A program made the translations under genes and the position numbers. Shown piece after piece: positions 1 through 64,000 of a stretch of 64,000 bases of DNA. The number at the start of each line of letters is the position of its first letter. The stretch's first letter is position 1. The DNA is from Chloroflexota bacterium (GTDB taxonomy: Bacteria; Chloroflexota; Limnocylindria; QHBO01). Below the pieces are notes generated by a model that was given only the letters and a program-made list of their open reading frames with translations, did no database searches and was not told the DNA's origin. The stretch spans positions 218,036 through 282,035 of the forward strand of contig JBBDXT010000002.1 of assembly GCA_040902225.1 (NCBI GenBank), read 5' to 3'.

Positions 1-818
1 ATGTAGGCCAGGACGGCAGGATCGAGCCGATGTTCGTCGAGCCAGCGCTCCTCGAGGTTCTCCCAGCCGAAGTAGCCGAACAGCGCGTTGCGCCAATCGG
101 CGTCGGGGTCGAAGCCTCGTCGCACTAGCACCGAGCGCAGCTCGTCTCGCAGCGCTCCGTCGATGGGCAGCGCCTGGGCAGGATCGGGTCGGTCGAAGTA
201 GAGCCGGTGGAGCGCCAGCAGGCGCTGCAGCTCGGCGATGGGGGTGGCGTGGTCGTCGGCGCGCAGGTCCAGCATCCGGTCGTGGTTCCCCCCGTAGCCG
301 CCGCCGGCTCGAACCACCAACAGGGCGGCCGACTCCTGACCGCGGCGGTCGCCACCGGCCTCCTGGGCGCGCTCGAGCGCCCGCAGCAGCCGATCGGCCA
401 GGGGCTGCCCTGCGGTCTCCCCGAAGCCGGCGACGAGCCCCTCCACCACGGCGCGCGCGGCGAGGATGTTGCCCTGCGCCGCGAATCCATCACCAACGAT
501 CGATGAGGCATGGTCGAAGCACTCGCTGCCGGTGAACGAGGCTGCGCGCCCGTCGGGAGCCACCAATCCGAATTGCCGCTGCTCGCGCAGGCCGTCGCCG
601 GCGAGGAGCGCCTCGACGCAGTCGGCCGGTGCCGTGCCGCCGCGCATCAGGGCAAGCCCCCGCGGCCCAATCGTCACGTTGGCGAGCGCTTGGGTGGCCA
701 CAGCCCCGGCATCCGCCGCCGCCCACGGCACGATCGACCCCACCGCCAGGAACTTGGACTGGACGGCCACACCCACCTCACCGGCGGCGGGACCGGCGGC
801 CACAATCGAATAGGTCAC
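1..818 (-). CDS. DUF1028 family protein (3' end beyond window)
   Basis: Reads from a GTG at 818 through the left window edge, about 272 codons visible. The N-terminus TYSIVAAGPAAGEVGVAVQ, followed by a stretch with KFLAVGSIVPWA and ATQALANVTIGPRG, is the signature of DUF1028, a family thought to adopt the N-terminal nucleophile hydrolase fold; the substrate is unknown. The GTG overlaps the TGA of the upstream nucleotidyltransferase-like gene (GTGA, 4 bp), so the two are probably translationally coupled. It is the last visible gene of an operon with an amino-acid permease and a racemase-like protein, which suggests a hydrolytic role on an amino-acid-derived or cyclic amide substrate (inference). 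Confidence 0.88.
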   Translation of the reverse strand, partial: MTYSIVAAGPAAGEVGVAVQSKFLAVGSIVPWAAADAGAVATQALANVTIGPRGLALMRGGTAPADCVEALLAGDGLREQRQFGLVAPDGRAASFTGSECFDHASSIVGDGFAAQGNILAARAVVEGLVAGFGETAGQPLADRLLRALERAQEAGGDRRGQESAALLVVRAGGGYGGNHDRMLDLRADDHATPIAELQRLLALHRLYFDRPDPAQALPIDGALRDELRSVLVRRGFDPDADWRNALFGYFGWENLEERWLDEHRLDPAVLAY

Positions 819-1573
819 TGGTTCACCTCGTCAGGCAGCACGTACCACTGCACCCGGTCACCGACCCGCGCCCGCAGCTTCCAGCGGGCGGACTTGGGCG
901 CGTCACGCAGCGCAGCAAGGAGCACGCGCAGGCGCTCGGTCACATCGGCGGATGGATCGGTGGCGATGATGGTGTCGACGGTTCCGGTGATGGTTCGCCA
1001 CAGCCCCCAGTCGTCGCGCACCAGCGCCCGCAATCGCGCCAGGTCGATGTGGTCACCAGGCCCCTCCCCCATCCCATGAGCGCGCAGCAGGTCGACCGTG
1101 TCACCAGCGTCCTTCGCATTCAGCTTCACGATCTGGAGCTTGGTCAGGAGCAGGTCGGTGGCTGGCAGGGTCGGGTAGTCGAGCGCGAATCGGCTCGACA
1201 TGTCGATCCGGTGGCACATCTCAAAGATGCCGACCAGCACGTCAATGTCCCAGTCCGAGCCGTGAAAGACCATGCGCCGATGGCCGTTGAGCGCGTTGAA
1301 GCGCTCTTCCGGCGTGTAGCCGGCCTGGATCAGGAGCAGCGACAGAAGCCGATGCGTCCCCGTGGGCACCATCAGGTCGATATCGTTGATCGCCCGCGAG
1401 CCGCCGCGTTCGCGCAGCTTGGCGTCATGGTGAAGGATCGCGAGGCCGCCGATCAGGCGCGCCTCGACCCCCATTCCCCGGCAGCGGTCAATGATGCGAA
1501 GTGCCTCGTCCAGCAGCTGCCAATTGCGAGCCGCCACCGCCGCATCCAGCGCCGAGCCGCCCGCCACCGTCAT
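815..1573 (-). CDS. Nucleotidyltransferase-like protein
   Basis: 252 aa from the ATG at 1573, which overlaps the racemase stop (ATGA). A longer upstream frame exists but only mirrors the racemase gene. The core (residues about 30-110) shows VEARLIGGLAILHHD, then NDIDLMVP and WDIDVLVGIFE, resembling the helix-strand and D-x-D pattern of minimal nucleotidyltransferases; DLLLTKLQIVKL follows. The C-terminus RWKLRARVGDRVQWY matches the C-terminus of the protein at 39507-40265 (RWRLRARIGTRVPWY), so the two are paralogues. Target unknown; abortive-infection AbiEii-like or tRNA/sugar nucleotidyl transfer are possible, none proven. Confidence 0.75.
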   Translation of the reverse strand: MTVAGGSALDAAVAARNWQLLDEALRIIDRCRGMGVEARLIGGLAILHHDAKLRERGGSRAINDIDLMVPTGTHRLLSLLLIQAGYTPEERFNALNGHRRMVFHGSDWDIDVLVGIFEMCHRIDMSSRFALDYPTLPATDLLLTKLQIVKLNAKDAGDTVDLLRAHGMGEGPGDHIDLARLRALVRDDWGLWRTITGTVDTIIATDPSADVTERLRVLLAALRDAPKSARWKLRARVGDRVQWYVLPDEVNQ

Positions 1574-2310
1574 CGACCGAGGGTGATCGGCGGCGGCGGC
1601 GCCTCGTGGCCCCCCACCTTGGAGTGGCTGTACCCGACCGTCCGGTACAGGTCGGCGGCCATTTCTGCGAACTTCCAACAGGCCACCGCGGGATCGACGA
1701 TCGGGAATGGCACCTCGTCGCGAACGCGTCGCCAGAAGGCCGGCGTGGCCATCTCCGACAGGACGACCACCTCGGCACCGTCCTCTGCCACGGCCAGCCG
1801 CGCCTCGCGGATGCACGCGTCGAAGAAGCCTTCGGGATCGGCCAGGACCTCCGGGATCCCCATCTCGACCGAGCGAAGCGAGGCAAGCCGGCGTTCGTGC
1901 CCATAGAGGATGAGGTTGTCGGCCATCTTCGGGATCCATTTTCGCCGTCCCACGATGATGCTGAACTTGTGCCCCATGGTCGCCGCGTACGCCAGGGCCG
2001 CCTCCTCCATGCCGACGATCGGCATGCGACACAGCTCGCGCGCCTCGCGCAGCCCGCCGTCATAGAAGCAGCCGATGACGGCCGCGTCGTAGCCGGCCTC
2101 GTCCGCCTCGCGCATCAGCGCGAGCATCGGCCCAGCGGCCTCGTGCTCGTAGGTGTGGTACTCGAGGTGCGGCGGCCCGTGCTCCAGGCTGCGGACGTCG
2201 GGTGTAAAGCCCGGACGCCGCACCTCCTCGATCAGCTCAAGCGTGTCCGCGTCGAACGCAGGCGTGCCGACAGGATTGACCCACAGGATCCTGCGCTCGA
2301 CGGTCTCCAC
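1570..2310 (-). CDS. Asp/Glu/hydantoin racemase family protein
   Basis: 246 aa. The N-terminus RILWVNPVGTPAFDADTLE and the segment GYDAAVIGCFYDGGLREARE (residues about 70-90) match the Asp/Glu/hydantoin racemase superfamily, which interconverts enantiomers with two cysteines and no cofactor. The first cysteine is present (GCFYDGGL). At the place of the second the sequence reads VVVLSEMATPAF with no cysteine, so ordinary two-base racemisation is doubtful; a maleate-isomerase or decarboxylase-like activity, or loss of catalysis, should be considered. It follows the permease stop by 7 bp and overlaps the next gene by 4 bp, so it is in a permease operon. Confidence 0.82.
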   Translation of the reverse strand: METVERRILWVNPVGTPAFDADTLELIEEVRRPGFTPDVRSLEHGPPHLEYHTYEHEAAGPMLALMREADEAGYDAAVIGCFYDGGLREARELCRMPIVGMEEAALAYAATMGHKFSIIVGRRKWIPKMADNLILYGHERRLASLRSVEMGIPEVLADPEGFFDACIREARLAVAEDGAEVVVLSEMATPAFWRRVRDEVPFPIVDPAVACWKFAEMAADLYRTVGYSHSKVGGHEAPPPPITLGR

Positions 2311-2317
2311 GGTCCGA

Positions 2318-3922
2318 CTACTCGGGTGGCAGCGACTCGAAGGCCAGGCCGAGGTCCACGCCTCGGCTCTTGTTCAACATGTAGCTGACCGCATAGATCA
2401 CGAACGGCAGGGCGAAGAGGATCGCCGTGGCCCACAGCCCGACTGGAGCGTTGGCACCCAGCGTGTCGTTGGTGAGCAGCGGGATCAGGAAGATGAAGTA
2501 AACGATCACCGCCGCCACGCCGATCAGCGTGATGCGCGGCACGCCCATGAAGCGCTGGTTGATGGGCGAGGACTCCCACAGGTCACGTCGCCGGTACGGG
2601 AAGACCGCTGCCGCGATCGCCACGATGATGAAGGTCATGATCTCCGCGGCACCCGCCGTGAACAGCAGCGTCAGGAACTCGCCCGGGCCGTAGACGATCA
2701 GCGCCAGGAAGACGAGCGTGATGACCAGCACGATCATGTTCGCCCAGACCGGCGAATGGGTGCGGTCGTTCACCTCACTGACCTTGTCCGGCAGGATCCG
2801 GTCGAAGGACCACGCGAACAGGCTGCGGGTGGCGATCAGGAAGGTGGGCGGCAGCGCCGCGAAGAAGGCAAGCACGAAGCTCACCGACATGATTGCGATC
2901 AGGATGCTGTTGTCGGTCAGCATCGCGGCGAAGAAGAAGTAGAAGGGGTACGACGGCAGCAGGTACTTGTCCGGCACCTCGTTCGCCAGGAACGTCGCCG
3001 ACCCGAGCCACTCCTGCCCGAATGTGCGGGCCGAGAGGGCCAGCATGATCAGCACGATGACCGCGCTGATGCCCAGCGCCCAGAGCAGCCCCTTGAGCAT
3101 GACGGTCCGCGCTGAGCGCACCTCGCCACCGGCATACGTGGTGACGATTGCGTAGCCGAAGCTGGCGAACGCCAGCGGCGTGGCCGCAATCGTGGCGTTC
3201 CAGTCGATTCCGGACACCGCGCCCGTGAACCCGGCTGCCTTGGCGTCGGCGATCATCTGGTTGTAGTCCCCACCGAACTTCGTCACCGCGGCCTCGAAGG
3301 CATCACGGCCGTTGATCAGGGTCAGCAGCGCGGCGATCGCCACGCCCACCAGCGAGAGCCAGAAGATCCATTGGAAGACCCTCATCGAACGGCGCAGGTC
3401 GAGGCTCATGAGCGCCGCGGTGAAAATCAGCACGATCGCGCCCGTTGCGAACTGCCACTCCTTCGCAGTGACGGTCGTGGCCCATTCCGTGAGGGTCGCA
3501 TTCCCCGTTGCGGCACCCATCGTCGACAGCGCGGCCGACAGGCCGAATGGAGCCAGCAGCGCGCCGAAGTAGGCGATCACGAGCTGGAACCACATGGTCA
3601 CGCTGAAGTTCGCGACGAAGCCGATGATCGGATGAATGATCCGACTAACGAACACGTAGTCGCCACCCGAGCGCGGCATCGCCTGCGACAGCGAGCCGTA
3701 GAGCAGGGTCGGGATGATGCACAGCAGCGCCGTGATGATCACGATCCCGATCAAATTCGACCCGGGAAACGCGTAGGGAGCCTGGGTCGCCACCAGCACC
3801 GCCAGCGGCAGCGAGATGAACGAGATGTTGAGCGCGAGATTGCTGCTCATGCCGATCTCGCGGACCAGGCCAGTCGCCTGGCGCGTGTAGAGACTGACGC
3901 CCCGACCCGTTGACTCCATCAC
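2318..3922 (-). CDS. APC superfamily amino-acid permease
   Basis: 534 aa with about 12 hydrophobic segments. The N-terminal region (LVREIGMSSNLALNISFIS, then AMPRSGGDYVFVSR near residue 85) is characteristic of the amino acid-polyamine-organocation family; NDRTHSPVWANM near residue 400 is also typical. It imports an amino acid or related nitrogen compound across the cytoplasmic membrane by secondary transport; the substrate cannot be read from sequence. First gene of the operon with racemase-like, nucleotidyltransferase-like and DUF1028 genes. A 12-bp palindrome lies about 25 bp upstream and probably carries its operator. A second, diverged APC permease lies at 36870-38447. Confidence 0.93.
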   Translation of the reverse strand: MMESTGRGVSLYTRQATGLVREIGMSSNLALNISFISLPLAVLVATQAPYAFPGSNLIGIVIITALLCIIPTLLYGSLSQAMPRSGGDYVFVSRIIHPIIGFVANFSVTMWFQLVIAYFGALLAPFGLSAALSTMGAATGNATLTEWATTVTAKEWQFATGAIVLIFTAALMSLDLRRSMRVFQWIFWLSLVGVAIAALLTLINGRDAFEAAVTKFGGDYNQMIADAKAAGFTGAVSGIDWNATIAATPLAFASFGYAIVTTYAGGEVRSARTVMLKGLLWALGISAVIVLIMLALSARTFGQEWLGSATFLANEVPDKYLLPSYPFYFFFAAMLTDNSILIAIMSVSFVLAFFAALPPTFLIATRSLFAWSFDRILPDKVSEVNDRTHSPVWANMIVLVITLVFLALIVYGPGEFLTLLFTAGAAEIMTFIIVAIAAAVFPYRRRDLWESSPINQRFMGVPRITLIGVAAVIVYFIFLIPLLTNDTLGANAPVGLWATAILFALPFVIYAVSYMLNKSRGVDLGLAFESLPPE

Positions 3923-3947
3923 GACTCCTGCCCTCCAGCGAAGCGTA

Positions 3948-3959
3948 CAAAGCGCTTTG
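3948..3959. promoter_or_regulatory. 12-bp palindrome, candidate operator
   Basis: CAAAGCGCTTTG is a perfect palindrome with a central CG, 26 bp upstream of the permease start codon. Its shape resembles LacI-family operators (AAnCGnTT core). No LacI-type regulator is encoded in the window. Confidence 0.45.
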
Positions 3960-4037
3960 GGTGACCCTACCGGCGGCTCACCCAGATGTCAACGAATTTC
4001 CGCCTGTTACGCTTCCCGACGGAGGGGCCAGAGCTCG

Positions 4038-4253
4038 ATGCAGACCGACGTCCTCTACTACGGCGACAACCTCGACATCCTGCGTCGCTACCTGCCCGAT
4101 GCCGCCGTCGACCTGGTCTACCTCGACCCGCCCTTCAACTCGAATCGCGACGACAACGTCATCTTCCGCGACGAGTCGGGCAATGCCACCGATGCCCAGC
4201 TGCTGGCCTTCGAGGACACCTGGCACTGGGGTCCATCGGCCGAGGCGACCTGA
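4038..4253 (+). pseudogene. DNA methyltransferase, N-terminal fragment (71 aa frame)
   Basis: The frame encodes VLYYGDNLDILRRYLPDA and then VDLVYLDPPFNSNRDD, the start of a site-specific DNA (adenine/cytosine-N4) methyltransferase including catalytic motif IV (DPPF). Full-length relatives have several hundred residues; here the frame stops after WHWGPSAEAT. It has its own ATG and a possible -10 (TTACGCT, about 4010). About 195 bp are nearly identical to 8341-8542: three differences, all synonymous, and both copies diverge at the same base after the codons for WHWGPSA. Degenerate copies lie at 6514 and 25045. It could be a relic or an expressed mini-protein. Confidence 0.8.
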
Positions 4254-4322
4254 TCGCATCGCAAGACGAGGCGAGGCCGCGATTGCGGCGAGATCACAAT
4301 GACAACAGCCAGCCCAGCTTCG

Positions 4323-4793
4323 TCAGAGTTCGCGATGCCCTGCGAGGCTGGCCAACGCCTCGGAGAAGACGAGGTGAAGACCCGCCTCATCTCGATGCGA
4401 CTCGAACAACAGCCCAAGGTATTCGGCGATGCGGGCGAATATCAGCTCGTTCGCCCGATCGTTGTCCTCGAGCGAAACGCCGGACTCCTTGAGCCATTCG
4501 GCGTCCGGCCCCTCGATGACCGCTTCCGCACGCGATGCATCGCCTTCGAGGCCGATGAACTTCGAATCAGCGGAGCTGGCGAAGTTGAGCCCTGCCATCC
4601 GAGCGACCTTCAGAGCACCGCCGTCACGGAGGCTCGACCAGCCCTCTGCGAACTGGCTCCCGACGAAGTTGGCCCAGGCGTCTACGGACCCATCCCGCTC
4701 GCGCGCCCACCGCACGCCCATGAGGAAGATTGCACTCTGGTTGCCCGATGCCTGCTCGAGCAGCCGCTCTGTGGAGAACTCGGTGTCATCCAT
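4323..4793 (-). CDS. Hypothetical protein, 156 aa
   Basis: Not recognised. A soluble, acidic protein (starts MDDTEFSTERLLEQASGNQS) with no membrane segment or cysteine; predicted mainly alpha-helical with a run FVGSQFAEGWSSLRDGG in the middle. It lies alone between two methyltransferase fragments and is preceded by a perfect 8-bp inverted repeat at 4809-4828. Codon pattern and the absence of a better competing frame support it as a real gene. Confidence 0.55.
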   Translation of the reverse strand: MDDTEFSTERLLEQASGNQSAIFLMGVRWARERDGSVDAWANFVGSQFAEGWSSLRDGGALKVARMAGLNFASSADSKFIGLEGDASRAEAVIEGPDAEWLKESGVSLEDNDRANELIFARIAEYLGLLFESHRDEAGLHLVFSEALASLAGHREL

Positions 4794-4808
4794 CGTTCAA
4801 CTCCCACT

Positions 4809-4828
4809 GCAGGGTGGCAGCACCCTGC
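4809..4828. promoter_or_regulatory. Inverted repeat upstream of hypothetical gene
   Basis: Perfect 8-bp arms GCAGGGTG / CACCCTGC separated by GCAG, 16 bp upstream of the ATG at 4793 (minus). It could be an operator or a 5'-UTR hairpin. The rest of 4829-5090 holds a promoter-like TGCTACCCT near 4898 and no gene. Confidence 0.4.
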
Positions 4829-5094
4829 CACGGGTGGAAGGATACGGCCGACCGCGGGGCGTTGGGCCGTGGCCTCGACGGCCTGTGTCGCTCTTGCTCC
4901 CGCTGCTACCCTCCCGCGCGGTCCGCATCATCGCTGAGGCCATCTCTGATCATCCTCGCCGGGGCGAATACGCGGCTATGGGGTAGGAGTCTCGCTGATC
5001 CGGCGGGTTGAGTCGCGCCGACCGTAATGGCCACTGGCGCGGCCCACGCGCACACGGCGCTGCTTGCTAACCGTCATCCCTTCGTGCCCTTGCC

Positions 5095-5112
5095 TCCGAG
5101 AGGTCGAATCGC
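5095..5112. repeat. 18-bp direct repeat, left copy
   Basis: TCCGAGAGGTCGAATCGC occurs here and again at 5634-5651, bracketing the single SRPBCC gene. The left copy abuts the promoter of that gene. Confidence 0.6.
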
Positions 5113-5117
5113 TGGGG

Positions 5118-5123
5118 TAGCAT
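5118..5123 (+). promoter_or_regulatory. -10 element, leaderless start
   Basis: TAGCAT followed by exactly 7 nt and then the ATG at 5131; transcription would begin at or next to the start codon, giving a leaderless mRNA. The same spacing recurs before other genes in the window. Confidence 0.45.
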
Positions 5124-5130
5124 GGACCGG

Positions 5131-5565
5131 ATGTCTCGCGTCGCCCGCAGTATTGACATTGCCGCGTCGCCGGACGCCGTGTGGACGGCGCTGGCCGACG
5201 TCGAGCACTGGCCACGCTGGGCGTCCCAGTGGGAGCGCCTCGAGCGACTCGAAGCAGGCCCCCTGGCCATGGGCAACACGGTGCGCTGCAAGACCACCGA
5301 TCGGCAGGCAACCTCGGACTGGACGGTGACCGAGTACGTGGATGGGCGCTCGTTCACCTGGACGTCGGCTTTGGCGCCGGGCCTGCGGGTCACCGGCGGG
5401 CACGTCGTGGCGGCGAAGGGCGATGGCGCGAAAGCGGAGTTCTGGCTAGAGGCCACCGGCGTGCTCGGCGCGCTGCTGGCCCCGCTGCTGCGACGGAGGA
5501 TCTTCAGCCGCAACACGACGTCCGCGGCTGAGGGTTTGAAGCAATTCATGGAAGCGTCCCGCTAA
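5131..5565 (+). CDS. SRPBCC (START-like) family protein
   Basis: 144 aa from the ATG at 5131, chosen because it lies 7 nt after a TAGCAT -10; an in-frame ATG at 5122 sits inside that -10. The sequence RSIDIAASPDAVWTALADV followed by WPRWASQW and a late VLGALLAPLLRRR is the SRPBCC/polyketide-cyclase helix-grip fold, which forms a deep cavity for a hydrophobic ligand. Ligand and pathway are unknown. It stands alone and is bracketed by 18-bp direct repeats, suggesting it arrived as a single-gene unit. Confidence 0.85.
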   Translation: MSRVARSIDIAASPDAVWTALADVEHWPRWASQWERLERLEAGPLAMGNTVRCKTTDRQATSDWTVTEYVDGRSFTWTSALAPGLRVTGGHVVAAKGDGAKAEFWLEATGVLGALLAPLLRRRIFSRNTTSAAEGLKQFMEASR

Positions 5566-5633
5566 TCAGAACGCCTTGGGCCGAGCGAGTCGTCGCGGGG
5601 GGTGCTCCCGACGCCCACCTCGGCTACCGCGGG

Positions 5634-5651
5634 TCCGAGAGGTCGAATCGC
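5634..5651. repeat. 18-bp direct repeat, right copy
   Basis: Second copy of the repeat at 5095-5112, in the same orientation, 522 bp downstream of the end of the first. Confidence 0.6.
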
Positions 5652-5736
5652 GGTTAGTCCCGCCGGGGCGAACTGTGATTGATGGTGCTAGAACGGTGCG
5701 CCCATTCTCAATCGTTGGGCTCGGCGGCGGAGCCGG

Positions 5737-6300
5737 CTAGCTCGCCACGCGGTAGCGGAGGTAGACGAATCTCGAGCTGAAGGTGCGGGTCTCGACGAGT
5801 TCGAGATCCACCCGACGCTCGCGCTGGGGAAAGAACGGAATGCCACCGCCGACCAGCACCGGGTAGACCATGGCCCGGTACTCGTCGATGAGACCCAACG
5901 CGGCCGCCTCGGCGGCGAGAGTCGCGCCGCCGATCGCGATGTCGCCCTCCCCCGGCTCGGCTCGTAACCGCTCGATCTCCTCCGCCAGGCCGCCGGAGGC
6001 CAGGCGGGCATTGCCCTGCACCGCCGACAGCGTGGTGGAGAACACCACCTTTGGGAGCGGCTTCCAGAGCGCGGCCCACTCGAGCTCTGAGTCGTCGAGC
6101 GATGGATCCTGGTCGGCGGTCTCCCAGTACAGCATCGTCTCGTACAGCCGTCGTCCCAACAGGTGGACGCCGACCTCTCGAATCTCGTCGATCCAGAAGC
6201 GAAAGACCTCCTCGTCGGGCGCCGTCCAGTCGAAGCCGCCGTCCGGCCCGACGATGTAGCCGTCAAGTGAGACACCCATCGAATAGGTCACGCTGCGCAT
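5737..6300 (-). CDS. Dihydrofolate reductase family protein (RibD C-terminal domain)
   Basis: 187 aa from the ATG at 6300, which is preceded by a strong GAGGAGGA ribosome site; an upstream in-frame start at 6345 lacks this. MRSVTYSMGVSLDGYIVGPD, HLLGRRLYETM, DIAIGGATLA and YPVLVGGGIPFF are the hallmarks of the RibD-C/DHFR-like fold that binds NADPH. Stand-alone members of this family occur widely as uncharacterised reductases and are not necessarily folate or riboflavin enzymes. Monocistronic. Confidence 0.9.
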   Translation of the reverse strand: MRSVTYSMGVSLDGYIVGPDGGFDWTAPDEEVFRFWIDEIREVGVHLLGRRLYETMLYWETADQDPSLDDSELEWAALWKPLPKVVFSTTLSAVQGNARLASGGLAEEIERLRAEPGEGDIAIGGATLAAEAAALGLIDEYRAMVYPVLVGGGIPFFPQRERRVDLELVETRTFSSRFVYLRYRVAS

Positions 6301-6461
6301 CAGAAGTCCTCCTCGGTAACGGGTTCGACAGTACACTCGCCCCAAGCCTCCGAGCTAACCGCGCGGGAATCGCCACCCCGCCTGCGATCCGTCCTTCGGG
6401 ACGTGGGCCAGGGCGGACCTTACCGAAGGATTACCAGCGCGTGATCGCTTGCCCGCGCTGC

Positions 6462-6513
6462 TACCCTCTCCTCAGGCTTCGGCGCCCACCTGAGCCAAAC
6501 CTCGCGGGGACCG
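6462..6513 (+). promoter_or_regulatory. Promoter plus hairpin leader, copy 1
   Basis: Extended -10 TGCTACCCT followed by an inverted repeat CTCAGG (6471-6476) / CCTGAG (6489-6494) enclosing GGCGCCCA, then CGCGGGGACCG directly before the ATG at 6514. The same layout occurs at 24996-25044 and 26270-26323. It could be a structured 5' UTR. Confidence 0.5.
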
Positions 6514-6626
6514 ATGACCGAGTTCGCCACCAACGTCCTCTACTACGGCGACACCTCGACATCCTGCGTCGCTACCTGCCCCATGCCACGTCGACCTGGT
6601 CTACCTCGACCCGCCCTTCGACTCCA
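6514..6626 (+). pseudogene. DNA methyltransferase N-terminal fragment, frameshifted
   Basis: ATGACCGAGTTCGCC then CTCTACTACGGCGAC copies the start of the fragments at 4038 and 8329, but a base is missing after GGCGAC and another near 6580. Similarity ends after the DPPF codons around 6626. Not translatable as a methyltransferase. Confidence 0.75.
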
Positions 6627-6773
6627 GCCAAACCCGCCGGCAAAGCCAACGGCCCGGCTGGCTTCCCCCCGGTTGCCAGTCGAGCCGTGGATCAAGTCCG
6701 GAGCGGTGGGCATCCGTTCCGAGCGGGCACTCATCGGCTAAAGAGAAACGGGCCTAGATTCCGATATCGCCTC

Positions 6774-6896
6774 CTATGGCCATCCGGGAGGCGGTTTGTT
6801 CGCCAGGGCGGTCGCCGCCGCCAGGATGGACAGCACCCCTGCGAGACCGACCGCTGTGATGCGCCTGATCAAGGAACGCCGACGCCGTAGTCGCAT
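6774..6896 (-). CDS. Small secreted or membrane peptide, 40 aa
   Basis: Starts at the ATG at 6896 after a good GAAGGAGT ribosome site. MRLRRRRSLIRRITAVGLAG gives a strongly basic n-region, then a hydrophobic core ending ATALA, a plausible signal-peptidase site, leaving only NKPPPGWP outside; alternatively it stays in the membrane as a single-span miniprotein. No family recognised. It sits 162 bp upstream of, and divergent from, the XRE-TPR regulator, an arrangement often seen when a TPR regulator senses a small peptide (inference). Confidence 0.5.
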   Translation of the reverse strand: MRLRRRRSLIRRITAVGLAGVLSILAAATALANKPPPGWP

Positions 6897-7045
6897 GGAA
6901 TGACTCCTTCCATGCCCGCTCGGAGCGTCGCGCCCCGGCCGGCCCCGCCGACCGTCGCCAAAGCCTACGCTCCGTCGAACCAATAATCAACTATTTCTAA
7001 TCTGCACGGACAACTCCGGGAGCAGGCGGGGGCTGGAACCTGCGG

Positions 7046-7051
7046 TACACT
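7046..7051 (+). promoter_or_regulatory. -10 element, leaderless start
   Basis: TACACT, 7 nt (CGCCCGC), then the ATG at 7059. The 12-mer GTACACTCGCCC is also present at 6331-6342. Confidence 0.45.
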
Positions 7052-7058
7052 CGCCCGC

Positions 7059-8336
7059 ATGCCGAGGACGCGGACGAAGACGAAGCGACCTCAGGTCGAG
7101 AACACGGTCGGCCCGCGCCTTCGTGCGGCCAGACACAGAGCCGGGCTTACTCAGCGCCAGCTGGCGGGCGACCGGTATACCGCGGCCTACATCAGCGCCC
7201 TGGAGGTCGGCCTGGTGCGACCGTCCTGGGCAGCCCTGAGCTATCTTTCAGATCGACTCGGGCTGGCCGTGCACGACCTGGTCCGGGAGGCGCAGCCGGG
7301 CTGGGATCGGCTCACCGCTGACCTGCGCCTGGCGGCCGGCGATTGGCAGGCTGCCGCCGACCAATACACCCAGCTGCTCGAGGACGCCAACGGCACCGAT
7401 GCCACTCTGATCCGGAGCGGACGTGCCGAGGCACTCTGCCGCCTCGGGCGTCCCCGCGACGCGCTCCCTGACGCCGCTGCGGCATACGAGGCACTCACCC
7501 AGGCCGGGCAGCAGGTGGATGCCGCCTACGCCGGCTACTGGCTCGCGTACGCCCATCATCAGCTCGACAACACCGAAGAGGCGCGCGCCCTCCTCCATCA
7601 GCTCCTGGCCGAGGTCCGAGCCGGCCTGAAAGTGCAGGCCGATTTCAAGCTGCGGCTCCTGCTCGCGCTCGCGATCCTCGAATCGTGGGACGGCCACGAT
7701 GATCGGGCGCTCGCGCTCCTCGAGGAGGGACGCGCGCTGACGGGCGAGATGGACGATCTGCGCCGCGCGACCTTCCTGTTTTCACTCGCGAACAGCTATT
7801 CCGAGACCGGCGACCTTGAGGCGGCGCTTCGCGCCGGAACTGCGGCCCTTCCCCTCTTCGAGGCGGCCAACGCGGAACGCGATGCCACTGGGCTCCGCAA
7901 CACCCTGGCGCTCACCTACCTCCAGCTCGGAAACGCAGCGCGCGCCACTGAGCTCGCCGCTGAGGCCCGCCAGATGAGCGAACAACGCAACGATCAGGCT
8001 TCGCTGGCGTACGTGACGGAGACGGAAGCCCAGATCGCCCTCGCCCTCGGTGACCACCCCGCCGTCCGCGAGAAGGTGGCCGAAGCTCTCGAGCTCGCCC
8101 GCGCCAGCCAGAACACCAACACCGAGTCAAGCGCTCTCCTGACGCTCGCTCGTTCCCAGCGCCAGACCGATGACAACGCCGCAGAGGCAACCTACCGCCA
8201 GGCAGCAGAACTCCTCCGCACCGCCGGCCCACGACCAAGGCTCGCCGTCGTCCTCCGCGAGTGGTCCGACCTGCTCGTCTCCGAACAGCGCCACGCGGAA
8301 GCGGTCGACCTGCTTCAGGAAGCCCTAAATGCCTGA
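7059..8336 (+). CDS. XRE-family regulator with TPR domain
   Basis: 425 aa. Residues about 17-72 form an XRE helix-turn-helix (LRAARHRAGLTQRQLAGD, then YISALEVGLVRPS). The rest is a long TPR-like array (helix pairs such as ALCRLGRPRDALPDAAAAYE and TFLFSLANSYSETGDLEAAL). This architecture is that of peptide-responsive Rgg/PlcR-type regulators and of some actinobacterial developmental regulators. The mRNA is probably leaderless. Its last 8 bp overlap the start of a methyltransferase fragment at 8329. The divergent 40-aa peptide gene at 6774-6896 is a candidate ligand (inference). Confidence 0.88.
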   Translation: MPRTRTKTKRPQVENTVGPRLRAARHRAGLTQRQLAGDRYTAAYISALEVGLVRPSWAALSYLSDRLGLAVHDLVREAQPGWDRLTADLRLAAGDWQAAADQYTQLLEDANGTDATLIRSGRAEALCRLGRPRDALPDAAAAYEALTQAGQQVDAAYAGYWLAYAHHQLDNTEEARALLHQLLAEVRAGLKVQADFKLRLLLALAILESWDGHDDRALALLEEGRALTGEMDDLRRATFLFSLANSYSETGDLEAALRAGTAALPLFEAANAERDATGLRNTLALTYLQLGNAARATELAAEARQMSEQRNDQASLAYVTETEAQIALALGDHPAVREKVAEALELARASQNTNTESSALLTLARSQRQTDDNAAEATYRQAAELLRTAGPRPRLAVVLREWSDLLVSEQRHAEAVDLLQEALNA

Positions 8337-8562
8337 CCTCGCTACCAACGTCCTCTACTACGGCGACAACCTGGACATCCTGCGTCGCTACCTGCCTGAT
8401 GCCGCCGTCGACCTGGTCTACCTCGACCCGCCCTTCAACTCGAACCGCGACGACAACGTCATCTTCCGCGACGAGTCGGGCAATGCCACCGATGCCCAGC
8501 TGCTGGCCTTCGAGGACACCTGGCACTGGGGTCCATCGGCTTCGAAGGTCGATACAAGTTAG
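8329..8562 (+). pseudogene. DNA methyltransferase, N-terminal fragment (77 aa frame)
   Basis: Open frame starting inside the end of the XRE-TPR gene. It encodes ATNVLYYGDNLDILRRYLP and DLVYLDPPFNSNRDD, ending after WHWGPSASKVDTS. Nearly identical to 4050-4240 with the same downstream breakpoint. There is no independent ribosome site, but the 8-bp overlap with the regulator would allow coupled translation. Whether it is a relic or a kept mini-protein is open. The 8563-8700 stretch after it contains a TTGACG -35-like box and no gene. Confidence 0.8.
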
Positions 8563-8708
8563 GGCGCCTTGGCACCAAATCCTCGACGAGCATCCTCGCG
8601 GGCCCCAGATAGGGCACGACAACGAACCCTCGGCTGATACTTGACGCAATGCGGCGGCGACTGCGCGAGGCAGCCTCGTTCGCTGCCAGGTGCTGAGGAG
8701 TAAGACCG

Positions 8709-10487
8709 ATGACCGCGGACCGATTTGGAGTCCTCCCCAGGATCGGCATCCGACCGACAATCGATGCTCGGGAAGGAGGAGTCCGAGAATCCCTCGAAGC
8801 GCAGACGATGCAGCTCGCACGAGCTCTCGCGGAGACGATCTCCGACGCGCTCCGCTACCCGAATGGCGATCCCGTGGAATGCGTCATTGCCGACTCCACG
8901 ATCGGTCGTGTGGCGGAGGCGGCTGCGAGCGATGAGAAGTTTCGGCGCGAAGACGTAGGGGCCACCATCTCGGTCACGCCTGCATGGTGTTATGGCTCCG
9001 AGACAATGGACGTCGATCCCCTTCGGCCCAAGGCTGTGTGGGGATTCAACGGAACGGAGCGGCCGGGCGCCGTTTACCTCGCTGCTGTCCTGGCAGCCCA
9101 CAACCAGCAAGGTCTCCCCGCGTTCGGCATCTACGGACGGGAAGTCCAGGACAGCGGTGACGTGTCGGTTCCGGATGACGTTCGCGAGAAGGTGCTGCGG
9201 TTCGCGAAGGCAGCCGTCGCATCACAGATGATGCGAAGCCGATCCTACCTGTCGGTCGGCGGCACCTCGATGGGGATCGCGGGATCGATCGTGGACCACG
9301 CCTTTTTCCAGCGCTACCTGGGGATGCGAGTCGAGGCGATTGACATGAGCGAAATCCTGCGCAGGATCGAGCGAGGGATCTACGACCAGCAGGAATTCGA
9401 GCGCGCGATGGAATGGGTTCGCGCGAACTGCATCGAGGGGACGGATTACAACCGCGCCGACAAGCAGCGCTCTCGAGAGGAGCTGGATAGCGACTGGGCC
9501 TCATCGGTGAAGATGGCGCTCGCCATGCGGGACCTGATGGTCGGCAATCCGAAGCTGAAGGAGGCCGGGCATGGCGAGGAGTCGCTCGGCCACAACGCGA
9601 TCCTGGCGGGCTTCCAGGGGCAACGTCAGTGGACCGATTTCCTGCCGAACGGGGACTTCATGGAGGCCATCCTGAACTCGTCCTTTGACTGGGATGGGCC
9701 CCGCGCTCCGTACGTGGTCGCCACGGAGAACGACTCGCTCAACGGCGCCTCGATGCTCTTCGGCTACCTGCTGACCAACACGGCTCAGATCTTTGCCGAC
9801 GTCCGCACCTATTGGAGCCCGGCGGCGGTCAAACGGGTATCGGGCCATGAGCTCAGCGGCGTCGGGGCGGGGGGATTCCTCCACTTGATCAACTCCGGGC
9901 CGGCAGCCCTCGACGCGACCGGCCAGCAGACTATCGACGGCCGAGCCGGAATCAAGCCGTTCTGGGAGCTCTCCGAGGACGAGATCGCCGCAACCCTGCG
10001 CGCGACGACGTGGCACCCGGGGCTCACCGAGTACTTCCGCGGCGGCGGTTGGTCGACACGCTTCCGGACCCGGGGCGGGATGCCGGCGACCATGTGTCGC
10101 ATCAACCTTTATCGCGGCCTGCCGGCGCTCCAGATCGCCGAGGGCTGGACGATTGAGCTGCCGGACGCGGTGCACGCGATCCTCGATGACCGAACCAACC
10201 CGTCGTGGCCGACGACCTGGTTCGTCCCCCGGACCGGGGGTGATGGGGTCTTCCGGGACGTGTACTCGGTCATGAACGCCTGGGGCGCCAACCATGCCGC
10301 GATCAGCCACGGCCACATCGGCGCGGACCTGATCACCCTTGCGTCGATCCTTCGCGTGCCGGTCTTCATGCACAACATCGACGCCGATGCTGTCTTTCGA
10401 CCGGCCGCCTGGAACGGGTTTGGCACCGCCGATCCGGAGGGCGCAGACTTCCGCGCCTGCGCCGCGTTCGGACCGCTGTACGGCTGA
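8709..10487 (+). CDS. fucI: L-fucose isomerase family protein
   Basis: 592 aa, the length of known FucI (about 590), with GAGGAG as ribosome site. FucI is a Mn-dependent cytosolic ketol-isomerase converting L-fucose (also D-arabinose) to its ketose. Family features: N-terminal [43 protein letters not shown], and [19 protein letters not shown] carrying acidic metal ligands, plus a late [10 protein letters not shown] histidine region. It is followed after 8 bp by an FGGY kinase, so the pair would isomerise and phosphorylate. A related aldose such as L-rhamnose or D-altrose is possible; no fuculose-phosphate aldolase is in the window. Confidence 0.93.
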
Positions 10488-10495
10488 ATCGCGCG

Positions 10496-12010
10496 ATGGC
10501 CTACGTCCTTGGCATCGATATCGGCACGTCGTCGTCCAAGGCGGTCGCGGTCGACGAGAGTGGCGAGATCCGCGCCACCGAGCAGATTGCCCATGAGATC
10601 TCCCGACCGCGCGTGCAATGGGCGGAGCACGACCCGGCGGTCTGGTGGTCCGAGGTGGCCTTGCTCAGCCGGCAGGTCGTGGCTGCGGTGGGCACGTCGC
10701 CGGCGGCTGTCTGCGTCAGCGGCATGGGACCCTGCCTGGCGCCGATGACCGCGGCCGGCGAACCATTGCGCCCAGCGATCCTGTATGGCATCGACACGCG
10801 CGCCGAAGCGGAGATCGCGGAGCTCAGCGAGGAGATCGGCGAGAAGGAGCTGCTCGCCCATGGCGGGTCGCTTCTCAGCTCCCAGGCGGTTGGGCCAAAG
10901 CTCCTCTGGCTCCAGCGCCACGATCCCGACGTGTGGGCCTCGACGCGGCGCTTCTCCATGCCGAGCTCATATGCGGTCTGGCGGCTTACCGGGGAGTACG
11001 TGCTCGACCACCACTCGGCCAGCCAGTGCAACCCGCTATACGACCTGCCTGCCAACCAATGGAATGACGAGATGGTCGATCGCGTCGCGCCGGGGATCGA
11101 GCTGCCTCGCCTCCTCTGGCCATCGGAGCTCGCTGGCCGCGTGACGGCCGCCGCCGCGAGCGCAACCGGTCTGGATGGAGACACGCCGGTCCTGGCGGGC
11201 ACGATCGACGCCTGGGCGGAGGCGGTGAGCATCGGCGCGACCCAGACGGGCGACGTCATGCTGATGTACGGATCGACCATGTTCCTGACCAAGGTCGTGG
11301 AGCGCGGAACGAGGTCGCCGCGCCTGTGGGCGACCGCGGGCGTCCACGAGGGAACCGAGACCCTTGCCGCGGGCATGGCGACCGGCGGGATCGTCGCCTC
11401 GTGGTTCGGCGAGCTGGTGGGTGAGCGGCTCGAGACGCTGATGGCCGAGGCGGCAGCGGTGCAGCCCGGCGCAGAGGGACTCCTCCTGCTCCCGTACTTT
11501 GCCGGCGAGCGGACACCCATCTTCGATCCGCATGCGCGCGGCACGCTGCTCGGCCTGACCCTGTCGCACGGGCGCTCGCAGATCATGCGCGCCATGCTGG
11601 AAGGCGTTGCCATGGGAGTCCGCCATAACCTCGCCGCCTTCGACGATGTCAGTCCCCCCGCCGCGCGGCACCTGGCGGTTGGCGGCGGGGCGCGTACCCC
11701 AACCTGGCCCCAGGTGGTGAGCGATGTGAGCGGCGTCACCCAGCTCATGCCACGCCATGGCGTTGGCGCCGCGCTCGGCGACGCGATGCTCGCCGCAGAA
11801 GCGGCTGGGATGAGTGGGTCAGCGGGATGGAACCCGATCGAGCGGACGATCGAGCCGAATCGCGAGCATGCAAGGTTGTATGACGAGCTCTTCGGCCACT
11901 ACCGGCAGGCATATCTGGACACGAAGCAGGTGACACATCGCCTCGTCAACTTGCATCAGCCTAGGATCATCAAGCCGATTCCGGCGCAGCCCAGCGCGAC
12001 CGACAGATAG
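10496..12010 (+). CDS. FGGY-family carbohydrate kinase
   Basis: 504 aa. The N-terminal phosphate-binding loop GIDIGTSSSKAVAVDESGE and the C-terminal ATP-site loop LAVGGGARTPTWPQVVSD define the FGGY family (xylulose, fuculose, glycerol kinases). It phosphorylates a ketose or polyol with ATP in the cytosol. Its position 8 bp after fucI points to the ketose made by FucI, i.e. an L-fuculokinase-type role, though xylulokinase-like sequence features make the exact substrate uncertain. Its last 55 bp overlap, tail to tail, the DMT transporter gene that ends the facing operon. Confidence 0.9.
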   Translation: MAYVLGIDIGTSSSKAVAVDESGEIRATEQIAHEISRPRVQWAEHDPAVWWSEVALLSRQVVAAVGTSPAAVCVSGMGPCLAPMTAAGEPLRPAILYGIDTRAEAEIAELSEEIGEKELLAHGGSLLSSQAVGPKLLWLQRHDPDVWASTRRFSMPSSYAVWRLTGEYVLDHHSASQCNPLYDLPANQWNDEMVDRVAPGIELPRLLWPSELAGRVTAAAASATGLDGDTPVLAGTIDAWAEAVSIGATQTGDVMLMYGSTMFLTKVVERGTRSPRLWATAGVHEGTETLAAGMATGGIVASWFGELVGERLETLMAEAAAVQPGAEGLLLLPYFAGERTPIFDPHARGTLLGLTLSHGRSQIMRAMLEGVAMGVRHNLAAFDDVSPPAARHLAVGGGARTPTWPQVVSDVSGVTQLMPRHGVGAALGDAMLAAEAAGMSGSAGWNPIERTIEPNREHARLYDELFGHYRQAYLDTKQVTHRLVNLHQPRIIKPIPAQPSATDR

Positions 12011-12783
12011 GCCAGCCTGGGGAGGCCCTCGCCCAGGATGGAGCGAGCAAGGAACATGATGATGATCGGTGGGTCAGCCGATGAGATCGCGGTGGCCAGG
12101 CTCACCGGCACGAGCGACACCGCCACCATTATCAGCAGATTTGCCGCGGTATCGAGCGCACCAGCGAGAGCGATCAGCGGATGGACGGCCAGGCGCCGGC
12201 CTGGCCGCAGCGCCCAGATCGCACCGAGCAGAACGATGGCAGCCAGCCGAGCGGCGAAGAGCACGGTGACAAGGCTCTCCCCGGCGGCGAGATTGAAGGC
12301 GATGAACGACGCCCCGAAGGCGCATCCTACGACCAGGGACAGGACGGCCACGCGGATGGTCACCGTTCCGAGGCGCGCGCTCACGGCCGCTCCCGCGATC
12401 GCGCAGGCCATGCCTGTCAACTGCAGGGCAGAAGGTGCTCTTCCAGCCACCAGGATGTCGAATGCCAAGGTGAGTGCCGAGGCGACCACCCCGGTCAGCA
12501 CCGCGACCACTCCCATCGCCCCGATCGAGAGGGCCTCGTACAGTGCCAACAGGCCGATCGCCACGCCGAGTCCGGCGATCAGACCGATTCCCACGGCGAA
12601 CGGACGCACCTCCTGAGCAGTGGCCACAAGGACGATGGCGAGGGCGACCCCACTGATCAGCTGCACCGAGAACGCCGCAGAGAGTGGCGTGGCCCTGCGG
12701 GAGACGACGGCGCCCGAGAAATCGGCCGTTGCGAAGAAGAGGGCGGCTGCCGCAGCCGCCGCGACGCCGAGCGGCAGGTCCAC
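11956..12783 (-). CDS. DMT superfamily (EamA-like) transporter
   Basis: 275 aa, about ten hydrophobic helices in two repeats (LFFATADFSGAVVSRR in the first, LLIMVAVSLVPVSLATAISS in the second). The family moves small metabolites across the inner membrane. It is the last gene of the gntR-led sugar operon (3 bp after the SIS gene) and overlaps the FGGY kinase end. A similar protein is encoded at 34011-34847 (shared GGDFLGG / TADFSGA region and matching ends GCAGIGLMILG / ACAGIALIALG), so these are paralogues. Confidence 0.88.
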   Translation of the reverse strand: MDLPLGVAAAAAAALFFATADFSGAVVSRRATPLSAAFSVQLISGVALAIVLVATAQEVRPFAVGIGLIAGLGVAIGLLALYEALSIGAMGVVAVLTGVVASALTLAFDILVAGRAPSALQLTGMACAIAGAAVSARLGTVTIRVAVLSLVVGCAFGASFIAFNLAAGESLVTVLFAARLAAIVLLGAIWALRPGRRLAVHPLIALAGALDTAANLLIMVAVSLVPVSLATAISSADPPIIIMFLARSILGEGLPRLAYLSVALGCAGIGLMILG

Positions 12784-12786
12784 ACC

Positions 12787-13860
12787 CTAGCCTGAGCGTG
12801 TCGGTTCGAGCGCGCTCCGTCGCATCCAGTCGCGGTGCACTTCGTCGTAGAGGTCGCCCAGCGGGTTGCCGCCCATCGGCAGCTCGACGTCGATCCCGCG
12901 CTGCGTGGCGAATGCATAGGCGAGCGCCTGCGGCGGAATGGACGTCAGCAGCGGGCTGAACTCGGGTCGGATCGGTGGCAGCGCCAGGCTGTCGGGGTCG
13001 GTGAACGGCCCCTCGCCTACCAGGGCCGGCGACAGGCCCATGCGCGCTATGCCATCAGCCATCTCCTGCGCCCGGCTCATCGCCGGGCCGCACGCGAAGA
13101 TCACGGCGAGCTCGCTCGGCCGGGCGGCGAGCTGCGAGCCGTGGCCGAACTCTTCCAGGTCGTCCCACCACGCGGCGCTGCCGCCGGCCTCCCAGAACTT
13201 CAGCGCGCCATAGGCCGCCGTTCCGCGGTCAGGGCCCATGCCCAGGAACCAGACTGGCCCGTCAACCAATGCGAAGGCCCCGGCGAGCCGGTCGGCCCAA
13301 GCGAGGGCCGCCGGGAGGAGATCGCCAACCTGTTCCGGCCACTCGTCGAGCTCCGGAATCGGCGTTTCGGAAAGGCCCTCGAGCAGGACCAGGAGGGCGA
13401 GCAGCGTCATCGTGTAGTCGCGGGTGTGCGGGGTCGATCGGCTGATCGGCTCGGGCATCAGCAGCACTGCGTCGGCGAGCCCTGCCAGGGTGGAGCCGGC
13501 ACCTGCAGTGACGGCGACCACCGAGCCGCCCGCACTCTTTGCCGCCATCGCCGCCTCGACCGTGCGCCGCACCTCGCCGCTCACCGAGATCACGACCGTC
13601 AGCCCCTCGATCCGACCATTCCCGTAGCGGGACGCCGCCGCGGACGGGAGCGCCCATACAGGACGCTCCAGGGCGTGCGTGAAGGCGAGCTCGGCCGCCG
13701 CCGCCGCGAAACCTGAGTCCCCGCTGCCGGTAAGGACCACCTGCTCCGGCCGTGGAAGGGGCAGGCCGGCAGCTTGACGTCGCAAGTCGATCAGCGCCTC
13801 GGCGAGGTCCGCCGGCTGTGATCGCATCTCGCGCAGCATCAGCTCGTTCACGAGTCCCAT
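12787..13860 (-). CDS. SIS-domain sugar isomerase/deaminase-like protein
   Basis: 357 aa with two SIS half-domains. VVLTGSGDSGFAAAAAELAF and VVISVSGEVRRTVEAAMAA are the phosphosugar-binding loop and SxSG motif of the first; PVWFLGMGPDRGTAAYGALKFWE and the C-terminal segment form the second. SIS proteins isomerise or deaminate phosphorylated (amino)sugars in the cytosol. It overlaps PfkB by 13 bp. A second SIS protein in the same operon (19425-20552) is only distantly similar, so the two may form a heteromer or act on successive intermediates. Confidence 0.87.
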   Translation of the reverse strand: MGLVNELMLREMRSQPADLAEALIDLRRQAAGLPLPRPEQVVLTGSGDSGFAAAAAELAFTHALERPVWALPSAAASRYGNGRIEGLTVVISVSGEVRRTVEAAMAAKSAGGSVVAVTAGAGSTLAGLADAVLLMPEPISRSTPHTRDYTMTLLALLVLLEGLSETPIPELDEWPEQVGDLLPAALAWADRLAGAFALVDGPVWFLGMGPDRGTAAYGALKFWEAGGSAAWWDDLEEFGHGSQLAARPSELAVIFACGPAMSRAQEMADGIARMGLSPALVGEGPFTDPDSLALPPIRPEFSPLLTSIPPQALAYAFATQRGIDVELPMGGNPLGDLYDEVHRDWMRRSALEPTRSG

Positions 13861-14780
13861 CCCTCCACGCCCATCCCTGCCAGCTCGGGCCGGCGTGCCA
13901 GCTCGGCGAGGGTCAGCAGGCGCCCGCGCGACCCAAGCTCGGTGGTGCTCAGCGCCGCCATGCTGTTGGCCAGGCGACCCGCGTCCTGGGCACCGCGACC
14001 CCGGCTCAGCGCCCAGAGAAACGCGCCGGCGAAGCAGTCACCCGCCCCGGTGGTGTCGCGCGCCTCGACCTCCACGCCTGGGATGCGGGCCATCTCCCCG
14101 GCTGCGGTGGCCACCACGCAGCCCTCGCGGCCGAGCGTGATCGCTACGATCGCCGGCCCGCGCTCCAGCAGCCACGCGGCCCCTGCGTGCGGCTCGGCCG
14201 GTCCCCCGACCGACCGCAGTCCCGCAGGGGTGGTAAAGACGACCTCGACGCCAGCGAGCAGCTCATCGCGCAACTGCGGCGCCAGCGTGCCCGGTTCGAT
14301 ATCCACCGAGACCCTGACCCCACGCTGCTTGGCCTCGGCGGTGAGCCGCAGATTGCCGTCCCCCTCATCGGCAACTGTATGCGCGAACAAAGCCCCGTCG
14401 AGAATGGACCAGTCGACCGATGCCCACGGCACGTTCAGCGCCGGCGTGGCGAATTGCAGGAGGCTCTTCTCGCCGTTGGCCCCGAGCAGGGCCAGCGTCC
14501 AGAAGGTCGGCGCCCGGAGGTGGGCAACCCCTGCGAGGTCGACCCCTCGCTCGGATAGCTCCTGCAGCGCGCGGGCTCCCCGCTCGTCGTCGCCGACCGA
14601 TGCCACCAGAGCCGCCCGGCCGCCCAGCCCAGCGAACGACGCGGCTGCGTTGGCTCCCATGCCTCCGGGGTACTCGCCGACGATCTCGACCCACAGCTTC
14701 TCATCGGGCGCGGGAAGCCGCGGAATCTGGACGGCGACATCGATACTGATGTCGCCGAACGCGACTAGCTCGGCAGCCAA
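13848..14780 (-). CDS. PfkB-family carbohydrate kinase
   Basis: 310 aa. AFGDISIDVAVQIPRLPAPDE with PGGMGANAAASFAGLGG near the N-terminus binds the sugar; DTTGAGDCFAGAF near residue 245 is the anion-hole/catalytic base motif (Asp of GAGD). Family members phosphorylate sugars such as ribose, fructose, tagatose-6-phosphate or KDG with ATP. It overlaps the upstream unknown gene by 16 bp and the downstream SIS gene by 13 bp. Together with the two SIS proteins it suggests a pathway through phosphorylated (amino)sugars. Confidence 0.92.
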   Translation of the reverse strand: MAAELVAFGDISIDVAVQIPRLPAPDEKLWVEIVGEYPGGMGANAAASFAGLGGRAALVASVGDDERGARALQELSERGVDLAGVAHLRAPTFWTLALLGANGEKSLLQFATPALNVPWASVDWSILDGALFAHTVADEGDGNLRLTAEAKQRGVRVSVDIEPGTLAPQLRDELLAGVEVVFTTPAGLRSVGGPAEPHAGAAWLLERGPAIVAITLGREGCVVATAAGEMARIPGVEVEARDTTGAGDCFAGAFLWALSRGRGAQDAGRLANSMAALSTTELGSRGRLLTLAELARRPELAGMGVEGWDS

Positions 14781-16144
14781 TCAGCCTCCTCCAGGCGAGC
14801 GGGGCCGAGCCGGTTGCCCTCGGGGTCGTAGTACGCCTCGGCGCCGTCCACGGCGGAGCGGACTGCGAACCGCTCCAGGAACGTGACCGTCGGCTCCAGG
14901 ACGTGGAGGTTATTGAGGAACGGGTGGGTCGTCACGATGTCCGAGTAACGCAGGCCGTCCACGTGCCGCGTCACGACCGAGTGACCGTCCCAGTCGACCG
15001 CCTCGGTCAGGAACCCGTGAGGACCATGATGATGCTTGGCCAGGCCGCGCAGCATGGTCAGTGCTTTGTGCAGGTCAGGCCGCCTGCCCCGGTCGCCGAA
15101 GGCAGTCAGATAGGCCTGGGCAGCCTCGGCGATCTCCCAGGTGCACGCCGCATTCCATGAGTCCTCCATGTAAAGGAGCCCCTTGGTGGCCAACCCGTTG
15201 AGGTCCTCGACCAGCTCGAAGCGCACCAACGGCTCCAGGCAGCCGCTGTAGGCGAAGTCGACCCAATCCTGGCGGTTCATCAGCTTGCCGGCCGCATGCA
15301 GCGCCTGAAACGCCATCGCGTAGGTCACATTCTCCTCGAGGTCTTCGGTATCGCTGTTGGTGCTCCCGAAATGCCCGCCAGCATCGATAAAGGCGGCGGT
15401 CGTGTCGGAGATGATGGCGCTGAAGTCACCCAATCCGCGGGCATGCGCCTCGACCAGGAGCTGGAGGATCAGCACCCCGCTCCCGCTGCGGTCGTAGATC
15501 GGGTCCATCGGCAGGGCCGCTCCCAGGCTGACCGGGCCGAACGCATCGGCAGCATTCGGAAACACGCGCCCGTCCGGGGTCGAGCGCCGTGGGAACCATC
15601 CGTTATCGCAACGGTCGAGGGTCGTCGCCCAGCTGGCGATGCGCGCGCCCGCCTCTCGCGCACGGGCTGCCATCTCGTCGTTGACGACGTCGCTCAGCAT
15701 GAGCAGCTGGTGCCCGACGCGCGCCATGTGCCCGGGCTCGATGTACGTCTCGTGGCCCTCCAGGTTGTCCATGAACTGATTGCTGCCGAGGACGAGGTAG
15801 AGCCGCACCGGAAGCTTCGGGTCATCGAAGAACCCCCCGTTGAAAGCGTGCTCCGCCAGGCGCTCGCCGAAGCGGATCATCCGCGGACTTTCGAGCAGGC
15901 GTCCGAATCGGATGATCTGGTTCGCGGCAAAGACCGCATCGGTGCAGTAGCCCACACCGTCGATCATTCGCTCGCGGAAGGCGACCAGGGTCCCGTCCGG
16001 GATGGCGTCCATGCTCTGGCAGCGCAGCGTACCGTCGCCCGGGTCGTCGCAGACCTTGGCGGCGAAGCGCACCGAGGCGATGGCACTGTCCAGGATGGTG
16101 TTGTGCGGATCCTCGGCCAGGTAGAAGGCAAACGGGGCGTTCAA
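14765..16144 (-). CDS. Predicted helical-barrel protein of sugar operon, unknown function
   Basis: 459 aa from a TTG at 16144 (AAGGAG 8 nt before it, overlapping the permease stop). A longer start at 16168 would remove this ribosome site. Not assigned to a family. Repeating amphipathic helices with aromatic and acidic loops (GFFDDPKLPVRLYLVLGSNQ, DRCDNGWFPRRSTPDG, GGHFGSTNSDTEDLEENVTY, EDSWNAACTWEIAEAA) resemble (alpha/alpha)6 barrels of glycoside hydrolases, unsaturated glucuronyl hydrolases or sugar epimerases. No signal peptide, so it would act in the cytosol on an imported oligosaccharide. Lies between permease and PfkB genes, strongly suggesting a catalytic role in the same pathway. Confidence 0.7.
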   Translation of the reverse strand: MNAPFAFYLAEDPHNTILDSAIASVRFAAKVCDDPGDGTLRCQSMDAIPDGTLVAFRERMIDGVGYCTDAVFAANQIIRFGRLLESPRMIRFGERLAEHAFNGGFFDDPKLPVRLYLVLGSNQFMDNLEGHETYIEPGHMARVGHQLLMLSDVVNDEMAARAREAGARIASWATTLDRCDNGWFPRRSTPDGRVFPNAADAFGPVSLGAALPMDPIYDRSGSGVLILQLLVEAHARGLGDFSAIISDTTAAFIDAGGHFGSTNSDTEDLEENVTYAMAFQALHAAGKLMNRQDWVDFAYSGCLEPLVRFELVEDLNGLATKGLLYMEDSWNAACTWEIAEAAQAYLTAFGDRGRRPDLHKALTMLRGLAKHHHGPHGFLTEAVDWDGHSVVTRHVDGLRYSDIVTTHPFLNNLHVLEPTVTFLERFAVRSAVDGAEAYYDPEGNRLGPARLEEADWLPS

Positions 16145-16148
16145 GTCT

Positions 16149-16997
16149 TCACTCCTTGGCGGCCCCAAGTGAGAGGCCCTTGATGAGGTAACGCTGCAGG
16201 AACAGGACCAGGATGATCATCGGCACGGCGCTGAGCGCCGCGATGAGGAACGACGCACCGAGCGGCTGGCCGGCCGAGATCGAGCGAGGGAGGAAGAGCG
16301 GGAGCAGAGCCGGGATGGTTCGTCCCTCGTTCGATGTCAGCAGGGTGGCGAAGAAGAACTCGTTCCAGCTGAAGATGAACGCGAGAAGGCCGGTGCTGGC
16401 GATGGCCGGCACCGCGAGCGGCAGTGCGATGAAGCGGAGCGCCTGCCAGCGAGACGCCCCATCCACCAGGGCCGCCTCCTCCATGGATGGATCAAGCTCC
16501 CGGAAGAAGCTGCGGAGCAGCCAGATCACGAGCGGCAGGTTGATGGTTGTGTAGGCGATCACCAGGCCAAGCTGGCTGTCGAGCAGCCCCAGCTGTCGGA
16601 ACACCAGGAAGAAGGGCAGGCCGACCGCAATCGGCGGGGCCATTCGCAGCGTCAGGATGAAGAACGGCAGGCTCGTCCCGCCGGTTCGGAAACGCGCGAA
16701 GGAATAGGCGGCGGTCACGCCGACCGCCAGGGTGACGATCGCCGTCGCCGATGCGACCACGACGCTGTTCAGGAAGACGTGGCCGATGGGCACCGGAGAG
16801 CCTTCGAACGCGAAGCGGATGGTGTCCGCGGCGGCGCCGAAGGGATCGCTGGGGATCAGGACAGGCGGCCGTGCACGATGCTCGACGTTGCGCTTGAAGA
16901 CACCCAGGACCATCCAGAAGGTGGGCAGCGTGAAGACGCCGACGACTGCGATGAGACCCAGGTACTGGAGCGCGCGGATGAGCCGATTCGGCCTCAT
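16149..16997 (-). CDS. ABC sugar transporter permease, MalG type
   Basis: 282 aa, six membrane segments. ALVDGASRWQALRFIALPLAVP is the EAA loop that contacts the ATPase. It overlaps the upstream permease by 4 bp (ATGA). It forms the heterodimeric channel with the MalF-type permease for the sugar bound by the lipoprotein at 17899-19422. No ATPase gene is in the operon; a shared MsmK/MalK-like subunit elsewhere is implied. Confidence 0.93.
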   Translation of the reverse strand: MRPNRLIRALQYLGLIAVVGVFTLPTFWMVLGVFKRNVEHRARPPVLIPSDPFGAAADTIRFAFEGSPVPIGHVFLNSVVVASATAIVTLAVGVTAAYSFARFRTGGTSLPFFILTLRMAPPIAVGLPFFLVFRQLGLLDSQLGLVIAYTTINLPLVIWLLRSFFRELDPSMEEAALVDGASRWQALRFIALPLAVPAIASTGLLAFIFSWNEFFFATLLTSNEGRTIPALLPLFLPRSISAGQPLGASFLIAALSAVPMIILVLFLQRYLIKGLSLGAAKE

Positions 16998-17887
16998 AGC
17001 TGGTCCTTCGACCGCCAGTAGAAGATGATCACGAAGACGATGAAGACCTGCACCATCAGGAACGCGATGGCAGACGCACGTCCGATGTCGAAGGCCTGCA
17101 GGCCCACCTTGTAGCCGTAGAAGCTCATCGTGGTCGACGCCGTGCCAGGCCCGCCGAAGGTCAGCAGGAAGACCAGGTCGAACGTCTTGAAGCTATCGAT
17201 GGCACGCAGCAGGACCGCCACGGTCAGGACCGGGAGGAGCATCGGCAGCTTGACGAAGCGAAAGCGCTGCCAGCTGCCGGCACCATCCACCACCGCCGCC
17301 TCGATCGGCTCCTGCGGAAGCGATCGCAGCCCGGCCAGCGTGAGCAGGATCATGAATGGCGTCCATTGCCAGGTGTCGACCAGGATGACGCTGGGCAGGG
17401 CCCAGCGGGCGTCGCCGAGCCAGGAGGGCGCAGGCAGGCCTATCGCGTCCAGCCAGTAGTTGATCGGACCCAGGCTCCCACTGAGCAGGCTGCTGAACAG
17501 AAGACCAACCACGGCCGGCGCGAGGGCCAGGGGAATCAGGAGCAGTGTCGTCGCGACGCCGGTGAACTTCAGCTTCTGATCAAGCAGCAACGCGATCGCC
17601 ACGCCCAGCACGGTCTGGATGGCGACGGTTGCCACTACCACGATCGCGGTGTTCATCGCCGACGTGATGAACTGGGGGTCCCGGGTCAGGAGGCGGATGA
17701 AGTTGTCGAGGCCCACCCAGCGGGGTGGGACCTGCGCCTGGGTGAGGTTCCACTGGAAGAACGAGAGGATCGTGCTGTAGACCAGCGGAACGATGTTGAT
17801 GCCGAGGATCAGGAGCAGGGCCGGCAGGACCATGAGCCACGGCGTTCGCCGTGGCTCGATGGTCCTCGCTCCGGTTGCGCGTTCCAT
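16994..17887 (-). CDS. ABC sugar transporter permease, MalF type
   Basis: 297 aa from the ATG at 17887; the longer frame extends back into the upstream gene. Six or more hydrophobic segments beginning WLMVLPALLLILGINIVPL, and EAA loop EAAVVDGAGSWQRFRFVKLP. Partner of the MalG-type permease. It starts 11 bp after the binding-protein stop. Confidence 0.93.
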   Translation of the reverse strand: MERATGARTIEPRRTPWLMVLPALLLILGINIVPLVYSTILSFFQWNLTQAQVPPRWVGLDNFIRLLTRDPQFITSAMNTAIVVVATVAIQTVLGVAIALLLDQKLKFTGVATTLLLIPLALAPAVVGLLFSSLLSGSLGPINYWLDAIGLPAPSWLGDARWALPSVILVDTWQWTPFMILLTLAGLRSLPQEPIEAAVVDGAGSWQRFRFVKLPMLLPVLTVAVLLRAIDSFKTFDLVFLLTFGGPGTASTTMSFYGYKVGLQAFDIGRASAIAFLMVQVFIVFVIIFYWRSKDQL

Positions 17888-17898
17888 TGAGGAGGCGC

Positions 17899-19422
17899 TC
17901 AGTCGATGAGCCCAACCTCCTTCCACGCGCTCAATTGGGCTTGCCAGTGGGTGATCTGTGCATCTCGACCAAGCTCGTCGGTGATCGTCTCCCACTCGGC
18001 GGTCGTATTCTTGAGCGCATCTGCGACCGATTCCTGACCGGCGAGAGCCTGGGCGATGTGGGTCCCGAGCGATTCGTTGTACCGGTTCGCGCCGGGCATG
18101 GTGAGCTCGGGATAGCCGTTGGTCAGGCTCAGCTTGTTGTTCTCGATGTAGGCCGGCAGCTCATCCCATTGCTGAACCCACGCGGACGGATCCGCGTAGT
18201 GGGAGATCCGGTACGGGTCCATGCCGGCGCTGGGCTCGGTGACGAACAGGAGGCTGACCTCCGGCTGGTTCATGAACTGCATGACCCGGTAGGCCGCCTC
18301 CGGGTTCTCGGCCAGCTTGCTGATCGAGTTGACGCGGTTATACGCCAGAATCGAGCGATGGACGACCGAGCCGTCGGCCTGCTCGGCCCCGGGGACCTGG
18401 GCATAGCCGGTCTTGCCGACGATCTTGCTGGTGTTCGGGTCCTCAGCGATCTTGGCCACGTCGGTCCACTGGATGCACATGGCCGTCTGGCCCTGCACGA
18501 ACGCATCGAACGATTCGACGTACTCAAAGTTCAGGATGTCCGATGGCCCATATTTCACAGACTCGACGAAGTTGGTGAGGGCGCTCGTCCCGGCTTCGGT
18601 ATCGAGCTGCGGGTGCATCTGGTCGTCGAAATAGATGCCGCCGTAGCTGCCGAACCGATTGAGGAACCAGTCGAAGTTGTCCGGCAGCTTCGTGATCTCG
18701 GCGATCCCGGAGAACGGATCGGCAAGGGTTTCGCCGGCCAGCGTCGCCCCAGCGTCACGCTGGAAGAACTTGGCGACGTCGAGGTACTCGTCCCACGTCT
18801 CGGGGGCAGCCAGGGGATATCCGTATTCGGCCTCGAAGGCCGCCTGCTCATCGGCGTGGCTGAACAGGTCCTTGCGGTAATAGAGCTCCAGCCGGTCGCC
18901 GTCCATCGGCAGTGCAAAGAGCGTGTCGTCAAATTTGGTGTAGAGCTGGTAGACAGGGTAGACGTCGTCCATCTCCGGATCCCACTGGGACGCGTACTCG
19001 GTGAGATCCACGATATTTCCGGCGGACGCGAGGTCGCCCAGGAAGCGAGGCGGGTAGTTCAGGATGTCATACGCGCCGGTCTCCGAGACGATGTCGTTCT
19101 GAATGGACTGATAGAACGTCTCGAAGGGGGCGGGGATGACCTTGATCTTGATGTCGAAGGCCTTCTCGATCGCGGGCGCGAGCCAGAAGAACGGGTAGCC
19201 GCTCTGAATCGAGTCGACCACCACGCTGACCTCGACGCCGTCGTACTGCTTGTCCGCGGCCTCCGTGGCCGCGATCAGATCCGCGAACTGCTGCGGGGCC
19301 TGCGGAATCTGCGGGGCCTCGGAGCCGGCCGCAGAGCTGTCGGGCGATGTCGTCGAGGTCCCGCAGGCGGCCACCAGGACCGATGCGATGAAGAGGGCGA
19401 CGATGACTCTGAACCGGACCAT
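17899..19422 (-). CDS. ABC sugar-binding lipoprotein
   Basis: 507 aa. The N-terminus has a lipobox LVAAC with Cys20 as predicted lipid-anchor residue, followed by a Thr/Ser/Pro-rich linker, so the protein is tethered outside the membrane. The fold is of the family 1 extracellular solute-binding type (QSGYPFFWLAPAIEKAFDIK, PPRFLGDLASAGNIVDL, DVYPVYQLYTKFDDTLFALP). At 507 aa it is longer than maltose-type proteins (about 400), which favours a larger oligosaccharide ligand (inference). 2 bp downstream of the SIS gene. Confidence 0.92.
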   Translation of the reverse strand: MVRFRVIVALFIASVLVAACGTSTTSPDSSAAGSEAPQIPQAPQQFADLIAATEAADKQYDGVEVSVVVDSIQSGYPFFWLAPAIEKAFDIKIKVIPAPFETFYQSIQNDIVSETGAYDILNYPPRFLGDLASAGNIVDLTEYASQWDPEMDDVYPVYQLYTKFDDTLFALPMDGDRLELYYRKDLFSHADEQAAFEAEYGYPLAAPETWDEYLDVAKFFQRDAGATLAGETLADPFSGIAEITKLPDNFDWFLNRFGSYGGIYFDDQMHPQLDTEAGTSALTNFVESVKYGPSDILNFEYVESFDAFVQGQTAMCIQWTDVAKIAEDPNTSKIVGKTGYAQVPGAEQADGSVVHRSILAYNRVNSISKLAENPEAAYRVMQFMNQPEVSLLFVTEPSAGMDPYRISHYADPSAWVQQWDELPAYIENNKLSLTNGYPELTMPGANRYNESLGTHIAQALAGQESVADALKNTTAEWETITDELGRDAQITHWQAQLSAWKEVGLID

Positions 19423-19424
19423 TG

Positions 19425-20552
19425 CTATTCCTCCGTTGCTGGCTGTGTGGCGACGAGCTCGCTGCGGTAGATGAGGTCATCGCCGTCTCGTCGATGGATC
19501 GGATCGTCAGTGGCGTAGAAGGACCCCCCGATCGTTCGCCCCAGCTCGTAGGTCAGCAGCTGCCCGGGCAGGGTCGCAAGGAGGGGCATGTAGAGCTCGT
19601 CCAGGCCGGGCTCCATCTCGTAGGTCCAGGTGGCCGGCCTGGGGGGAACATATCCACGCTCCGCAACCACGGCCGTCGGGGATCCGATGTTCAGCAGCGA
19701 GTCGAGGATCTCGCTGCTTCGCTTCGCGGCCGCGTCGTGGGGGGCGATGATCATGGACGGCAGCGACGGAGTCACCAGCGAGTACTCGTCATGCGCGTAC
19801 TCCTCCGTCTCCTGGGCCAGAGCCGCGACCTGCGGCACCTCGAAGAGCTTGCGGGCCACGAACAGCACGCTGGCCAGGTTCGGCCCAGTGCCCAGCAGCA
19901 GGAACGGCTGGTCGCGCGTGATCGAGGCTGCGTGCCGCCTGGCGGTGGCCCACATCGGCTCCAAAGACCGTTCGACCAGGTCCGGAAGCCGATCCAGGTT
20001 TGCGCGACCAGCGCCGGTGTCTGCCTCCGTCCCCCACCGTTCGGCCAGCGCCAGCCCCAGCTCATAGAAGATCGCCAGGTGGTACGGGAAGGAGGTGGTG
20101 CCGGGCACGAATCCGAGCTTGGGGAAGTCGGTGACGAGCGTCGCCGTGGCCGGCTCCGCGGCCAGCGGGCTGGTCCCGGATGCTGACACCGTGATGGTGC
20201 TGACCCCACGCGAGAAGCTGGCCTGCGCCGCCTCGATGACGCGCACCACCGTGCCCGACTGCGAAAGTGCGATCACCAGCGCATCCGCCGGGATGGTGGA
20301 TGCCTCGAAGCGCGAGAAGGTCAGCGCCGGAATGGCGTGCACGGGCAGCCCCATCACCCGCTCCCATTCGAAGCGGACCGCCATACCGACATTCAACGAG
20401 TCGCCACACCCCACGATATAGATGCGGCTCGGGCGGGAGATTTCGCTGGCAAGGTCCCGCACGCGAGCTCGCGACATCGAGATCCCCGCGGCGAGCACCT
20501 CCCGCTGGCGCCGGAGGTCCTGCGCCAACAGCTCCAGGTTCGTCTCGCTCAT
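19425..20552 (-). CDS. SIS-domain protein (GlmS/AgaS-like isomerase domain)
   Basis: 375 aa with two SIS domains. IYIVGCGDSLNVGMAVRFEW, then LVIALSQSGTVVRVIEAAQ, then FLLLGTGPNLASVLFVARKLFE and QETEEYAHDEYSLVTP are close to the isomerase half of glucosamine-6-phosphate synthase; the glutaminase domain is absent. A fructosamine deglycase or amino-sugar-phosphate isomerase/deaminase role is likely. Second gene of the operon, 3 bp after gntR. Confidence 0.88.
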   Translation of the reverse strand: MSETNLELLAQDLRRQREVLAAGISMSRARVRDLASEISRPSRIYIVGCGDSLNVGMAVRFEWERVMGLPVHAIPALTFSRFEASTIPADALVIALSQSGTVVRVIEAAQASFSRGVSTITVSASGTSPLAAEPATATLVTDFPKLGFVPGTTSFPYHLAIFYELGLALAERWGTEADTGAGRANLDRLPDLVERSLEPMWATARRHAASITRDQPFLLLGTGPNLASVLFVARKLFEVPQVAALAQETEEYAHDEYSLVTPSLPSMIIAPHDAAAKRSSEILDSLLNIGSPTAVVAERGYVPPRPATWTYEMEPGLDELYMPLLATLPGQLLTYELGRTIGGSFYATDDPIHRRDGDDLIYRSELVATQPATEE

Positions 20553-20555
20553 CGC

Positions 20556-21317
20556 CTAGCGCCGCTGCCGCATGAGGTTGATCTCGTAGGCATACCGATC
20601 CGCCCGAACGACGTAGGTCGTGTACTCGATTGGCAGGCGCTCGAAGTCGCGCGTGAAGCGGATCATGGTGACCAGCGGGCCGCCCTCGGGGTAATCGAGC
20701 AGCTCCGCCATCTCCTCGCTGGCCACCGACGCACCGATCGTCTCCGTCCCATACCAGGGCTCGCGCCCATGCTCGGTGAGAAGGTCGTAGAGGGACGGAA
20801 AGTCACCGGCGGCCACGAAGACGGAATGCGCAATCGTGGGAGCAATCCAGTGCTCGAAGAAGGTGAGCGGGATCTCATCGACGACGAGCAGCCGGCGAAC
20901 GTAGGTGGCATGGTCATCCTCGAGCCCCAGGGACCCGGCCACCTCCGTCGGCGCAGCTGCCCATTCCACGCTGAGGGTTCGCGCCTCGACGGCGTGTCCC
21001 TGCCGCCGCAGCTCGTTGCCGAAGCTCACCATCTGCCGGAGCGCGACCCCGATCTTGGCCGAGGCAACGAAGGACCCCTTGCCCTGAGAGCGGACGATGA
21101 GGCCATCGGTCTGGAGCCTGCGGAGCGCCTGGCGCACCGGTGTGCGGCTTGCCTGGAACTCGCGCTGGAGAGCCGCCTCCGAAGGCAGCTGGCGTCCCTC
21201 GGTCAGTTCGCCGGCCTCGATGCGGCGCCGCAGGGTGCGCTGAATCACCTCGTGTATCGGCAGTGAGGACGGCGCGAAATCGTTGCGCAATGTGGCTGGT
21301 ACCTCATCGCGCAGCAT
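20556..21317 (-). CDS. GntR/HutC-family transcriptional regulator
   Basis: 253 aa. Residues about 20-88 are the winged HTH (EVIQRTLRRRIEAGELTEGR, LPSEAALQREFQASRTPVR, GKGSFVAS); the remainder is a UTRA ligand-binding domain (VRRLLVVDEIPLTFFEHWIA). HutC-type members usually repress a sugar operon and release DNA on binding a phosphosugar. It heads the operon. The start lies 6 nt after TATCCT, suggesting a leaderless mRNA, and clustered ACTTG half-sites overlap its promoter, so autoregulation is likely. Confidence 0.93.
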   Translation of the reverse strand: MLRDEVPATLRNDFAPSSLPIHEVIQRTLRRRIEAGELTEGRQLPSEAALQREFQASRTPVRQALRRLQTDGLIVRSQGKGSFVASAKIGVALRQMVSFGNELRRQGHAVEARTLSVEWAAAPTEVAGSLGLEDDHATYVRRLLVVDEIPLTFFEHWIAPTIAHSVFVAAGDFPSLYDLLTEHGREPWYGTETIGASVASEEMAELLDYPEGGPLVTMIRFTRDFERLPIEYTTYVVRADRYAYEINLMRQRR

Positions 21318-21328
21318 CGGCTGAGGAT

Positions 21329-21354
21329 ACTTGGGACAACAAGTGCCTACTTGT
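21329..21354. promoter_or_regulatory. Candidate GntR operator, three ACTTG half-sites
   Basis: ACTTG (21329), CAAGT (21340) and ACTTGT (21349). The last two form a perfect repeat ACAAGT-GCCT-ACTTGT at 21339-21354. It lies between gntR (minus) and the LLM gene (plus), so one site could control both directions. Confidence 0.55.
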
Positions 21355-21411
21355 CACGAAACTGGCCTGCGGCTCGGATTTCCGGGCCGCCGCATGGTAA
21401 GAATTGAGCCG

Positions 21412-22296
21412 ATGAAGATCGGCGTCACCATGCCCCAGGGGGTCGACCACGAGTTCGACGGATGGGAGCCCGCGGCCGCCTGGCGTCGCTCGATCGAGGT
21501 CGCCCGGCACGCAGAGCAGCTCGGCTTCGAGTCGATCTGGGTGTACGACCACTTCCACACCGACCCGATTCCGGTCGACGCGATCACCTTCGAGGCATTC
21601 ACCCTGCTCGCCGCACTGGGCGTCAGCACCGAGCGGGTGCGACTCGGTCACCTGGTGCTGGGCGCGGGCTACCGGAACGCTGCGCTCGTTGCCAAGATGG
21701 CCTCCAGCCTCGACGTGATCACCGGTGGCCGGATGGAGCTCGGCCTGGGCGCCGGCTGGAAGGAGGACGAATACCTCGCCTTCGGCTACGGCTTCCCGCC
21801 CCTCAAGGAGCGGCTCGCCATTCTCGCCGACACGCTCGAGATCGTCACCCGAATGTTCTCCGGTGAGCATGCGACCTTCGCGGGCCTGCACCGCCAGGTC
21901 ATCGACGCCATCAACGTCCCGGTCGGCCTCCAGCGGCCCCGGATCCCGATCATCGTCGGCGGCAACGGACCCAACGTCACCTTCCGGCTGGCAGCGCGCC
22001 ATGCCGACGAGCTCAACCTCGACGGCCTCTCCCCGGAGGAGGTCGCGAAGGCACTCCCAATCGTCGAAGACCGATGTCGAGAGATCGGCCGGGACCCCCA
22101 GACCCTCAAGGTGTCGGTCCACCTGTGGGGTCCCGCGGTCGGCGACGAGGGCCCGATGCGGGCGGAACGCCTCGCCGCCTACCGAGACCTGGACGTCTCC
22201 CGTGTCATGGCGCAGCTGACGGCGGCGAGCACCGACCTCGGCGCGCTGGATCGCTTCCGCGAGGATGCCCTCAGCGCCGGTGCGGAGCTTTTGTGA
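21412..22296 (+). CDS. LLM class (luciferase-like, probably F420-dependent) oxidoreductase
   Basis: 294 aa from the ATG at 21412; an in-frame start at 21331 would run through the operator. MKIGVTMPQGVDHE, LGFESIWVYDHFHTDP, RVRLGHLVLGAGYRNAALVAKM, and PIIVGGNGPNVTFRLAARHAD are typical TIM-barrel LLM motifs using FMN or F420. The substrate is unknown. It overlaps the HAD gene by 4 bp and shares its promoter region with gntR. Confidence 0.9.
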   Translation: MKIGVTMPQGVDHEFDGWEPAAAWRRSIEVARHAEQLGFESIWVYDHFHTDPIPVDAITFEAFTLLAALGVSTERVRLGHLVLGAGYRNAALVAKMASSLDVITGGRMELGLGAGWKEDEYLAFGYGFPPLKERLAILADTLEIVTRMFSGEHATFAGLHRQVIDAINVPVGLQRPRIPIIVGGNGPNVTFRLAARHADELNLDGLSPEEVAKALPIVEDRCREIGRDPQTLKVSVHLWGPAVGDEGPMRAERLAAYRDLDVSRVMAQLTAASTDLGALDRFREDALSAGAELL

Positions 22297-22970
22297 CTGC
22301 GGCCCAGCTCGCCCCTCCCAGGGCCGTTGTCCTCGACCTGGACGGCACGCTGGTCGACACGGTCCAGACCCGCATCGACGCGTGGGTGCGAACGTTCGCG
22401 GAAGAGGGTATCCCCGCCGATCAGGCCCTCGTGAGCGCGCTCATCGGCTCCGATGGACGCCAGCTGGCCACCCAGGTGGGTGAGGCGGCCGGCACGCACA
22501 TCGACGACGAGCGCGCGGAGCGGATCGACGCCCGCTCCGGTGCCATCTACTCCGAGCTCAACGCCAGCCCACGCCTCCTGCCCGGCGTCACTCCGTTTCT
22601 CGATGCGCTGGATGCGGCGGTGATCCCCTGGGCGATCGGCACCTCGAGCCGCCGCGAGCAGGTCGGCCCATCGGTTGCGGCTCTGCGCCGCACCAGCCCG
22701 CCGCGCATTGTCGATGGCACGGCCGTCAAGCTGGCGAAGCCCCACCCCGATCTGCTGCTTGCCGCGGCGAGGGTGCTTGACACGGATCCGGCCGCGTGCT
22801 GGTGTGTCGGCGACTCGACGTGGGACATGCTCGCCGCTGCGGCCGCCGGAATGCCCGCCGTCGGCATCACCGCCGGATCAGCCGTGACCGCGGAGCAGCT
22901 CCAGGAGGCCGGTGCCAGCCTCGTGCTTCCCACCGTTGCTGAGCTGATTCCTTACCTGAGCAGTGGCTAG
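22293..22970 (+). CDS. HAD-superfamily phosphatase
   Basis: 225 aa starting at a GTG that overlaps the LLM stop (GTGA). Motif I DLDGTLVDT (nucleophile Asp), motif II as TSS in IGTSSRREQ, motif III Lys in KLAKPHPDLLL, and motif IV GDSTWDMLAAAAAGM are all present, as in beta-phosphoglucomutase/phosphoglycolate-phosphatase-like enzymes. Cytosolic sugar-phosphate phosphatase most likely. Its 3' end overlaps the convergent SDR gene by 4 bp. Confidence 0.9.
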   Translation: MTAAQLAPPRAVVLDLDGTLVDTVQTRIDAWVRTFAEEGIPADQALVSALIGSDGRQLATQVGEAAGTHIDDERAERIDARSGAIYSELNASPRLLPGVTPFLDALDAAVIPWAIGTSSRREQVGPSVAALRRTSPPRIVDGTAVKLAKPHPDLLLAAARVLDTDPAACWCVGDSTWDMLAAAAAGMPAVGITAGSAVTAEQLQEAGASLVLPTVAELIPYLSSG

Positions 22971-23749
22971 AGCCCATACCAGGCGGTAGCGCCCCCGTCG
23001 GCCACCACGATCGACCCCGCGAAGTAGGAGCTCGCGTCCGAGGCCAGGAACAGCGCCGCTTCGGCGATCTCGTCCACGCGACCCAACCGTCCGAGCGGCA
23101 CGGGCTCGACTTGCTGACGCTCGCGAGCCAAAGGATCCGTCCCAGCGGCGAACCACCCCTGCAGCAACGGGGTGTCGATCGGTCCGGGACACAGGCAGTT
23201 GATGCGCACTCCCTGGGGCGCATGGTCGACGGCCAAGGCTCGCACCATGTTCACCAGCCCGCCCTTGGCCGCGCAATACGCGGCTGACTCGCGGGCTCCC
23301 ACGAGCCCGAGCTCCGAGGCGATGACCACCATCGTTCCACCACCTGCGCGCAACAACGCCGGGATACCGTACTTGGCCAGGTAGAACGGACCAGACAGGT
23401 TGGTCTCGATCATCGTTCGCCACACGTCCACGGACGTATCCGGAGCTGACCCAAGCAACATCACGCCCGCAGCCGAAACCAACACGTTGACCTGCCCGTA
23501 GGTCTCTTCGGCTGTGGCGATCAACCGCTCAACCGCTGCCGGGTCGCGGACGTCCGTTGCGACGAACCGCGCCGATCTCCCTGTGCCATCGATTTCAGAA
23601 ACGACCGACTCCCCTCCTTCCGTCCTGCGCCCGGCCGCGACCACCGCGGCTCCGGCGCGCGAAAACCGCAGGCTGATCTCACGCCCGATTCCTGACGTGG
23701 CACCGGTCACGACGGCCACCTTGCCGGCCAGGCTGATGGCGTCCGTCAT
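22967..23749 (-). CDS. Short-chain dehydrogenase/reductase
   Basis: 260 aa from the ATG at 23749. NAD(P)-binding TGATSGIGRE, catalytic Ser in IASELGLVGA, and YCAAKGG (YxxxK) mark a classical SDR; the C-terminal PLGRLGRVDEIAEAALFLAS is typical of FabG-like sugar or acyl dehydrogenases. In this setting oxidation of a sugar or sugar acid is plausible. It faces a 32-codon fragment of a glutamine amidotransferase-like gene on the same strand immediately upstream. Confidence 0.92.
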   Translation of the reverse strand: MTDAISLAGKVAVVTGATSGIGREISLRFSRAGAAVVAAGRRTEGGESVVSEIDGTGRSARFVATDVRDPAAVERLIATAEETYGQVNVLVSAAGVMLLGSAPDTSVDVWRTMIETNLSGPFYLAKYGIPALLRAGGGTMVVIASELGLVGARESAAYCAAKGGLVNMVRALAVDHAPQGVRINCLCPGPIDTPLLQGWFAAGTDPLARERQQVEPVPLGRLGRVDEIAEAALFLASDASSYFAGSIVVADGGATAWYGL

Positions 23750-23774
23750 GCTCCCTCTCCCGCCAGCCAACCGA

Positions 23775-23873
23775 TCATCTGAGCTGGCCCGTGGTGTATG
23801 CCGAGAACCCCTTCAGGTGGACGCCGTAGGAGATCCAGGTCTCGCCAGCCAGTAGCACTCTTTTGTCTGCCAT
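23775..23873 (-). pseudogene. Glutamine amidotransferase-like (DUF1355) N-terminal fragment
   Basis: The 32-codon frame MADKRVLLAGETWISYGVHL continuing KGFSAYTTG is the conserved start of the DUF1355 putative glutamine amidotransferase family (normally about 250 aa). After GQLR it hits TGA; nothing further of the family is visible before the SDR gene at 23749. Truncated relic, probably left by a deletion that joined it to the SDR gene. Confidence 0.6.
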
Positions 23874-23988
23874 CGGCGGGTTGCTCCCTCGGGTGCGCTC
23901 CGGATCTGAAGCCGCAATTAGGATACCGGGCATGCCCGCTGCGTCGGTGGGCAGCGAACAATGTTTCCCGGAGAAGAAGGGGCCTCTG

Positions 23989-24936
23989 ATGACCGACCCG
24001 GGTATCCACAACGAAGGGATCCTCATCCACGCAGGCGTCGCGACCTTCTTCGGGCGTAATCAGAAGAGCGTCTCCGACCTGGAAGGCGTCAAATGCGCGA
24101 TAGCCGGCGTCCCGTGGGACGAAGGCACCGCCGGCCGCGCAGGCGCGAACTACGGCCCACGGGCCTTCCGCGACGCTTCGAGCTGGAACGATGGCTACGA
24201 CGCGCAGCGGGATTTCGATCTCTGGGAGGTCCTTCCGACGGCCGATGTGGGGGACGTCCTGGTCGTGCCAACGAACTCCGTCCGGACGATGGACAACGTC
24301 GCGGACCACGTCCGCCTGCTCAGGCAGAACGATGTCCTCCCGGTCTGCATCGGCGGCAACCACAGCATCACCATCGGAGCCGCGCGTGGCGCCGCCTCGA
24401 CCGTTGGCCGGATGGGCTACCTCAGCATCGACGCGCACCTAGACATGGCGGAGAGCTGGCTCGGCGAGCCGTTCTTCAATGGCTGCCCCACCTACCGCGC
24501 CACCGACCTCGAGAATGTCGACCCAAAGAATGTTGTGGTCTTTGGAGTGCGAGGCTGGCTCAACCCACGGTCGTCGGTGGAGGCCGCCAAGGCGCTTGGC
24601 GTCCGGTGGTATGGAATGGACGCGATCGAGGAGGTCGGACTCGACCGAGCCCTTGCCGAAGCCATCGCGATGGCGACCGATGGCGTCGACGGCCTGTACG
24701 TGACCTTCGACCTGGACGCTGTCGACCCAGCCTACGCGCCGGGCGTCGGTGCACCCGAACCCGGCGGCTTCACCAGCCGCCAGGCCCTTCAGATCGGCCG
24801 GATGCTTGGTGCGGCCCAACCGATCGCCTTCGACCTCGTGGAGCTTGCCCCTACCTACGATCCGTCAACCAATTCCGCTCGCCTGGCATGCGCAATCACC
24901 ATCAGCCTGCTGTCTGCGATGAGCAACAGCCGCTGA
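23989..24936 (+). CDS. Ureohydrolase (agmatinase/arginase family)
   Basis: 315 aa from the ATG at 23989, with GAAGAAGGGG 6 nt before it. An alternative leaderless start at 23932 (TAGGAT, 7 nt, ATG) would add 19 residues. Mn-binding residues are present: His in GGNHS, DAHLD, and DLDAVDP; family members hydrolyse guanidino compounds (agmatine, arginine, guanidinobutyrate, formiminoglutamate) to urea or formamide. The first motif has Asn in place of the usual Asp (GGDHS), and the SFD before DLD is replaced by TFD, so the substrate may not be agmatine. Monocistronic. Confidence 0.88.
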   Translation: MTDPGIHNEGILIHAGVATFFGRNQKSVSDLEGVKCAIAGVPWDEGTAGRAGANYGPRAFRDASSWNDGYDAQRDFDLWEVLPTADVGDVLVVPTNSVRTMDNVADHVRLLRQNDVLPVCIGGNHSITIGAARGAASTVGRMGYLSIDAHLDMAESWLGEPFFNGCPTYRATDLENVDPKNVVVFGVRGWLNPRSSVEAAKALGVRWYGMDAIEEVGLDRALAEAIAMATDGVDGLYVTFDLDAVDPAYAPGVGAPEPGGFTSRQALQIGRMLGAAQPIAFDLVELAPTYDPSTNSARLACAITISLLSAMSNSR

Positions 24937-24995
24937 CGTGGAAGGCGTAGCACGCTCCCCTTGAGATTAATATTCTCAAAGTTGTAATCCCGTGT

Positions 24996-25044
24996 TACTC
25001 TGACGCAACTCAGGCGCCCACCTGAGCCTTCCCGCGGGAGACCG
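24996..25044 (+). promoter_or_regulatory. Promoter plus hairpin leader, copy 2
   Basis: TTGTAATCCCGTGTTACTCT holds the -10 TACTCT (24996-25001). Then the perfect hairpin CTCAGG-CGCCCA-CCTGAG (25009-25026), CCCGCGGG, and GAGACCG just before a mutated start (ACG at 25045). Same order of elements as at 6462 and 26270. Confidence 0.5.
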
Positions 25045-25113
25045 ACGGCCCACCTCGCCACCTGCGTTCTCTACTCCGGCGACAAGGTAGACATTCGGTA
25101 GTTCCTTGAAGCC
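25045..25113 (+). pseudogene. DNA methyltransferase N-terminal fragment, degenerate
   Basis: CTCGCCACC..CTCTACTCCGGCGACAA..GACATTC is a decayed copy of the 5' end seen at 4038 and 8329. The start codon is ACG and an in-frame TAG follows. The 25114-25190 stretch has no gene. Confidence 0.55.
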
Positions 25114-25205
25114 GAGATGAACCAGGAGAACGACGTGCCGAAACCAGTCCATCTGTCCAATGCCCGTGCCTTGCGACACCGAAACCCCATTTGTTCGATC
25201 ACTTC

Positions 25206-26198
25206 ATGAGCGCGAGCGGCGATCGCAATGAGCCGATAGAACCCACGACCACCTTCCTGCTTGACGATGGAGATGCCACCGCGCAGCCCGGCTGGTGGCA
25301 GCGCCGGTCGCGCCGCGGAAAGGGAGCCACCATCGGTGGCGCAACACTGGTCCTCCTGATCGGAATCGGGAACGTTACGGGCGGCGGGCAGGATGCTCCA
25401 CCACCTACAGACACGCCTTCAACGGCCGCCGTGGCCGAAGCAACCGCAAAGCCGACTCCACGTCCGACCCCCGGGCCAACTGCCATACCTACCCCCGAGC
25501 TCGGCCGCGCGCCCGCTGGCACGACGACCATCGGTCAAGTGGTCGATGTCGTGGACGGCGACACCATCAAGGTCGAGATCAATGGCGGGGTCTTCACGGT
25601 TCGCTACATCGGGATCGACACGCCGGAGACCGTCCACCCAACGGTCCCGGTTGAGTGGATGGGTGCAGAGGCCTCCATGGCGAACACCCTCCTGGTAGAG
25701 GGTCAGGAGGTCTGGCTGGAGAAGGACATCTCCGAGGTCGACCAATACGGCCGCCTTCTACGCTATGTCTGGCTCCAGCAGGGCACCGACTGGCTGCTCG
25801 TCAATTACGAGCTGGTGCGGCTGGGCTTCGCCAACAGCTCTACCTACGCGCCGGACGTCCTGTATCAGGAGCTCTTCCTCGAGGCCGAGGGAGAGGCGCG
25901 AGGGGCCGGCAGCGGCCTGTGGGGCGAGACTCCTACACCAGCTCCCACTCCGCCGCCGACACCGGTGCCTACGGCAGTGCCAGTCGCACCGGCCGTTACA
26001 CCGGCGCCGCCAGCAGCTACCCCCGCGCCCGCTAACTGCCACACGTCGTACCTCGACGCCTGCCTGCTCGTAGGCGTTGAGGACTATGACTGCGCCGGTG
26101 GGTCCGGAAATGGACCGTACTACACCGGTCGCGTGCGGGTGGTTGGACCGGACGAGTACGGCCTCGATGCTGACGGCGACGGCATCGGCTGCGAGTGA
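25206..26198 (+). CDS. Secreted thermonuclease-like protein with excalibur domain
   Basis: 330 aa from the ATG at 25206 (an in-frame TTG lies at 25191). A membrane anchor (ATIGGATLVLLIGIGNVTG) near residue 50 is followed by a Pro/Thr linker, a staphylococcal-nuclease domain (VVDVVDGDTIKVEINGG, RYIGIDTPETVHP, YGRLLRYVWLQQG) with the catalytic Asp/Arg/Glu pattern, a second Pro/Ala linker and a C-terminal excalibur Ca-binding domain (DADGDGIGCE). It should hydrolyse DNA/RNA outside the cell. Flanked by the two promoter/hairpin leaders at 24996 and 26270. Confidence 0.93.
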   Translation: MSASGDRNEPIEPTTTFLLDDGDATAQPGWWQRRSRRGKGATIGGATLVLLIGIGNVTGGGQDAPPPTDTPSTAAVAEATAKPTPRPTPGPTAIPTPELGRAPAGTTTIGQVVDVVDGDTIKVEINGGVFTVRYIGIDTPETVHPTVPVEWMGAEASMANTLLVEGQEVWLEKDISEVDQYGRLLRYVWLQQGTDWLLVNYELVRLGFANSSTYAPDVLYQELFLEAEGEARGAGSGLWGETPTPAPTPPPTPVPTAVPVAPAVTPAPPAATPAPANCHTSYLDACLLVGVEDYDCAGGSGNGPYYTGRVRVVGPDEYGLDADGDGIGCE

Positions 26199-26269
26199 CC
26201 CCCGACCCCTGACCCGACGGCGAAACATCGTGTACGCCCAATCGTGGCCTCCAAGTTGTAATCCAGTGC

Positions 26270-26323
26270 TACGCTCCCGGTAGTTCGGGCGCCCAACCTG
26301 AACCACGTCTCCCGGGGGACCGC
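26270..26323 (+). promoter_or_regulatory. Promoter plus hairpin leader, copy 3
   Basis: AGTTGTAATCCAGTGCTACGCT carries -10 TACGCT (26270-26275). Hairpin GTTCGGG / CCTGAAC (26283-26303, one G-U pair) around CGCCCAA, then TCTCCCGGGGGACCGC directly before the ATG at 26324. Compared with copy 2, paired positions change together (C-G to T-A in the outer stem), which supports an RNA stem. Confidence 0.5.
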
Positions 26324-26518
26324 ATGCCCACTCCCAGTCGTTCGCGCTCCAGAGGCCTGCTCAGCACCTGGGCCGGCGACTCCCTCGTGCGCCGTTTCTT
26401 GGCCTGGTTGGTGCAAAGCGCGATCCTGCTCGCAGTGGTTGCGATCGGTTTTGCGCTCATCTGGTTCGTCCTAACCCCGGGGATGATTGATGGCATCACC
26501 CAGGTCTTCGCCCGGTGA
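26324..26518 (+). CDS. Small single-span membrane protein, 64 aa
   Basis: MPTPSRSRSRGLLSTW gives a basic N-terminus; WLVQSAILLAVVAIGFALIW is one transmembrane helix; a short tail follows. No family recognised. It directly follows the shared promoter/hairpin leader and lies 66 bp upstream of the nuclease-helicase pair, so it may be its first gene. Confidence 0.6.
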   Translation: MPTPSRSRSRGLLSTWAGDSLVRRFLAWLVQSAILLAVVAIGFALIWFVLTPGMIDGITQVFAR

Positions 26519-26584
26519 CGGAACTCGCCAGCAACGCCGCTTGCCGAACAGGCCACCCAAAGGCCTGCTACAGGGAGGACACCA

Positions 26585-27949
26585 GTGCCCATGTTGCGTG
26601 ATGAGCGATGGCCAGTCGCTCGGCTGATTCCTCTGACGTCCGATACCGGCGTCGAAGCTAAGGAGCGAAATGCCGCATCCGCCCTACTCGCTGTGCTATC
26701 GCACGTGGATGAGTTCGGGCGCAGTCTCCTTAAGCCGCTCGGCGCGCCCGCAGGAAGGATCGAGGCGTTCGTTGAGACGCAGATCAAGGCGGAGAACGGA
26801 AAGACGATCCGGCCGGACGGTTTGATCGGAGTTACGCGCGGCGGCAGAACGTGGTGGGCTCTCGTCGAGTGCAAGATCGGCGCCCAGCCACTAACCACTG
26901 AGCAGATGGAGATGTACCTCGATCTAGCTCGCTTCATCGGCATCGACGCGGTGCTTTCTATCTCGAATCAATTCACGTCGCGATCATCCGACTACCCGAT
27001 CTCGATTGACAAGAAGAAGCTCAAGAAGGTGGCCCTTCATCATTGGTCTTGGGTGCGTGTATTGACCGAAGCCGAGGTCCAGAAGCAATTCCGCGGAGTT
27101 AACGACCCGGATCAGGCCTATCTTCTCGACGAGCTCATCCGCTACCTCTCGGACCCTCGGTCAGGAGTTGTCCAGTTCAACGACATGGGTCCCAGTTGGA
27201 TCCGAGTGAAGGATGGAGCAAGGAATCGGACGTTGCGGAAGACGGATGAGGACGTCGGCACTGTCGCCAACCGGTGGGACGAACTCGTCCGTTTCCTGAC
27301 CCTCCAAATGACCAAGGAGTTGGGGCGCGACGTACGTGAACTGCAGCGCCGAACCGAGACCTCGGCGGCTGCGCGTCATCAGGCCCTTCGCGAGTCGCTG
27401 GCGGACTCGGGCGAGCTCTACGCCGAGCTCAACATCCCCGACACAGCCGGGCCACTCGAGATCATTGCGGACCTCTCGGAACGGCAGATCCGTATCTCGA
27501 CTGAACTGGCTGCTCCAAAGGAAGGCCAATCGCGGGGCCGCATTTCCTGGCTGCTCCGCCAACTCCAGAAGGCTCCCCCCGACCTGACCGTCGAAGCGCG
27601 AGTCTCACGTCTGTCGACGACTTTGATGGCCACTCTCTCCGACTTGCGTGAAGAACCTTCCGCGCTCCTTCCAGACCGAACGCGAGAAATCCGCGGCTTC
27701 CGGCTTACGCTCACTCGTGACCTGGGTATCAATCGCGCGGGTGGTCGGGGATCCTTCATCGAGAGCGTCTTGCTGACCGTCAAGAGTTACTACGGCGATG
27801 TGTTGCAGAAGCTCACGGCCTGGAAGCCCCGTGCGCCGAAACTCCGCACGCGTCCGATAGGGGAAGAGATCGTGGAGGTGCCGCCCGCGATCGCCGAGGG
27901 TCTCGAGGAGGCCGCCGAGCTGGATACGGAGCTCACGGGTCAAACGTGA
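26585..27949 (+). CDS. Predicted PD-(D/E)XK nuclease-like protein, 454 aa
   Basis: GTG start with GGGAGG 8 nt upstream. Residues about 60-100 read VETQIKAENG, RPDG and WWALVECKIG: Glu64, Asp78 and Glu95-x-Lys97 match the PD-(D/E)XK nuclease core. The C-terminal 300 residues are helical, with charged coiled-coil-like stretches (LGRDVRELQRRTETSAAARH) and no recognised domain. It overlaps the next gene by 4 bp (GTGA). Base composition is lower in GC than the neighbouring core genes. Such nuclease-first operons next to helicases are common in antiviral islands (inference). Confidence 0.72.
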   Translation: MPMLRDERWPVARLIPLTSDTGVEAKERNAASALLAVLSHVDEFGRSLLKPLGAPAGRIEAFVETQIKAENGKTIRPDGLIGVTRGGRTWWALVECKIGAQPLTTEQMEMYLDLARFIGIDAVLSISNQFTSRSSDYPISIDKKKLKKVALHHWSWVRVLTEAEVQKQFRGVNDPDQAYLLDELIRYLSDPRSGVVQFNDMGPSWIRVKDGARNRTLRKTDEDVGTVANRWDELVRFLTLQMTKELGRDVRELQRRTETSAAARHQALRESLADSGELYAELNIPDTAGPLEIIADLSERQIRISTELAAPKEGQSRGRISWLLRQLQKAPPDLTVEARVSRLSTTLMATLSDLREEPSALLPDRTREIRGFRLTLTRDLGINRAGGRGSFIESVLLTVKSYYGDVLQKLTAWKPRAPKLRTRPIGEEIVEVPPAIAEGLEEAAELDTELTGQT

Positions 27950-29889
27950 AACTGTACTCGGGGACGTCCGAGCAGTTCATGACGGATGCACGGATGCATC
28001 GAATCGCCGAGAAGCTGCGGGTCGAGTACGTCAGTCAGATCGGTCACAAGCCCGGAGGCGCGGAGTTCGCCTCCTGGCAGAACAGTCTCGGCGCGCTGGC
28101 CATGCTGATAGGCCAAGCGGAGCTGAACGACCATGGAGTGATCCTTGAATACCAGCTCGGCAACACCAGCCGACGTCTGGACGCGATGCTCACCGGCCAT
28201 GCAACCACGAGCGCCGAAAGCGCGGTAATCGTCGAGCTAAAGCAGTGGGGCGATACAGGACCTTCAAACGCGGACGGATGTGTCGAGACCCGGGTCGGAG
28301 GGCGAGTTAGACCGGTCCCCCACCCATCGGTGCAGGTTGGCCACTACGAACAGTGGCTCCTCGACAACCACACCGTCTTTTACGAGGACGGCGTAAATCT
28401 CGCCGGAGTGAGCTACCTCCACAACCTGCTCTTCGACCCTGACGAGGAGCTGTTCGCCCCGAAGCACGCCTCGTACCTGGCCACCAATCCGCTCTTCACT
28501 GGCGACCAGTCAGAAGACCTTGCTGGGTACCTCAACGAGCGCCTGTCCGAGGGCGACGGCATCTCGATCATGGCCAAGGTCCTCGAGTCTCGGTACAAGC
28601 CGAGCAGGAAGCTCCTCGAGCACACCGCCGAAATGGTCGCCGGCCAGCAGGAGTTCATCCTCCTGGACGAGCAATTCGTCGTCTTCGAGTCGGTGCTCAC
28701 CGCCGCGCGACAAGGGTTCCACGACACGCACAAGCGGGTGATCCTGGTCAAGGGCGGACCGGGCACTGGCAAATCAGTGATCGCGCTGCACCTCGTCGGA
28801 CGCTTGGCGAAGGAGGGCTTCAACGCCCAGCACGCTACCGGCAGTAAGGCGTTCACCGAGAACATGCGCCGAGTCGTCGGCTCGCGTGCTCGGGCGCTCT
28901 TCGCCTACTTCAACCAGTTCGGGAACGCAGCTCCGAACGACATCGACGTCTTGATCCTTGACGAGGCGCATCGGCTGCGAAAGACATCGGCGCACCGCTT
29001 CCAGCCAAAAGCACAGCGCACCGATCTAGCTCAGGTGGATGAGCTGGTGCGATCCGCGAAGACATCGGTCTTCTTCATCGACGACCTTCAGGCGGTTCGC
29101 CCCGACGAGGTCGGCAGCACCGACCTCATCAGCGAGACGGCCCACCGCGCCGGTGCCGAGATCCAGGAGTTCGAGCTCGAGACCCAGTTCCGGTGCGCAG
29201 GCTCCAAGGGCTTCGTCACCTGGGTCGACAACACGCTCGGCCTGGACGAGACCGCGAACCCCATCTGGGATGGCAGCGAAGGCTTCGACTTCCAGATCGT
29301 CGACTCGGTCGAGCAGCTGGATGCCATGATCCGATCGAAAGCCGATGAGGGCCACACCGCGCGCCTCGTCGCCGGCTTCTGCTGGCCCTGGTCCGATCCG
29401 CTCGACGACGGCACCCTGGTGCCCGATGTGAAGGTTGGCGCCTGGCAGATGCCGTGGAACGCCAAGTCCGATGCCGGCCGCCTGGCCGACGGCATCCCGC
29501 AGGAGCGCTTCTGGGCATCTGACCCCCGCGGCATCAACCAGGTCGGCTGCATCTACACGGCTCAGGGCTTCGAGTTCGACTACGTCGGCGTCATCTTCGG
29601 CACGGACCTCCGCTGGGATCCCGCCTCCGAATCATGGGTCGCAGATCCTGGCTCATCGCACGACTCGATGGTCAAGCGTGCCAAGGGCGACGAGTTCCTG
29701 GAACTCGTGAAGCGCACCTACCGCGTCCTTCTCACCCGCGGCATGAAGGGCTGCTACGTGTACTTCGAGGATGCGGCGACGCAACAAGGCGTTCAGAGCC
29801 GCTTCGATTTGGGAAGGCTACCAGTCGAAGGCGCGGACGCGGAGCCGCGACGCGACGGGGCACTCGAACCAATCGACGTCAGTGCTTAA
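27946..29889 (+). CDS. DUF2075-type helicase with N-terminal nuclease-like domain
   Basis: 647 aa from a GTG overlapping the previous gene. Residues about 55-100 contain RRLDAML and AVIVELKQW, again a D..ExK nuclease-like core. Around residue 270 VKGGPGTGKSVIALHL is Walker A, and about 335 VLILDEAHRLRK is Walker B; YTAQGFEFDYVGVIFG and VLLTRGMKGCYVYF are helicase motifs V/VI. This is the DUF2075 (Schlafen-group-3-like) helicase architecture. It likely acts with the upstream nuclease on foreign nucleic acid or stalled forks. Ends 15 bp from the convergent lipoprotein gene. Confidence 0.85.
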   Translation: MKLYSGTSEQFMTDARMHRIAEKLRVEYVSQIGHKPGGAEFASWQNSLGALAMLIGQAELNDHGVILEYQLGNTSRRLDAMLTGHATTSAESAVIVELKQWGDTGPSNADGCVETRVGGRVRPVPHPSVQVGHYEQWLLDNHTVFYEDGVNLAGVSYLHNLLFDPDEELFAPKHASYLATNPLFTGDQSEDLAGYLNERLSEGDGISIMAKVLESRYKPSRKLLEHTAEMVAGQQEFILLDEQFVVFESVLTAARQGFHDTHKRVILVKGGPGTGKSVIALHLVGRLAKEGFNAQHATGSKAFTENMRRVVGSRARALFAYFNQFGNAAPNDIDVLILDEAHRLRKTSAHRFQPKAQRTDLAQVDELVRSAKTSVFFIDDLQAVRPDEVGSTDLISETAHRAGAEIQEFELETQFRCAGSKGFVTWVDNTLGLDETANPIWDGSEGFDFQIVDSVEQLDAMIRSKADEGHTARLVAGFCWPWSDPLDDGTLVPDVKVGAWQMPWNAKSDAGRLADGIPQERFWASDPRGINQVGCIYTAQGFEFDYVGVIFGTDLRWDPASESWVADPGSSHDSMVKRAKGDEFLELVKRTYRVLLTRGMKGCYVYFEDAATQQGVQSRFDLGRLPVEGADAEPRRDGALEPIDVSA

Positions 29890-29904
29890 GCACCCCGGGT
29901 CTAA

Positions 29905-30378
29905 CTACCGGATGATCGTGGTTCCATTGCCGCAATAGATCTGGTCGTCACCGCCTGAGCCGTCGTAGATGCATAAGCCCCACCGGGCAGCGCCGACCGT
30001 AGTCGCGATGAATTCCACACTGTATTGCGCACTACCACCAGCAGGCACGCCAGGGAGGTCGGCGTAGTCGCCGAAGAACTCGCTGACGTCGCAGGTGGGC
30101 ACACATCCAACAATATCTGCGTACTGATCAATATCGGAAAACTGCAGCTTGGTGCCCGGATTAGCAGCAGTGCCAGTGTTGGACAGTTCAATGTTTACGA
30201 CGATCGATCCACCGACGGCGACCTCTGTCGTATAGGTAACTTCGTCCACGGACACTTCCGACGGCACAGAGGCGGGCTCTTCATCTGTGCTTCGGTTGCC
30301 TCCGTCGCCACCACCTCCCTCAGGGCTGCACGCCGCTGCCATCAAGGCAAGCGCAACCATCGCGGGCACAAGCTTCAC
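29905..30378 (-). CDS. Predicted lipoprotein, 157 aa
   Basis: MKLVPAMVALALMAAAC is a lipoprotein signal with Cys17 as lipidation site. An acidic Gly/Glu linker follows, then one beta-sandwich-like domain (VAVGGSIVVNIELSNTG, ARWGLCIYDG) with two cysteine pairs, similar in outline to Ig-like/CARDB folds. Function unknown; surface exposed. The 30379-30600 region upstream holds a possible promoter and no gene. Confidence 0.75.
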   Translation of the reverse strand: MKLVPAMVALALMAAACSPEGGGGDGGNRSTDEEPASVPSEVSVDEVTYTTEVAVGGSIVVNIELSNTGTAANPGTKLQFSDIDQYADIVGCVPTCDVSEFFGDYADLPGVPAGGSAQYSVEFIATTVGAARWGLCIYDGSGGDDQIYCGNGTTIIR

Positions 30379-30618
30379 GCTGGATTCCCTCCCTCAGGCC
30401 GCTATGCGGCCGCATGGATCGCAAGTTACACCCTGGAGGCAAGCCAATTGATCAGATGACAATTAGGCTCTCAGGCATGGCAAGGCCTACACCTCAACGG
30501 GTGCGTCAGGAGGCGCCCGGCCAAGTGCAAAGGAGGCGGGCCACGACCGTCAAAAGGCGAGTCCTCGCACCGTTGTGCCGGGCGTTATGCTGCTGTACAT
30601 CCGGACAGGGGTGGAGCC

Positions 30619-30906
30619 ATGATCCGCGACCTCAAGGGCACCATCCAGCGCGAAGGCGCCCAGATTGGGCTGTTCATCACCCTCGAAGAGCCCTCCAAGC
30701 CGATGCTGCTCGAGACCTCCACCGCCGGCGTCTACACCTCACCCGTCTCAGGCAAGGACTACCCGCGCATCCAGATCCTGAGCATCCGCCAGCTGCTCGA
30801 AGAGCACGCTAAGCCGATGCTGCCCCTGCTCCTGATGCCCACCTACCAGCAGGCCGAGCGTATCCCCGCCAAGCAGGCCGCGGAGCAAAGAGAATTCTTG
30901 GGCTAG
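30619..30906 (+). pseudogene. DNA methyltransferase, C-terminal fragment (95 aa frame)
   Basis: MIRDLKGTIQREGAQIGLF, ITLEEPSKPML, GKDYPRIQILSIRQLLEE and the end KQAAEQREFLG form the C-terminus of the same broad class of site-specific DNA methyltransferases whose N-termini are scattered at 4038-8562 and 25045. The frame is intact with its own ATG, GGTGGAG ribosome site and a TTATGCT -10 about 27 nt upstream, so it could be expressed as a small protein. The catalytic part is missing. Followed by 30907-31235, about 330 bp in which no convincing gene is seen. Confidence 0.8.
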
Positions 30907-31235
30907 CAGGCGTCCCCACGCGCCGAGCCTTGTGCTCTCGGGTGCAGAGCCTTGCGGCTGGCCGGAGAGATACCTAATATCAACCGTCCGAATGACCCGT
31001 GTAAGAGCCGACCACGCCGAGCCAGCAGCCGCGTCTGACGATCTTGGGCGCGCTGAACTGCGTCTCTCTGCAGGCACGAACTATGTCTACCGTTACCACC
31101 TCGCCCCACAGCCCAGCGTTGTGGCCGACCCAATCGGGACCCCGGCCGGCCAGACGGTTCCCATGGGCACAAGTCCCATCGGTGCTGGGTTATGGATTTC
31201 CCTCCCAACGAGCCCGCTCATCCGTCAGGAGCGGA

Positions 31236-32387
31236 CTACGTAACAGATCGCCAATGAGCGCTCCGGACCGCAGCTTGAACTCCACTTATGGGTGCCTGCG
31301 CACGAAGCGCCTCCTGGACGGCCTGTTGCGCGGCTTGAAGTAGAGCCTGCTGCCCCTGTTGTAGCGCCGCCTGGAGCGCGGGTGGGAGTGTCTGTGGGTC
31401 GATTCCGGGCAACTGGAGATTCAGATTCAGCGACACATTCAACGTTGGCGGCATCTGGCGCTGCGCTCGGACGTTGAACCTTCCGCCGAACTCGCTGCCT
31501 GACTTTGTGGTCTCAAGCGCGGCGATGATGACATCTTCGTCGTAGGTATCGACCGACATCACAGCTGCCTCTGGGTCAATGGGCGATCGCAGCTGGAGAT
31601 GATCCTCGTATTCGTTTAGCAGACCCCACATCAGGACATCAAGGTCATCGGCGGCTTCCTCAACCGGCAGACCGATATCCTTTGCCTCGCGACTGCCGAT
31701 GGCATGACCGTGGGCATACACCCTCTCAGCCAACGTCTCCACGATAGTTGCCATTTCCTGCTCAGTCGGAGGGCTTGCTCGCGCTAACAGCAGTCGCCTG
31801 GCGACGTCGCGAATGTGCGAGTGGGTCCGGTAGGCATTCCCAAGACTGATCGCATCTATTCGCTCAAGGAGTTTCGTGAGGGCTGTCGAGAGGGCAGCCT
31901 GATCGGACAGCTTTCCTCGGTCCTGGACAAACCGGACATATGCCATCACGTCTTCAACATTGACCGTTTCCTGCACAAGCGAACTGCCTCCCCCCGGCAA
32001 TTGGACCATCCGTTGAAGGTTCATGATCGGATCGATTGGGCCGAGTTCCCCTTGACGCCCCATCACGATTTGATCCGCGCCGAGCGCTAGCAACGTACCC
32101 GCACTGTTCGCCCGGAAGGGAATAAGAACCCGCCATTCGTCGGCCGCCTGACGCAGTGCCGTTGCTAGCCGCCACGGGACATCGATTGCTCCTCCCCGGC
32201 TGTAGAGGAACAGGTCCAAGCGTTTGACGTGACCAATCTCGCGCAGCAACTCGTACATCGGCCGAACGGCGTCGTCACCGATCTGCGCCGGAACTGGTTG
32301 GCGATCGCCGGTGACATAGCTAATCACCCGGCTGCCGCGCAGCCGTTCAATTCGTCGTAAGAGCTGCACGCGTTTGGCCCGTGCCAT
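31236..32387 (-). CDS. Serine dehydratase proteinase family protein (ClpP/SppA-like)
   Basis: 383 aa from the ATG at 32387; an in-frame TTG at 32441 is the longer option. Residues 40-120 show LFLYSRGGAIDVPWRLATAL, then IPFRANSAGTLLALGADQIV with the probable nucleophile Ser in NSAG, and GELGPIDP: the crotonase/ClpP-like fold of SDH-type proteases. The C-terminal part adds a Gln/Ala/Leu-rich region (QAALQQGQQALLQAAQQAVQ), perhaps an oligomerisation helix. Usually membrane-independent. Last gene of an operon with hicAB and a DUF6941-like gene, an unusual partner for a protease. Confidence 0.85.
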   Translation of the reverse strand: MARAKRVQLLRRIERLRGSRVISYVTGDRQPVPAQIGDDAVRPMYELLREIGHVKRLDLFLYSRGGAIDVPWRLATALRQAADEWRVLIPFRANSAGTLLALGADQIVMGRQGELGPIDPIMNLQRMVQLPGGGSSLVQETVNVEDVMAYVRFVQDRGKLSDQAALSTALTKLLERIDAISLGNAYRTHSHIRDVARRLLLARASPPTEQEMATIVETLAERVYAHGHAIGSREAKDIGLPVEEAADDLDVLMWGLLNEYEDHLQLRSPIDPEAAVMSVDTYDEDVIIAALETTKSGSEFGGRFNVRAQRQMPPTLNVSLNLNLQLPGIDPQTLPPALQAALQQGQQALLQAAQQAVQEALRAQAPISGVQAAVRSAHWRSVT

Positions 32388-32444
32388 GTCCTTCGACTCC
32401 GAGTCGACCCCGTCGACTCCTCTCCTGGCCAACCCCAACAAGCG

Positions 32445-32864
32445 CTATCCCGGGGAGGACTGCACCTCCGTGCCTAGGATCTGGACCACGAACGGATACT
32501 CCGCCCGTTCCCCTTCGATCTCGACGATAAAGTGGTGAAGCCCGGCCTCCTTAAATGCCAATCCGCTGAGTACGAACTGAAAGTTCAGCTGGAGCGGGAG
32601 GTTCTCAATCATGTTTTCCCTGGACTCCATGGGTGCTGTGTCGTCGATCAGCACCTGAGATCCACTGGGAGTTGCGAGCGAGAGCTTGACGTGCTTCGCT
32701 CCCCTTTCGGCATGGTCCAGCTGCGCCGAGACGAGGACTGTCAATGCGACAGGGAACGGAAGGACTGGAGCGTTGATGACACGGACACCCATCCCAAGAA
32801 CGTTTAACTTGCCGTCATTGCTCTGATTGGCGCTGTCAGCTACGAGCAGATAGGCAATTCTCAT
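32445..32864 (-). CDS. DUF6941-like protein, 139 aa
   Basis: Starts at an ATG overlapping the hicB stop (ATGA). MRIAYLLVADSANQSNDGKL, NVLGMGVRVINAPVLPFPV, and the C-terminal HHFIVEIEGERAEYPFVVQI match the short beta-rich DUF6941 family, whose function is unknown. No signal peptide. Coupled to hicB upstream and 57 bp from the protease start (3 bp from its alternative start). A longer frame reaching to 33254 only mirrors hicB. Confidence 0.7.
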   Translation of the reverse strand: MRIAYLLVADSANQSNDGKLNVLGMGVRVINAPVLPFPVALTVLVSAQLDHAERGAKHVKLSLATPSGSQVLIDDTAPMESRENMIENLPLQLNFQFVLSGLAFKEAGLHHFIVEIEGERAEYPFVVQILGTEVQSSPG

Positions 32865-33415
32865 TGCTTCACCCCGAGCGCCATCGTCGAGTTCTGCATT
32901 ACCTCTTGGTTTCCAAGAACGACTCCCGCGTTCGCCGGCAGGGTTCTCAAGGAGGCACCCACACGCCATTCGGCGCTGTAACCGCCGCCAAACATAATGA
33001 AACGACTCGCTTGCCTCGACTGGAGAAGGCTCCAGGAAAGGCGTGAGGCGATGTCCGCCCCTAGGCGAGCCCCAGTTACTTCCGCAAGGGCGGTCGCGCA
33101 GTAGGAATTGAGGCTCACCCCTTCGCCCGTGGCCTGACCAACGAGCCGAGCGTGAAGACCCTTTGGTAAGCGCAGCACAAATTTGCCGCTGTATTCGCCT
33201 ACGCGGTTGGGCTCCGGAACGTCCTGGCCGCGAGCGTCCGCGGTCGCGATCCACAGGTCAATGACGTTGGGCAGGTCCGCCATGACCTCGTCAATGGATT
33301 CGCCAGTCGCCACACAACCCGGAAGCTGTGGAACGACGGCCGTCCACGTGCCGTCCACCTCGCGACGAACATCGAGGCGATATCCCCTCGTCGGGTCATT
33401 CGTTGTCGTCTTCAT
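32861..33415 (-). CDS. hicB: HicB-family antitoxin with extended C-terminus
   Basis: 184 aa from the ATG at 33415 (other in-frame starts at 33424 and 33436). Residues 10-65 (YRLDVRREVDGTWTAVVPQL, PGCVATGESIDEVMADL) are the HicB RNase-H-like domain; SGKFVLRLPKGLHARLVGQA and LNSYCATALAEV form a ribbon-helix-helix DNA-binding unit. A typical HicB ends there (about 135 aa); this one continues for about 60 residues with a Gly/aromatic segment (FIMFGGGYSAEWRVG) of unknown role. It would neutralise HicA and repress the operon, but the upstream toxin gene is broken. Confidence 0.85.
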   Translation of the reverse strand: MKTTTNDPTRGYRLDVRREVDGTWTAVVPQLPGCVATGESIDEVMADLPNVIDLWIATADARGQDVPEPNRVGEYSGKFVLRLPKGLHARLVGQATGEGVSLNSYCATALAEVTGARLGADIASRLSWSLLQSRQASRFIMFGGGYSAEWRVGASLRTLPANAGVVLGNQEVMQNSTMALGVKQ

Positions 33416-33629
33416 TTTCGTCATCGCCGCACTCATCGATGATCCTCAGCAATTCTGTTAGCTGGCCTATCCGTACGTGCCCCTTCTTGCACGTCATGGT
33501 GATGATCGGGGGGCAGTCGTCCCGGGCATAGGTCTCGTGGCTGCCGGACTCGCGAGCGAGCTCCCACCCAGCATCAGCGAGCAGCCGCCGAACATCTCGT
33601 CACTTCGCGTTGCCTTTGTTCCTCTTCAG
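33396..33629 (-). pseudogene. hicA: hicA toxin gene with in-frame stop
   Basis: The frame LKRNKGNAK-stop-RDVRRLLADAGW, then ELARESGSHETYARDD with the catalytic His of GSHETY, is HicA. Ser of the usual NAKSRDV is TGA (33602-33600), and the initiator position is CTG (33629), not ATG. No start codon exists between the stop and the conserved core. The 3' end overlaps hicB by 20 bp, as in working hicAB loci. The toxin, an mRNA interferase, is therefore probably not made. Confidence 0.8.
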
Positions 33630-33750
33630 CCGGTCGTGTTGGTCGCGCCAACTTGGTCGCGTCACTAGGCAGACCTTAGTACTGCATACGATACTACAGA
33701 GCGCAATAGTACTCGATTCGGTGGTTCCCGTGGCGGTTTCCAATGAAACA

Positions 33751-33780
33751 CGAGAGCCGGACTTCCGTCCGGCTCTCGTA
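33751..33780. terminator. Strong hairpin terminator
   Basis: Perfect 13-bp stem (arms ACGAGAGCCGGAC and its complement) with TTCC loop; on the minus strand it is followed by GTTTCATT. It lies just downstream (minus direction) of the ribonucleotide-reductase tail frame. Two tandem 13-bp copies of TACGGCGTGCGTC are at 33785-33810. Confidence 0.7.
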
Positions 33781-33810
33781 CCGCTACGGCGTGCGTCTAC
33801 GGCGTGCGTC

Positions 33811-34002
33811 TCAACTACAGCCGCTTGTGCTCCCGCAGTTGAGGCACTTGTAGCAGCTCCCGTTGCGGACCATGATCGAGCCGCAGTCCGAGCAGGCGGG
33901 GCTGTCCGCGGTATCGAAGATCACCGTCGGCTGCCCCTTCTCCAGCCGCTCCTCTCGGGCGGGGTCGCGCAATGAGCGCTTCGCCGGCACCCGCCACCGC
34001 AC
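33811..34002 (-). CDS. Free-standing ribonucleotide-reductase C-terminal tail (zinc ribbon), 63 aa
   Basis: GTG start. Residues 17-63 read EERLEKGQPTVIFDTADSP, then CSDCGSIM, CYKCLNCG and final GCS, matching the last 47 residues of NrdJ (41569-45930) with one substitution (Ala for Ser before the first CxxC). In the shared codons the DNA differences are otherwise synonymous, including AGC versus TCG for the same Ser. In class II reductases this cysteine tail re-reduces the active site, so a separate copy could act in trans or could be a remnant of a duplication. Divergent from the transporter at 34011 and followed by a strong terminator. Confidence 0.6.
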   Translation of the reverse strand: MRWRVPAKRSLRDPAREERLEKGQPTVIFDTADSPACSDCGSIMVRNGSCYKCLNCGSTSGCS

Positions 34003-34010
34003 AATGAAGC

Positions 34011-34847
34011 ATGCCCATCGGAGTCCTCGGCGTACTGCTCGCGGTTGCCTCCGCCATCGCGTTCGGGGGTGGGGACTTCCTTGGCGGCTCGGCAGCGAGG
34101 CGGAACGATGCCGTGCGCGTCGCGGCGGTGGTGCAAGCCGTGGGGTTGGGCGGGCTGTTCATCGTCGCCGTTGTGGTGGGCCAGGGACTGACCGCCGCTG
34201 CGCTTGCCTTCGGGGTCGTAGCCGGCGTTGGTGGTGGAGTGGGTCTGGCGGCCCTCTATTGGGCGTTGACCAGCGGAGCCATGGGCCTCGTCACAGGGCT
34301 GACTGGTGCGACGGCGTCGCTCGTGGCGCTGGGGGTGGACGCCGCCATCCGTGGGAATGTGCCGTCCCCCATCCAGTTGATCGGGGTGGCCTGTGCGCTG
34401 GTCGCCGCGTGGCTGGTCGCCAGCGTCAAGGGCAGCGCGGTCACCGTCGGATTCATCGGTGTTGCGCTGCTGGCAGGGTCAGCCTTTGGGATCTACTTCC
34501 TGCTGCTCGAGCGTGCGGCCGAGACGAGTCCGCTCTGGGGCCTGGTCGCGGCGCGGGCGGCGGGGACCGCCGTTTTGGTCGGGGCCATTGGCCTCCGCTG
34601 GGAAGGCTTTCGGCCCGATTGGCGACCCCTCGTCGGCGCCGGCGTGCTCGATGCCGGTGCCAGTGGCCTGATCGTTGCGGCATTGCTGGTGATCCCGGTT
34701 GGGTTGGCGGCGGCGGTCTCGAACGCAAACACTCCGCTGGTCACCATGGCCCTGGCGTGGCTGCTGCTGGGCGAGCGGATGCCGCGCAGCGGGCTCTTCG
34801 CCGTGGGGCTGGCCTGTGCCGGGATCGCGCTCATCGCGCTGGGTTAG
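34011..34847 (+). CDS. DMT superfamily (EamA-like) transporter
   Basis: 278 aa with about ten hydrophobic helices in two repeats (ASAIAFGGGDFLGGSAARR; LLVIPVGLAAAVSNANTPLV). Exports or imports an unidentified small metabolite. Paralogue of 11956-12783. The mRNA leader must be very short because the start lies 9 bp from the divergent reductase-tail frame. Its end is 9 bp from the convergent E1-beta gene. Confidence 0.88.
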   Translation: MPIGVLGVLLAVASAIAFGGGDFLGGSAARRNDAVRVAAVVQAVGLGGLFIVAVVVGQGLTAAALAFGVVAGVGGGVGLAALYWALTSGAMGLVTGLTGATASLVALGVDAAIRGNVPSPIQLIGVACALVAAWLVASVKGSAVTVGFIGVALLAGSAFGIYFLLLERAAETSPLWGLVAARAAGTAVLVGAIGLRWEGFRPDWRPLVGAGVLDAGASGLIVAALLVIPVGLAAAVSNANTPLVTMALAWLLLGERMPRSGLFAVGLACAGIALIALG

Positions 34848-34856
34848 CAGTGGCTC

Positions 34857-35858
34857 CTAGGCCACCAGTTCGCGCGCAACTCTCGCGATGGCAGCCACCG
34901 AGGGGATCACCTCGTCTTCCAGCGACTTTGCCGCCGGGATGGGGACGTCGGGCTCCGCCAAGCGGCGCAGTCCGCGCACCCCGCTGGGGCCGAGCGCTTC
35001 GACAGTCCGCGATACCAGCTCACCTGAAAGTCCGAAGCTCTGGTAGTCCTCGTCGACCACCAGCAGCCGCCCGGTGCGAGCCACGGACGCCACGACCGTC
35101 TCGTGGTCCAGCGGGACTACGGAGCGCAGGTCCACGATCTCCGCCTCGATCCCTTCGGCAGCGAGAATCCCGGCCGCTGCGAGGCTGCGCTCGACCATGG
35201 TCGACAGCGTGGCGATGGTCAGGTCGCCGCCCGGCCGCACGACTGCCGCCTGACCGATGGGCACGGTGTATCGGCCTTCGGGGATGGTCGTCCCAAGCGC
35301 GAAGTCGCTGATCTTCTCGAGATAGACGCCCTTGTGCTCGATGACCACCACCGGGTCGTCGTCCTCGATGGCTGCCGCCAGCATGCCGCGGTAGTCATAC
35401 GGGTTGCTAGGGGCCACCACCTTGAGGCCAGGCAGGTGCGCGAGCATGCCCCACAACGTCTGGGAGTGCTGAGCCGCCACACCGATCGCGCCGCCCGCGG
35501 CCCGGATGGTGATCGGCATGGCGACCCTGCCACCGGACATGTACCGGTTCTTGGCGACCGCGTTGTAGATCTGCTCCAGGCAGACGCCGAAGAAGTCGGT
35601 GAACATGATCTCGACGATCGGCCGCCATCCGCTCATCGCGAGCCCCACTGCCATCCCCGTGAAGCCCATCTCGGAGATCGGCGTGTCGCGCACCCGCCAC
35701 TCACCGAAGCGCCGGAAGAGCCGACGGCTGGCCCCGAACGTGCCACCCGAGTAGCCGACATCCTCACCGATGAGGAGCGTGCGCGGATCGCGCTCCATCT
35801 CCATCTCCATCGTCTGCGCGATCAGCTCGGACAGGTTCGCGTTGGCGCGCAGCGTCAC
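34857..35858 (-). CDS. 2-oxoacid dehydrogenase E1 component, beta subunit
   Basis: 333 aa. LIAQTMEMEMERDPRTLLIG, EDVGYSGGTFGASRRLF, DTPISEMGFTGMAVGLAMSG and a transketolase C-terminal domain (LLVVDEDYQSFGLSGELVSR) are the E1-beta signature. It pairs with E1-alpha (overlap ATGA) to decarboxylate pyruvate, acetoin or branched-chain 2-oxoacids using thiamine diphosphate. No E2/E3 genes follow, so acyl transfer partners must be elsewhere. Confidence 0.93.
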   Translation of the reverse strand: MTLRANANLSELIAQTMEMEMERDPRTLLIGEDVGYSGGTFGASRRLFRRFGEWRVRDTPISEMGFTGMAVGLAMSGWRPIVEIMFTDFFGVCLEQIYNAVAKNRYMSGGRVAMPITIRAAGGAIGVAAQHSQTLWGMLAHLPGLKVVAPSNPYDYRGMLAAAIEDDDPVVVIEHKGVYLEKISDFALGTTIPEGRYTVPIGQAAVVRPGGDLTIATLSTMVERSLAAAGILAAEGIEAEIVDLRSVVPLDHETVVASVARTGRLLVVDEDYQSFGLSGELVSRTVEALGPSGVRGLRRLAEPDVPIPAAKSLEDEVIPSVAAIARVARELVA

Positions 35859-36814
35859 GGCTCCGCCCTTGCGAAGACATCGGTGAGGGCATTGGCGGGG
35901 TCAGGCGCCGGTGCGGCTCGCACCGATTCCAGCAGGTCGGCCATCTCAATGGTGGCCTCGCGGAGGATGCGGTCCAGGCTCGACTCGTCCGCCTCGGCAC
36001 GCTCGAGCAGCCGCGCCCTCGCGATCAGGATCGGGTCGCCGGTCGCCGCCATTTCCGCGTGGGCTGCTGGTGAGCGGTAGACGTCCGGATCCCCCTCGTA
36101 ATGGCCGCGGAAGCGGTGGCAGGTTGCCTCCAGGAGCGCGGGTCCCGCCCCGCTTCGGGCATGTGCGACCGCCTCGTCGAAGGCGGCGGCGAAGGCCTCC
36201 ACATCGATGCCGTTCACCCGTCGCCCCCAGGCGCCGTACGCGGCCGCCCGCCCGGCGATCCCCGGCGGTGCGATCACCTCCGAGGCCGGCACGGAGATCG
36301 CGTACTCGTTGTTCTCCACCAGCACCACCAGCGGCAGCGACCAGATGGCCGCCATGTTCAGCGTCTCGTGGAACTGGCCCGTGTTCGTTCCCCCATCGCC
36401 GGTGATGCCGATCGCGACGTCATCGGTCTCCTGCAGGCGGGCGGCGTATGCGTGGCCCAGCGCCACCGGTAGCGACGAGCCAACAATGCCGGTCGTCGAG
36501 AAGCGATGGTCCGGGTCGAACAGGTGCAGGTGGCCGCCCTTGCCGCCGGCCAGCCCGACCGCCTTCTCGTAGATCTCGGCCATAAGCGGGAAGAGAGGCA
36601 CCCCCTTGGCGATGGCATGCAGGTGCGGGCGGTGATTGCTCACCATCCAGTCGTCTGGGCGCAGCGCGTCGACCATCCCCGCCGCGATGCCCTCCTGGCC
36701 CTGCGCCAGGTGCAGCTCGCCTCGCAGCTCGCCACTGCGGATCCCTTCCGCGCAGGCGTCTTCAAACGCCCGCATGCGAGCCATGAGCCGATAGCGGTCG
36801 AGCAGCGATGTCAT
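35855..36814 (-). CDS. 2-oxoacid dehydrogenase E1 component, alpha subunit
   Basis: 319 aa from the ATG at 36814; the longer frame lies upstream of a terminator. GKGGHLHLFDPDHRFSTTG, and the thiamine-diphosphate motif GDGGTNTGQFHETLN ... VENNEYAIS (GDG-Xn-NN) mark E1-alpha; RFRGHYEGDPD is the phosphorylation-loop region. Acts as a heterotetramer with the beta subunit. Pyruvate, acetoin and branched-chain 2-oxoacids are all possible; the neighbouring amino-acid permease favours an amino-acid-derived 2-oxoacid (inference). Confidence 0.93.
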   Translation of the reverse strand: MTSLLDRYRLMARMRAFEDACAEGIRSGELRGELHLAQGQEGIAAGMVDALRPDDWMVSNHRPHLHAIAKGVPLFPLMAEIYEKAVGLAGGKGGHLHLFDPDHRFSTTGIVGSSLPVALGHAYAARLQETDDVAIGITGDGGTNTGQFHETLNMAAIWSLPLVVLVENNEYAISVPASEVIAPPGIAGRAAAYGAWGRRVNGIDVEAFAAAFDEAVAHARSGAGPALLEATCHRFRGHYEGDPDVYRSPAAHAEMAATGDPILIARARLLERAEADESSLDRILREATIEMADLLESVRAAPAPDPANALTDVFARAEP

Positions 36815-36835
36815 CGGAGCTCCGTGGGGTCGGGC

Positions 36836-36865
36836 CTGGGGCCGGCGCACGCGCACCGGCCCCAG
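36836..36865 (-). terminator. Hairpin between permease and E1-alpha
   Basis: Perfect 10-bp stem CTGGGGCCGG / CCGGCCCCAG with a 10-nt loop, 5 bp after the permease stop (minus direction). No T-run, so termination efficiency is uncertain. Confidence 0.55.
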
Positions 36866-36869
36866 CACG

Positions 36870-38447
36870 TTACTCGATCGGGATCTCGCGGTAGCGCGCG
36901 GCGATATCCACGCCCTGCGAGCGACGGTACGCCACTGCCACGAAATACCAGACCAGTCCGGCCACGAACACGGCGACCGCACCGCCCACCATCACGCCCT
37001 GATCCAGCACGAAGACCTTGTCCTGGGTGAGCCGGTACGCCCCGAACAGGCTGAACACGCCGCCCACCAATCCGGCGATCGAAAGCACCGGGATCCCGGC
37101 CCAGCGCTTGGCGATGGGCGAGTTCTCGAACTTGTCGCGCCTGACGAACGGGAAGACCAGCGCCCAGAGACAGACGACACAGAAGCTCACCGCGAAGGCG
37201 AAGAAGCCCGACACGATCGTCAGCCAGTCGGTGAAGGCGTACATTGCCAGCACCGCCGTCCCGACCACCGCGCTGACCACGATCGCCCAGTGCGGCGAGT
37301 GATTGCGCTCGTTGACCTCAGCCACGGCTGCCGGAGCCATCCCGTCGATGCCCCAGGCCAGCAGGGTCCGGGTCGTGTACGGGAGGACGGTCCCGCCCAC
37401 GAAGATGGCGATCGCAATCACCCAGACGCTCATCACCACCGACAGCAGGACATTGCCGCCGGCGATGGCGGTGAAGAACGGCACGAAGGGGGGCGCGTCC
37501 AGTGGCACGCCACCCGCCGAGGCGAGGACGAAGTCGTTCCCGAACGCGCCGCGGTACAGGAACATCAGCACGATGAATACGACTCCGGTCAGCACCTGCG
37601 AGCTGACGATCCCGACCACCATCCCGCGCTGCGCGTTCTTCACCTCACCGGCGAACGAGGTGGCGGTGATCGCGAACCAGATCGAGAAGGCGGGCCACAG
37701 GACGTAGTTGAGGGTCTGGCCCAGGTCAAAGGGAGCTGCCGGCAGGACGCCAGCGGCCTCTCCATCGGCCAGCACCTGGTCATACGCGCCGGCGCCGGCC
37801 AGCGCATCGAAGTTGGACTTGAAGTCGAGGGCGCCGATGGCCGCGAGGGCCAGCGCCACCACTGTCACGCCCAGGCTCCCGATCGCCAGCCAGGCGGCCC
37901 ACTTCTGCCAGCGGAAGTAGACGGCCGCCCCTCGGTAGTGAAGCCACGACATGCTCACGATCATCGCGAGTCCAATCAGGAACAGGCCCCAACCGCTCCC
38001 CGTCCAGTTGGCGAAATCCAGCAGAGCCTGGCTCTCGGCCTGGACGGCGATGCCGGCCAGGGTGGGGCTGATCGCGAACTGGGCCAGGAATGCGCCGTTC
38101 AGGCCGAGATAGAACATCTGCCAGAACGCGAACGAGAAGCTCAGCATGAACCCAGCCGCTGGGTGCAGGGTCCGCGACAGGAAGACGTACTCGCCACCCG
38201 AGCGCGGATACATGCTGGCGAAGAGGGCGTAGCTGCCGCCGATCCCCGCCGCACCAACGATCGCGATCAGCGTCCCCAGCTCCATGGAGGCGCCGGGGTA
38301 CGCGCCCCACACCGCGATGGTGAAGACGATGTATGACAGGGCGATGGTTGTGAAGCCGAAGAAGAAGACATCCGCTGTGCGCACCTGCCGAACCAGGCCT
38401 GAGCTGGCCCGTGTGAACACCCCCGGCGTGGTTGGAATTCCGGTCAT
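36870..38447 (-). CDS. APC superfamily amino-acid permease
   Basis: 525 aa from the ATG at 38447; the frame continues upstream but only as a mirror of the next gene. About 12 membrane segments; FFFGFTTIALSYIVFTIAVW, SMYPRSGGEYVFLSRTLHP and NERNHSPHWAIVVSAVVG are APC signatures. Diverged paralogue of 2318-3922, with the same PRSGG(D/E)YVF motif. Secondary uptake or exchange of an amino acid or amine. Confidence 0.92.
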   Translation of the reverse strand: MTGIPTTPGVFTRASSGLVRQVRTADVFFFGFTTIALSYIVFTIAVWGAYPGASMELGTLIAIVGAAGIGGSYALFASMYPRSGGEYVFLSRTLHPAAGFMLSFSFAFWQMFYLGLNGAFLAQFAISPTLAGIAVQAESQALLDFANWTGSGWGLFLIGLAMIVSMSWLHYRGAAVYFRWQKWAAWLAIGSLGVTVVALALAAIGALDFKSNFDALAGAGAYDQVLADGEAAGVLPAAPFDLGQTLNYVLWPAFSIWFAITATSFAGEVKNAQRGMVVGIVSSQVLTGVVFIVLMFLYRGAFGNDFVLASAGGVPLDAPPFVPFFTAIAGGNVLLSVVMSVWVIAIAIFVGGTVLPYTTRTLLAWGIDGMAPAAVAEVNERNHSPHWAIVVSAVVGTAVLAMYAFTDWLTIVSGFFAFAVSFCVVCLWALVFPFVRRDKFENSPIAKRWAGIPVLSIAGLVGGVFSLFGAYRLTQDKVFVLDQGVMVGGAVAVFVAGLVWYFVAVAYRRSQGVDIAARYREIPIE

Positions 38448-38464
38448 CTGCTGCCTCTCCCTAC

Positions 38465-39409
38465 CTAACCTGACACCAACGTGACATCGGTGAGCCTGCC
38501 GCCGTCGATCTGGACCAGCAGGCCATCCAGGATCCCCTCCGCGTACTGACTGCCGGGGTTCGCGATCGTCACCCCGTCGAGCTTCTTCACTCCTTTCGAT
38601 TCGTGGATGTGACCGTGCAGGCCGATCAGCGGCCGGTAGCGCAGGATCGCGTCGCGCGTGGCGCTGCTGCCGACGTTGATCATTTCGACGCCCGTGGCGG
38701 TGAGCTGCGGTCGTAGTTCGGCGTCGAGCCGCGGTGCCAGATCGAGCCCGCTGCCAAGCGGCGGAACGTGGAGGCTGAAGACCGTGCGACCCGGGTCGCG
38801 GACCGTGGCCGCCACCTCGTCGATGCGCGCCCCCAGCTCCTCCTCCGAGACGTCGCGCGGGCAGGCCCACGGGGTCGGATTGCCCCAGCCGATGCCCATG
38901 ATCTGCAGGTCGTCATCCAGGTCGATCACCTTGCCGTTGGGATCCTCGATGAGGCTCGAGGCGGCCAGCAGGTCGTCCACCTCGAGGATGTCGTCGTTGG
39001 CGCCCGAGACGAAGACCCGCACGCCGCTGCCGCTCAACTTCGTCTCCGCCTCGTCGATCCACTCCTGCACGCGTTCCAGCGCGAGCCGGCGAAAGAGCTC
39101 GTCGATGCTCTGCTGATCCGCACCTTGAGCATCGACCTCGTCCTGGGTGCCCTCGAAGACGTATTGCCCAGCATCTGCGATCCAGGTCCTGAGCCGATCC
39201 AGCTCATCCCTCGTCTCCGCCGTCCGAGCCACCCCCATGAAGGTCGCGGTTCGCTTGCCACCGGCTCCCTCGACGATCGGGACCACGAACTTCCCGGTGA
39301 TGTCACCCCCGACGATAATGTGGTCCGCCCCGTACACCGACGCGGTATTCAGGAACTTCTTCCAGCATTTCCGAGATGCATGGATATCCGAGCAGAAGTA
39401 GATGCGCAC
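38465..39409 (-). CDS. Calcineurin-like metallophosphoesterase
   Basis: 314 aa. Metal-binding motifs in order: FCSDIHAS (D-x-H), VGGDITGK (GD), VSGANDD (GN-D/E variant), SLHVPPLGSG (H) and GLHGHIHESKG (GH-x-H). An insertion at residues 55-120 is charged and probably helical. Cytosolic phosphoesterase with unknown substrate. It diverges from the nucleotidyltransferase-like gene across a 22-bp palindrome. Confidence 0.9.
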   Translation of the reverse strand: MRIYFCSDIHASRKCWKKFLNTASVYGADHIIVGGDITGKFVVPIVEGAGGKRTATFMGVARTAETRDELDRLRTWIADAGQYVFEGTQDEVDAQGADQQSIDELFRRLALERVQEWIDEAETKLSGSGVRVFVSGANDDILEVDDLLAASSLIEDPNGKVIDLDDDLQIMGIGWGNPTPWACPRDVSEEELGARIDEVAATVRDPGRTVFSLHVPPLGSGLDLAPRLDAELRPQLTATGVEMINVGSSATRDAILRYRPLIGLHGHIHESKGVKKLDGVTIANPGSQYAEGILDGLLVQIDGGRLTDVTLVSG

Positions 39410-39444
39410 CCTCGTCCGTTCCGCACCGCGTCGCTCTTGCCACC

Positions 39445-39466
39445 CAGCCTATCGGGCGATAGGCTG
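39445..39466. promoter_or_regulatory. 22-bp palindrome in divergent promoter region
   Basis: Perfect 10-bp arms CAGCCTATCG / CGATAGGCTG with GG between, 36 bp from the phosphoesterase start and 41 bp from the nucleotidyltransferase-like start. A likely operator; the TetR protein encoded at 40262 is the nearest candidate regulator. Confidence 0.6.
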
Positions 39467-39506
39467 ACGCGATGAACATAGCCCCCGACTCGCGGGACTG
39501 TCAAGA

Positions 39507-40265
39507 GTGATTCCATCGCCGGTTAGCGTCGAGGCGAGCCTCCTGCAGGACGAGGCTGCCAGGCTGGGCGTGACGCTGCGCCTCATCGGCTCGCTGGCGG
39601 TCAGTCTCCGCTGTGAGACGACCCGCCACCTGACGGAGCTGCTCGGCCGGCGCGTGCCGCGCGACATCGATTTCGTGGGCTATTCGACACAGGCGGAGCC
39701 GATCGAGAAGCTATTCGCGTCACGCGGCTACCTCCTGCATCCCGCCGTGCGCAACAGTCGCGAGTGGGGCGTCAAGCGCCTGATCTACACCGATGCCATC
39801 GGTCACAAGGTGGACGTATTCCTGGACGAGCTGGTGATGGCCCACACCATCACCTTCGCCGGGCGCCTCGAGCGCGACGAGCGAACTGTCTCACTGGCCG
39901 ACCTGCTTCTCTCCAAGCTCCAGATCCATCGGATCACGGAGAACGACCTGATCGACATGGTGGTCCTGCTGGGGGCCGCCGGCTTCGGGCCAGGGGAGGA
40001 CCAAATCGACCTGGCCTACATCGCCGGCATCATGGCCGCCGACTGGGGGTTCTTTCACACCACCCTGGCCAACCTCGCCAAGCTGGGCGAGGCGGTGGAA
40101 CGCTACTCGGCGTTGTCGGGAGAGGTCGCCGCGACCGTTCGCGCACGCGCGCGGGAGCTCGCGGAGGCGATCGAGGCCGCGCCCAAGACCACGCGCTGGC
40201 GGCTGCGCGCCCGAATCGGCACGCGCGTGCCCTGGTACGAGGACGTGGAGGAGGTCGACCGGTGA
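39507..40265 (+). CDS. Nucleotidyltransferase-like protein
   Basis: 252 aa from a GTG. VTLRLIGSLAVSLRC, then RDIDFVGYS and KVDVFLDELVMAH give the same D-x-D nucleotidyltransferase pattern as the paralogue at 815-1573, with SLADLLLSKLQIHRI and the shared C-terminus RWRLRARIGTRVPWY. Overlaps the TetR gene by 4 bp. Function unknown. Confidence 0.75.
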   Translation: MIPSPVSVEASLLQDEAARLGVTLRLIGSLAVSLRCETTRHLTELLGRRVPRDIDFVGYSTQAEPIEKLFASRGYLLHPAVRNSREWGVKRLIYTDAIGHKVDVFLDELVMAHTITFAGRLERDERTVSLADLLLSKLQIHRITENDLIDMVVLLGAAGFGPGEDQIDLAYIAGIMAADWGFFHTTLANLAKLGEAVERYSALSGEVAATVRARARELAEAIEAAPKTTRWRLRARIGTRVPWYEDVEEVDR

Positions 40266-40927
40266 CCGCCACCACGAAGGGACTCGCCGTTGGTCGCTCG
40301 TCCACGCCCGCCAGGTCGACTCGCGAGCGGATCCTGTTCGTTGCCGCCGAGCTGTTCGCCCAGCAGGGGTTCCACGGCACCACCACCCGCGAGATCGCCG
40401 CGGCGGTCGGCGTGCGCCAGCCGTCCCTCTTTCATCACTTCCCGTCGAAGGGGACCATCGCCGAGGGGCTGCTCGAATGGGACCTCGGACTTGCCCTGCC
40501 GCAGGTCAAGGAGATCGCCGCGCTGCCCGAGCCCGCAGCGGTGCGGCTGTATCGGTACCTGCTCTACGACGTTGGGCACCTGTCGAGCGCGCCCTACAAC
40601 CTGAGCGCCATCTACAACGAGGAGGTCATCGGCTCGTCGGACTTCGCCAGGTGGGCCCGATTGCGCGACGAATTGCACGACGTGGTGCAAGGCATTGTTG
40701 CCGATGGGATCGCCAGCGGCGAGTTCATCCAGATCCCCGCGGCGCTGGTGCGACAGGCGATCGCCGGCATCCTGGTCCGAGCCCTCACGCTCCAGAGCGG
40801 AGGACGCGGCGAAGGGAGCCTTCTCGCGGACCACGTGGCCTTGCTGTTGGTGAGGGGCCTGCTGTCCGACCCCAGCCGTATCGACGAGATCAGCCGCCTC
40901 GCCGCCCAACCGCCGCGCTTGCCCTGA
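40262..40927 (+). CDS. TetR-family transcriptional regulator
   Basis: 221 aa from a GTG overlapping the previous stop. Residues about 20-66 are the HTH: RERILFVAAELFAQQGFHGT, TTREIAAAVGVRQPSLFHHF. The C-terminal domain is a helical ligand-binding module. Coupled to the nucleotidyltransferase-like gene; the palindrome at 39445-39466 is its most likely operator. Confidence 0.92.
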   Translation: MTATTKGLAVGRSSTPARSTRERILFVAAELFAQQGFHGTTTREIAAAVGVRQPSLFHHFPSKGTIAEGLLEWDLGLALPQVKEIAALPEPAAVRLYRYLLYDVGHLSSAPYNLSAIYNEEVIGSSDFARWARLRDELHDVVQGIVADGIASGEFIQIPAALVRQAIAGILVRALTLQSGGRGEGSLLADHVALLLVRGLLSDPSRIDEISRLAAQPPRLP

Positions 40928-40944
40928 TCACCGGTTGAAATGCT

Positions 40945-40966
40945 GAGGCCGCCTTGCGGCGGCCTC
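40945..40966 (+). terminator. Hairpin after tetR
   Basis: Perfect 9-bp stem GAGGCCGCC / GGCGGCCTC with a TTGC loop, 17 bp after the TetR stop; no T-run. It also lies at the 3' side of brnA (minus). Confidence 0.55.
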
Positions 40967-41016
40967 GCGGCCAACAGTCGAAACTGTCGGGGGTGCGCGA
41001 TCAGTCTACGGGCAAT

Positions 41017-41211
41017 TCAGCCCTTCTTCGCTACGCGCTTCGGCCGAAGCGGAGCCGCAGTGCGCCTGGCGTCCTCCTCATCGGTCACCTCTCGGAAGTG
41101 GCCCTTGGCGCGGGCGGCGAATCGAACGTAGGGGTTTGGCCGTGCCCGGCTGAAGTCGAATGGCTTCTGGAGGTCAGCCTCTTCCTCGTCGTCGTCGTGG
41201 GTCTGCTTCAT
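41017..41211 (-). CDS. brnA: BrnA-like antitoxin
   Basis: 64 aa from the ATG at 41211. KPFDFSRARPNPYVRFAARA is typical of small antitoxins paired with BrnT; the N-terminus is very acidic (DDDEEE), the C-terminus basic. It overlaps the 3' end of brnT by 38 bp, as expected for a toxin-first brnTA operon. Confidence 0.75.
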   Translation of the reverse strand: MKQTHDDDEEEADLQKPFDFSRARPNPYVRFAARAKGHFREVTDEEDARRTAAPLRPKRVAKKG

Positions 41212-41480
41212 AGCGTCTTCGTTCCTGCGGCGTGGCAGGCCGTGCGGAGATGATCCGAATGTTAGTGCCTCGTTCTGTGAACGCAACGACAACGATGGCT
41301 CCGTGCTGTGTTCTGCCAATCAGCCGCTGCCGCACCTCCGATTGTGAGTGGCGCGCGTCAAACGTGATGACAGCGCGATGGTCCGCGAAGGCCGAAGACG
41401 CGGACTCGAAGGTCACCCCATGTCTTGCAAGGTTGCGCCTGTTCTTTGTGGGATCCCATTGGTATTCAGGGGGAACTCAT
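41174..41480 (-). pseudogene. brnT: BrnT-family toxin gene, frameshifted
   Basis: After a frameshift the sequence reads EYQWDPTKNRRNLARHGVTF, ESASSAFADHRAV, and TNIRIISARPATPQERRRYE, a complete BrnT RNase fold. The ATG at 41480 opens as MSSP and reaches TGA after a run of five C (41473-41469 on the plus strand as G); removing one C would join MSSP to the BrnT frame. It is therefore disrupted at a homopolymer, either by mutation, phase variation or a sequencing error. An internal GTG gives only a truncated product. Confidence 0.75.
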
Positions 41481-41508
41481 CCAATCCATCTCGTCACACA
41501 GCGAAGGA

Positions 41509-41528
41509 GCGGGGAGGATGCTCCCCGC
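41509..41528 (-). terminator. Hairpin downstream of nrdJ
   Basis: GCGGGGA / TCCCCGC with a 6-nt loop, 40 bp after the nrdJ stop in the minus direction and 28 bp before the brnT ATG. Confidence 0.45.
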
Positions 41529-41568
41529 CCCTTACCGGCGCGTTAGCGGCCGATTATCTGGACCCGGG

Positions 41569-44500
41569 TCAGCTACACCCGCTCGTCGAGCCGCAGTTGA
41601 GGCACTTGTAACAGCTCCCGTTGCGGACCATGATCGAGCCGCAGTCCGAGCAGGAGGGGCTGTCCGCGGTATCGAAGATCACCGTCGGCTGCCCCTTCTC
41701 CAGTCGCTCCTCCCGACCCGCCGCATGCCCATTACTGGCCACAACCTTCAACCCGTCCAGGATGCCAGGCACTGAATCCGGTGCTGCCTGACTCGCTTCA
41801 GTGGTGGAAGAGCCAGACGTCGTCGCCTCATCCGTCGCCAAAGCATCCTGCCCCGAAGCCTCAACTGAGCTAGGGGAGGCGGTGTCGGACGCCGCGCCCG
41901 AGGCTGTCGCGAAGCCAGCCGAGGGTGTGGTGTCCGGCGCCGCATCAGCTGTCACAGCTGGTGCATCAGAGAGAGTCATCTGCCGATTGATGATCCCGAC
42001 CACATCCTGCTCATCCCTGCTCAGGAACTTGGTCGCCAGATACCTGAACACGTAGTCGATGAGTGACTTCGCCATCGGGATATCCCGGTTGGTCGTGAAC
42101 CCCGCCGGCTCGAAGCGCAGGTGGCTGAACTTGTTGACCAGGTCCTTCAGCGGCACGCCGTACTGGAGCGCCACGCTGACCGCGGTGGCGAAGGCGTCCA
42201 TCAGCCCGGAGATGGTCGACCCCTCCTTGGCCATCTTCAGGAAGATCTCGCCCGGCTGGCCGTCCTCGTACAGGCCGACCGTCAGGTAGCCCTCGTGCCC
42301 CGCCACGTTGAACTTGTGGGTGAAGGCAGCCCGCTCGTCCGGCAGCCGGCGCCGATACGGCTTGGGCGCTTCCGGGACCGATGCCACGGCACCGGCTTCG
42401 ACCGCGTCCCCGCCCTCCTTCTTCGTGTTCAGCGGCTGCGACCGCTTCGAGTTGTCGCGGTAGACCGCGATCGCCTTGAGGCCCAGCTTCCAGCCGTCGA
42501 TGTAGACCTGCGCGATCTCCTCGGCCGTCGAAGCCTCCGGCATGTTGACCGTCTTGCTGATCGCCCCGCTGATGAACGGCTGCACCGCGGCCATCATCTT
42601 GAGGTGGCCGTTGTAGTGGATCGACCGGTTGCCGTTGGCCGGCTTGAAGGCGCAGTCGAAGACCGACAGGTGCTCGTCCTTCAGGTGCGGCGCGCCCTCG
42701 ATCGTCTCGTGCTCGTCGATGTAGGCGACGATCTCCTCGGTCTGGCGGGCGTCGTAGCCCAGCTCGCGCAGGGCGTGCGGCACCGTCTGGTTGACGATCT
42801 TCAGGTAGCCGCCGCCGACCAGCCTCTTGTACTTGACCAGGGCGATATCAGGCTCGACGCCGGTCGTGTCGCAGTCCATCAGGAAGGCGATGGTGTTGTG
42901 GCTCACGAAGCCGTTGGCCACGTAGGTCACGTTGGCCGGCACGCTGATGTCGTAGGTCAGCTGCTCCTCGCCCAACTCGGCTGAGGCGATCTCGTCGTAG
43001 AAGTAGCCGAGCGTCTGCTCGAGCTCCGCATCCTCGATGCGCTCCGCCAGGGCGGTGGCCGACCGACGGGTGACCAGGCCGGTCCGTGACAGCGACAGCA
43101 GCATCGTCTTGCGCAGGTGATCGTTATCCGGCGCCAGCCGGTCGATCAGGCCGCGGTCCAGCGGGACCAGGTCGCCCTTGGCAGTCTGTGGATGGTCACC
43201 TGTGGTGGCCGCCAGCGCATCGGTCTTGCGCGCCGAGATGAAGCCGATCTCGTCCAGGAACCGGCCGGCAGTGTTTGCGTTGAGCAGTCGCAGGTAGTGG
43301 ATCGGGTTGGGACCCTTGTGCCCAGCGCCCGGCTGATCGGTCTTGCGGGTAGTCACGAAGCCTAGCGCCAGCAGCAGCGACTGGACGTCGTAGCTGAACT
43401 GCTCGGAGACGGTCGCCCAGTAGGCGTAGCCATGGTTGGTGTTGCCATCGGCCTCGTACAGTCCCCGCACGAAGGCGCGGTAGACGGCCGGGTCGTTGGA
43501 GTACAGAACCGCGTCCGGGATGTGGCTCTCGTAGCCCTTGCCGCGATGCTCGCTGTGCGGTGCGCGCTTGGCGAACCCGCACGCCTCCCACCACAGGGTC
43601 AGGCGGACCGAATGGAAGGCAACCTCGGTGTAGCCCTCGCGGTCTGCGACAGCCGCCTCCAGTCCGAACAGGCTGCGGCCCAAGCTGACCAGGCGCTCGA
43701 CGACATCAGTGTCGGAGGCGGTAACGCAGAAGCGCAGGCCCTTGGTATGCAGGGAGCCGTCGCCCATGAAGTAGCCGAGCACCTCGGCCAGGTCCGCGCT
43801 CATGTAGCGCGGCACGAAGGTGGTGTGGTCGGAGGTCCAGTAGGCCTCCGCCAGCGGCGGCAGCGCCACCTCGCGCGGCTCGCCGATCATGCCTCCGAGC
43901 ATCAGCGGCACCCGGTCGCCGGACCGAACGTCCGCGAACCGCCGCCACTGCCAGTTGCCGTTCCCGTCCACCACCTTGATGCGGTGGGTCGGCGTGCCCT
44001 GGATCCGATAGCCGCGGTTGGTCTTGATCGTGACCGCCGGCTCGGCGCCGTTCACGAAGAACTTCGTCGCCGGTCGCGGCCCGTCGTCGGTCGCCACCTT
44101 GGCGTCGAGGTCCTGCCAATGCGCGCCATCAGGGTTGCCGAGGCTGCGGAGGCGGACCAGGCCGCGATCGGTCAGGACCAGGGAGTTGCCAGTCAGGCAG
44201 CCGGTGGGGGCCAGCACGCTCATCTGGGAGTTGCGGTAACCCGCTTGCTCGCCCAACGCCACAGCGTCGTCCCAGGCGGTGAGGACAGTGTCCATCAGGT
44301 CAACTGGCACACGCTGGCGGTCGATCCGGTAGGCTGCCTCGCGGTGCATGCCCATGACCTTGAGGTAGGGCTCCCGGTTCGGGGCATAGCCATTGAATGG
44401 GCCACCCTGGTCGCGAGCGATGCGTGCGGACTGAAGGGCGGATTCTGCCTGCATGAGCGCCGTTATCGCTGCCGCGTAGGTTGTGCCTTCATCCGAGTCG

Positions 44501-45930
44501 TAGGCCAGACCGCGGTTCATGAGCAGCGCGCCCAGGTTGGCGTAGCCGATCCCGATGGGCCGGAAGTCGTGCGAGTTCTTCTCGATCTTCGGCGTCGGGT
44601 ACGAGGCGTTGCTGACCAGAATCTCCTGGGCCGTGAAGACGATCCTCACCGCGTGCCTGAAGTCCTCGATCGCAAATTCGCCGTCATCGGTCAGGAACTT
44701 CATCAGATTCAAACTCGCGAGGTTACAAGCTGAATCGTCGATATGCTGGTACTCACCGCATGGATTTGTAGCGTGGATCGTGTGGGTGTTTGAAACAGGG
44801 CTCCAGAGGTTGGCCGTGTCGTGGTACTGGATCCCGGGGTCGCCGCAGACCCAGGCCGCCTCGGCCATCTTGTTGAGGAGGGATCGGGCCTTGAAGGTAT
44901 CCATCGGCTTACCGGTCGTCACCGCGTGGGTGGTCCACTCGCCGTCCTTCTCGACCGCCTCCATGAACTCGTCGGTGACCCGCACGGAGTTGTTGGAGTT
45001 CTGGAAGAAGACCGATTCGTACGCCTCGCCACCGTTGAAGTTGCCGTCATAGCCGGCGTCGATGAGGGCCCAGGCCTTCTTCTCTTCCTTCATCTTGCAG
45101 TCGATGAACTCCTCGATATCGGGGTGCCCGATGTTGAGGATCACCATCTTTGCGGCTCTTCGGGTCTTGCCGCCGGACTTGATCACGCCGGCGAAGGCGT
45201 CGAAGCCCTTCATGAAGGAGACCGGGCCGGAGGCGGAGCCGCCGCCCTTGAGCCCCTCCGTCTTGGAGCGGATGGTGGAGAGGTTGGATCCCGTGCCGGA
45301 GCCGAACTTGAAGAGCATCCCCTCGGTGTGGGCCAGGGTCAGGATGCTGTCCATGGTGTCGTCGACCGAGTTGATGAAGCAGGCGGAGCACTGCGGGTGC
45401 TCGTCGATCCCCACGTTGAACCAGACCGGCGAGTTGAAGGCGGCGCGCTGCTTGAGCAGGATGTCGGTCAGCTCGGCGTGGAAGGTTGCTCCGTCCTCCG
45501 GGGTGGCGAAGTAGGCGTCCTTCTGACCCCAGCCGGTGATGGTGTCCACGACGCGGCCGATCATCTGGCGCACGCTGTGCTCGCGCTCCGGCGTGCCGAG
45601 GTGGCCGCGGAAGTATTTGGATGCGGTCACCTGGGTCGCGAGCTGCGACCAGGACTTGGGGAAGTCCAGGTTCTTCTGCTCGAAGACGGTCTTGCCGTGC
45701 TCGTTGGTGATGACCGCCTCGCGCGTCTCCCACTCGACCGTGTCATACGGATCGACGCCTGTGCGGGTGAATCGGCGCTCGATGCTGAGGCCCTTCCAGG
45801 TCTTCCGCTCACCCGGCTTCAGCTGGCGGTAGCCTGTCTGCTTTGCCCCCGTTCCGTGCCCATTCGTGCTGCGGCCGTTGCCGTCGGTGTGCTTGACCGC
45901 GGGCTCTGAGGGGGTGGCGGAGCGTGGCAT
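41569..45930 (-). CDS. nrdJ: Adenosylcobalamin-dependent ribonucleotide reductase with intein
   Basis: 1453 aa precursor; 435 aa are an intein (42895-44199), leaving a 1018-aa enzyme of normal class II size. AAGGA precedes the ATG. Hallmarks: FNSPVWFNVGIDEHPQCSAC, NPCGEYQHIDDSACNLASLN around the radical-site cysteine, the APTG-TIAF substrate-binding loop (split by the intein), and a C-terminal zinc-ribbon/redox tail with CSDCG and CYKCLNC. It reduces ribonucleotides to deoxyribonucleotides with a cobalamin-generated thiyl radical, independent of oxygen. Regulation by NrdR is suggested by upstream boxes. Its last 47 codons are repeated at 33811-34002. Confidence 0.96.
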   Translation of the reverse strand: MPRSATPSEPAVKHTDGNGRSTNGHGTGAKQTGYRQLKPGERKTWKGLSIERRFTRTGVDPYDTVEWETREAVITNEHGKTVFEQKNLDFPKSWSQLATQVTASKYFRGHLGTPEREHSVRQMIGRVVDTITGWGQKDAYFATPEDGATFHAELTDILLKQRAAFNSPVWFNVGIDEHPQCSACFINSVDDTMDSILTLAHTEGMLFKFGSGTGSNLSTIRSKTEGLKGGGSASGPVSFMKGFDAFAGVIKSGGKTRRAAKMVILNIGHPDIEEFIDCKMKEEKKAWALIDAGYDGNFNGGEAYESVFFQNSNNSVRVTDEFMEAVEKDGEWTTHAVTTGKPMDTFKARSLLNKMAEAAWVCGDPGIQYHDTANLWSPVSNTHTIHATNPCGEYQHIDDSACNLASLNLMKFLTDDGEFAIEDFRHAVRIVFTAQEILVSNASYPTPKIEKNSHDFRPIGIGYANLGALLMNRGLAYDSDEGTTYAAAITALMQAESALQSARIARDQGGPFNGYAPNREPYLKVMGMHREAAYRIDRQRVPVDLMDTVLTAWDDAVALGEQAGYRNSQMSVLAPTGCLTGNSLVLTDRGLVRLRSLGNPDGAHWQDLDAKVATDDGPRPATKFFVNGAEPAVTIKTNRGYRIQGTPTHRIKVVDGNGNWQWRRFADVRSGDRVPLMLGGMIGEPREVALPPLAEAYWTSDHTTFVPRYMSADLAEVLGYFMGDGSLHTKGLRFCVTASDTDVVERLVSLGRSLFGLEAAVADREGYTEVAFHSVRLTLWWEACGFAKRAPHSEHRGKGYESHIPDAVLYSNDPAVYRAFVRGLYEADGNTNHGYAYWATVSEQFSYDVQSLLLALGFVTTRKTDQPGAGHKGPNPIHYLRLLNANTAGRFLDEIGFISARKTDALAATTGDHPQTAKGDLVPLDRGLIDRLAPDNDHLRKTMLLSLSRTGLVTRRSATALAERIEDAELEQTLGYFYDEIASAELGEEQLTYDISVPANVTYVANGFVSHNTIAFLMDCDTTGVEPDIALVKYKRLVGGGYLKIVNQTVPHALRELGYDARQTEEIVAYIDEHETIEGAPHLKDEHLSVFDCAFKPANGNRSIHYNGHLKMMAAVQPFISGAISKTVNMPEASTAEEIAQVYIDGWKLGLKAIAVYRDNSKRSQPLNTKKEGGDAVEAGAVASVPEAPKPYRRRLPDERAAFTHKFNVAGHEGYLTVGLYEDGQPGEIFLKMAKEGSTISGLMDAFATAVSVALQYGVPLKDLVNKFSHLRFEPAGFTTNRDIPMAKSLIDYVFRYLATKFLSRDEQDVVGIINRQMTLSDAPAVTADAAPDTTPSAGFATASGAASDTASPSSVEASGQDALATDEATTSGSSTTEASQAAPDSVPGILDGLKVVASNGHAAGREERLEKGQPTVIFDTADSPSCSDCGSIMVRNGSCYKCLNCGSTSGCS
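42895..44199 (-). other. Intein with LAGLIDADG-type endonuclease inside nrdJ
   Basis: Residues 578-1012. It begins with Cys (CLTGNSLVLTDRG, block A), has GTPTHRIKVV (block B His), two dodecapeptide motifs LGYFMGDGS and GLYEADGN with the catalytic Asp residues, and ends YDISVPANVTYVANG, FVSHN; the next extein residue is Thr. Insertion is between G and T of APTG-TIAF, a classic ribonucleotide-reductase intein site. All splicing residues and both endonuclease aspartates are visible, so splicing and homing should be functional. Confidence 0.93.
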
Positions 45931-46032
45931 CGGGTCGATTCCTTCGTGCTCGAGGGGGTTGGAGAAGTAGGCGGGACGCCGCGTTTTCGGACGTTCAGTG
46001 TACGTCTCGCCAGATGACGCGTCAAGCCCAAA

Positions 46033-46081
46033 ACCACAAGATGTGGTGGGTCCGGCGGGATGGGTGCGCTATCTATTGTGG
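46033..46081 (-). promoter_or_regulatory. Candidate pair of NrdR boxes
   Basis: GCGCTATCTATTGTGG (46066-46081) matches the NrdR consensus acaCwAtATaTwGtgt at the key positions. A weaker, symmetric ACCACA-AGA-TGTGGT lies at 46033-46047, about 33 bp away centre to centre, the three-turn spacing normal for NrdR pairs. About 105-150 bp upstream of nrdJ. The remaining intergenic DNA to 46264 has no gene. Confidence 0.55.
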
Positions 46082-46264
46082 AGTGGCGGGTCTGGGCCGT
46101 GGACGGAATGTGGAGGGGGTGTGGACATGTTTCGGGGGTCTTCCGTGGCCTCGCGAGCCTCGGGCGACGCTGCCCTGAGCTTGGATCTGCGCGCCGGACG
46201 GCCTGGGCCTGGTGTGGGGGCCCGGCCACCGGCGCCTTGAAGGGGCGGAGGCATCGGTCCCTTG

Positions 46265-47245
46265 TCATACGCGCAGTCGCGCACAGTTATCGGGCGCGGG
46301 CTGCTCGGACATGGCGACGGGATCGAGGGCGGCACTCCATCGGTCGGACAGCTCGGCCAGGGTGGTGAGCGAGGGGGCGAAGTAGAACGAGCCGGTGACC
46401 GGGCGCGAGAAATCGGTGAGGTGGTCGTGCAGGTGGTCGGCATCGGTGCCAAACATGCGGGCCAGCATGCGGTCGAATCGCGCGCGGTCCGCGGAGAAGG
46501 CCACGAAGTACAGGCCATGCTCGGCGACCGTGCCATACGGGACGCTGCGACGGTAGATGGGGAGCTCCTCCCCTGCCTCGTCGTCGATCTGCACCCGCGC
46601 AATGTGCGCGTCGGCGGGCAGGGCCTCCCCGGTCATCTCGATGCTCGACAGCTTGGACCGGCCGAAGACCTGTTCCTGCTCCGTCCGGGGGAGCGCCTCG
46701 AACGCGTCGAGATCGTGGACCCAGCGCATCACCAGCACGTGGGCGCCGCCGGCGCCGGGTTGGCCGTCGGGGATGAGGGCGGCCTCCGGGGCTTCGTGGG
46801 TCATCGGGTTGGCGGAGCCGTCGATGAACCCGGTCAGGTCGCGGCTGTCGCGATGCACGAAGCAGGGCTGCTCGGAGGCAACAGTGGCCACGTCTTGGAG
46901 CATTTTCACGGCGGCTCGAGAGTGCTCGAACACGACGTCCTGGGATGAGCCGCTGATCCACAGCCAGAAATCGTGCTGGGTGGCGGGCGCGTGGTGGCCA
47001 CCGGGCCGGCCGATCGGCTCAAAGTTGGCCAGGTCTCTGGGTGCCTCGTCAGGCGCGACGGTCCGCCACAGCTCGCTTCCGAAGCCGATGACCAGGCTCA
47101 CGCCACCCGCCGCAACCGCAGGCGCACGGAGCTGGCTCAGGGCGGTTGTGGCTCGTGCCATGTCGACGTCCGGTCGCAGGTCGAACTCGATGAATTCGTG
47201 CGCGATGGTCCCCTGCGCGAAGATCCCGAACTGCGGCACGGTCAT
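46265..47245 (-). CDS. DyP-type haem peroxidase
   Basis: 326 aa. RDLTGFIDGSANP carries the catalytic Asp of the GxxDG motif; ELPIYRRSVPYGTVAEHGLY and FVAFSADRARFDRMLARMFG are the distal Arg and ferredoxin-like C-terminal parts; a His in DAHIARVQ is the likely haem ligand. It oxidises dyes, phenolics or iron-porphyrins with hydrogen peroxide. No Tat signal is present, so it is probably cytosolic. Monocistronic, 18 bp downstream of the XRE gene. Confidence 0.92.
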   Translation of the reverse strand: MTVPQFGIFAQGTIAHEFIEFDLRPDVDMARATTALSQLRAPAVAAGGVSLVIGFGSELWRTVAPDEAPRDLANFEPIGRPGGHHAPATQHDFWLWISGSSQDVVFEHSRAAVKMLQDVATVASEQPCFVHRDSRDLTGFIDGSANPMTHEAPEAALIPDGQPGAGGAHVLVMRWVHDLDAFEALPRTEQEQVFGRSKLSSIEMTGEALPADAHIARVQIDDEAGEELPIYRRSVPYGTVAEHGLYFVAFSADRARFDRMLARMFGTDADHLHDHLTDFSRPVTGSFYFAPSLTTLAELSDRWSAALDPVAMSEQPAPDNCARLRV

Positions 47246-47263
47246 GGGAGCGACATGGTAGCG

Positions 47264-47917
47264 CTAGAGCAACACGATTCCGTTGTCGCCTGGGTCCTGA
47301 CCTTGGCTCAGGGCCGCGAGGGTCGCTCGGGTGCTGAGTGGGAAGGTTGTTGCAAGGACGTCCGCGGCTGAGGCGAGGGCAGCACGGTTGTGGTTCGTCG
47401 CCTTGATGAGAAGGACGAGCCGGGGCACGTTGCCATCCCGCTGCTTGAGGGCCGCGGCGCGGAGCTGCGCCTGTGCGTCGCGGAGTCTCGTGATCGCCTC
47501 GACAGCGATTGTGGTTTCGGGACGGGTCAGGAGCGCGTCGAAGGCACGGAGGTCACCGGCGATGTTGAGGGGTGCCTCGAGCCGCCAGCTCCATCGGTCA
47601 CCAATTCGTGCTCGCAGGCGGCGAAGGAGGTCGAGTTGGGCGGCATCGCGGAGGCCACCGCCGGCCGGGTAGAAGCGCGCGTGGAGTCTCAGGCCGACCG
47701 CTGCACCGTGACGGGCAAGATCGGTGATCGAAAAGGTGGCCGAACGGCCGAGGTCAACCCGGCTGACTGTCGCATGCGAAGTGTCAATCGCTCGAGCCAC
47801 GTCGGCCTGGCGCAGACCGCGCGCTAAGCGGGCATTCCGAAGCTCTATCCCGAGCTCCGCCCGGAGCCGGCGCCCAGATATCGATGCTTCGTCGACCACC
47901 CGGATGCGGCCGCCCAT
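47264..47917 (-). CDS. XRE-family HTH protein with nuclease-like C-terminal domain
   Basis: 217 aa. ELRNARLARGLRQADVARAI, then DTSHATVSRVDLGRSAT, is an XRE HTH. The C-terminal half contains DLRAFDALLTRPETTIAVEA followed by LRDAQAQLRAAALKQRDG, similar in layout to restriction-endonuclease-like folds (D..ExE/A) though the acidic positions are incomplete. Paralogue of 62153-62848 (QAQLRAA(A/Q)LK). Both start codons follow ATGCTTGG plus three bases. Function unknown; DNA-binding regulator or defence-linked nuclease are options. Confidence 0.75.
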   Translation of the reverse strand: MGGRIRVVDEASISGRRLRAELGIELRNARLARGLRQADVARAIDTSHATVSRVDLGRSATFSITDLARHGAAVGLRLHARFYPAGGGLRDAAQLDLLRRLRARIGDRWSWRLEAPLNIAGDLRAFDALLTRPETTIAVEAITRLRDAQAQLRAAALKQRDGNVPRLVLLIKATNHNRAALASAADVLATTFPLSTRATLAALSQGQDPGDNGIVLL

Positions 47918-47963
47918 CGGCCAAGCATCGGCGAGGGTCGTTACCTCTGGGTTATTTCCCGCT

Positions 47964-48130
47964 TACACCTCGTGTGCACAATGGTCAACGTCGAGGCGGG
48001 AGTGGGCTTGCGCCGAAGCCAGCTAGGCGGTGGTGCACGCCCGGTGTGCACGGCGGACAACTTCCGGCACGATCCCGATCCGACGCCGACCCGTCACGAG
48101 CCTTCTTAGGTGTCATGCACACCAGGTGTA
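47964..48130. repeat. GTGCAC palindrome cluster 1 (three copies)
   Basis: Copies at 47964-47980 (TACACCTCGTGTGCACA), 48034-48050 (TGCACGCCCGGTGTGCA) and 48116-48130 (TGCACACCAGGTGTA), in the 243-bp gap upstream of the XRE gene. The approximate consensus is TGCACaCCcGGTGTGCA. No gene is seen in the gap. Confidence 0.6.
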
Positions 48131-48160
48131 AGCCGCAGAGCTTGCGGAAGGCGGGCGTGG

Positions 48161-49273
48161 CTAGGGGACGGTGTAGGTGGCGACGTCCGTCTGAGCGACC
48201 AGGAAGCCGCCGAGGTCGGTGGCGCGGATGACCTGCACGCGCAGGTAGTAGGTGTGGCCGGAAATGAGCTCCTCGGGCCCGGCGACGTAGCGATCCGTCG
48301 ACGGGTCGCCCAGGGCGGCCAGGTAGGGGTCGCCGCCGAGATACGAAGGGGTCGGATTCTCCTCGGAGTAGACAACCTTGTAATAGGTGAAGCACGCGCC
48401 GGAGCCGGAGTACGCGGTCCAGGCCATCTTCGTCCCCTCCGCGACGGCGCCAACCGCCAAGGAGCCGAGCGAGCCGACCGGGGAGGCCACGACCGAGGTG
48501 ACGGGCGAGGCGGCGATCACATCGTTGGCGGCGTTGAAGGCCATGGTGCGGTAGTAGTAGGTCGTCCCGGCGGAGATCTCCGCATCCGCGGCGGAGGTCT
48601 TCTCGAGCTGGGAGCTGTAGGTCCCGCCCGGATCCACCGCGCCGCCCTGCGGCGGGTATGCCTTGGGAATGGAGGAGGAGGTGCTGCGCAGGGTGAGGTA
48701 GTGGTTGAAGGCCGCGGCGCCGTCGTACACGGACCAGTCGAGCACCACGCCGCCGGGGCAGCCGGTCGCGGCCAGGCTCAGGACGCTCATCGGCGGAGGC
48801 GGAACGGGAGTGGGCTTGGGAGTTGGCTTCGGGGTTGGCTTGGGCGTCGGCACCGGCGTGGGCTTCGGCGTCGGTACGGCCGTCGGCTCCACGGTGGCCG
48901 ATGGCGTCGGGCCCGCAGTGAAGACGGGCGCGAGCGAGGACGGCAGCTCCAGCGAGGGGGCCGCCGTAGCCTCGAGGCTGGGGACAGGAGTCGGCGTCGG
49001 GTGATCCCCCAAAGCGACGTACAGGTCGCGGCCGGCGACCACGGCTCCGGCCAGCAGGAGGGTGCCGGCGGCGAGCGGCAGGAGGCGCGGCAGCCGGAAG
49101 AGGTGGCCCAGCGACCAGCCGGTGCGGGGCTCCGGCGAGCCATCCGGCAGCTGGGCCAGCAGCCGGTCTCGCAGGTCGACGGCGAAGTCGCGGTCCGGCG
49201 CGGCGTCGCGGTCGGTGCGTGCGCGCGAGCCGGCGGCGGCGAGAAGGCGGTCGAAATCGCGATCAGGCTGCAT
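48161..49273 (-). CDS. Predicted anti-sigma-like membrane protein with fibronectin-type segments
   Basis: 370 aa from the ATG at 49273, overlapping the sigma gene by 11 bp. An N-terminal 75-residue cytosolic part (DRDFAVDLRDRLLAQLPDG) precedes one membrane helix (LLPLAAGTLLLAGAVVAG), then a Pro/Thr/Lys linker (PTPKPTPVPTPKPTP) and about 200 residues of beta-sandwich repeats (LEKTSAADAEISAGTTYYYR, ELISGHTYYLRVQVIRATD). Gene order sigma > membrane protein, and the single span, suggest an anti-sigma or sensor partner; no zinc HxxxCxxC anti-sigma motif was seen. Confidence 0.68.
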   Translation of the reverse strand: MQPDRDFDRLLAAAGSRARTDRDAAPDRDFAVDLRDRLLAQLPDGSPEPRTGWSLGHLFRLPRLLPLAAGTLLLAGAVVAGRDLYVALGDHPTPTPVPSLEATAAPSLELPSSLAPVFTAGPTPSATVEPTAVPTPKPTPVPTPKPTPKPTPKPTPVPPPPMSVLSLAATGCPGGVVLDWSVYDGAAAFNHYLTLRSTSSSIPKAYPPQGGAVDPGGTYSSQLEKTSAADAEISAGTTYYYRTMAFNAANDVIAASPVTSVVASPVGSLGSLAVGAVAEGTKMAWTAYSGSGACFTYYKVVYSEENPTPSYLGGDPYLAALGDPSTDRYVAGPEELISGHTYYLRVQVIRATDLGGFLVAQTDVATYTVP

Positions 49274-49823
49274 CGGTCGCCTCCTGGGCCATGGCGCCGC
49301 GCAGGGCGGCGAGGGCGCGGTGCAGGCGCACCGCGAAGGTGGCGCGCGAGCAACCGAGCACGGCGGACGCCTCGTCTGCGGACAGGTCGTCGTAGAAGCG
49401 GAGCGCCAGCACCTGGCGGTGGCCCGGCGCAATGCGCTCGAGGGCGGAACGCAGCTCGTCTGCGTCGAGGGCGGCGGCGAAGGCGTCGCCGGAGGAGCCA
49501 TCGGTCCCGTCCAGGTGGGTGAGTCGGCTGCCACGTCGGACGTGGTCGACCACGGCGTTCGAGGCGACCTTGTAGAGCCAGCCACCGAAGGCGTCGTTTC
49601 GGAACTCGCGATGCCGCAGCGTCTCCAGCGCGCGCTGGAAGGTGGCGGCGGTCAGGTCCTCGGCCACGGAACGCTCCTGCACCCGGCGAAAGACGAAGCC
49701 ATAGATGCGTGGCAGGTAGAAGTCGTAAAGCTCCCCGAACGCGGCAGCGTCGGACCGGGCGCGGTCCACGAGGGTCCGCTCCCGGTCGCGATCCATGCGG
49801 CTTCCGCCGTTCGGGCCATCCAT
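49263..49823 (-). CDS. ECF RNA polymerase sigma factor
   Basis: 186 aa (an in-frame ATG at 49796 gives 177 aa). Region 2: AAFGELYDFYLPRIYGFVFR, AEDLTAATFQRALETL, FGGWLYKVASNAVVDHVRR; region 4: ERIAPGHRQVLALRFYDDL, SADEASAVLGCSRATFAVRL. Directs transcription in response to an envelope signal, presumably controlled by the overlapping membrane protein. Confidence 0.93.
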   Translation of the reverse strand: MDGPNGGSRMDRDRERTLVDRARSDAAAFGELYDFYLPRIYGFVFRRVQERSVAEDLTAATFQRALETLRHREFRNDAFGGWLYKVASNAVVDHVRRGSRLTHLDGTDGSSGDAFAAALDADELRSALERIAPGHRQVLALRFYDDLSADEASAVLGCSRATFAVRLHRALAALRGAMAQEATDAA

Positions 49824-49903
49824 CGGCCTAGGAGGCTATGGAGCAGGGTGCGGTGGGGCAATCCGCCAATCGTCACCCCACCGCGGCACTCCATGGGCCG
49901 TCC

Positions 49904-50911
49904 CTACTCGACCGTGACGCTGACAGCTGCGGTCAGGCCGATGGCGTACCAGCCGCCACCGTTCTGGCCCATGCACAGGACCCGATAGGTCCACGTCTGC
50001 CCCGCCTCCACGTTGGAGTCGGTGAAGCCGGTGACCCCCGCGTTGTCGATGACGCCGATCAGCTCGGTGCCGTCGTTGAGCGGGTACTTCGGATCCGCGT
50101 TGGTCGCCGAGCGGACGACCTTGTAGACGACGAAGTGGTCATCCGTGCACTGCTGCCAGGAGAGCTGAACGCCCTCCGCGGTCTGTCCCGTCTCGAAGGC
50201 CAGGGCGACCGGATCGGCCGGTGGCTCCGGGCAGGCGCGCGCGGCTGCGTCGACGTTGCTCGAGGCCAGGACCACGTACCCCTCCTCGCCGTGTCGGACG
50301 GCGAAGACGCGGTAGTGGAGCTCCTTGGCGCATGGCGCGTCGTAGTCGACGAAACGGGTCGCCTCGTCTGGACCGATGACGCCGACCAGCGTGTCGCCCG
50401 CGCCCTCGGGCCAGGAGACGGCGCCGTCGCTCGATCGGACCAGCTTGTACTTCTCGAAGGCGCCGGTGAAGGCGCTCCACTCGACGACGAGCTTGCCCTT
50501 CTCCTCGTTGAAGAAGGCGTTGAGCTTCAGGCTCGTGCTCGGCGCCGGATCCGGCTTGGGCTCTTCCTTGGGCTCTTCCTTGGGCTCTTCCTTGGGCTCT
50601 TCCTTGGGCTGCTCGGCCTTGGGCTCTTCCTTGGGCTCTTCCTTGGGCTCTTCCTTGGGCTCAGTTGCGGGCTTCCAGTAGTCGTGGAAGTCAACGTCGG
50701 GCTTGTCAGCCGCGGTCGGCTCGGTGGCGCCGCCATCGGTGCCGGCGGAGCCGTCATCGGTCTGGGCAGTGGTGGCTTCGGGCTCATGGTTGATGGTCAT
50801 CGGCCGGATGACGGTCGAGCCGAAGGCGATGGCACCCACCATGAAGAGCGCCGCGAAGGCGCTCGAGGCGGAGCCGGTGATGACGCGCCTGGCCTTGTCC
50901 ATTTTGTCCAT
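49904..50911 (-). CDS. Membrane-anchored protein with EEPK repeats and fibronectin-like domains
   Basis: 335 aa. An N-terminal membrane anchor (SAFAALFMVGAIAFGSTVI) leads to a stalk rich in Glu/Pro/Lys (EEPKEEPKEEPK, about residues 85-120) and then two beta-sandwich domains (KLVVEWSAFTGAFEKYKLVR; VQLSWQQCTDDHFVVYKVVR). Resembles the domains of 48161-49273, so these are probably related surface proteins. Function unknown. Confidence 0.75.
   Translation of the reverse strand: MDKMDKARRVITGSASSAFAALFMVGAIAFGSTVIRPMTINHEPEATTAQTDDGSAGTDGGATEPTAADKPDVDFHDYWKPATEPKEEPKEEPKEEPKAEQPKEEPKEEPKEEPKEEPKPDPAPSTSLKLNAFFNEEKGKLVVEWSAFTGAFEKYKLVRSSDGAVSWPEGAGDTLVGVIGPDEATRFVDYDAPCAKELHYRVFAVRHGEEGYVVLASSNVDAAARACPEPPADPVALAFETGQTAEGVQLSWQQCTDDHFVVYKVVRSATNADPKYPLNDGTELIGVIDNAGVTGFTDSNVEAGQTWTYRVLCMGQNGGGWYAIGLTAAVSVTVE
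50555..50662 (-). repeat. 12-bp tandem repeat coding EEPK
   Basis: About nine copies of TTGGGCTCTTCC (plus strand) encode the EEPK stalk; one copy is altered to a Gln/Ala-containing unit. Length variation between strains is likely. Confidence 0.8.
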
Positions 50912-51077
50912 TTCGACGAGTTCTCCCGGATGAATGACGTTGGTGGGCGATTCGGCGCCCGATGAACGTCAACAGAACGGGGAGGGGGGTCGGCGATTAC
51001 GCGCGGCAGGCAGGCAGAAGTACCGGTGCGGGGAGGTACTTCGGGCGCGCGGCAGGATTCTCGCGGCGGGTCGCATG

Positions 51078-51235
51078 TGCATCCGGTGTGCACAACGGAC
51101 AAGAACGGCCGCTCGGAGGCCATGCAGGAGCCGAGTCTCCGGCCAACTTGACGCAGATGCACGCTGGGTGAGCACTGCAGTGAGGCGGGCGATGGGGGCG
51201 GCCCGTGCTTGGTCGTTATGCACGCTCAGCGTGCA
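51078..51235. repeat. GTGCAC palindrome cluster 2 (three copies)
   Basis: Copies at 51078-51092 (TGCATCCGGTGTGCA), 51158-51174 (TGCACGCTGGGTGAGCA) and 51219-51235 (TGCACGCTCAGCGTGCA) in the 406-bp divergent gap 50912-51317. Apart from these and the 51231 tandem repeat, no gene is seen in this gap. Confidence 0.6.
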
Positions 51236-51296
51236 CGCGTCGGCAGCCCGCGGTGCACGCGTCGGCAGCCCGCGGTGCACGCGTCGGCAGCCCGTG
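51231..51296. repeat. Three tandem 22-bp repeats
   Basis: Units start GTGCACGCGTCGGC at 51231, 51253 and 51275; the third differs in its penultimate base. They continue from the last GTGCAC palindrome and end 9 bp before the -10 of the histidine-phosphatase gene. Confidence 0.8.
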
Positions 51297-51304
51297 GCGG
51301 CTCG

Positions 51305-51310
51305 TACACT
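51305..51310 (+). promoter_or_regulatory. -10 element, leaderless start
   Basis: TACACT, 7 nt (CCGCGTC), then the ATG at 51318; directly abuts the tandem repeats. Confidence 0.45.
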
Positions 51311-51317
51311 CCGCGTC

Positions 51318-51926
51318 ATGGCTCGCCTCCCTACCCTGGAGATCGTCCTCGTCCGCCACGCAGAGGCGGAACCGATCGGTACGCCGCCCTGGGAGGTCGA
51401 CGACGACCAGCGGCCACTGACGGCGAAGGGCCTGCGCGACGCCGATGAGCTCGCGTTCGAGCTCGACCCGTACCACTTCGACGCGGTCTATTCGAGCCCG
51501 TACCCGCGCTCCATGCAGACGGTCGCGCCGACCGCCGCGCGGCGCTCGCTGGAGGTGCAGCTGCTCGACGACCTGCGCGAGCGCCGCCTGGTTTCGTCGC
51601 CGAGCGACGACTGGGCCGATCTCCTCGCCCGTGGCTGGGCCGACCCGGACTTCGCGGCGCCCGGCGCCGAGACCGGCCGTGAGGCGCAGCTCCGCGGGCT
51701 GCGAGCGCTCGACCTGCTGCGGGCCCGGCACGCGCTCGGCGGGCGGCTGCTGGTCGGCAGCCACGGCAACGTCATCTCGCTCATCCTCCAATCGCTCGAG
51801 CCGGGCGTGGACCATGCCTTCCACGTGTCGATGCCGAACCCGGCGATCTTCCATCTCGAGCACGACGGGATCGGCTGGCGCGTGATGGGCGGCCACGGCT
51901 TCGCGGCGATCGAGCAAGGGGACTAG
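51318..51926 (+). CDS. Histidine phosphatase family protein (SixA/phosphoglycerate-mutase-like)
   Basis: 202 aa from the ATG at 51318. EIVLVRHAEAEP is the RHG-type catalytic loop (phosphorylated His), PLTAKGLRDADELA and VYSSPYPRSMQT supply the Arg residues, and LVGSHGNVISLIL the second His. Acts as a cytosolic phosphatase on a small molecule or phosphoprotein. Probably leaderless; the upstream frame to 50934 is not coding. Confidence 0.92.
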   Translation: MARLPTLEIVLVRHAEAEPIGTPPWEVDDDQRPLTAKGLRDADELAFELDPYHFDAVYSSPYPRSMQTVAPTAARRSLEVQLLDDLRERRLVSSPSDDWADLLARGWADPDFAAPGAETGREAQLRGLRALDLLRARHALGGRLLVGSHGNVISLILQSLEPGVDHAFHVSMPNPAIFHLEHDGIGWRVMGGHGFAAIEQGD

Positions 51927-51990
51927 GACGCGAACCGGGGCAGGTGCATCGGTGTACAGGAAGCATCAGAATCACTTCGAGGAGAGACCG

Positions 51991-52605
51991 ATGATTCGCA
52001 GCCTGCTCGTCCCGCTCCTGGGGAGCGCTCTGCTCCTGGCCGCCACCGCGGGAAGCGCTCTCGCCAAGTGCGAGGAGACCGTAGATCCGAAGCCCGCGAA
52101 GTGCTCGATGATCGTGGCCGTCCTGGACGTCGGCGGGGTGCCGCAGGCCGGCACCAGCCAGTCCGTCGACATCTATCTCTCGCAGGGTGAGCAGCCCTTC
52201 GTGGCACAGACGGTCGTCCTCATCCTCACCAGCAACTCGGACGGGTCGAGGTTGACGGTGCCGGCCACTGCCGCCAGCGAGCCCGGCCGATGGACCGCTG
52301 AGCTGCTTCTGCCCGACGAGGGCAGCTGGGGCGTCTCTGCGAAGCTCGAATACGTCATCGGACAGCCATTCGAAGTCGCGGTCAGCACCGATTGGGGCGG
52401 CGTCCTCCCTGCCCGAGCTCCGGAAACCCCTCCGGTGACGGCGCCTCCGGTAGCGCCGGCTTCGCCCGTGCTGCCGGTTGCGCTGGTGCTCGGGGGCCTG
52501 GCAGGGGCTGCGCTGGCGGGCCAGGTGATCCGCAACCGGTCGCGACGCCGGACGGCTGGCGCGGGGGTGGCGGCTGGCAGCGCGGCAACGGTGGATCGAG
52601 CCTAG
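51991..52605 (+). CDS. Secreted, C-terminally anchored protein
   Basis: 204 aa from the ATG at 51991 (GGAGAG ribosome site; an in-frame start exists at 51952). A signal peptide ends ATAGSALA before KC; a beta-sandwich-like domain (VDIYLSQGEQPFVAQTVVLI, PGRWTAELLLPDEGSWGV) is followed by a Pro/Ala linker and a C-terminal membrane helix (LPVALVLGGLAGAALAGQVI) with an Arg-rich tail. Resembles CopC/YtkA-like surface proteins in outline, not assigned. Confidence 0.75.
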   Translation: MIRSLLVPLLGSALLLAATAGSALAKCEETVDPKPAKCSMIVAVLDVGGVPQAGTSQSVDIYLSQGEQPFVAQTVVLILTSNSDGSRLTVPATAASEPGRWTAELLLPDEGSWGVSAKLEYVIGQPFEVAVSTDWGGVLPARAPETPPVTAPPVAPASPVLPVALVLGGLAGAALAGQVIRNRSRRRTAGAGVAAGSAATVDRA

Positions 52606-52621
52606 GCTGAGCACCAGGAGG

Positions 52622-52641
52622 GCCGGCCCTGCTGGGCCGGC
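52622..52641. terminator. Bidirectional terminator
   Basis: Perfect 8-bp stem GCCGGCCC / GGGCCGGC with a TGCT loop followed by TCTTCGTTC, in the 43-bp gap between two convergent genes. Confidence 0.65.
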
Positions 52642-52648
52642 TCTTCGT

Positions 52649-55600
52649 TCATGCCGAGGGGACGCGGCTCCGGGATGAGGCGGGTGTGGCGGTGACCGCA
52701 GCCTCGTCCGAGAGCGGAACGAATGCGGCGTGTAGGTCGGCCAGCATGGGAGCGGCTCCGCGCTCGGTGAAGAAGGCTTCGGCGGCCTTCTCCGCCGCGG
52801 CCGCCTCCGCGTCACGTCCCCCGGCGAGCAGGCCCCAGATCAGCCCGGTGAGCGCCTCGCTGAGGAGATCCCCACCCTCGCGGAAGAGGCCCAGCGCACG
52901 ACGGAACCCCGCTCGCGCCTCGTCGAGCCGACCGCTTCGCGCCGCCTGGCCAGCCTCGGCGGCAGCGAATGACGCGGCCGCGATGCGTCCACCACGGGCA
53001 AAGTCGTCGAGCGCTGTGATGGCGGCAGCGAGTTCCCCTGGCAGCGCGCCTGCCATGGCCGCCAACGAAGCGAAATGAGGGCCGTCGTGGCTGAAGTTCT
53101 GGTCCCGTCCCGCGTCGAGACCGCGTCGGGCAGATCGCACCCAGTCGCCCCGGAAGAAGGCGACGCGCGACTCGGTCATGGCTTCGCTGGAGGTCACGAG
53201 CAAGCTGTCGAGCTGCTGCGCGGCGCTGGCGGCTCGGGCCAGCTGTGCATCGGCTTCACGCTGGTCACCGCGCGCTGCGGCCAGCGACGCGCGAGCCTCG
53301 GCGAAGGACACCTGGTAGAACGCATGGAGTGGCTCGGCATCCTCGATTGCCGCCATCTCATCCATCCACGCGCCCCACTCTCCCGTGTGTGGAGAGTTAA
53401 TCGCCATGTTGTAGACGAACTGCTGCACGAAGCCCGCGCCGCCAAGTCGGACTGACTGCTCGTATCCCTCGCGCAGGAGGACCATCGCCTCGTTCAGATC
53501 GTCCACCTCGATGGCGCCGAGCAGGTTATTTCGTGCGCGCAGCGCGCTGACGGCAAGTCCGTGGCGCTCCGCCTCGGCGATTGCCCCGCGCAGGGTGGCG
53601 ACCGCCTCGGTCATCCGCCCGGCGTTCTCCAGCGCGGTCCCCTTGTTGATGAGGGCCTCGACCACGGGGAGCACGAGCCCGTGGCGGCCCGAGAGCTCCA
53701 GCGAGCGGTCGGCCGTCGCGATCGCCTCCTCGTCGCGGTTCATCATCATGTAGACCCGCGACAGCTCCGCCAGCAGGGCCGCGAACTCGGGCGAGTCGGC
53801 GATCGGCTCGCCGTCGCGCAGCCCCTCCTCGAATGTGACGACCGCCTGCGGCTCGAGCTTGGCCGAGGTCTGGTGGCGGCCGAGCCAGGTCGTGGCGCGC
53901 ACCAGGCCGGGCAGGTCGCCGAGCGAACGGTAGAGCTCCCGTGCGGCGCTGGCATGCTCGATGGCACGATCCATGTCGAAGGTGCTCTCCCCCGACTCGG
54001 TGGCGCGCAGATGAAGGACCGCCTGCTCGGCCGGATCGGACGTCACGGTGATCGCCTGCTCGAAGTAGCCGCGCGCCTGGCGGTGCGAGTTGAGCGCTGC
54101 AGCGCGCTCGGCCGCGGCCTGGAGCGCAATCCGGGCCTGGGCCGCCAGCGCATCGGCCTCGGCGCCGGCCTTCGAGGCCTGGTAGGCCGCGAAGTAGTGG
54201 CTGGCCAGCACGCCGGCCAGCTCGTCGACGCCGAGCGACTCGACGTGGCGGGCGGCGGCCATGTGCCGGACCCGACGGTCCGCACGCGCCAGCGAGGCGT
54301 AGGCGACCTCGCGCACGAGCGCCTGCACGAACCCGTATTGACCGCGCTCCGGCGATCGCGGGTCCTGGTCGAGCGCGAGCAGCTGCCGTCGTACGAGGCG
54401 CTCGAGCCGCTCCGTCAGCGCGGCTGGCTCCTCACCTGCCACGGCCGCAAGCGCGTCGAGGGTGAAGGTCTGGCCAAGGACCGATGCGTCCTGCAGCAGC
54501 GCGCGGTCCTCCGGCCGGTTCGCGTCGAGACGGCTGGCGATCAGCGCATGGAGCGTCTCCGCCACCCCGAGCGAGGCGAGGTTTCCGGTGAGACGGTAGC
54601 GGCCGTCGTCGGGCACGATCAGCTCGCGGTCGAGGAGCATCCGCACCGTCTCCACCGCGTAGAGCGGGATCCCCTCGGCGCGCCCCACGATCGAGCGCAG
54701 CGCCGCGGGCGGGAGTCCCGGCACGAGCCCCTCCAGCATCTCGCCGATCTCCGCGTCCGCCAGCGGCTCGAGGTTGAGGCGCGTGAGCGTCCGGACGCCG
54801 CTCCCCCAGTCGGGCCGCCGCTCGGCCAGCTCCGGGCGCGCCAGCGCCACGACGAAGATCGGTGCCGTTCGGGCCCAGGCGAGCAGGTTCTCGACGAAGT
54901 CGAGCATCCCCTGGTCGGCCCATTGCAGGTCGGTGAAGATGAGGACCACCGGCGCCTGCTCGGACATCCGCTCGAAGAGGGTGCGCCACGCCGCGAACAG
55001 CTCCTCGCGGCTCTCGGCCGGCAGCTGCTCGATCCCCAGCAGGCCGGCCAGGCGCGGCGCGATCCAGCGCCGCTCCCCGGCGTCGGGCACGAACTGCTCC
55101 AGCGTCGCGTTCAAGCGGCTGCGGATCGTGGCCTCGTCGTCTCCCTCACCGATGCCGGCGCGCCCCCGCACCATCTCGACCAGCGCCCAGTAGCTGATCC
55201 CCTCCCCGTAGGCCGGGGAGCGGCCCTGGTGCCACCACACAGTTTCGACGACGCCGTCGAGGTACTTCTCGAATTCCCAGGCCAGCCTTGACTTGCCGAT
55301 GCCGGCCTGCCCGATGACGCTGATCAGCCGCGACTTGCGCTCGCGGACGGTGGCGTCGAAGAGGTCCTTGAGCAGTCGCAGCTCGTCCTCGCGGCCCACG
55401 AATGGCGGCTCGAGCAGCTCGCTCCGGCCCGATCCACCGCGCCGTGCCACCACGGCGATCGCGCGCCAGGCGGGGATCGGGCTGGCCTTGCCCCTGAGGG
55501 CCTGCTCGCCGGCCGGCTCGAACGAGATGGCGTTGGACGTGGCGCGGTAGGTCGCCTCGCCCACCAGCAGGGTGCCGGGAGCGGCGGCCGACTGGAGGCG

Positions 55601-56191
55601 GCTCGCGGTGTTGACCATGTCACCGGCGATCAGTCCCTGGTTGACGGCGCCGATCGTCACCGCCGCCTCTCCCGTCAGCACCCCTGCGCGGGCCTGGATC
55701 GGGTGCTGTTCGTCACCCAGGCTCGGGACCGCCGCGATGATCTCCATGGCCGCGCGGACCGCGCGCTCGGCATCGTCCTCGTGGGCTGTGGGCGCTCCCC
55801 AGACCGCCATCACCGCATCGCCGATGAACTTCTCCAGCGTCCCGCCGTGCCGCTCGACCGCCGCGCGCGCCATCTCGAAGTAGCGGGTCAGCAGCTCGCG
55901 CGTCTCCTCCGCATCGCGTCCCTCGGAGGCGGTCGTGAAGCCGACCAGGTCGGCGAACATGACCGACACCAGCCGCCGCTCGGCACTTGGCTCGGCGCTT
56001 GCCTTGGGTGCGGCCGCTGCATCGGCCTGCATGGGTGATCCGCATTCGCCGCAGAACTTGACCGATGGTGCGTTGAGGGTCCCGCATACGGCGCAGGCCA
56101 CGCCGAGCCCGTGGCCGCACTCCGAGCAGAACTTGCGGCCGGCGTCGTTGGGCGTGCCGCAGTTCGCGCAGATGACCGGGGCGAGATCCAT
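52649..56191 (-). CDS. Class III nucleotidyl cyclase - AAA ATPase - TPR signalling protein
   Basis: 1180 aa from the ATG at 56191 (a GTG upstream would run into a repeat). Order: two zinc ribbons (CANCGTPN..CSECG and CAVCGTLN..CGECG, residues 8-50); cyclase homology domain (VSVMFADLVGFTTASEGRDA, EKFIGDAVMAVWGAPTA) at about 70-230; an ORC/AAA ATPase with Walker A VIGQAGIGKSRLAWEF near 305; then about 700 residues of TPR-like helices. This is the adenylate-cyclase-AAA-TPR family common in Chloroflexota and actinobacteria; it makes cAMP or cGMP, or acts as a nucleotide-gated signalling hub. Confidence 0.92.
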   Translation of the reverse strand: MDLAPVICANCGTPNDAGRKFCSECGHGLGVACAVCGTLNAPSVKFCGECGSPMQADAAAAPKASAEPSAERRLVSVMFADLVGFTTASEGRDAEETRELLTRYFEMARAAVERHGGTLEKFIGDAVMAVWGAPTAHEDDAERAVRAAMEIIAAVPSLGDEQHPIQARAGVLTGEAAVTIGAVNQGLIAGDMVNTASRLQSAAAPGTLLVGEATYRATSNAISFEPAGEQALRGKASPIPAWRAIAVVARRGGSGRSELLEPPFVGREDELRLLKDLFDATVRERKSRLISVIGQAGIGKSRLAWEFEKYLDGVVETVWWHQGRSPAYGEGISYWALVEMVRGRAGIGEGDDEATIRSRLNATLEQFVPDAGERRWIAPRLAGLLGIEQLPAESREELFAAWRTLFERMSEQAPVVLIFTDLQWADQGMLDFVENLLAWARTAPIFVVALARPELAERRPDWGSGVRTLTRLNLEPLADAEIGEMLEGLVPGLPPAALRSIVGRAEGIPLYAVETVRMLLDRELIVPDDGRYRLTGNLASLGVAETLHALIASRLDANRPEDRALLQDASVLGQTFTLDALAAVAGEEPAALTERLERLVRRQLLALDQDPRSPERGQYGFVQALVREVAYASLARADRRVRHMAAARHVESLGVDELAGVLASHYFAAYQASKAGAEADALAAQARIALQAAAERAAALNSHRQARGYFEQAITVTSDPAEQAVLHLRATESGESTFDMDRAIEHASAARELYRSLGDLPGLVRATTWLGRHQTSAKLEPQAVVTFEEGLRDGEPIADSPEFAALLAELSRVYMMMNRDEEAIATADRSLELSGRHGLVLPVVEALINKGTALENAGRMTEAVATLRGAIAEAERHGLAVSALRARNNLLGAIEVDDLNEAMVLLREGYEQSVRLGGAGFVQQFVYNMAINSPHTGEWGAWMDEMAAIEDAEPLHAFYQVSFAEARASLAAARGDQREADAQLARAASAAQQLDSLLVTSSEAMTESRVAFFRGDWVRSARRGLDAGRDQNFSHDGPHFASLAAMAGALPGELAAAITALDDFARGGRIAAASFAAAEAGQAARSGRLDEARAGFRRALGLFREGGDLLSEALTGLIWGLLAGGRDAEAAAAEKAAEAFFTERGAAPMLADLHAAFVPLSDEAAVTATPASSRSRVPSA

Positions 56192-56249
56192 GAGGGGAGA
56201 CCTTACCGAACGACGGCCTCCCTGGGAAGTGCCGCTGCTTGGGTCCGTG

Positions 56250-56397
56250 TACACCCGGCGTGCACAAACGGGAACTACGGCCAGGATACAGCCGCTTGTT
56301 CCTCTCCCTGCTCAAGGGGCGTGCGGCAGCGGCAAGTTCACGACCCAAACGGGTGGGGCCGGGCCTCTTCTTGCCAGTTGTGCACACCCGGTGTGCG
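56250..56397. repeat. GTGCAC palindrome cluster 3 (two copies)
   Basis: Copies at 56250-56264 (TACACCCGGCGTGCA) and 56381-56397 (TGCACACCCGGTGTGCG) in the 228-bp gap upstream of the cyclase gene. No gene is seen in the gap. Confidence 0.6.
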
Positions 56398-56419
56398 CGG
56401 CGAGCCGCGGCGCGCAGGG

Positions 56420-57343
56420 CTAGGGCTCGTCGATCCCCTCGAAGAGGGACGACTCGCGCAGGCCGGGCGCGATTCCGCGGTGCGGCCAGCGGGTCAGCAC
56501 GAAGCTTTCCGGGGAGAGGATGCGCGACGCGAGGTCATCCGGCATGTCGAGCAGCCAGCCGAAGTCCTGGCGCTGGGTCTTGTGGCAGTCCATCGCGGCC
56601 AACTTGGCGCCAGACCAGGCCTCGACATCCACGAAGGCCGTGATCTCGGCCTCGGGCACGCCGAATGACTCCTCCTCAGCGGACTCCGACGACTCTTCCC
56701 CCTCTGCATCGAGGTCCCACGGCAGCTTGAGGCCGCGCTCCTTCATCTCGACCATCACCGCGAACCATCGGTCCCGGTTGAACGCGATCTCATAGAACTT
56801 GGCGACCGACCAGGCCGGTCCGGCGGCGTCGAAGCGCGACGAGTCGGCGGCCGCCTGCAGGGCGGAGACCGCCACCTTGTGGGCATTGATGTGGTCGGGG
56901 TGGCCGTAGTTCCCCTTGGCGTCGTAGGTCACCAGCACCGCCGGCTGGGCCGCGCGAATGACCGACACCAGCTTCCCGCAGGCCTCGTCCAGGTCCGCCT
57001 GCCAGAACGCGTCCGGGTGCGCGTTTGCCTCGGAATCCATCATGCCGCTGTCGCGGTAGCCGAGCCGATGCACCTGAAGCTCGCCCGGGCCACCGTCCCG
57101 CAGCGCGGCAACCGAGCAGTCCAGCTCTGCCGTGCGGATCTCGCGCATCCGCGGTGTCGCCTCTTCGGGGTCCAGCGAGGGATCGTGGATCTCGCCCTCC
57201 TCGCCTCCGGTGCACACCACCAGGTCGACGCGACGCCCCTCCGCGATGGAGCGGGCGATCAGGCCGCCGGTGGCGAAGCACTCGTCGTCGGGATGGGCAT
57301 GCACCAGCAGCAGTCCGGCGGGTCGCGCCGGCTCACGCGACAT
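56420..57343 (-). CDS. LmbE/PIG-L family deacetylase (Mca/MshB-like)
   Basis: 307 aa. VHAHPDDECFATGGLIARS (zinc-binding H-P-D-D) and GNYGHPDHINAHKVAVSAL (third zinc His) define the family, which removes N-acetyl or amide groups from sugar-containing substrates; the EIHDPSLDPEEATPRMREIR region is typical of Mca/MshB-like proteins acting on mycothiol-type conjugates, though the substrate here is unknown. A charged insertion (EGEESSESAEEESFG) is unusual. Last gene of the 60902-56420 operon, overlapping patatin by 11 bp. Confidence 0.88.
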   Translation of the reverse strand: MSREPARPAGLLLVHAHPDDECFATGGLIARSIAEGRRVDLVVCTGGEEGEIHDPSLDPEEATPRMREIRTAELDCSVAALRDGGPGELQVHRLGYRDSGMMDSEANAHPDAFWQADLDEACGKLVSVIRAAQPAVLVTYDAKGNYGHPDHINAHKVAVSALQAAADSSRFDAAGPAWSVAKFYEIAFNRDRWFAVMVEMKERGLKLPWDLDAEGEESSESAEEESFGVPEAEITAFVDVEAWSGAKLAAMDCHKTQRQDFGWLLDMPDDLASRILSPESFVLTRWPHRGIAPGLRESSLFEGIDEP

Positions 57344-58178
57344 GACGCTCCGGCGCGTAACCAGCCTGCAGGAGTGTGGCCTGGGCGTCGCGATAGCCGA
57401 GCTCGACCATCCGGGCCACGCGGCCGAACTGCAGGCCCGAGGTGAGACCCAGCCGCGGCCGGATCATCAGGTCGGGCTCCTCGACGTGCACCGGGTCTGC
57501 CCAGCGCGTTGCCAGGAGCGCGGCGTAGCGGCGGGCGGTGAGCGCATCCGCCGGGCTCCCCGTCCCCAGGCGACCGCCCAGGCGGCGGAGCAGCGTGGCG
57601 ACCGGCGGCGATGCGAGCAGGCCCGGCTTGGGAATGTCGATCCAGACGCCGATCACCGGCGCCGTCGAGAGGCTGCGCGCGAGGCTGACCGGCACCGACT
57701 CCCACGGACCGGCGTCGCACCAGACGGCGCCTTCGACGGCCGTGGGCGGGAACACGAGCGGCACCGCGATGCTGCGCTCCAGCGCGTCGAGCAGTCGACC
57801 CGAGGTGATCGCTGCCGGCCGCCCAGCGACCAGGTCGTAGGCAGACACCGCGAGCGGCAACGGCAGCTCCTCGATCCACGGATCGCCCAGGATCGGTCGC
57901 AGGTGCTCGAGCAGCGGCCGCGGATCGAAGAGGGCGAGCCGCCCGCCGCGGCCCACGGCACGCGAGACGGAGAACTGCCCGGCAAGGCGTTCCATCTCGC
58001 GGGGCGCTACGCCGGCGGCGATCCCGGCGCCCACGATCGCACCCATGCTGGTGCCCACCACCAGGCCCGGGCGCAGCCCGGCGTCATCGAGCGCCCGCGC
58101 CACGCCGATGTGCGCCCACCCCCGGCCGCCGCCACCGCCGAGCGCCAGGGTGAACCCGGACTGCAGCACCCGCGTCAT
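57333..58178 (-). CDS. Patatin-like phospholipase (RssA type)
   Basis: 281 aa from the ATG at 58178, which overlaps the DUF971 stop (ATGA). Oxyanion loop LGGGGGRGWAHIGVARAL, nucleophile Ser in VVGTSMGAIVGAG, and CDAGPWESVPV with the dyad Asp (DG/A-G). A Ser-Asp lipid acyl hydrolase in the cytosol or at the membrane. Confidence 0.9.
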   Translation of the reverse strand: MTRVLQSGFTLALGGGGGRGWAHIGVARALDDAGLRPGLVVGTSMGAIVGAGIAAGVAPREMERLAGQFSVSRAVGRGGRLALFDPRPLLEHLRPILGDPWIEELPLPLAVSAYDLVAGRPAAITSGRLLDALERSIAVPLVFPPTAVEGAVWCDAGPWESVPVSLARSLSTAPVIGVWIDIPKPGLLASPPVATLLRRLGGRLGTGSPADALTARRYAALLATRWADPVHVEEPDLMIRPRLGLTSGLQFGRVARMVELGYRDAQATLLQAGYAPERHVA

Positions 58179-58504
58179 CGGGCGAGGTGCTCCTCGCACT
58201 GGCACAGCTCGCGCAGCTTGGTGTACGTGAAGAGGCCCGTGTCATGGCCATCGGCCCAGATCGGCGCCAGGGCGTATCGGCCGATCCATTTCACCCGCTC
58301 CATGGTCGTCTGCTGCTCGCTGAAGACCATGTCGAGGGTCACGATGCCGGGCATATTCCCCTCGCCCGAGCAGAGCGCGCAGGGGCAGGCGCGACGCAGG
58401 TCGGTCCAGCGCCACTCGCCCAGGTGGCCGTCATCCCAGCGGATGCGCATCAGGCGGGCGGTGTCGTCCAGCTCGACGGCGATGGGGTTGATGATCTGCT
58501 GCAT
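58175..58504 (-). CDS. DUF971 protein (BBOX N-terminal-like)
   Basis: 109 aa from the ATG at 58504, sharing one base with the upstream stop (TGATG). ARLMRIRWDDGHLGEWRWTD, LRRACPCALC and RYALAPIWADGHDTGLFTY are diagnostic of DUF971, the N-terminal domain of gamma-butyrobetaine hydroxylases that occurs alone in bacteria, possibly binding zinc or Fe-S via CPCALC. Confidence 0.88.
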   Translation of the reverse strand: MQQIINPIAVELDDTARLMRIRWDDGHLGEWRWTDLRRACPCALCSGEGNMPGIVTLDMVFSEQQTTMERVKWIGRYALAPIWADGHDTGLFTYTKLRELCQCEEHLAR

Positions 58505-59982
58505 CAGGGGACCCACGACTGCAGCACGCCCAGCCACTCCGCGCCGAACGAGGCGCCGTTGCTGGTGAGCGGCGACGGGGCCATGCCGTCGACCAGGTCC
58601 CAGACGTAGAGGTTCTGCCGCACCCCGCCGCCCACGAGGACGCCGACGGTGAAGACGACTGCGTTCTTGGTGCCCGCCCAGCGGAGGTGGCTGACCAGCC
58701 CGGTGATCTTGACCGATGCCTGGGCAACATCGTCATGCCCCGCCAGGGTGAGGGTGGTGATACCTGACGCTTCGCTCACCTTGACCTGCAGCCGCTGGTC
58801 CGGCGACCAGAGCGTCGGCTGGGCGTCCACCTCCGTGTAGCTCCCGTCGGCCGGATCGATGCGGTAGGTCTTGCTCGGCTCGGCCAGGATCCACGCCACC
58901 ACGTAGCCGTCGACCGTTGCCCACAGGCGCGCGACGCCGCCGTTGTCGGCGAACTGCGCCTCCCGCAGGGCGGGGTCCTTGATGATCTCGGGGTGCGGGT
59001 ACGTGATCGTGGTCATGATCTCGGTCGCCCCGATTTCGAAGTCGATGCGCAGCACCTCGGCCCGATCGCTGGTCGCGCCCTCCACGACGCGCAGGCCGTA
59101 GAGCGTGGTCGAGTCGTCGGCGAAGACGATCGCGTCGACCGGGTCGGTCAGGGTGCGCAGCTCCTGCCCTGGCACGACCGCAACCGCCCGCCCCGAGATG
59201 ATCGCGGCGCCGACACGCCCATCGGGGGCCCATGCGTACTTGCCGACCCCGTTGGCATCCTCCGCCAGCACCACCGGGTCGGCGGTGGTGGAGAAGTCGC
59301 GGCGCGAGAGGCGGATCGGCGACGCGGCGGAGGCGCGGCCCAGGTAGGTCATCTCGAGCGGGCCGAAGACAGGCTCTGGCGTGGCCGAGGGCCCGGTCGA
59401 CGGCTCGATCGACGCCGAGGCAGCTGGGCCTTCACTGACGCTGGCCTGGACCGATGCCGAGGCCGAGGCCGAAGCCGAGGGGCTCGGCAGGCCGGAGACT
59501 CCCTCGGGCCCGATGAAGATGAGCGCCATCAGCACGACCACGATCCCCGTCAGGGCCAGCAGCAGGCCGATCAGCCACGGGACCGCCTGCTCCGCGGTCG
59601 TCGGCCGGCGGCGATCGCCGTCACGCTTGGGGTCCCAGTCGTCGGAGTCGCCGAGCGAGGTCGTCGACGGCGCGGCCTCGGTATCGGGGCTCGGCAGGTC
59701 GCCCTCCTGCTCCGCCTCCTGGGCCAGCTCCGGTTCTGGCTCGGGCTCCGGTTCTGGCTCGGGCTCCGGTTCAGGCTCCGGCTCCGGTTCAGGCTCCGGC
59801 TCCGGCTCCGGCTCTGGCTCGGGCTCCGGTTCCGCAATCGGTTGGCGCTCGGGTTCCAGCTCGGGTTCCAGCGCGGGGGGTTCGTACCACCGCGGTCGCC
59901 ACGGCTCGGACGGGGGCTCCTGATCGGGCTCTCGAGGGACGTCACGCTCTGGCCAGCGTGGCCCTTCGTCGAAGCCGCTCAT
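58504..59982 (-). CDS. Single-span membrane protein with EP-repeat tail and beta-propeller-like domain
   Basis: 492 aa. The cytosolic N-terminus is dominated by Glu-Pro dipeptides (about residues 48-85), followed by one membrane helix ([20 protein letters not shown]), a Ser/Ala/Val linker and a C-terminal beta-rich domain ([28 protein letters not shown]-type blades such as [17 protein letters not shown]) resembling TolB/WD propellers. Function unknown; perhaps an envelope sensor. Overlaps neighbours by 4 and 1 bp. Confidence 0.75.
59728..59838 (-). repeat. Hexamer/12-mer repeat coding Glu-Pro
   Basis: Alternating GGCTCC / GGTTCT / GGCTCG hexamers on the plus strand encode the EP tail of the membrane protein. 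Prone to slippage. Confidence 0.75.
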
Positions 59983-60902
59983 CCGCGGCCTCTCAAGCCG
60001 GTGACCACTCGCACGACCTGATCATACCGAAGGCTCACCACTACGATCCCGATCAGGACCAGGGCGGTGCCGATGAGGAGGCGCGCATCGAGCACCTCGT
60101 TCAGGAACACGACCCCGAGCGTGACCCCCACTACCGGGAAGAGGTAGGTCACCATGGCGGCCACCGTCGCGTCCAGGTGCGCGATCAGGAAATACAGGAG
60201 CATGAAGGCCAGGAACGAGCCGAGCAGCCCCAGCCACAGCACCGCGATGATGCTGTCGGTCTGGGTCGGCAGCGCGAGGTTCGCCCCGCTGATCAGCGCA
60301 AAGACCCAGATATAGACCGCACCAAAGGTGAGGTTGCCTGCCGCCACCACGTTGCGAGGGGTCCCATGCACCATCGCCTTCGAGACGGAGGCCCCGACCG
60401 CATACGAGATGGCCGCCACGGTGACGGCCCCCACCCCGATCAATGCCAGCGCATCGCCTCGCAGCGCGAACTCCCGGGAGGCGAGCAGGGCGGCGCCGGC
60501 GAAGCCGGTCACCAGGCCGATCACTCGCACCAGCGTCACCGACTCGGTGTGGAGAATCGTCCCGGCCAGGATCAGGCTGAAGATCGGCGTGAGGGAGTTG
60601 AGCACCGCGGCGGTCCCCGAGTCGATGTAGAGCTCGCCCCACGTGATCAGGAAGAACGGGAGGGCGGTGGCGATCATCCCCAGGGCGGCCATGGGGACGA
60701 GCTCGCGGAAGGTCCGCGGGAGCTTCTCGCCGGTGAGGCGCACGTACAGGAGCATGGCCACGGCGCCCAGGCTGACCCGATGCGCGACCAGCGTGGCGGG
60801 ATCCATCTCGTCGATGCCGATCTTGATCCACAGGAACGAGGAGCCCCAGATGAGCCCGAGTAAAATGAAGGCAGCCGGAACCAGCCAGGGTCGAGTGGCC
60901 AT
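59979..60902 (-). CDS. DMT superfamily (EamA-like) transporter
   Basis: 307 aa, ten hydrophobic helices in two EamA repeats ([40 protein letters not shown]). Substrate unknown. First gene of the five-gene operon; the ATG follows TACCCT by 6 nt, so the mRNA may be leaderless. Less similar to the other two DMT proteins of the window. Confidence 0.9.
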
Positions 60903-60931
60903 CGGCGAAGGGTAGCGGGAAGGAAGGTCCG

Positions 60932-61816
60932 ATGCCGACGCTTCGCGTGGCCGCCTGCCAGATCGATCCGCAGCTCGGCGACGTGGAGGGCAACCTCGAC
61001 CGGATCGGCCGCGCGGTGGCCGAGGCTGCCGCAGCGGGGGCCGTCCTCGCCGTCCTTCCCGAGGCCGCCGTCACCGGATACGCGTTCGGCTCGCTCGACG
61101 AGGCGCGACCGGTTGCACGACGCGCCGGGGTGATCGCTCATAACGTCCTCGCCGGCCTGGCCGAGGTCCACCGCATGACCGTCATCTGCGGCACGCTCGA
61201 GGCGCACGGCGACGAGGTCTTCAACGCGGCGCTGGTCGCGGCTCCCGATGGGAAGCGCTACACCTACCGCAAGATGCATCTCCCCTACCTCGGGGTCGAC
61301 CGGTTCACCACGCCCGGGCCCGATGCACCGAGCGTGATCGATGTCGGCGGCCTGCGCATCGGCGTCCTCATCTGCTACGACCTGCGCTTCCCGGAGGCGG
61401 CGCGCATGTGCGCGCTCGACGGGGCCGATCTGATCGCCCTGCCGACCAACTGGCCGGTCGGCGTCGACTTCCACCCCGGCATATTCGCCCCGTCCCGCGC
61501 CGCGGAGAACCACTGCTACCTGCTGGCCTGCGACCGCGTCGGGACGGAGCGCGGAGTCACGTTCATCGGTCGCTCGGTGCTGATCGACTACGACGGGAAG
61601 CAGCTGGCGGTGGCAAGCGACACGAAGGAAGAGCTGCTGGTCGGGGAGATCGACCCCGAGGCGGCGCGCCAGACCCATGTGCGGCGACGCCCCGGCGAGC
61701 ACGAGTGGGACACGATGGCCGATCGTCGGCCGGGGCTGTATCGGCGCCTGCTCGATCCCGCGATCGACCGCGAGCACGCGGCGAGCGCGAACCTCTTCTC
61801 GGGGGACGTGGAATAG
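60932..61816 (+). CDS. Carbon-nitrogen hydrolase (nitrilase superfamily)
   Basis: 294 aa with GGAAGG as ribosome site. The Glu-Lys-Cys triad is present: VLPEAAVTGYAFGS, YRKMHLPYLGVD, VLICYDLRFPEAARM. Members hydrolyse amides or nitriles (for example omega-amidase, N-carbamoylputrescine amidase, deaminated glutathione amidase). No signal or membrane segment. Monocistronic, divergent from the DMT-led operon. Confidence 0.93.
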   Translation: MPTLRVAACQIDPQLGDVEGNLDRIGRAVAEAAAAGAVLAVLPEAAVTGYAFGSLDEARPVARRAGVIAHNVLAGLAEVHRMTVICGTLEAHGDEVFNAALVAAPDGKRYTYRKMHLPYLGVDRFTTPGPDAPSVIDVGGLRIGVLICYDLRFPEAARMCALDGADLIALPTNWPVGVDFHPGIFAPSRAAENHCYLLACDRVGTERGVTFIGRSVLIDYDGKQLAVASDTKEELLVGEIDPEAARQTHVRRRPGEHEWDTMADRRPGLYRRLLDPAIDREHAASANLFSGDVE

Positions 61817-61875
61817 GTGCTGTCCGTCGCCGCGCCCTGGCGAGGCGCATCGGCTAATCCTTGGTCAGTCGGAGG

Positions 61876-62088
61876 TCAGTCGGAGGCGGCCCACATGACG
61901 AAGCCGGCCACGAAGACGCCCGCGACCAGGCCGATGAATGCTGCCGTCCCCTCCGGCCCGGATCCCAGGTGGACCGGCGCGATGAGGTTGATGACCTGCA
62001 GCCCCACGATCATGTAGAGCAGCCATCCGACGCTGAGAACAGCCGCGATGATTGCCTTGGTCCGTCGCGTGAAGCTCACGGGGCGCAT
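61876..62088 (-). CDS. Small membrane protein, 70 aa
   Basis: From the ATG at 62088 (a longer frame to 62154 enters the divergent promoter). Two membrane helices (AIIAAVLSVGWLLYMIVGLQ; FIGLVAGVFVAGFVMWAAS). No family recognised. It diverges from the XRE/nuclease-like gene across an inverted repeat. Confidence 0.65.
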   Translation of the reverse strand: MRPVSFTRRTKAIIAAVLSVGWLLYMIVGLQVINLIAPVHLGSGPEGTAAFIGLVAGVFVAGFVMWAASD

Positions 62089-62097
62089 CGTAGCAAA

Positions 62098-62125
62098 CGG
62101 GCAGTAATGGAGGGATAACTGCCCG
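62098..62125. promoter_or_regulatory. Inverted repeat between divergent genes
   Basis: Perfect 8-bp arms CGGGCAGT / ACTGCCCG separated by 12 bp, between the small membrane protein (start 62088) and the XRE gene (start 62153). Probable operator, plausibly of the XRE protein. Confidence 0.5.
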
Positions 62126-62152
62126 GTTGGCGCCCTTGGCCATGCTTGGTGC

Positions 62153-62848
62153 ATGCCGACCCCCCGTGTTCGATTTGGCTTTCATGGCGATGAGGTGGCC
62201 GGGCGCTTGGCCCGCGAACTCGTCGCCGCTCGCGCGGTGTCCGGTCTGACGCAGAGGCAGGTAGCGGAACGAGCCGGTGTCAGTCAGGCTCTGATCAGCC
62301 AGGCTGAACGTGGTCGGATCGTGCCGAGCCTCGACGTCATGCATCGCCTCGCATCGGCGGCTGGCCATGACCTGGTGCTTCGCCTGTATCCGGGGAACGG
62401 CGTACGACTGCGCGACTCCGGGCAGTTGCAGGTCGCCGAGACGATCAGGGCCGCCGCATCGTCAGCCTGGCGGGTTCGGCTGGAGGTCCCTGTGGGTGCG
62501 GCGCCAGATCGGCGGGCAGTTGACATGGTGCTGGATGGCCCTGCGGGAATGGTCGCGGTGGAGGTGGAACGGGCGCTCCTCGATCTCCAGGCTCAGCTGC
62601 GGGCAGCTCAGCTCAAGCGAGCGGCCACGGTCGAGCGGACGGGCCGGTCAGCTTGGCTGGTCATCGCCGTCCTGGATACGCGGCGCAACCGGGCCGCGGT
62701 GCTGAATCATCGGTCGTTGCTGGCGGCTGCCCTTCCCGTCCCCTCGAAGCGGATCTGGGCCTGCCTTCGCGCCGGTGTGCCAGTCGGAGGGGACGGGCTC
62801 CTGTGGGTTCGCATGCCCTCCCGGGGGTTGGCCGGTAAGTCCGGCTAA
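62153..62848 (+). CDS. XRE-family HTH protein with nuclease-like C-terminal domain
   Basis: 231 aa. RAVSGLTQRQVAERAGVSQA, then LISQAERGRIVPS, is an XRE HTH (residues about 25-75). The C-terminal half has RRAVDMVLDGPAGMVAVEVE followed by LLDLQAQLRAAQLKRAATVE: D..(13)..VEVE resembles a restriction-endonuclease-like active site better than in the paralogue at 47264. May be a single-gene regulator-nuclease. ATGCTTGG precedes the start by three bases in both copies. Confidence 0.75.
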   Translation: MPTPRVRFGFHGDEVAGRLARELVAARAVSGLTQRQVAERAGVSQALISQAERGRIVPSLDVMHRLASAAGHDLVLRLYPGNGVRLRDSGQLQVAETIRAAASSAWRVRLEVPVGAAPDRRAVDMVLDGPAGMVAVEVERALLDLQAQLRAAQLKRAATVERTGRSAWLVIAVLDTRRNRAAVLNHRSLLAAALPVPSKRIWACLRAGVPVGGDGLLWVRMPSRGLAGKSG

Positions 62849-62885
62849 TACTCGTGCACCGATGGTCGCCGATCGGTGAACCTGC

Positions 62886-62951
62886 ATAAGGCTGGCTTAT
62901 CCAGGTGCGCGGGAGAGCCCCTATCGGTGCAGGAGCATAAGTGGGGCTTAT
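62886..62951. repeat. Twin ATAAG-N5-CTTAT palindromes
   Basis: ATAAGGCTGGCTTAT at 62886-62900 and ATAAGTGGGGCTTAT at 62937-62951, 51 bp apart, in the convergent gap between the XRE and acs genes. They could be stem-loops of a terminator region or paired protein sites. Confidence 0.5.
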
Positions 62952-62971
62952 ACCCGGAAGCCGAGCCGAGG

Positions 62972-64000
62972 CTAGTCCTCTCCCCGACCCGACTGCTCAC
63001 GGATCGAGGAGACGATCCCCTCGTCCGCGAGCGTGGTCACGTCGCCCAGGGGCCGCTTTTCGGCGATGTCGCGCAGCAGGCGACGCATGATCTTGCCGGA
63101 GCGGGTCTTGGGAAGGTCCGGCGTGAACATGATCTGCTTGGGCCGCGCCAGCTTCCCGATCACCTCGGCGACGTGCTCCCGCAGCTCGGCCGCCAGCTCC
63201 TCGGATGCCTCAAACCCGGCACGCAGGATCACGTAGCAGAAGATGGCCTGGCCGGTGATCGGGTCGGTGCGGCCGACGACCGCAGCCTCGGCGACGGCGG
63301 GGTGCGAGACGAGTGCCGACTCCACCTCGGTCGTCGAGATGCGGTGGCCTGAGATGTTCATCACGTCGTCGACGCGGCCGAGGAGCCAGTAGTAGCCCTC
63401 GTCGTCGCGCTTGCAGCCGTCCCCGGCGAAGTATCGGCCGGGATAGCGCGACCAGTAGGTCTCGACGTATCGGTCGTGGTCGCCGTAGATGCCGCGCAGC
63501 ATGGCCGGCCACGGCCGCTCGAGCACGAGGTAGCCGCCACCACCCAGCGGCACGGTGCTGCCGGCCTCGTCGACCACGTCGGCCTTGACACCCGGGAACG
63601 GGAAGGTGGCGCTCCCCGGCTTGGTGGTGGTGATCCCCGGCAGCGGCGTGATCAGGATCATGCCGGTCTCGGTCTGCCACCAGGTGTCGACCACCGGGCA
63701 GCGCTCTCCCCCGATGTACTTCCAGTACCAGGCCCATGCCTCGGGGTTGATCGGCTCGCCTACTGAGCCCAACAGCCGGAGGGACGACAGGTCGTCGCCG
63801 GCGAAGGCCTCCTGCCCGTACTTCATCAGGGCGCGGATGGCGGTCGGGGCGGTGTACAGGATCGTGGCGCGGTATCGGGCGGCGATCTGGGCCCATCGGT
63901 CCTTGTCAGGGAAGTCGATGGCGCCCTCGTAGATGATCCCGGTCGTCGCGTTGGCGAGCGGCCCGTAGACGATGTACGAATGGCCGGTCACCCAGCCGAT
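62972..64000 (-). CDS. acsA: Acetyl-CoA synthetase, C-terminal part (5' end beyond window)
   Basis: 343 codons visible; the frame is open at the right edge (IGWVTGHSYIVYGPL). Adenylate-forming motifs: YTAPTAIRALMKYG, DTWWQTETGMI, YWLLGRVDDVMNISGHRIS (hinge), and PKTRSGKIMRRLLR, with the Lys that is a known acetylation control site. It activates acetate to acetyl-CoA via acetyl-AMP in the cytosol. Confidence 0.95.
   Translation of the reverse strand: MGWVTGHSYIVYGPLANATTGIIYEGAIDFPDKDRWAQIAARYRATILYTAPTAIRALMKYGQEAFAGDDLSSLRLLGSVGEPINPEAWAWYWKYIGGERCPVVDTWWQTETGMILITPLPGITTTKPGSATFPFPGVKADVVDEAGSTVPLGGGGYLVLERPWPAMLRGIYGDHDRYVETYWSRYPGRYFAGDGCKRDDEGYYWLLGRVDDVMNISGHRISTTEVESALVSHPAVAEAAVVGRTDPITGQAIFCYVILRAGFEASEELAAELREHVAEVIGKLARPKQIMFTPDLPKTRSGKIMRRLLRDIAEKRPLGDVTTLADEGIVSSIREQSGRGED

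Follow-up and report, generated by a model that had tools for sequence, protein, structure and literature searches.

The window analysed here, by which we mean the whole 64,000-nucleotide stretch of Chloroflexota DNA, comes from a genome of 2.28 Mb and contains two overlapping genes that encode proteins of 454 and 647 amino acids (aa). These genes and the features around them are as follows:

25191–26198, + strand: upstream thermonuclease (SNase; PF00565, E = 3.7e-17), secreted or lipoprotein-like, with an Excalibur-like end
26324–26518, + strand: 64-aa open reading frame (ORF) with one predicted transmembrane stretch; weak codon score, doubtful gene
26573–26578, + strand: likely ribosome-binding site GGGAGG ahead of the 454-aa gene (direct sequence reading)
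26585–27949, + strand: gene of the 454-aa predicted PD-(D/E)XK nuclease (homologs, invariant residues, AlphaFold2, Foldseek)
27946–29889, + strand: gene of the 647-aa predicted nuclease-helicase (PF09848 match, alignments, AlphaFold2, Foldseek)
27946–27949, + strand: overlap GTGA of the 454-aa stop and the 647-aa start (4 bases, direct sequence reading)
30619–30906, + strand: downstream C-terminal fragment of a DNA methyltransferase (37–44% to DNA methyltransferases on plasmids)
31236–33436, − strand: downstream, convergent genes of a ClpP-like SDH protease, a DUF6941 protein and a HicB antitoxin (Pfam)

The three ORFs named in the preliminary description of this DNA are present where it had placed them, with the last two overlapping by 4 bases, and both long genes were recovered with strong scores by a codon-usage gene caller trained on homologs. 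Translation of the 454-aa gene may start at GTG 26585 or at ATG 26591, and the GTGA overlap at its end is predicted to couple its translation to that of the 647-aa gene. The short ORF upstream had been put forward as a membrane protein belonging to the same module. The ORF and its transmembrane stretch do exist, but its codon score is marginal (10.6, best supported from position 26387 on) and its Pfam matches are all below threshold. As neither 22 genomes of the order nor the loci compared yielded a relative of it, we discarded it as a component, and it is probably not part of the system.

No model of the 454-aa protein family is present in the three libraries searched, Pfam, NCBIfam and PADLOC. 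The AlphaFold2 model of the protein (pLDDT 92, pTM 0.85) comprises a nuclease domain (residues ~1–200), an α/β domain (residues ~205–415), which replaces the helical C-terminus of the preliminary description, and a C-terminal tail. The best Foldseek match in the PDB is EcoT38I (E = 4.6e-4, probability 1.00), with PaqCI, MspJI, Can2, FokI and BamHI also being found; the overall TM-score to EcoT38I is 0.2, and such scores are low because the match is confined to the catalytic core. Viral PD-(D/E)XK proteins match the model as well. In alignments of 48–52 homologs, E64, P77, D78, E95, K97 and Q107 are invariant, which agrees with the earlier choice of Asp78, Glu95 and Lys97 as nuclease residues. 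The AlphaFold2 model and its Foldseek matches give a restriction-endonuclease-like fold. Judged by its predicted structure, the 454-aa protein is a member of the PD-(D/E)XK nuclease superfamily. It has the catalytic fold in common with EcoT38I, MspJI and PaqCI, whereas its second domain is unmatched in them and, in contrast to PD-(D/E)XK restriction endonucleases, its gene is accompanied not by a cognate methyltransferase gene but by a fragment of one.

The 647-aa protein matches the SLFN-g3 helicase family PF09848 (formerly DUF2075) over residues 263–609 with E = 2e-88 and 297.5 bits against a curated cut-off of 24, and the match covers the model from end to end (positions 1–354 of 354). The superfamily 1 (SF1) motor is intact: the Walker A motif GGPGTGKS (residues 270–277), the DEAH box (339–342) and the SF1 motif residues Q382, Q540-G541 and R598 are invariant or nearly so in 15–17 aligned relatives, and the helicase with Walker A and B motifs described beforehand is thus complete. 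The N-terminal nuclease domain carries R77, D79, E97, K99, Q130 and Y134, invariant in 15 relatives (RxD..ExK, Q..Y), and a conserved HP pair at 126–127 (15–17 relatives), so that each of the two overlapping genes does encode a D..ExK core, as had been proposed. Sequence homology between the nuclease domains of the 454-aa and 647-aa proteins was not detectable.

The AlphaFold2 model of the 647-aa protein (pLDDT 83) matches RecD, RecD2, Dda, SLFN11, SLFN14 and Dna2 in Foldseek. The same layout of an N-terminal ExK nuclease followed by an SF1 helicase is found in its bacterial, archaeal and plasmid-borne PF09848/DUF2075/COG3410 relatives, and the vertebrate group III Schlafens SLFN11 and SLFN14 likewise combine an N-terminal nuclease with a C-terminal SLFN-g3 helicase. 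This likeness is one of domain layout and fold and does not imply tRNA targets; unlike the vertebrate Schlafens, the 647-aa protein has a PD-(D/E)XK-type motif and no Pfam match to the Schlafen core (AlbA_2). Among PADLOC profiles, Nhi and AbiO resemble residues 235–417 (E ~1e-10, ~150 of 470 profile positions), a partial match far weaker than that to PF09848, and membership in either was rejected. The candidate profile PDC-S41, close to the 647-aa protein in length (657), gives a weak match made up of three short scattered stretches (E = 4e-15, 53 bits). As the PF09848 match is complete and the PADLOC matches are partial, we assign the 647-aa protein, from its sequence, to PF09848 and to no named defence system. 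The earlier remark that the locus fits no nameable system thus holds as far as defence systems are concerned, but the helicase itself belongs to a known family.

The composition of this part of the window differs from that of its surroundings, with GC3 at 0.65–0.82 in the genes between 25.2 and 33.4 kb against 0.80–0.89 in the flanks. Furthermore, a homolog search found neither nuclease gene in three other genomes of the genus. Considering both the GC3 drop and these absences, the 25.2–33.4 kb block looks horizontally acquired. When flanking genes were compared in search of an empty site, those tested had no more than distant matches within the genus. Of the island surroundings sketched in the preliminary description, a SNase thermonuclease, a HicB antitoxin, a ClpP-like SDH protease and the C-terminal fragment of a DNA methyltransferase were confirmed, and the last of these is the remnant of a restriction-modification (RM) gene.

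In many genomes, relatives of the helicase adjoin known defence genes. Next to the gene of the nearest relative (71%, locus L023) lie a DNA methyltransferase gene and a MORC-like HATPase gene, the latter overlapping it, and other relatives lie beside Z1 and a Dcm-type methyltransferase. Plasmid-borne relatives are found near (i) type III-like RM genes and a second DUF2075 gene, (ii) DUF3883, (iii) ABC-three-component (ABC-3C) and RM genes with a pyrophosphohydrolase, and (iv) Druantia DruA, an archaeal pyrophosphohydrolase or CRISPR I-E. In 14 actinobacterial genomes with the helicase, for which carrying the 454-aa family was the sole selection criterion, 52 immediate helicase neighbours match 39 PADLOC families at 1e-10, including Wadjet-type JetA/JetB, PD-Lambda-1 and HNH nucleases; since families rather than members were counted and some models are generic, these numbers describe a trend and are not a test. 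The 647-aa nuclease-helicase is likely to act in defence, probably against phages. Our literature search returned nothing on DUF2075 in defence, and a passage of PMC12839542 refers to a preprint that deals with defence by bacterial Schlafens.

A frequent, though not universal, companion of the helicase is a MazG-like pyrophosphohydrolase gene, located within 1 kb in 10 of 14 loci. Whereas PF09848 relatives usually have this neighbour, no MazG-like gene lies near the 647-aa gene in the window, and a PD-(D/E)XK gene overlaps it instead. A putative MazG gene at 40 kb in the window was rejected as a chance match (E = 0.09) inside another ORF.

We slightly favour, at a probability of about 0.55, a reading in which two independently evolving nuclease modules reside in one acquired island and are co-translated through the 4-base overlap, the 647-aa protein being a defence nuclease-helicase. 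Its SF1 motor (RecD/Dda-like) would probably load on or translocate along foreign nucleic acid, DNA or RNA, and its N-terminal PD-(D/E)XK-type domain would cut the nucleic acid that the motor has engaged. The 454-aa protein would be a DNA endonuclease recruited from a separate, unnamed family, with its second domain probably recognising the target or a partner.

A genuine two-component defence system, in which the two proteins would act together, one nicking or sensing and the other translocating and degrading, with the overlap setting their stoichiometry, is unlikely. Besides the overlap itself, such a system would account for the arrangement at locus L026, where a piece of the helicase C-terminus (68% over 91 residues) survives ~0.5 kb downstream of the closest relative of the 454-aa protein (73%). 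It is, furthermore, in line with the proximity of the two families elsewhere. Among 50 actinobacterial genomes carrying the 454-aa family, 14 contain a total of 16 PF09848 genes, and 4 of these 16 lie 2.3–15 kb from a 454-family gene versus 0.11 expected by chance; the nominal P of ~4e-6, or ~2e-4 if two Knoellia genomes count once, refers to a proximity threshold of ~15 kb that was picked after the data had been seen. On a Streptomyces glaucescens plasmid, the two genes are ~7 kb apart.

Against joint action stands the lack of conservation of the pair, which the preliminary description had treated as a unit: in nearly all genomes each homolog occurs without the other. In the remaining 36 of the 50 genomes, the search for PF09848 genes found nothing at E ≤ 1e-15, and no 454-family gene accompanies the 71% helicase relative (L023). 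Adjacency is confined to the window and, with a helicase remnant, L026, and no adjacent pair within one operon was found outside the window; where the genes co-localise, their order, strand, spacing and intervening genes differ each time. A fair conclusion is that the two families share islands and perhaps cooperate occasionally but do not form a conserved operon, although the above-chance co-localisation and the L026 remnant leave room for real cooperation between the 454-aa and 647-aa proteins. The candidate defence module of the preliminary description is thereby reduced to its parts: the helicase is likely to act in defence and the 454-aa nuclease may do so, but the case for a paired module is weak, and nothing found here supports a role of the membrane protein.

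Relatives of the 454-aa protein are encoded at no fewer than 253 loci, mostly in Actinomycetota (genome scan), and our literature search found no description of the family. Searches of viruses and phages returned no 454-aa relative and few relatives of the 647-aa helicase. By tblastn, homologs were found on 11 Actinomycetota plasmids, where all annotated ones are labelled TerD family proteins, and Pfam detected an N-terminal TerD domain in all five of the plasmid homologs tested. The 454-aa protein corresponds over its whole length to the C-terminal ~420 residues of these fused proteins (36–41%), which are found on plasmids of Rhodococcus and Streptomyces. Pfam finds the TerD domain in the plasmid homologs only and not in the window protein, which was accordingly rejected as a member of the Ter stress response. 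In Ter systems, TerD is seen as a sensor whose ligands are nucleotide-like signals (PMC7824862, PMC7159879), and there is a description of an anti-phage system that depends on TerD and includes an McrBC-like component (PMC3710099). Considering the fused relatives and the view of TerD as a ligand sensor, analogy suggests that the 454-aa family can be controlled by a stress signal or a nucleotide-derived one.

The genomic neighbourhood of the 454-aa family differs between lineages. Among Actinomycetota, recurrent neighbours are limited to genus-level synteny, the tree of the family tracks host families, and 62 immediate neighbours match just 9 PADLOC families, once each; the gene is largely vertically inherited there, chromosomal and without defence neighbours. 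On the window's own branch, in contrast, a complete type I RM system adjoins the gene in L019, genes of EVE/AAA McrB-like and DUF2357–PDDEXK_7 McrC-like proteins lie upstream of it in L020 (where the 454-family gene itself is interrupted), and a HamB-like helicase gene is near it in L026; L021, L022 and L028 have no defence-type neighbours beside it. The proximity of this family to known defence genes therefore holds for several Chloroflexota loci but not for Actinomycetota.

As the actinobacterial copies lack a defence neighbourhood and track host families, the 454-aa family may serve housekeeping, as a stress or repair nuclease. The window would then hold independent defence and stress genes that have clustered, with an incidental overlap and a 454-aa protein that acts outside defence, for instance in DNA repair or a Ter-type stress response. 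The standalone actinobacterial genes and the TerD fusions on plasmids agree with this alternative, which we nevertheless find doubtful because several non-actinobacterial copies adjoin RM, McrBC or Hachiman-like genes, and because none of the three congeneric genomes has the gene, a pattern that accessory genes would show.

More speculatively, and with little expectation that all its parts are correct, the 454-aa family could be an unrecognised class of PD-(D/E)XK effectors with a private α/β sensor or recognition domain and TerD-type control in some lineages, which in the window has become the partner of an SLFN-g3 nuclease-helicase in a dual-nuclease, Schlafen-like anti-phage system. The pairing of the 454-aa protein with the helicase carries less weight since it is not conserved. 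The most useful outcomes are the two families themselves: a conserved PD-(D/E)XK family, unmodelled in the libraries searched, that is now defined and tied to TerD by fusion, and bacterial and archaeal SLFN-g3 nuclease-helicases that occur in defence islands, where a MazG-like partner recurs, an association through which the ancestry and anti-viral role of Schlafen helicases could be tested in simple hosts.

A last alternative places the helicase outside defence, among SF1 nuclease-helicases of the RecD2/Dna2 type that serve DNA repair or housekeeping. This would fit its fold matches to RecD, RecD2 and Dna2 but is very improbable in view of its patchy distribution (a substantial PF09848 match in ~7 of 201 Chloroflexota genomes, and none in the three congeneric genomes), its varied defence neighbours and its exchangeable nuclease domain. 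Helicase relatives are also carried on plasmids and phage-like contigs, and in six of them (L079 and L160–L164) the N-terminal nuclease has been swapped for a domain that, read by eye, is GIY-YIG-like.

A MazG-like nucleotide pyrophosphohydrolase gene lies less than 1 kb from the SLFN-g3 (PF09848, DUF2075) nuclease-helicase gene, and frequently overlaps it, in ten of the 14 actinobacterial loci (L141-L144, L155, L160-L164), all of which come from genomes chosen for carrying the family of the 454-aa nuclease. The two genes likewise adjoin each other on plasmids of Priestia and the archaeon Halalkalicoccus (L139, L150). The MazG-like neighbour accompanies helicases with either kind of N-terminus, PD-(D/E)XK-type or GIY-YIG-type, the latter being read by eye.

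Two adjacent SLFN-g3 helicase genes, arranged in tandem or tail to tail, are found in each of three loci (L157, L159, L137). Wadjet-type JetA/JetB genes adjoin the pair in L157 and also the single SLFN-g3 helicase gene of L158. At the locus of the closest relative of the 454-aa protein (L026), positions 2764-5375 encode a HamB-like helicase and, before it, a 206-aa ExK protein, which matched no family and is possibly a divergent Hachiman HamA.

The window itself carries the following features:

30619-30906, DNA methyltransferase, C-terminal fragment
32861-33436, HicB antitoxin-like gene
41017-41416, minus strand, a pair of small ORFs that overlap

The methyltransferase fragment is a leftover of a restriction-modification gene. 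No HicA partner was identified for the HicB-like gene. Judged by eye, the overlapping ORFs resemble the BrnT/BrnA toxin-antitoxin pair. At 41569-45930, a class II ribonucleotide reductase is split by an intein that contains a LAGLIDADG domain.
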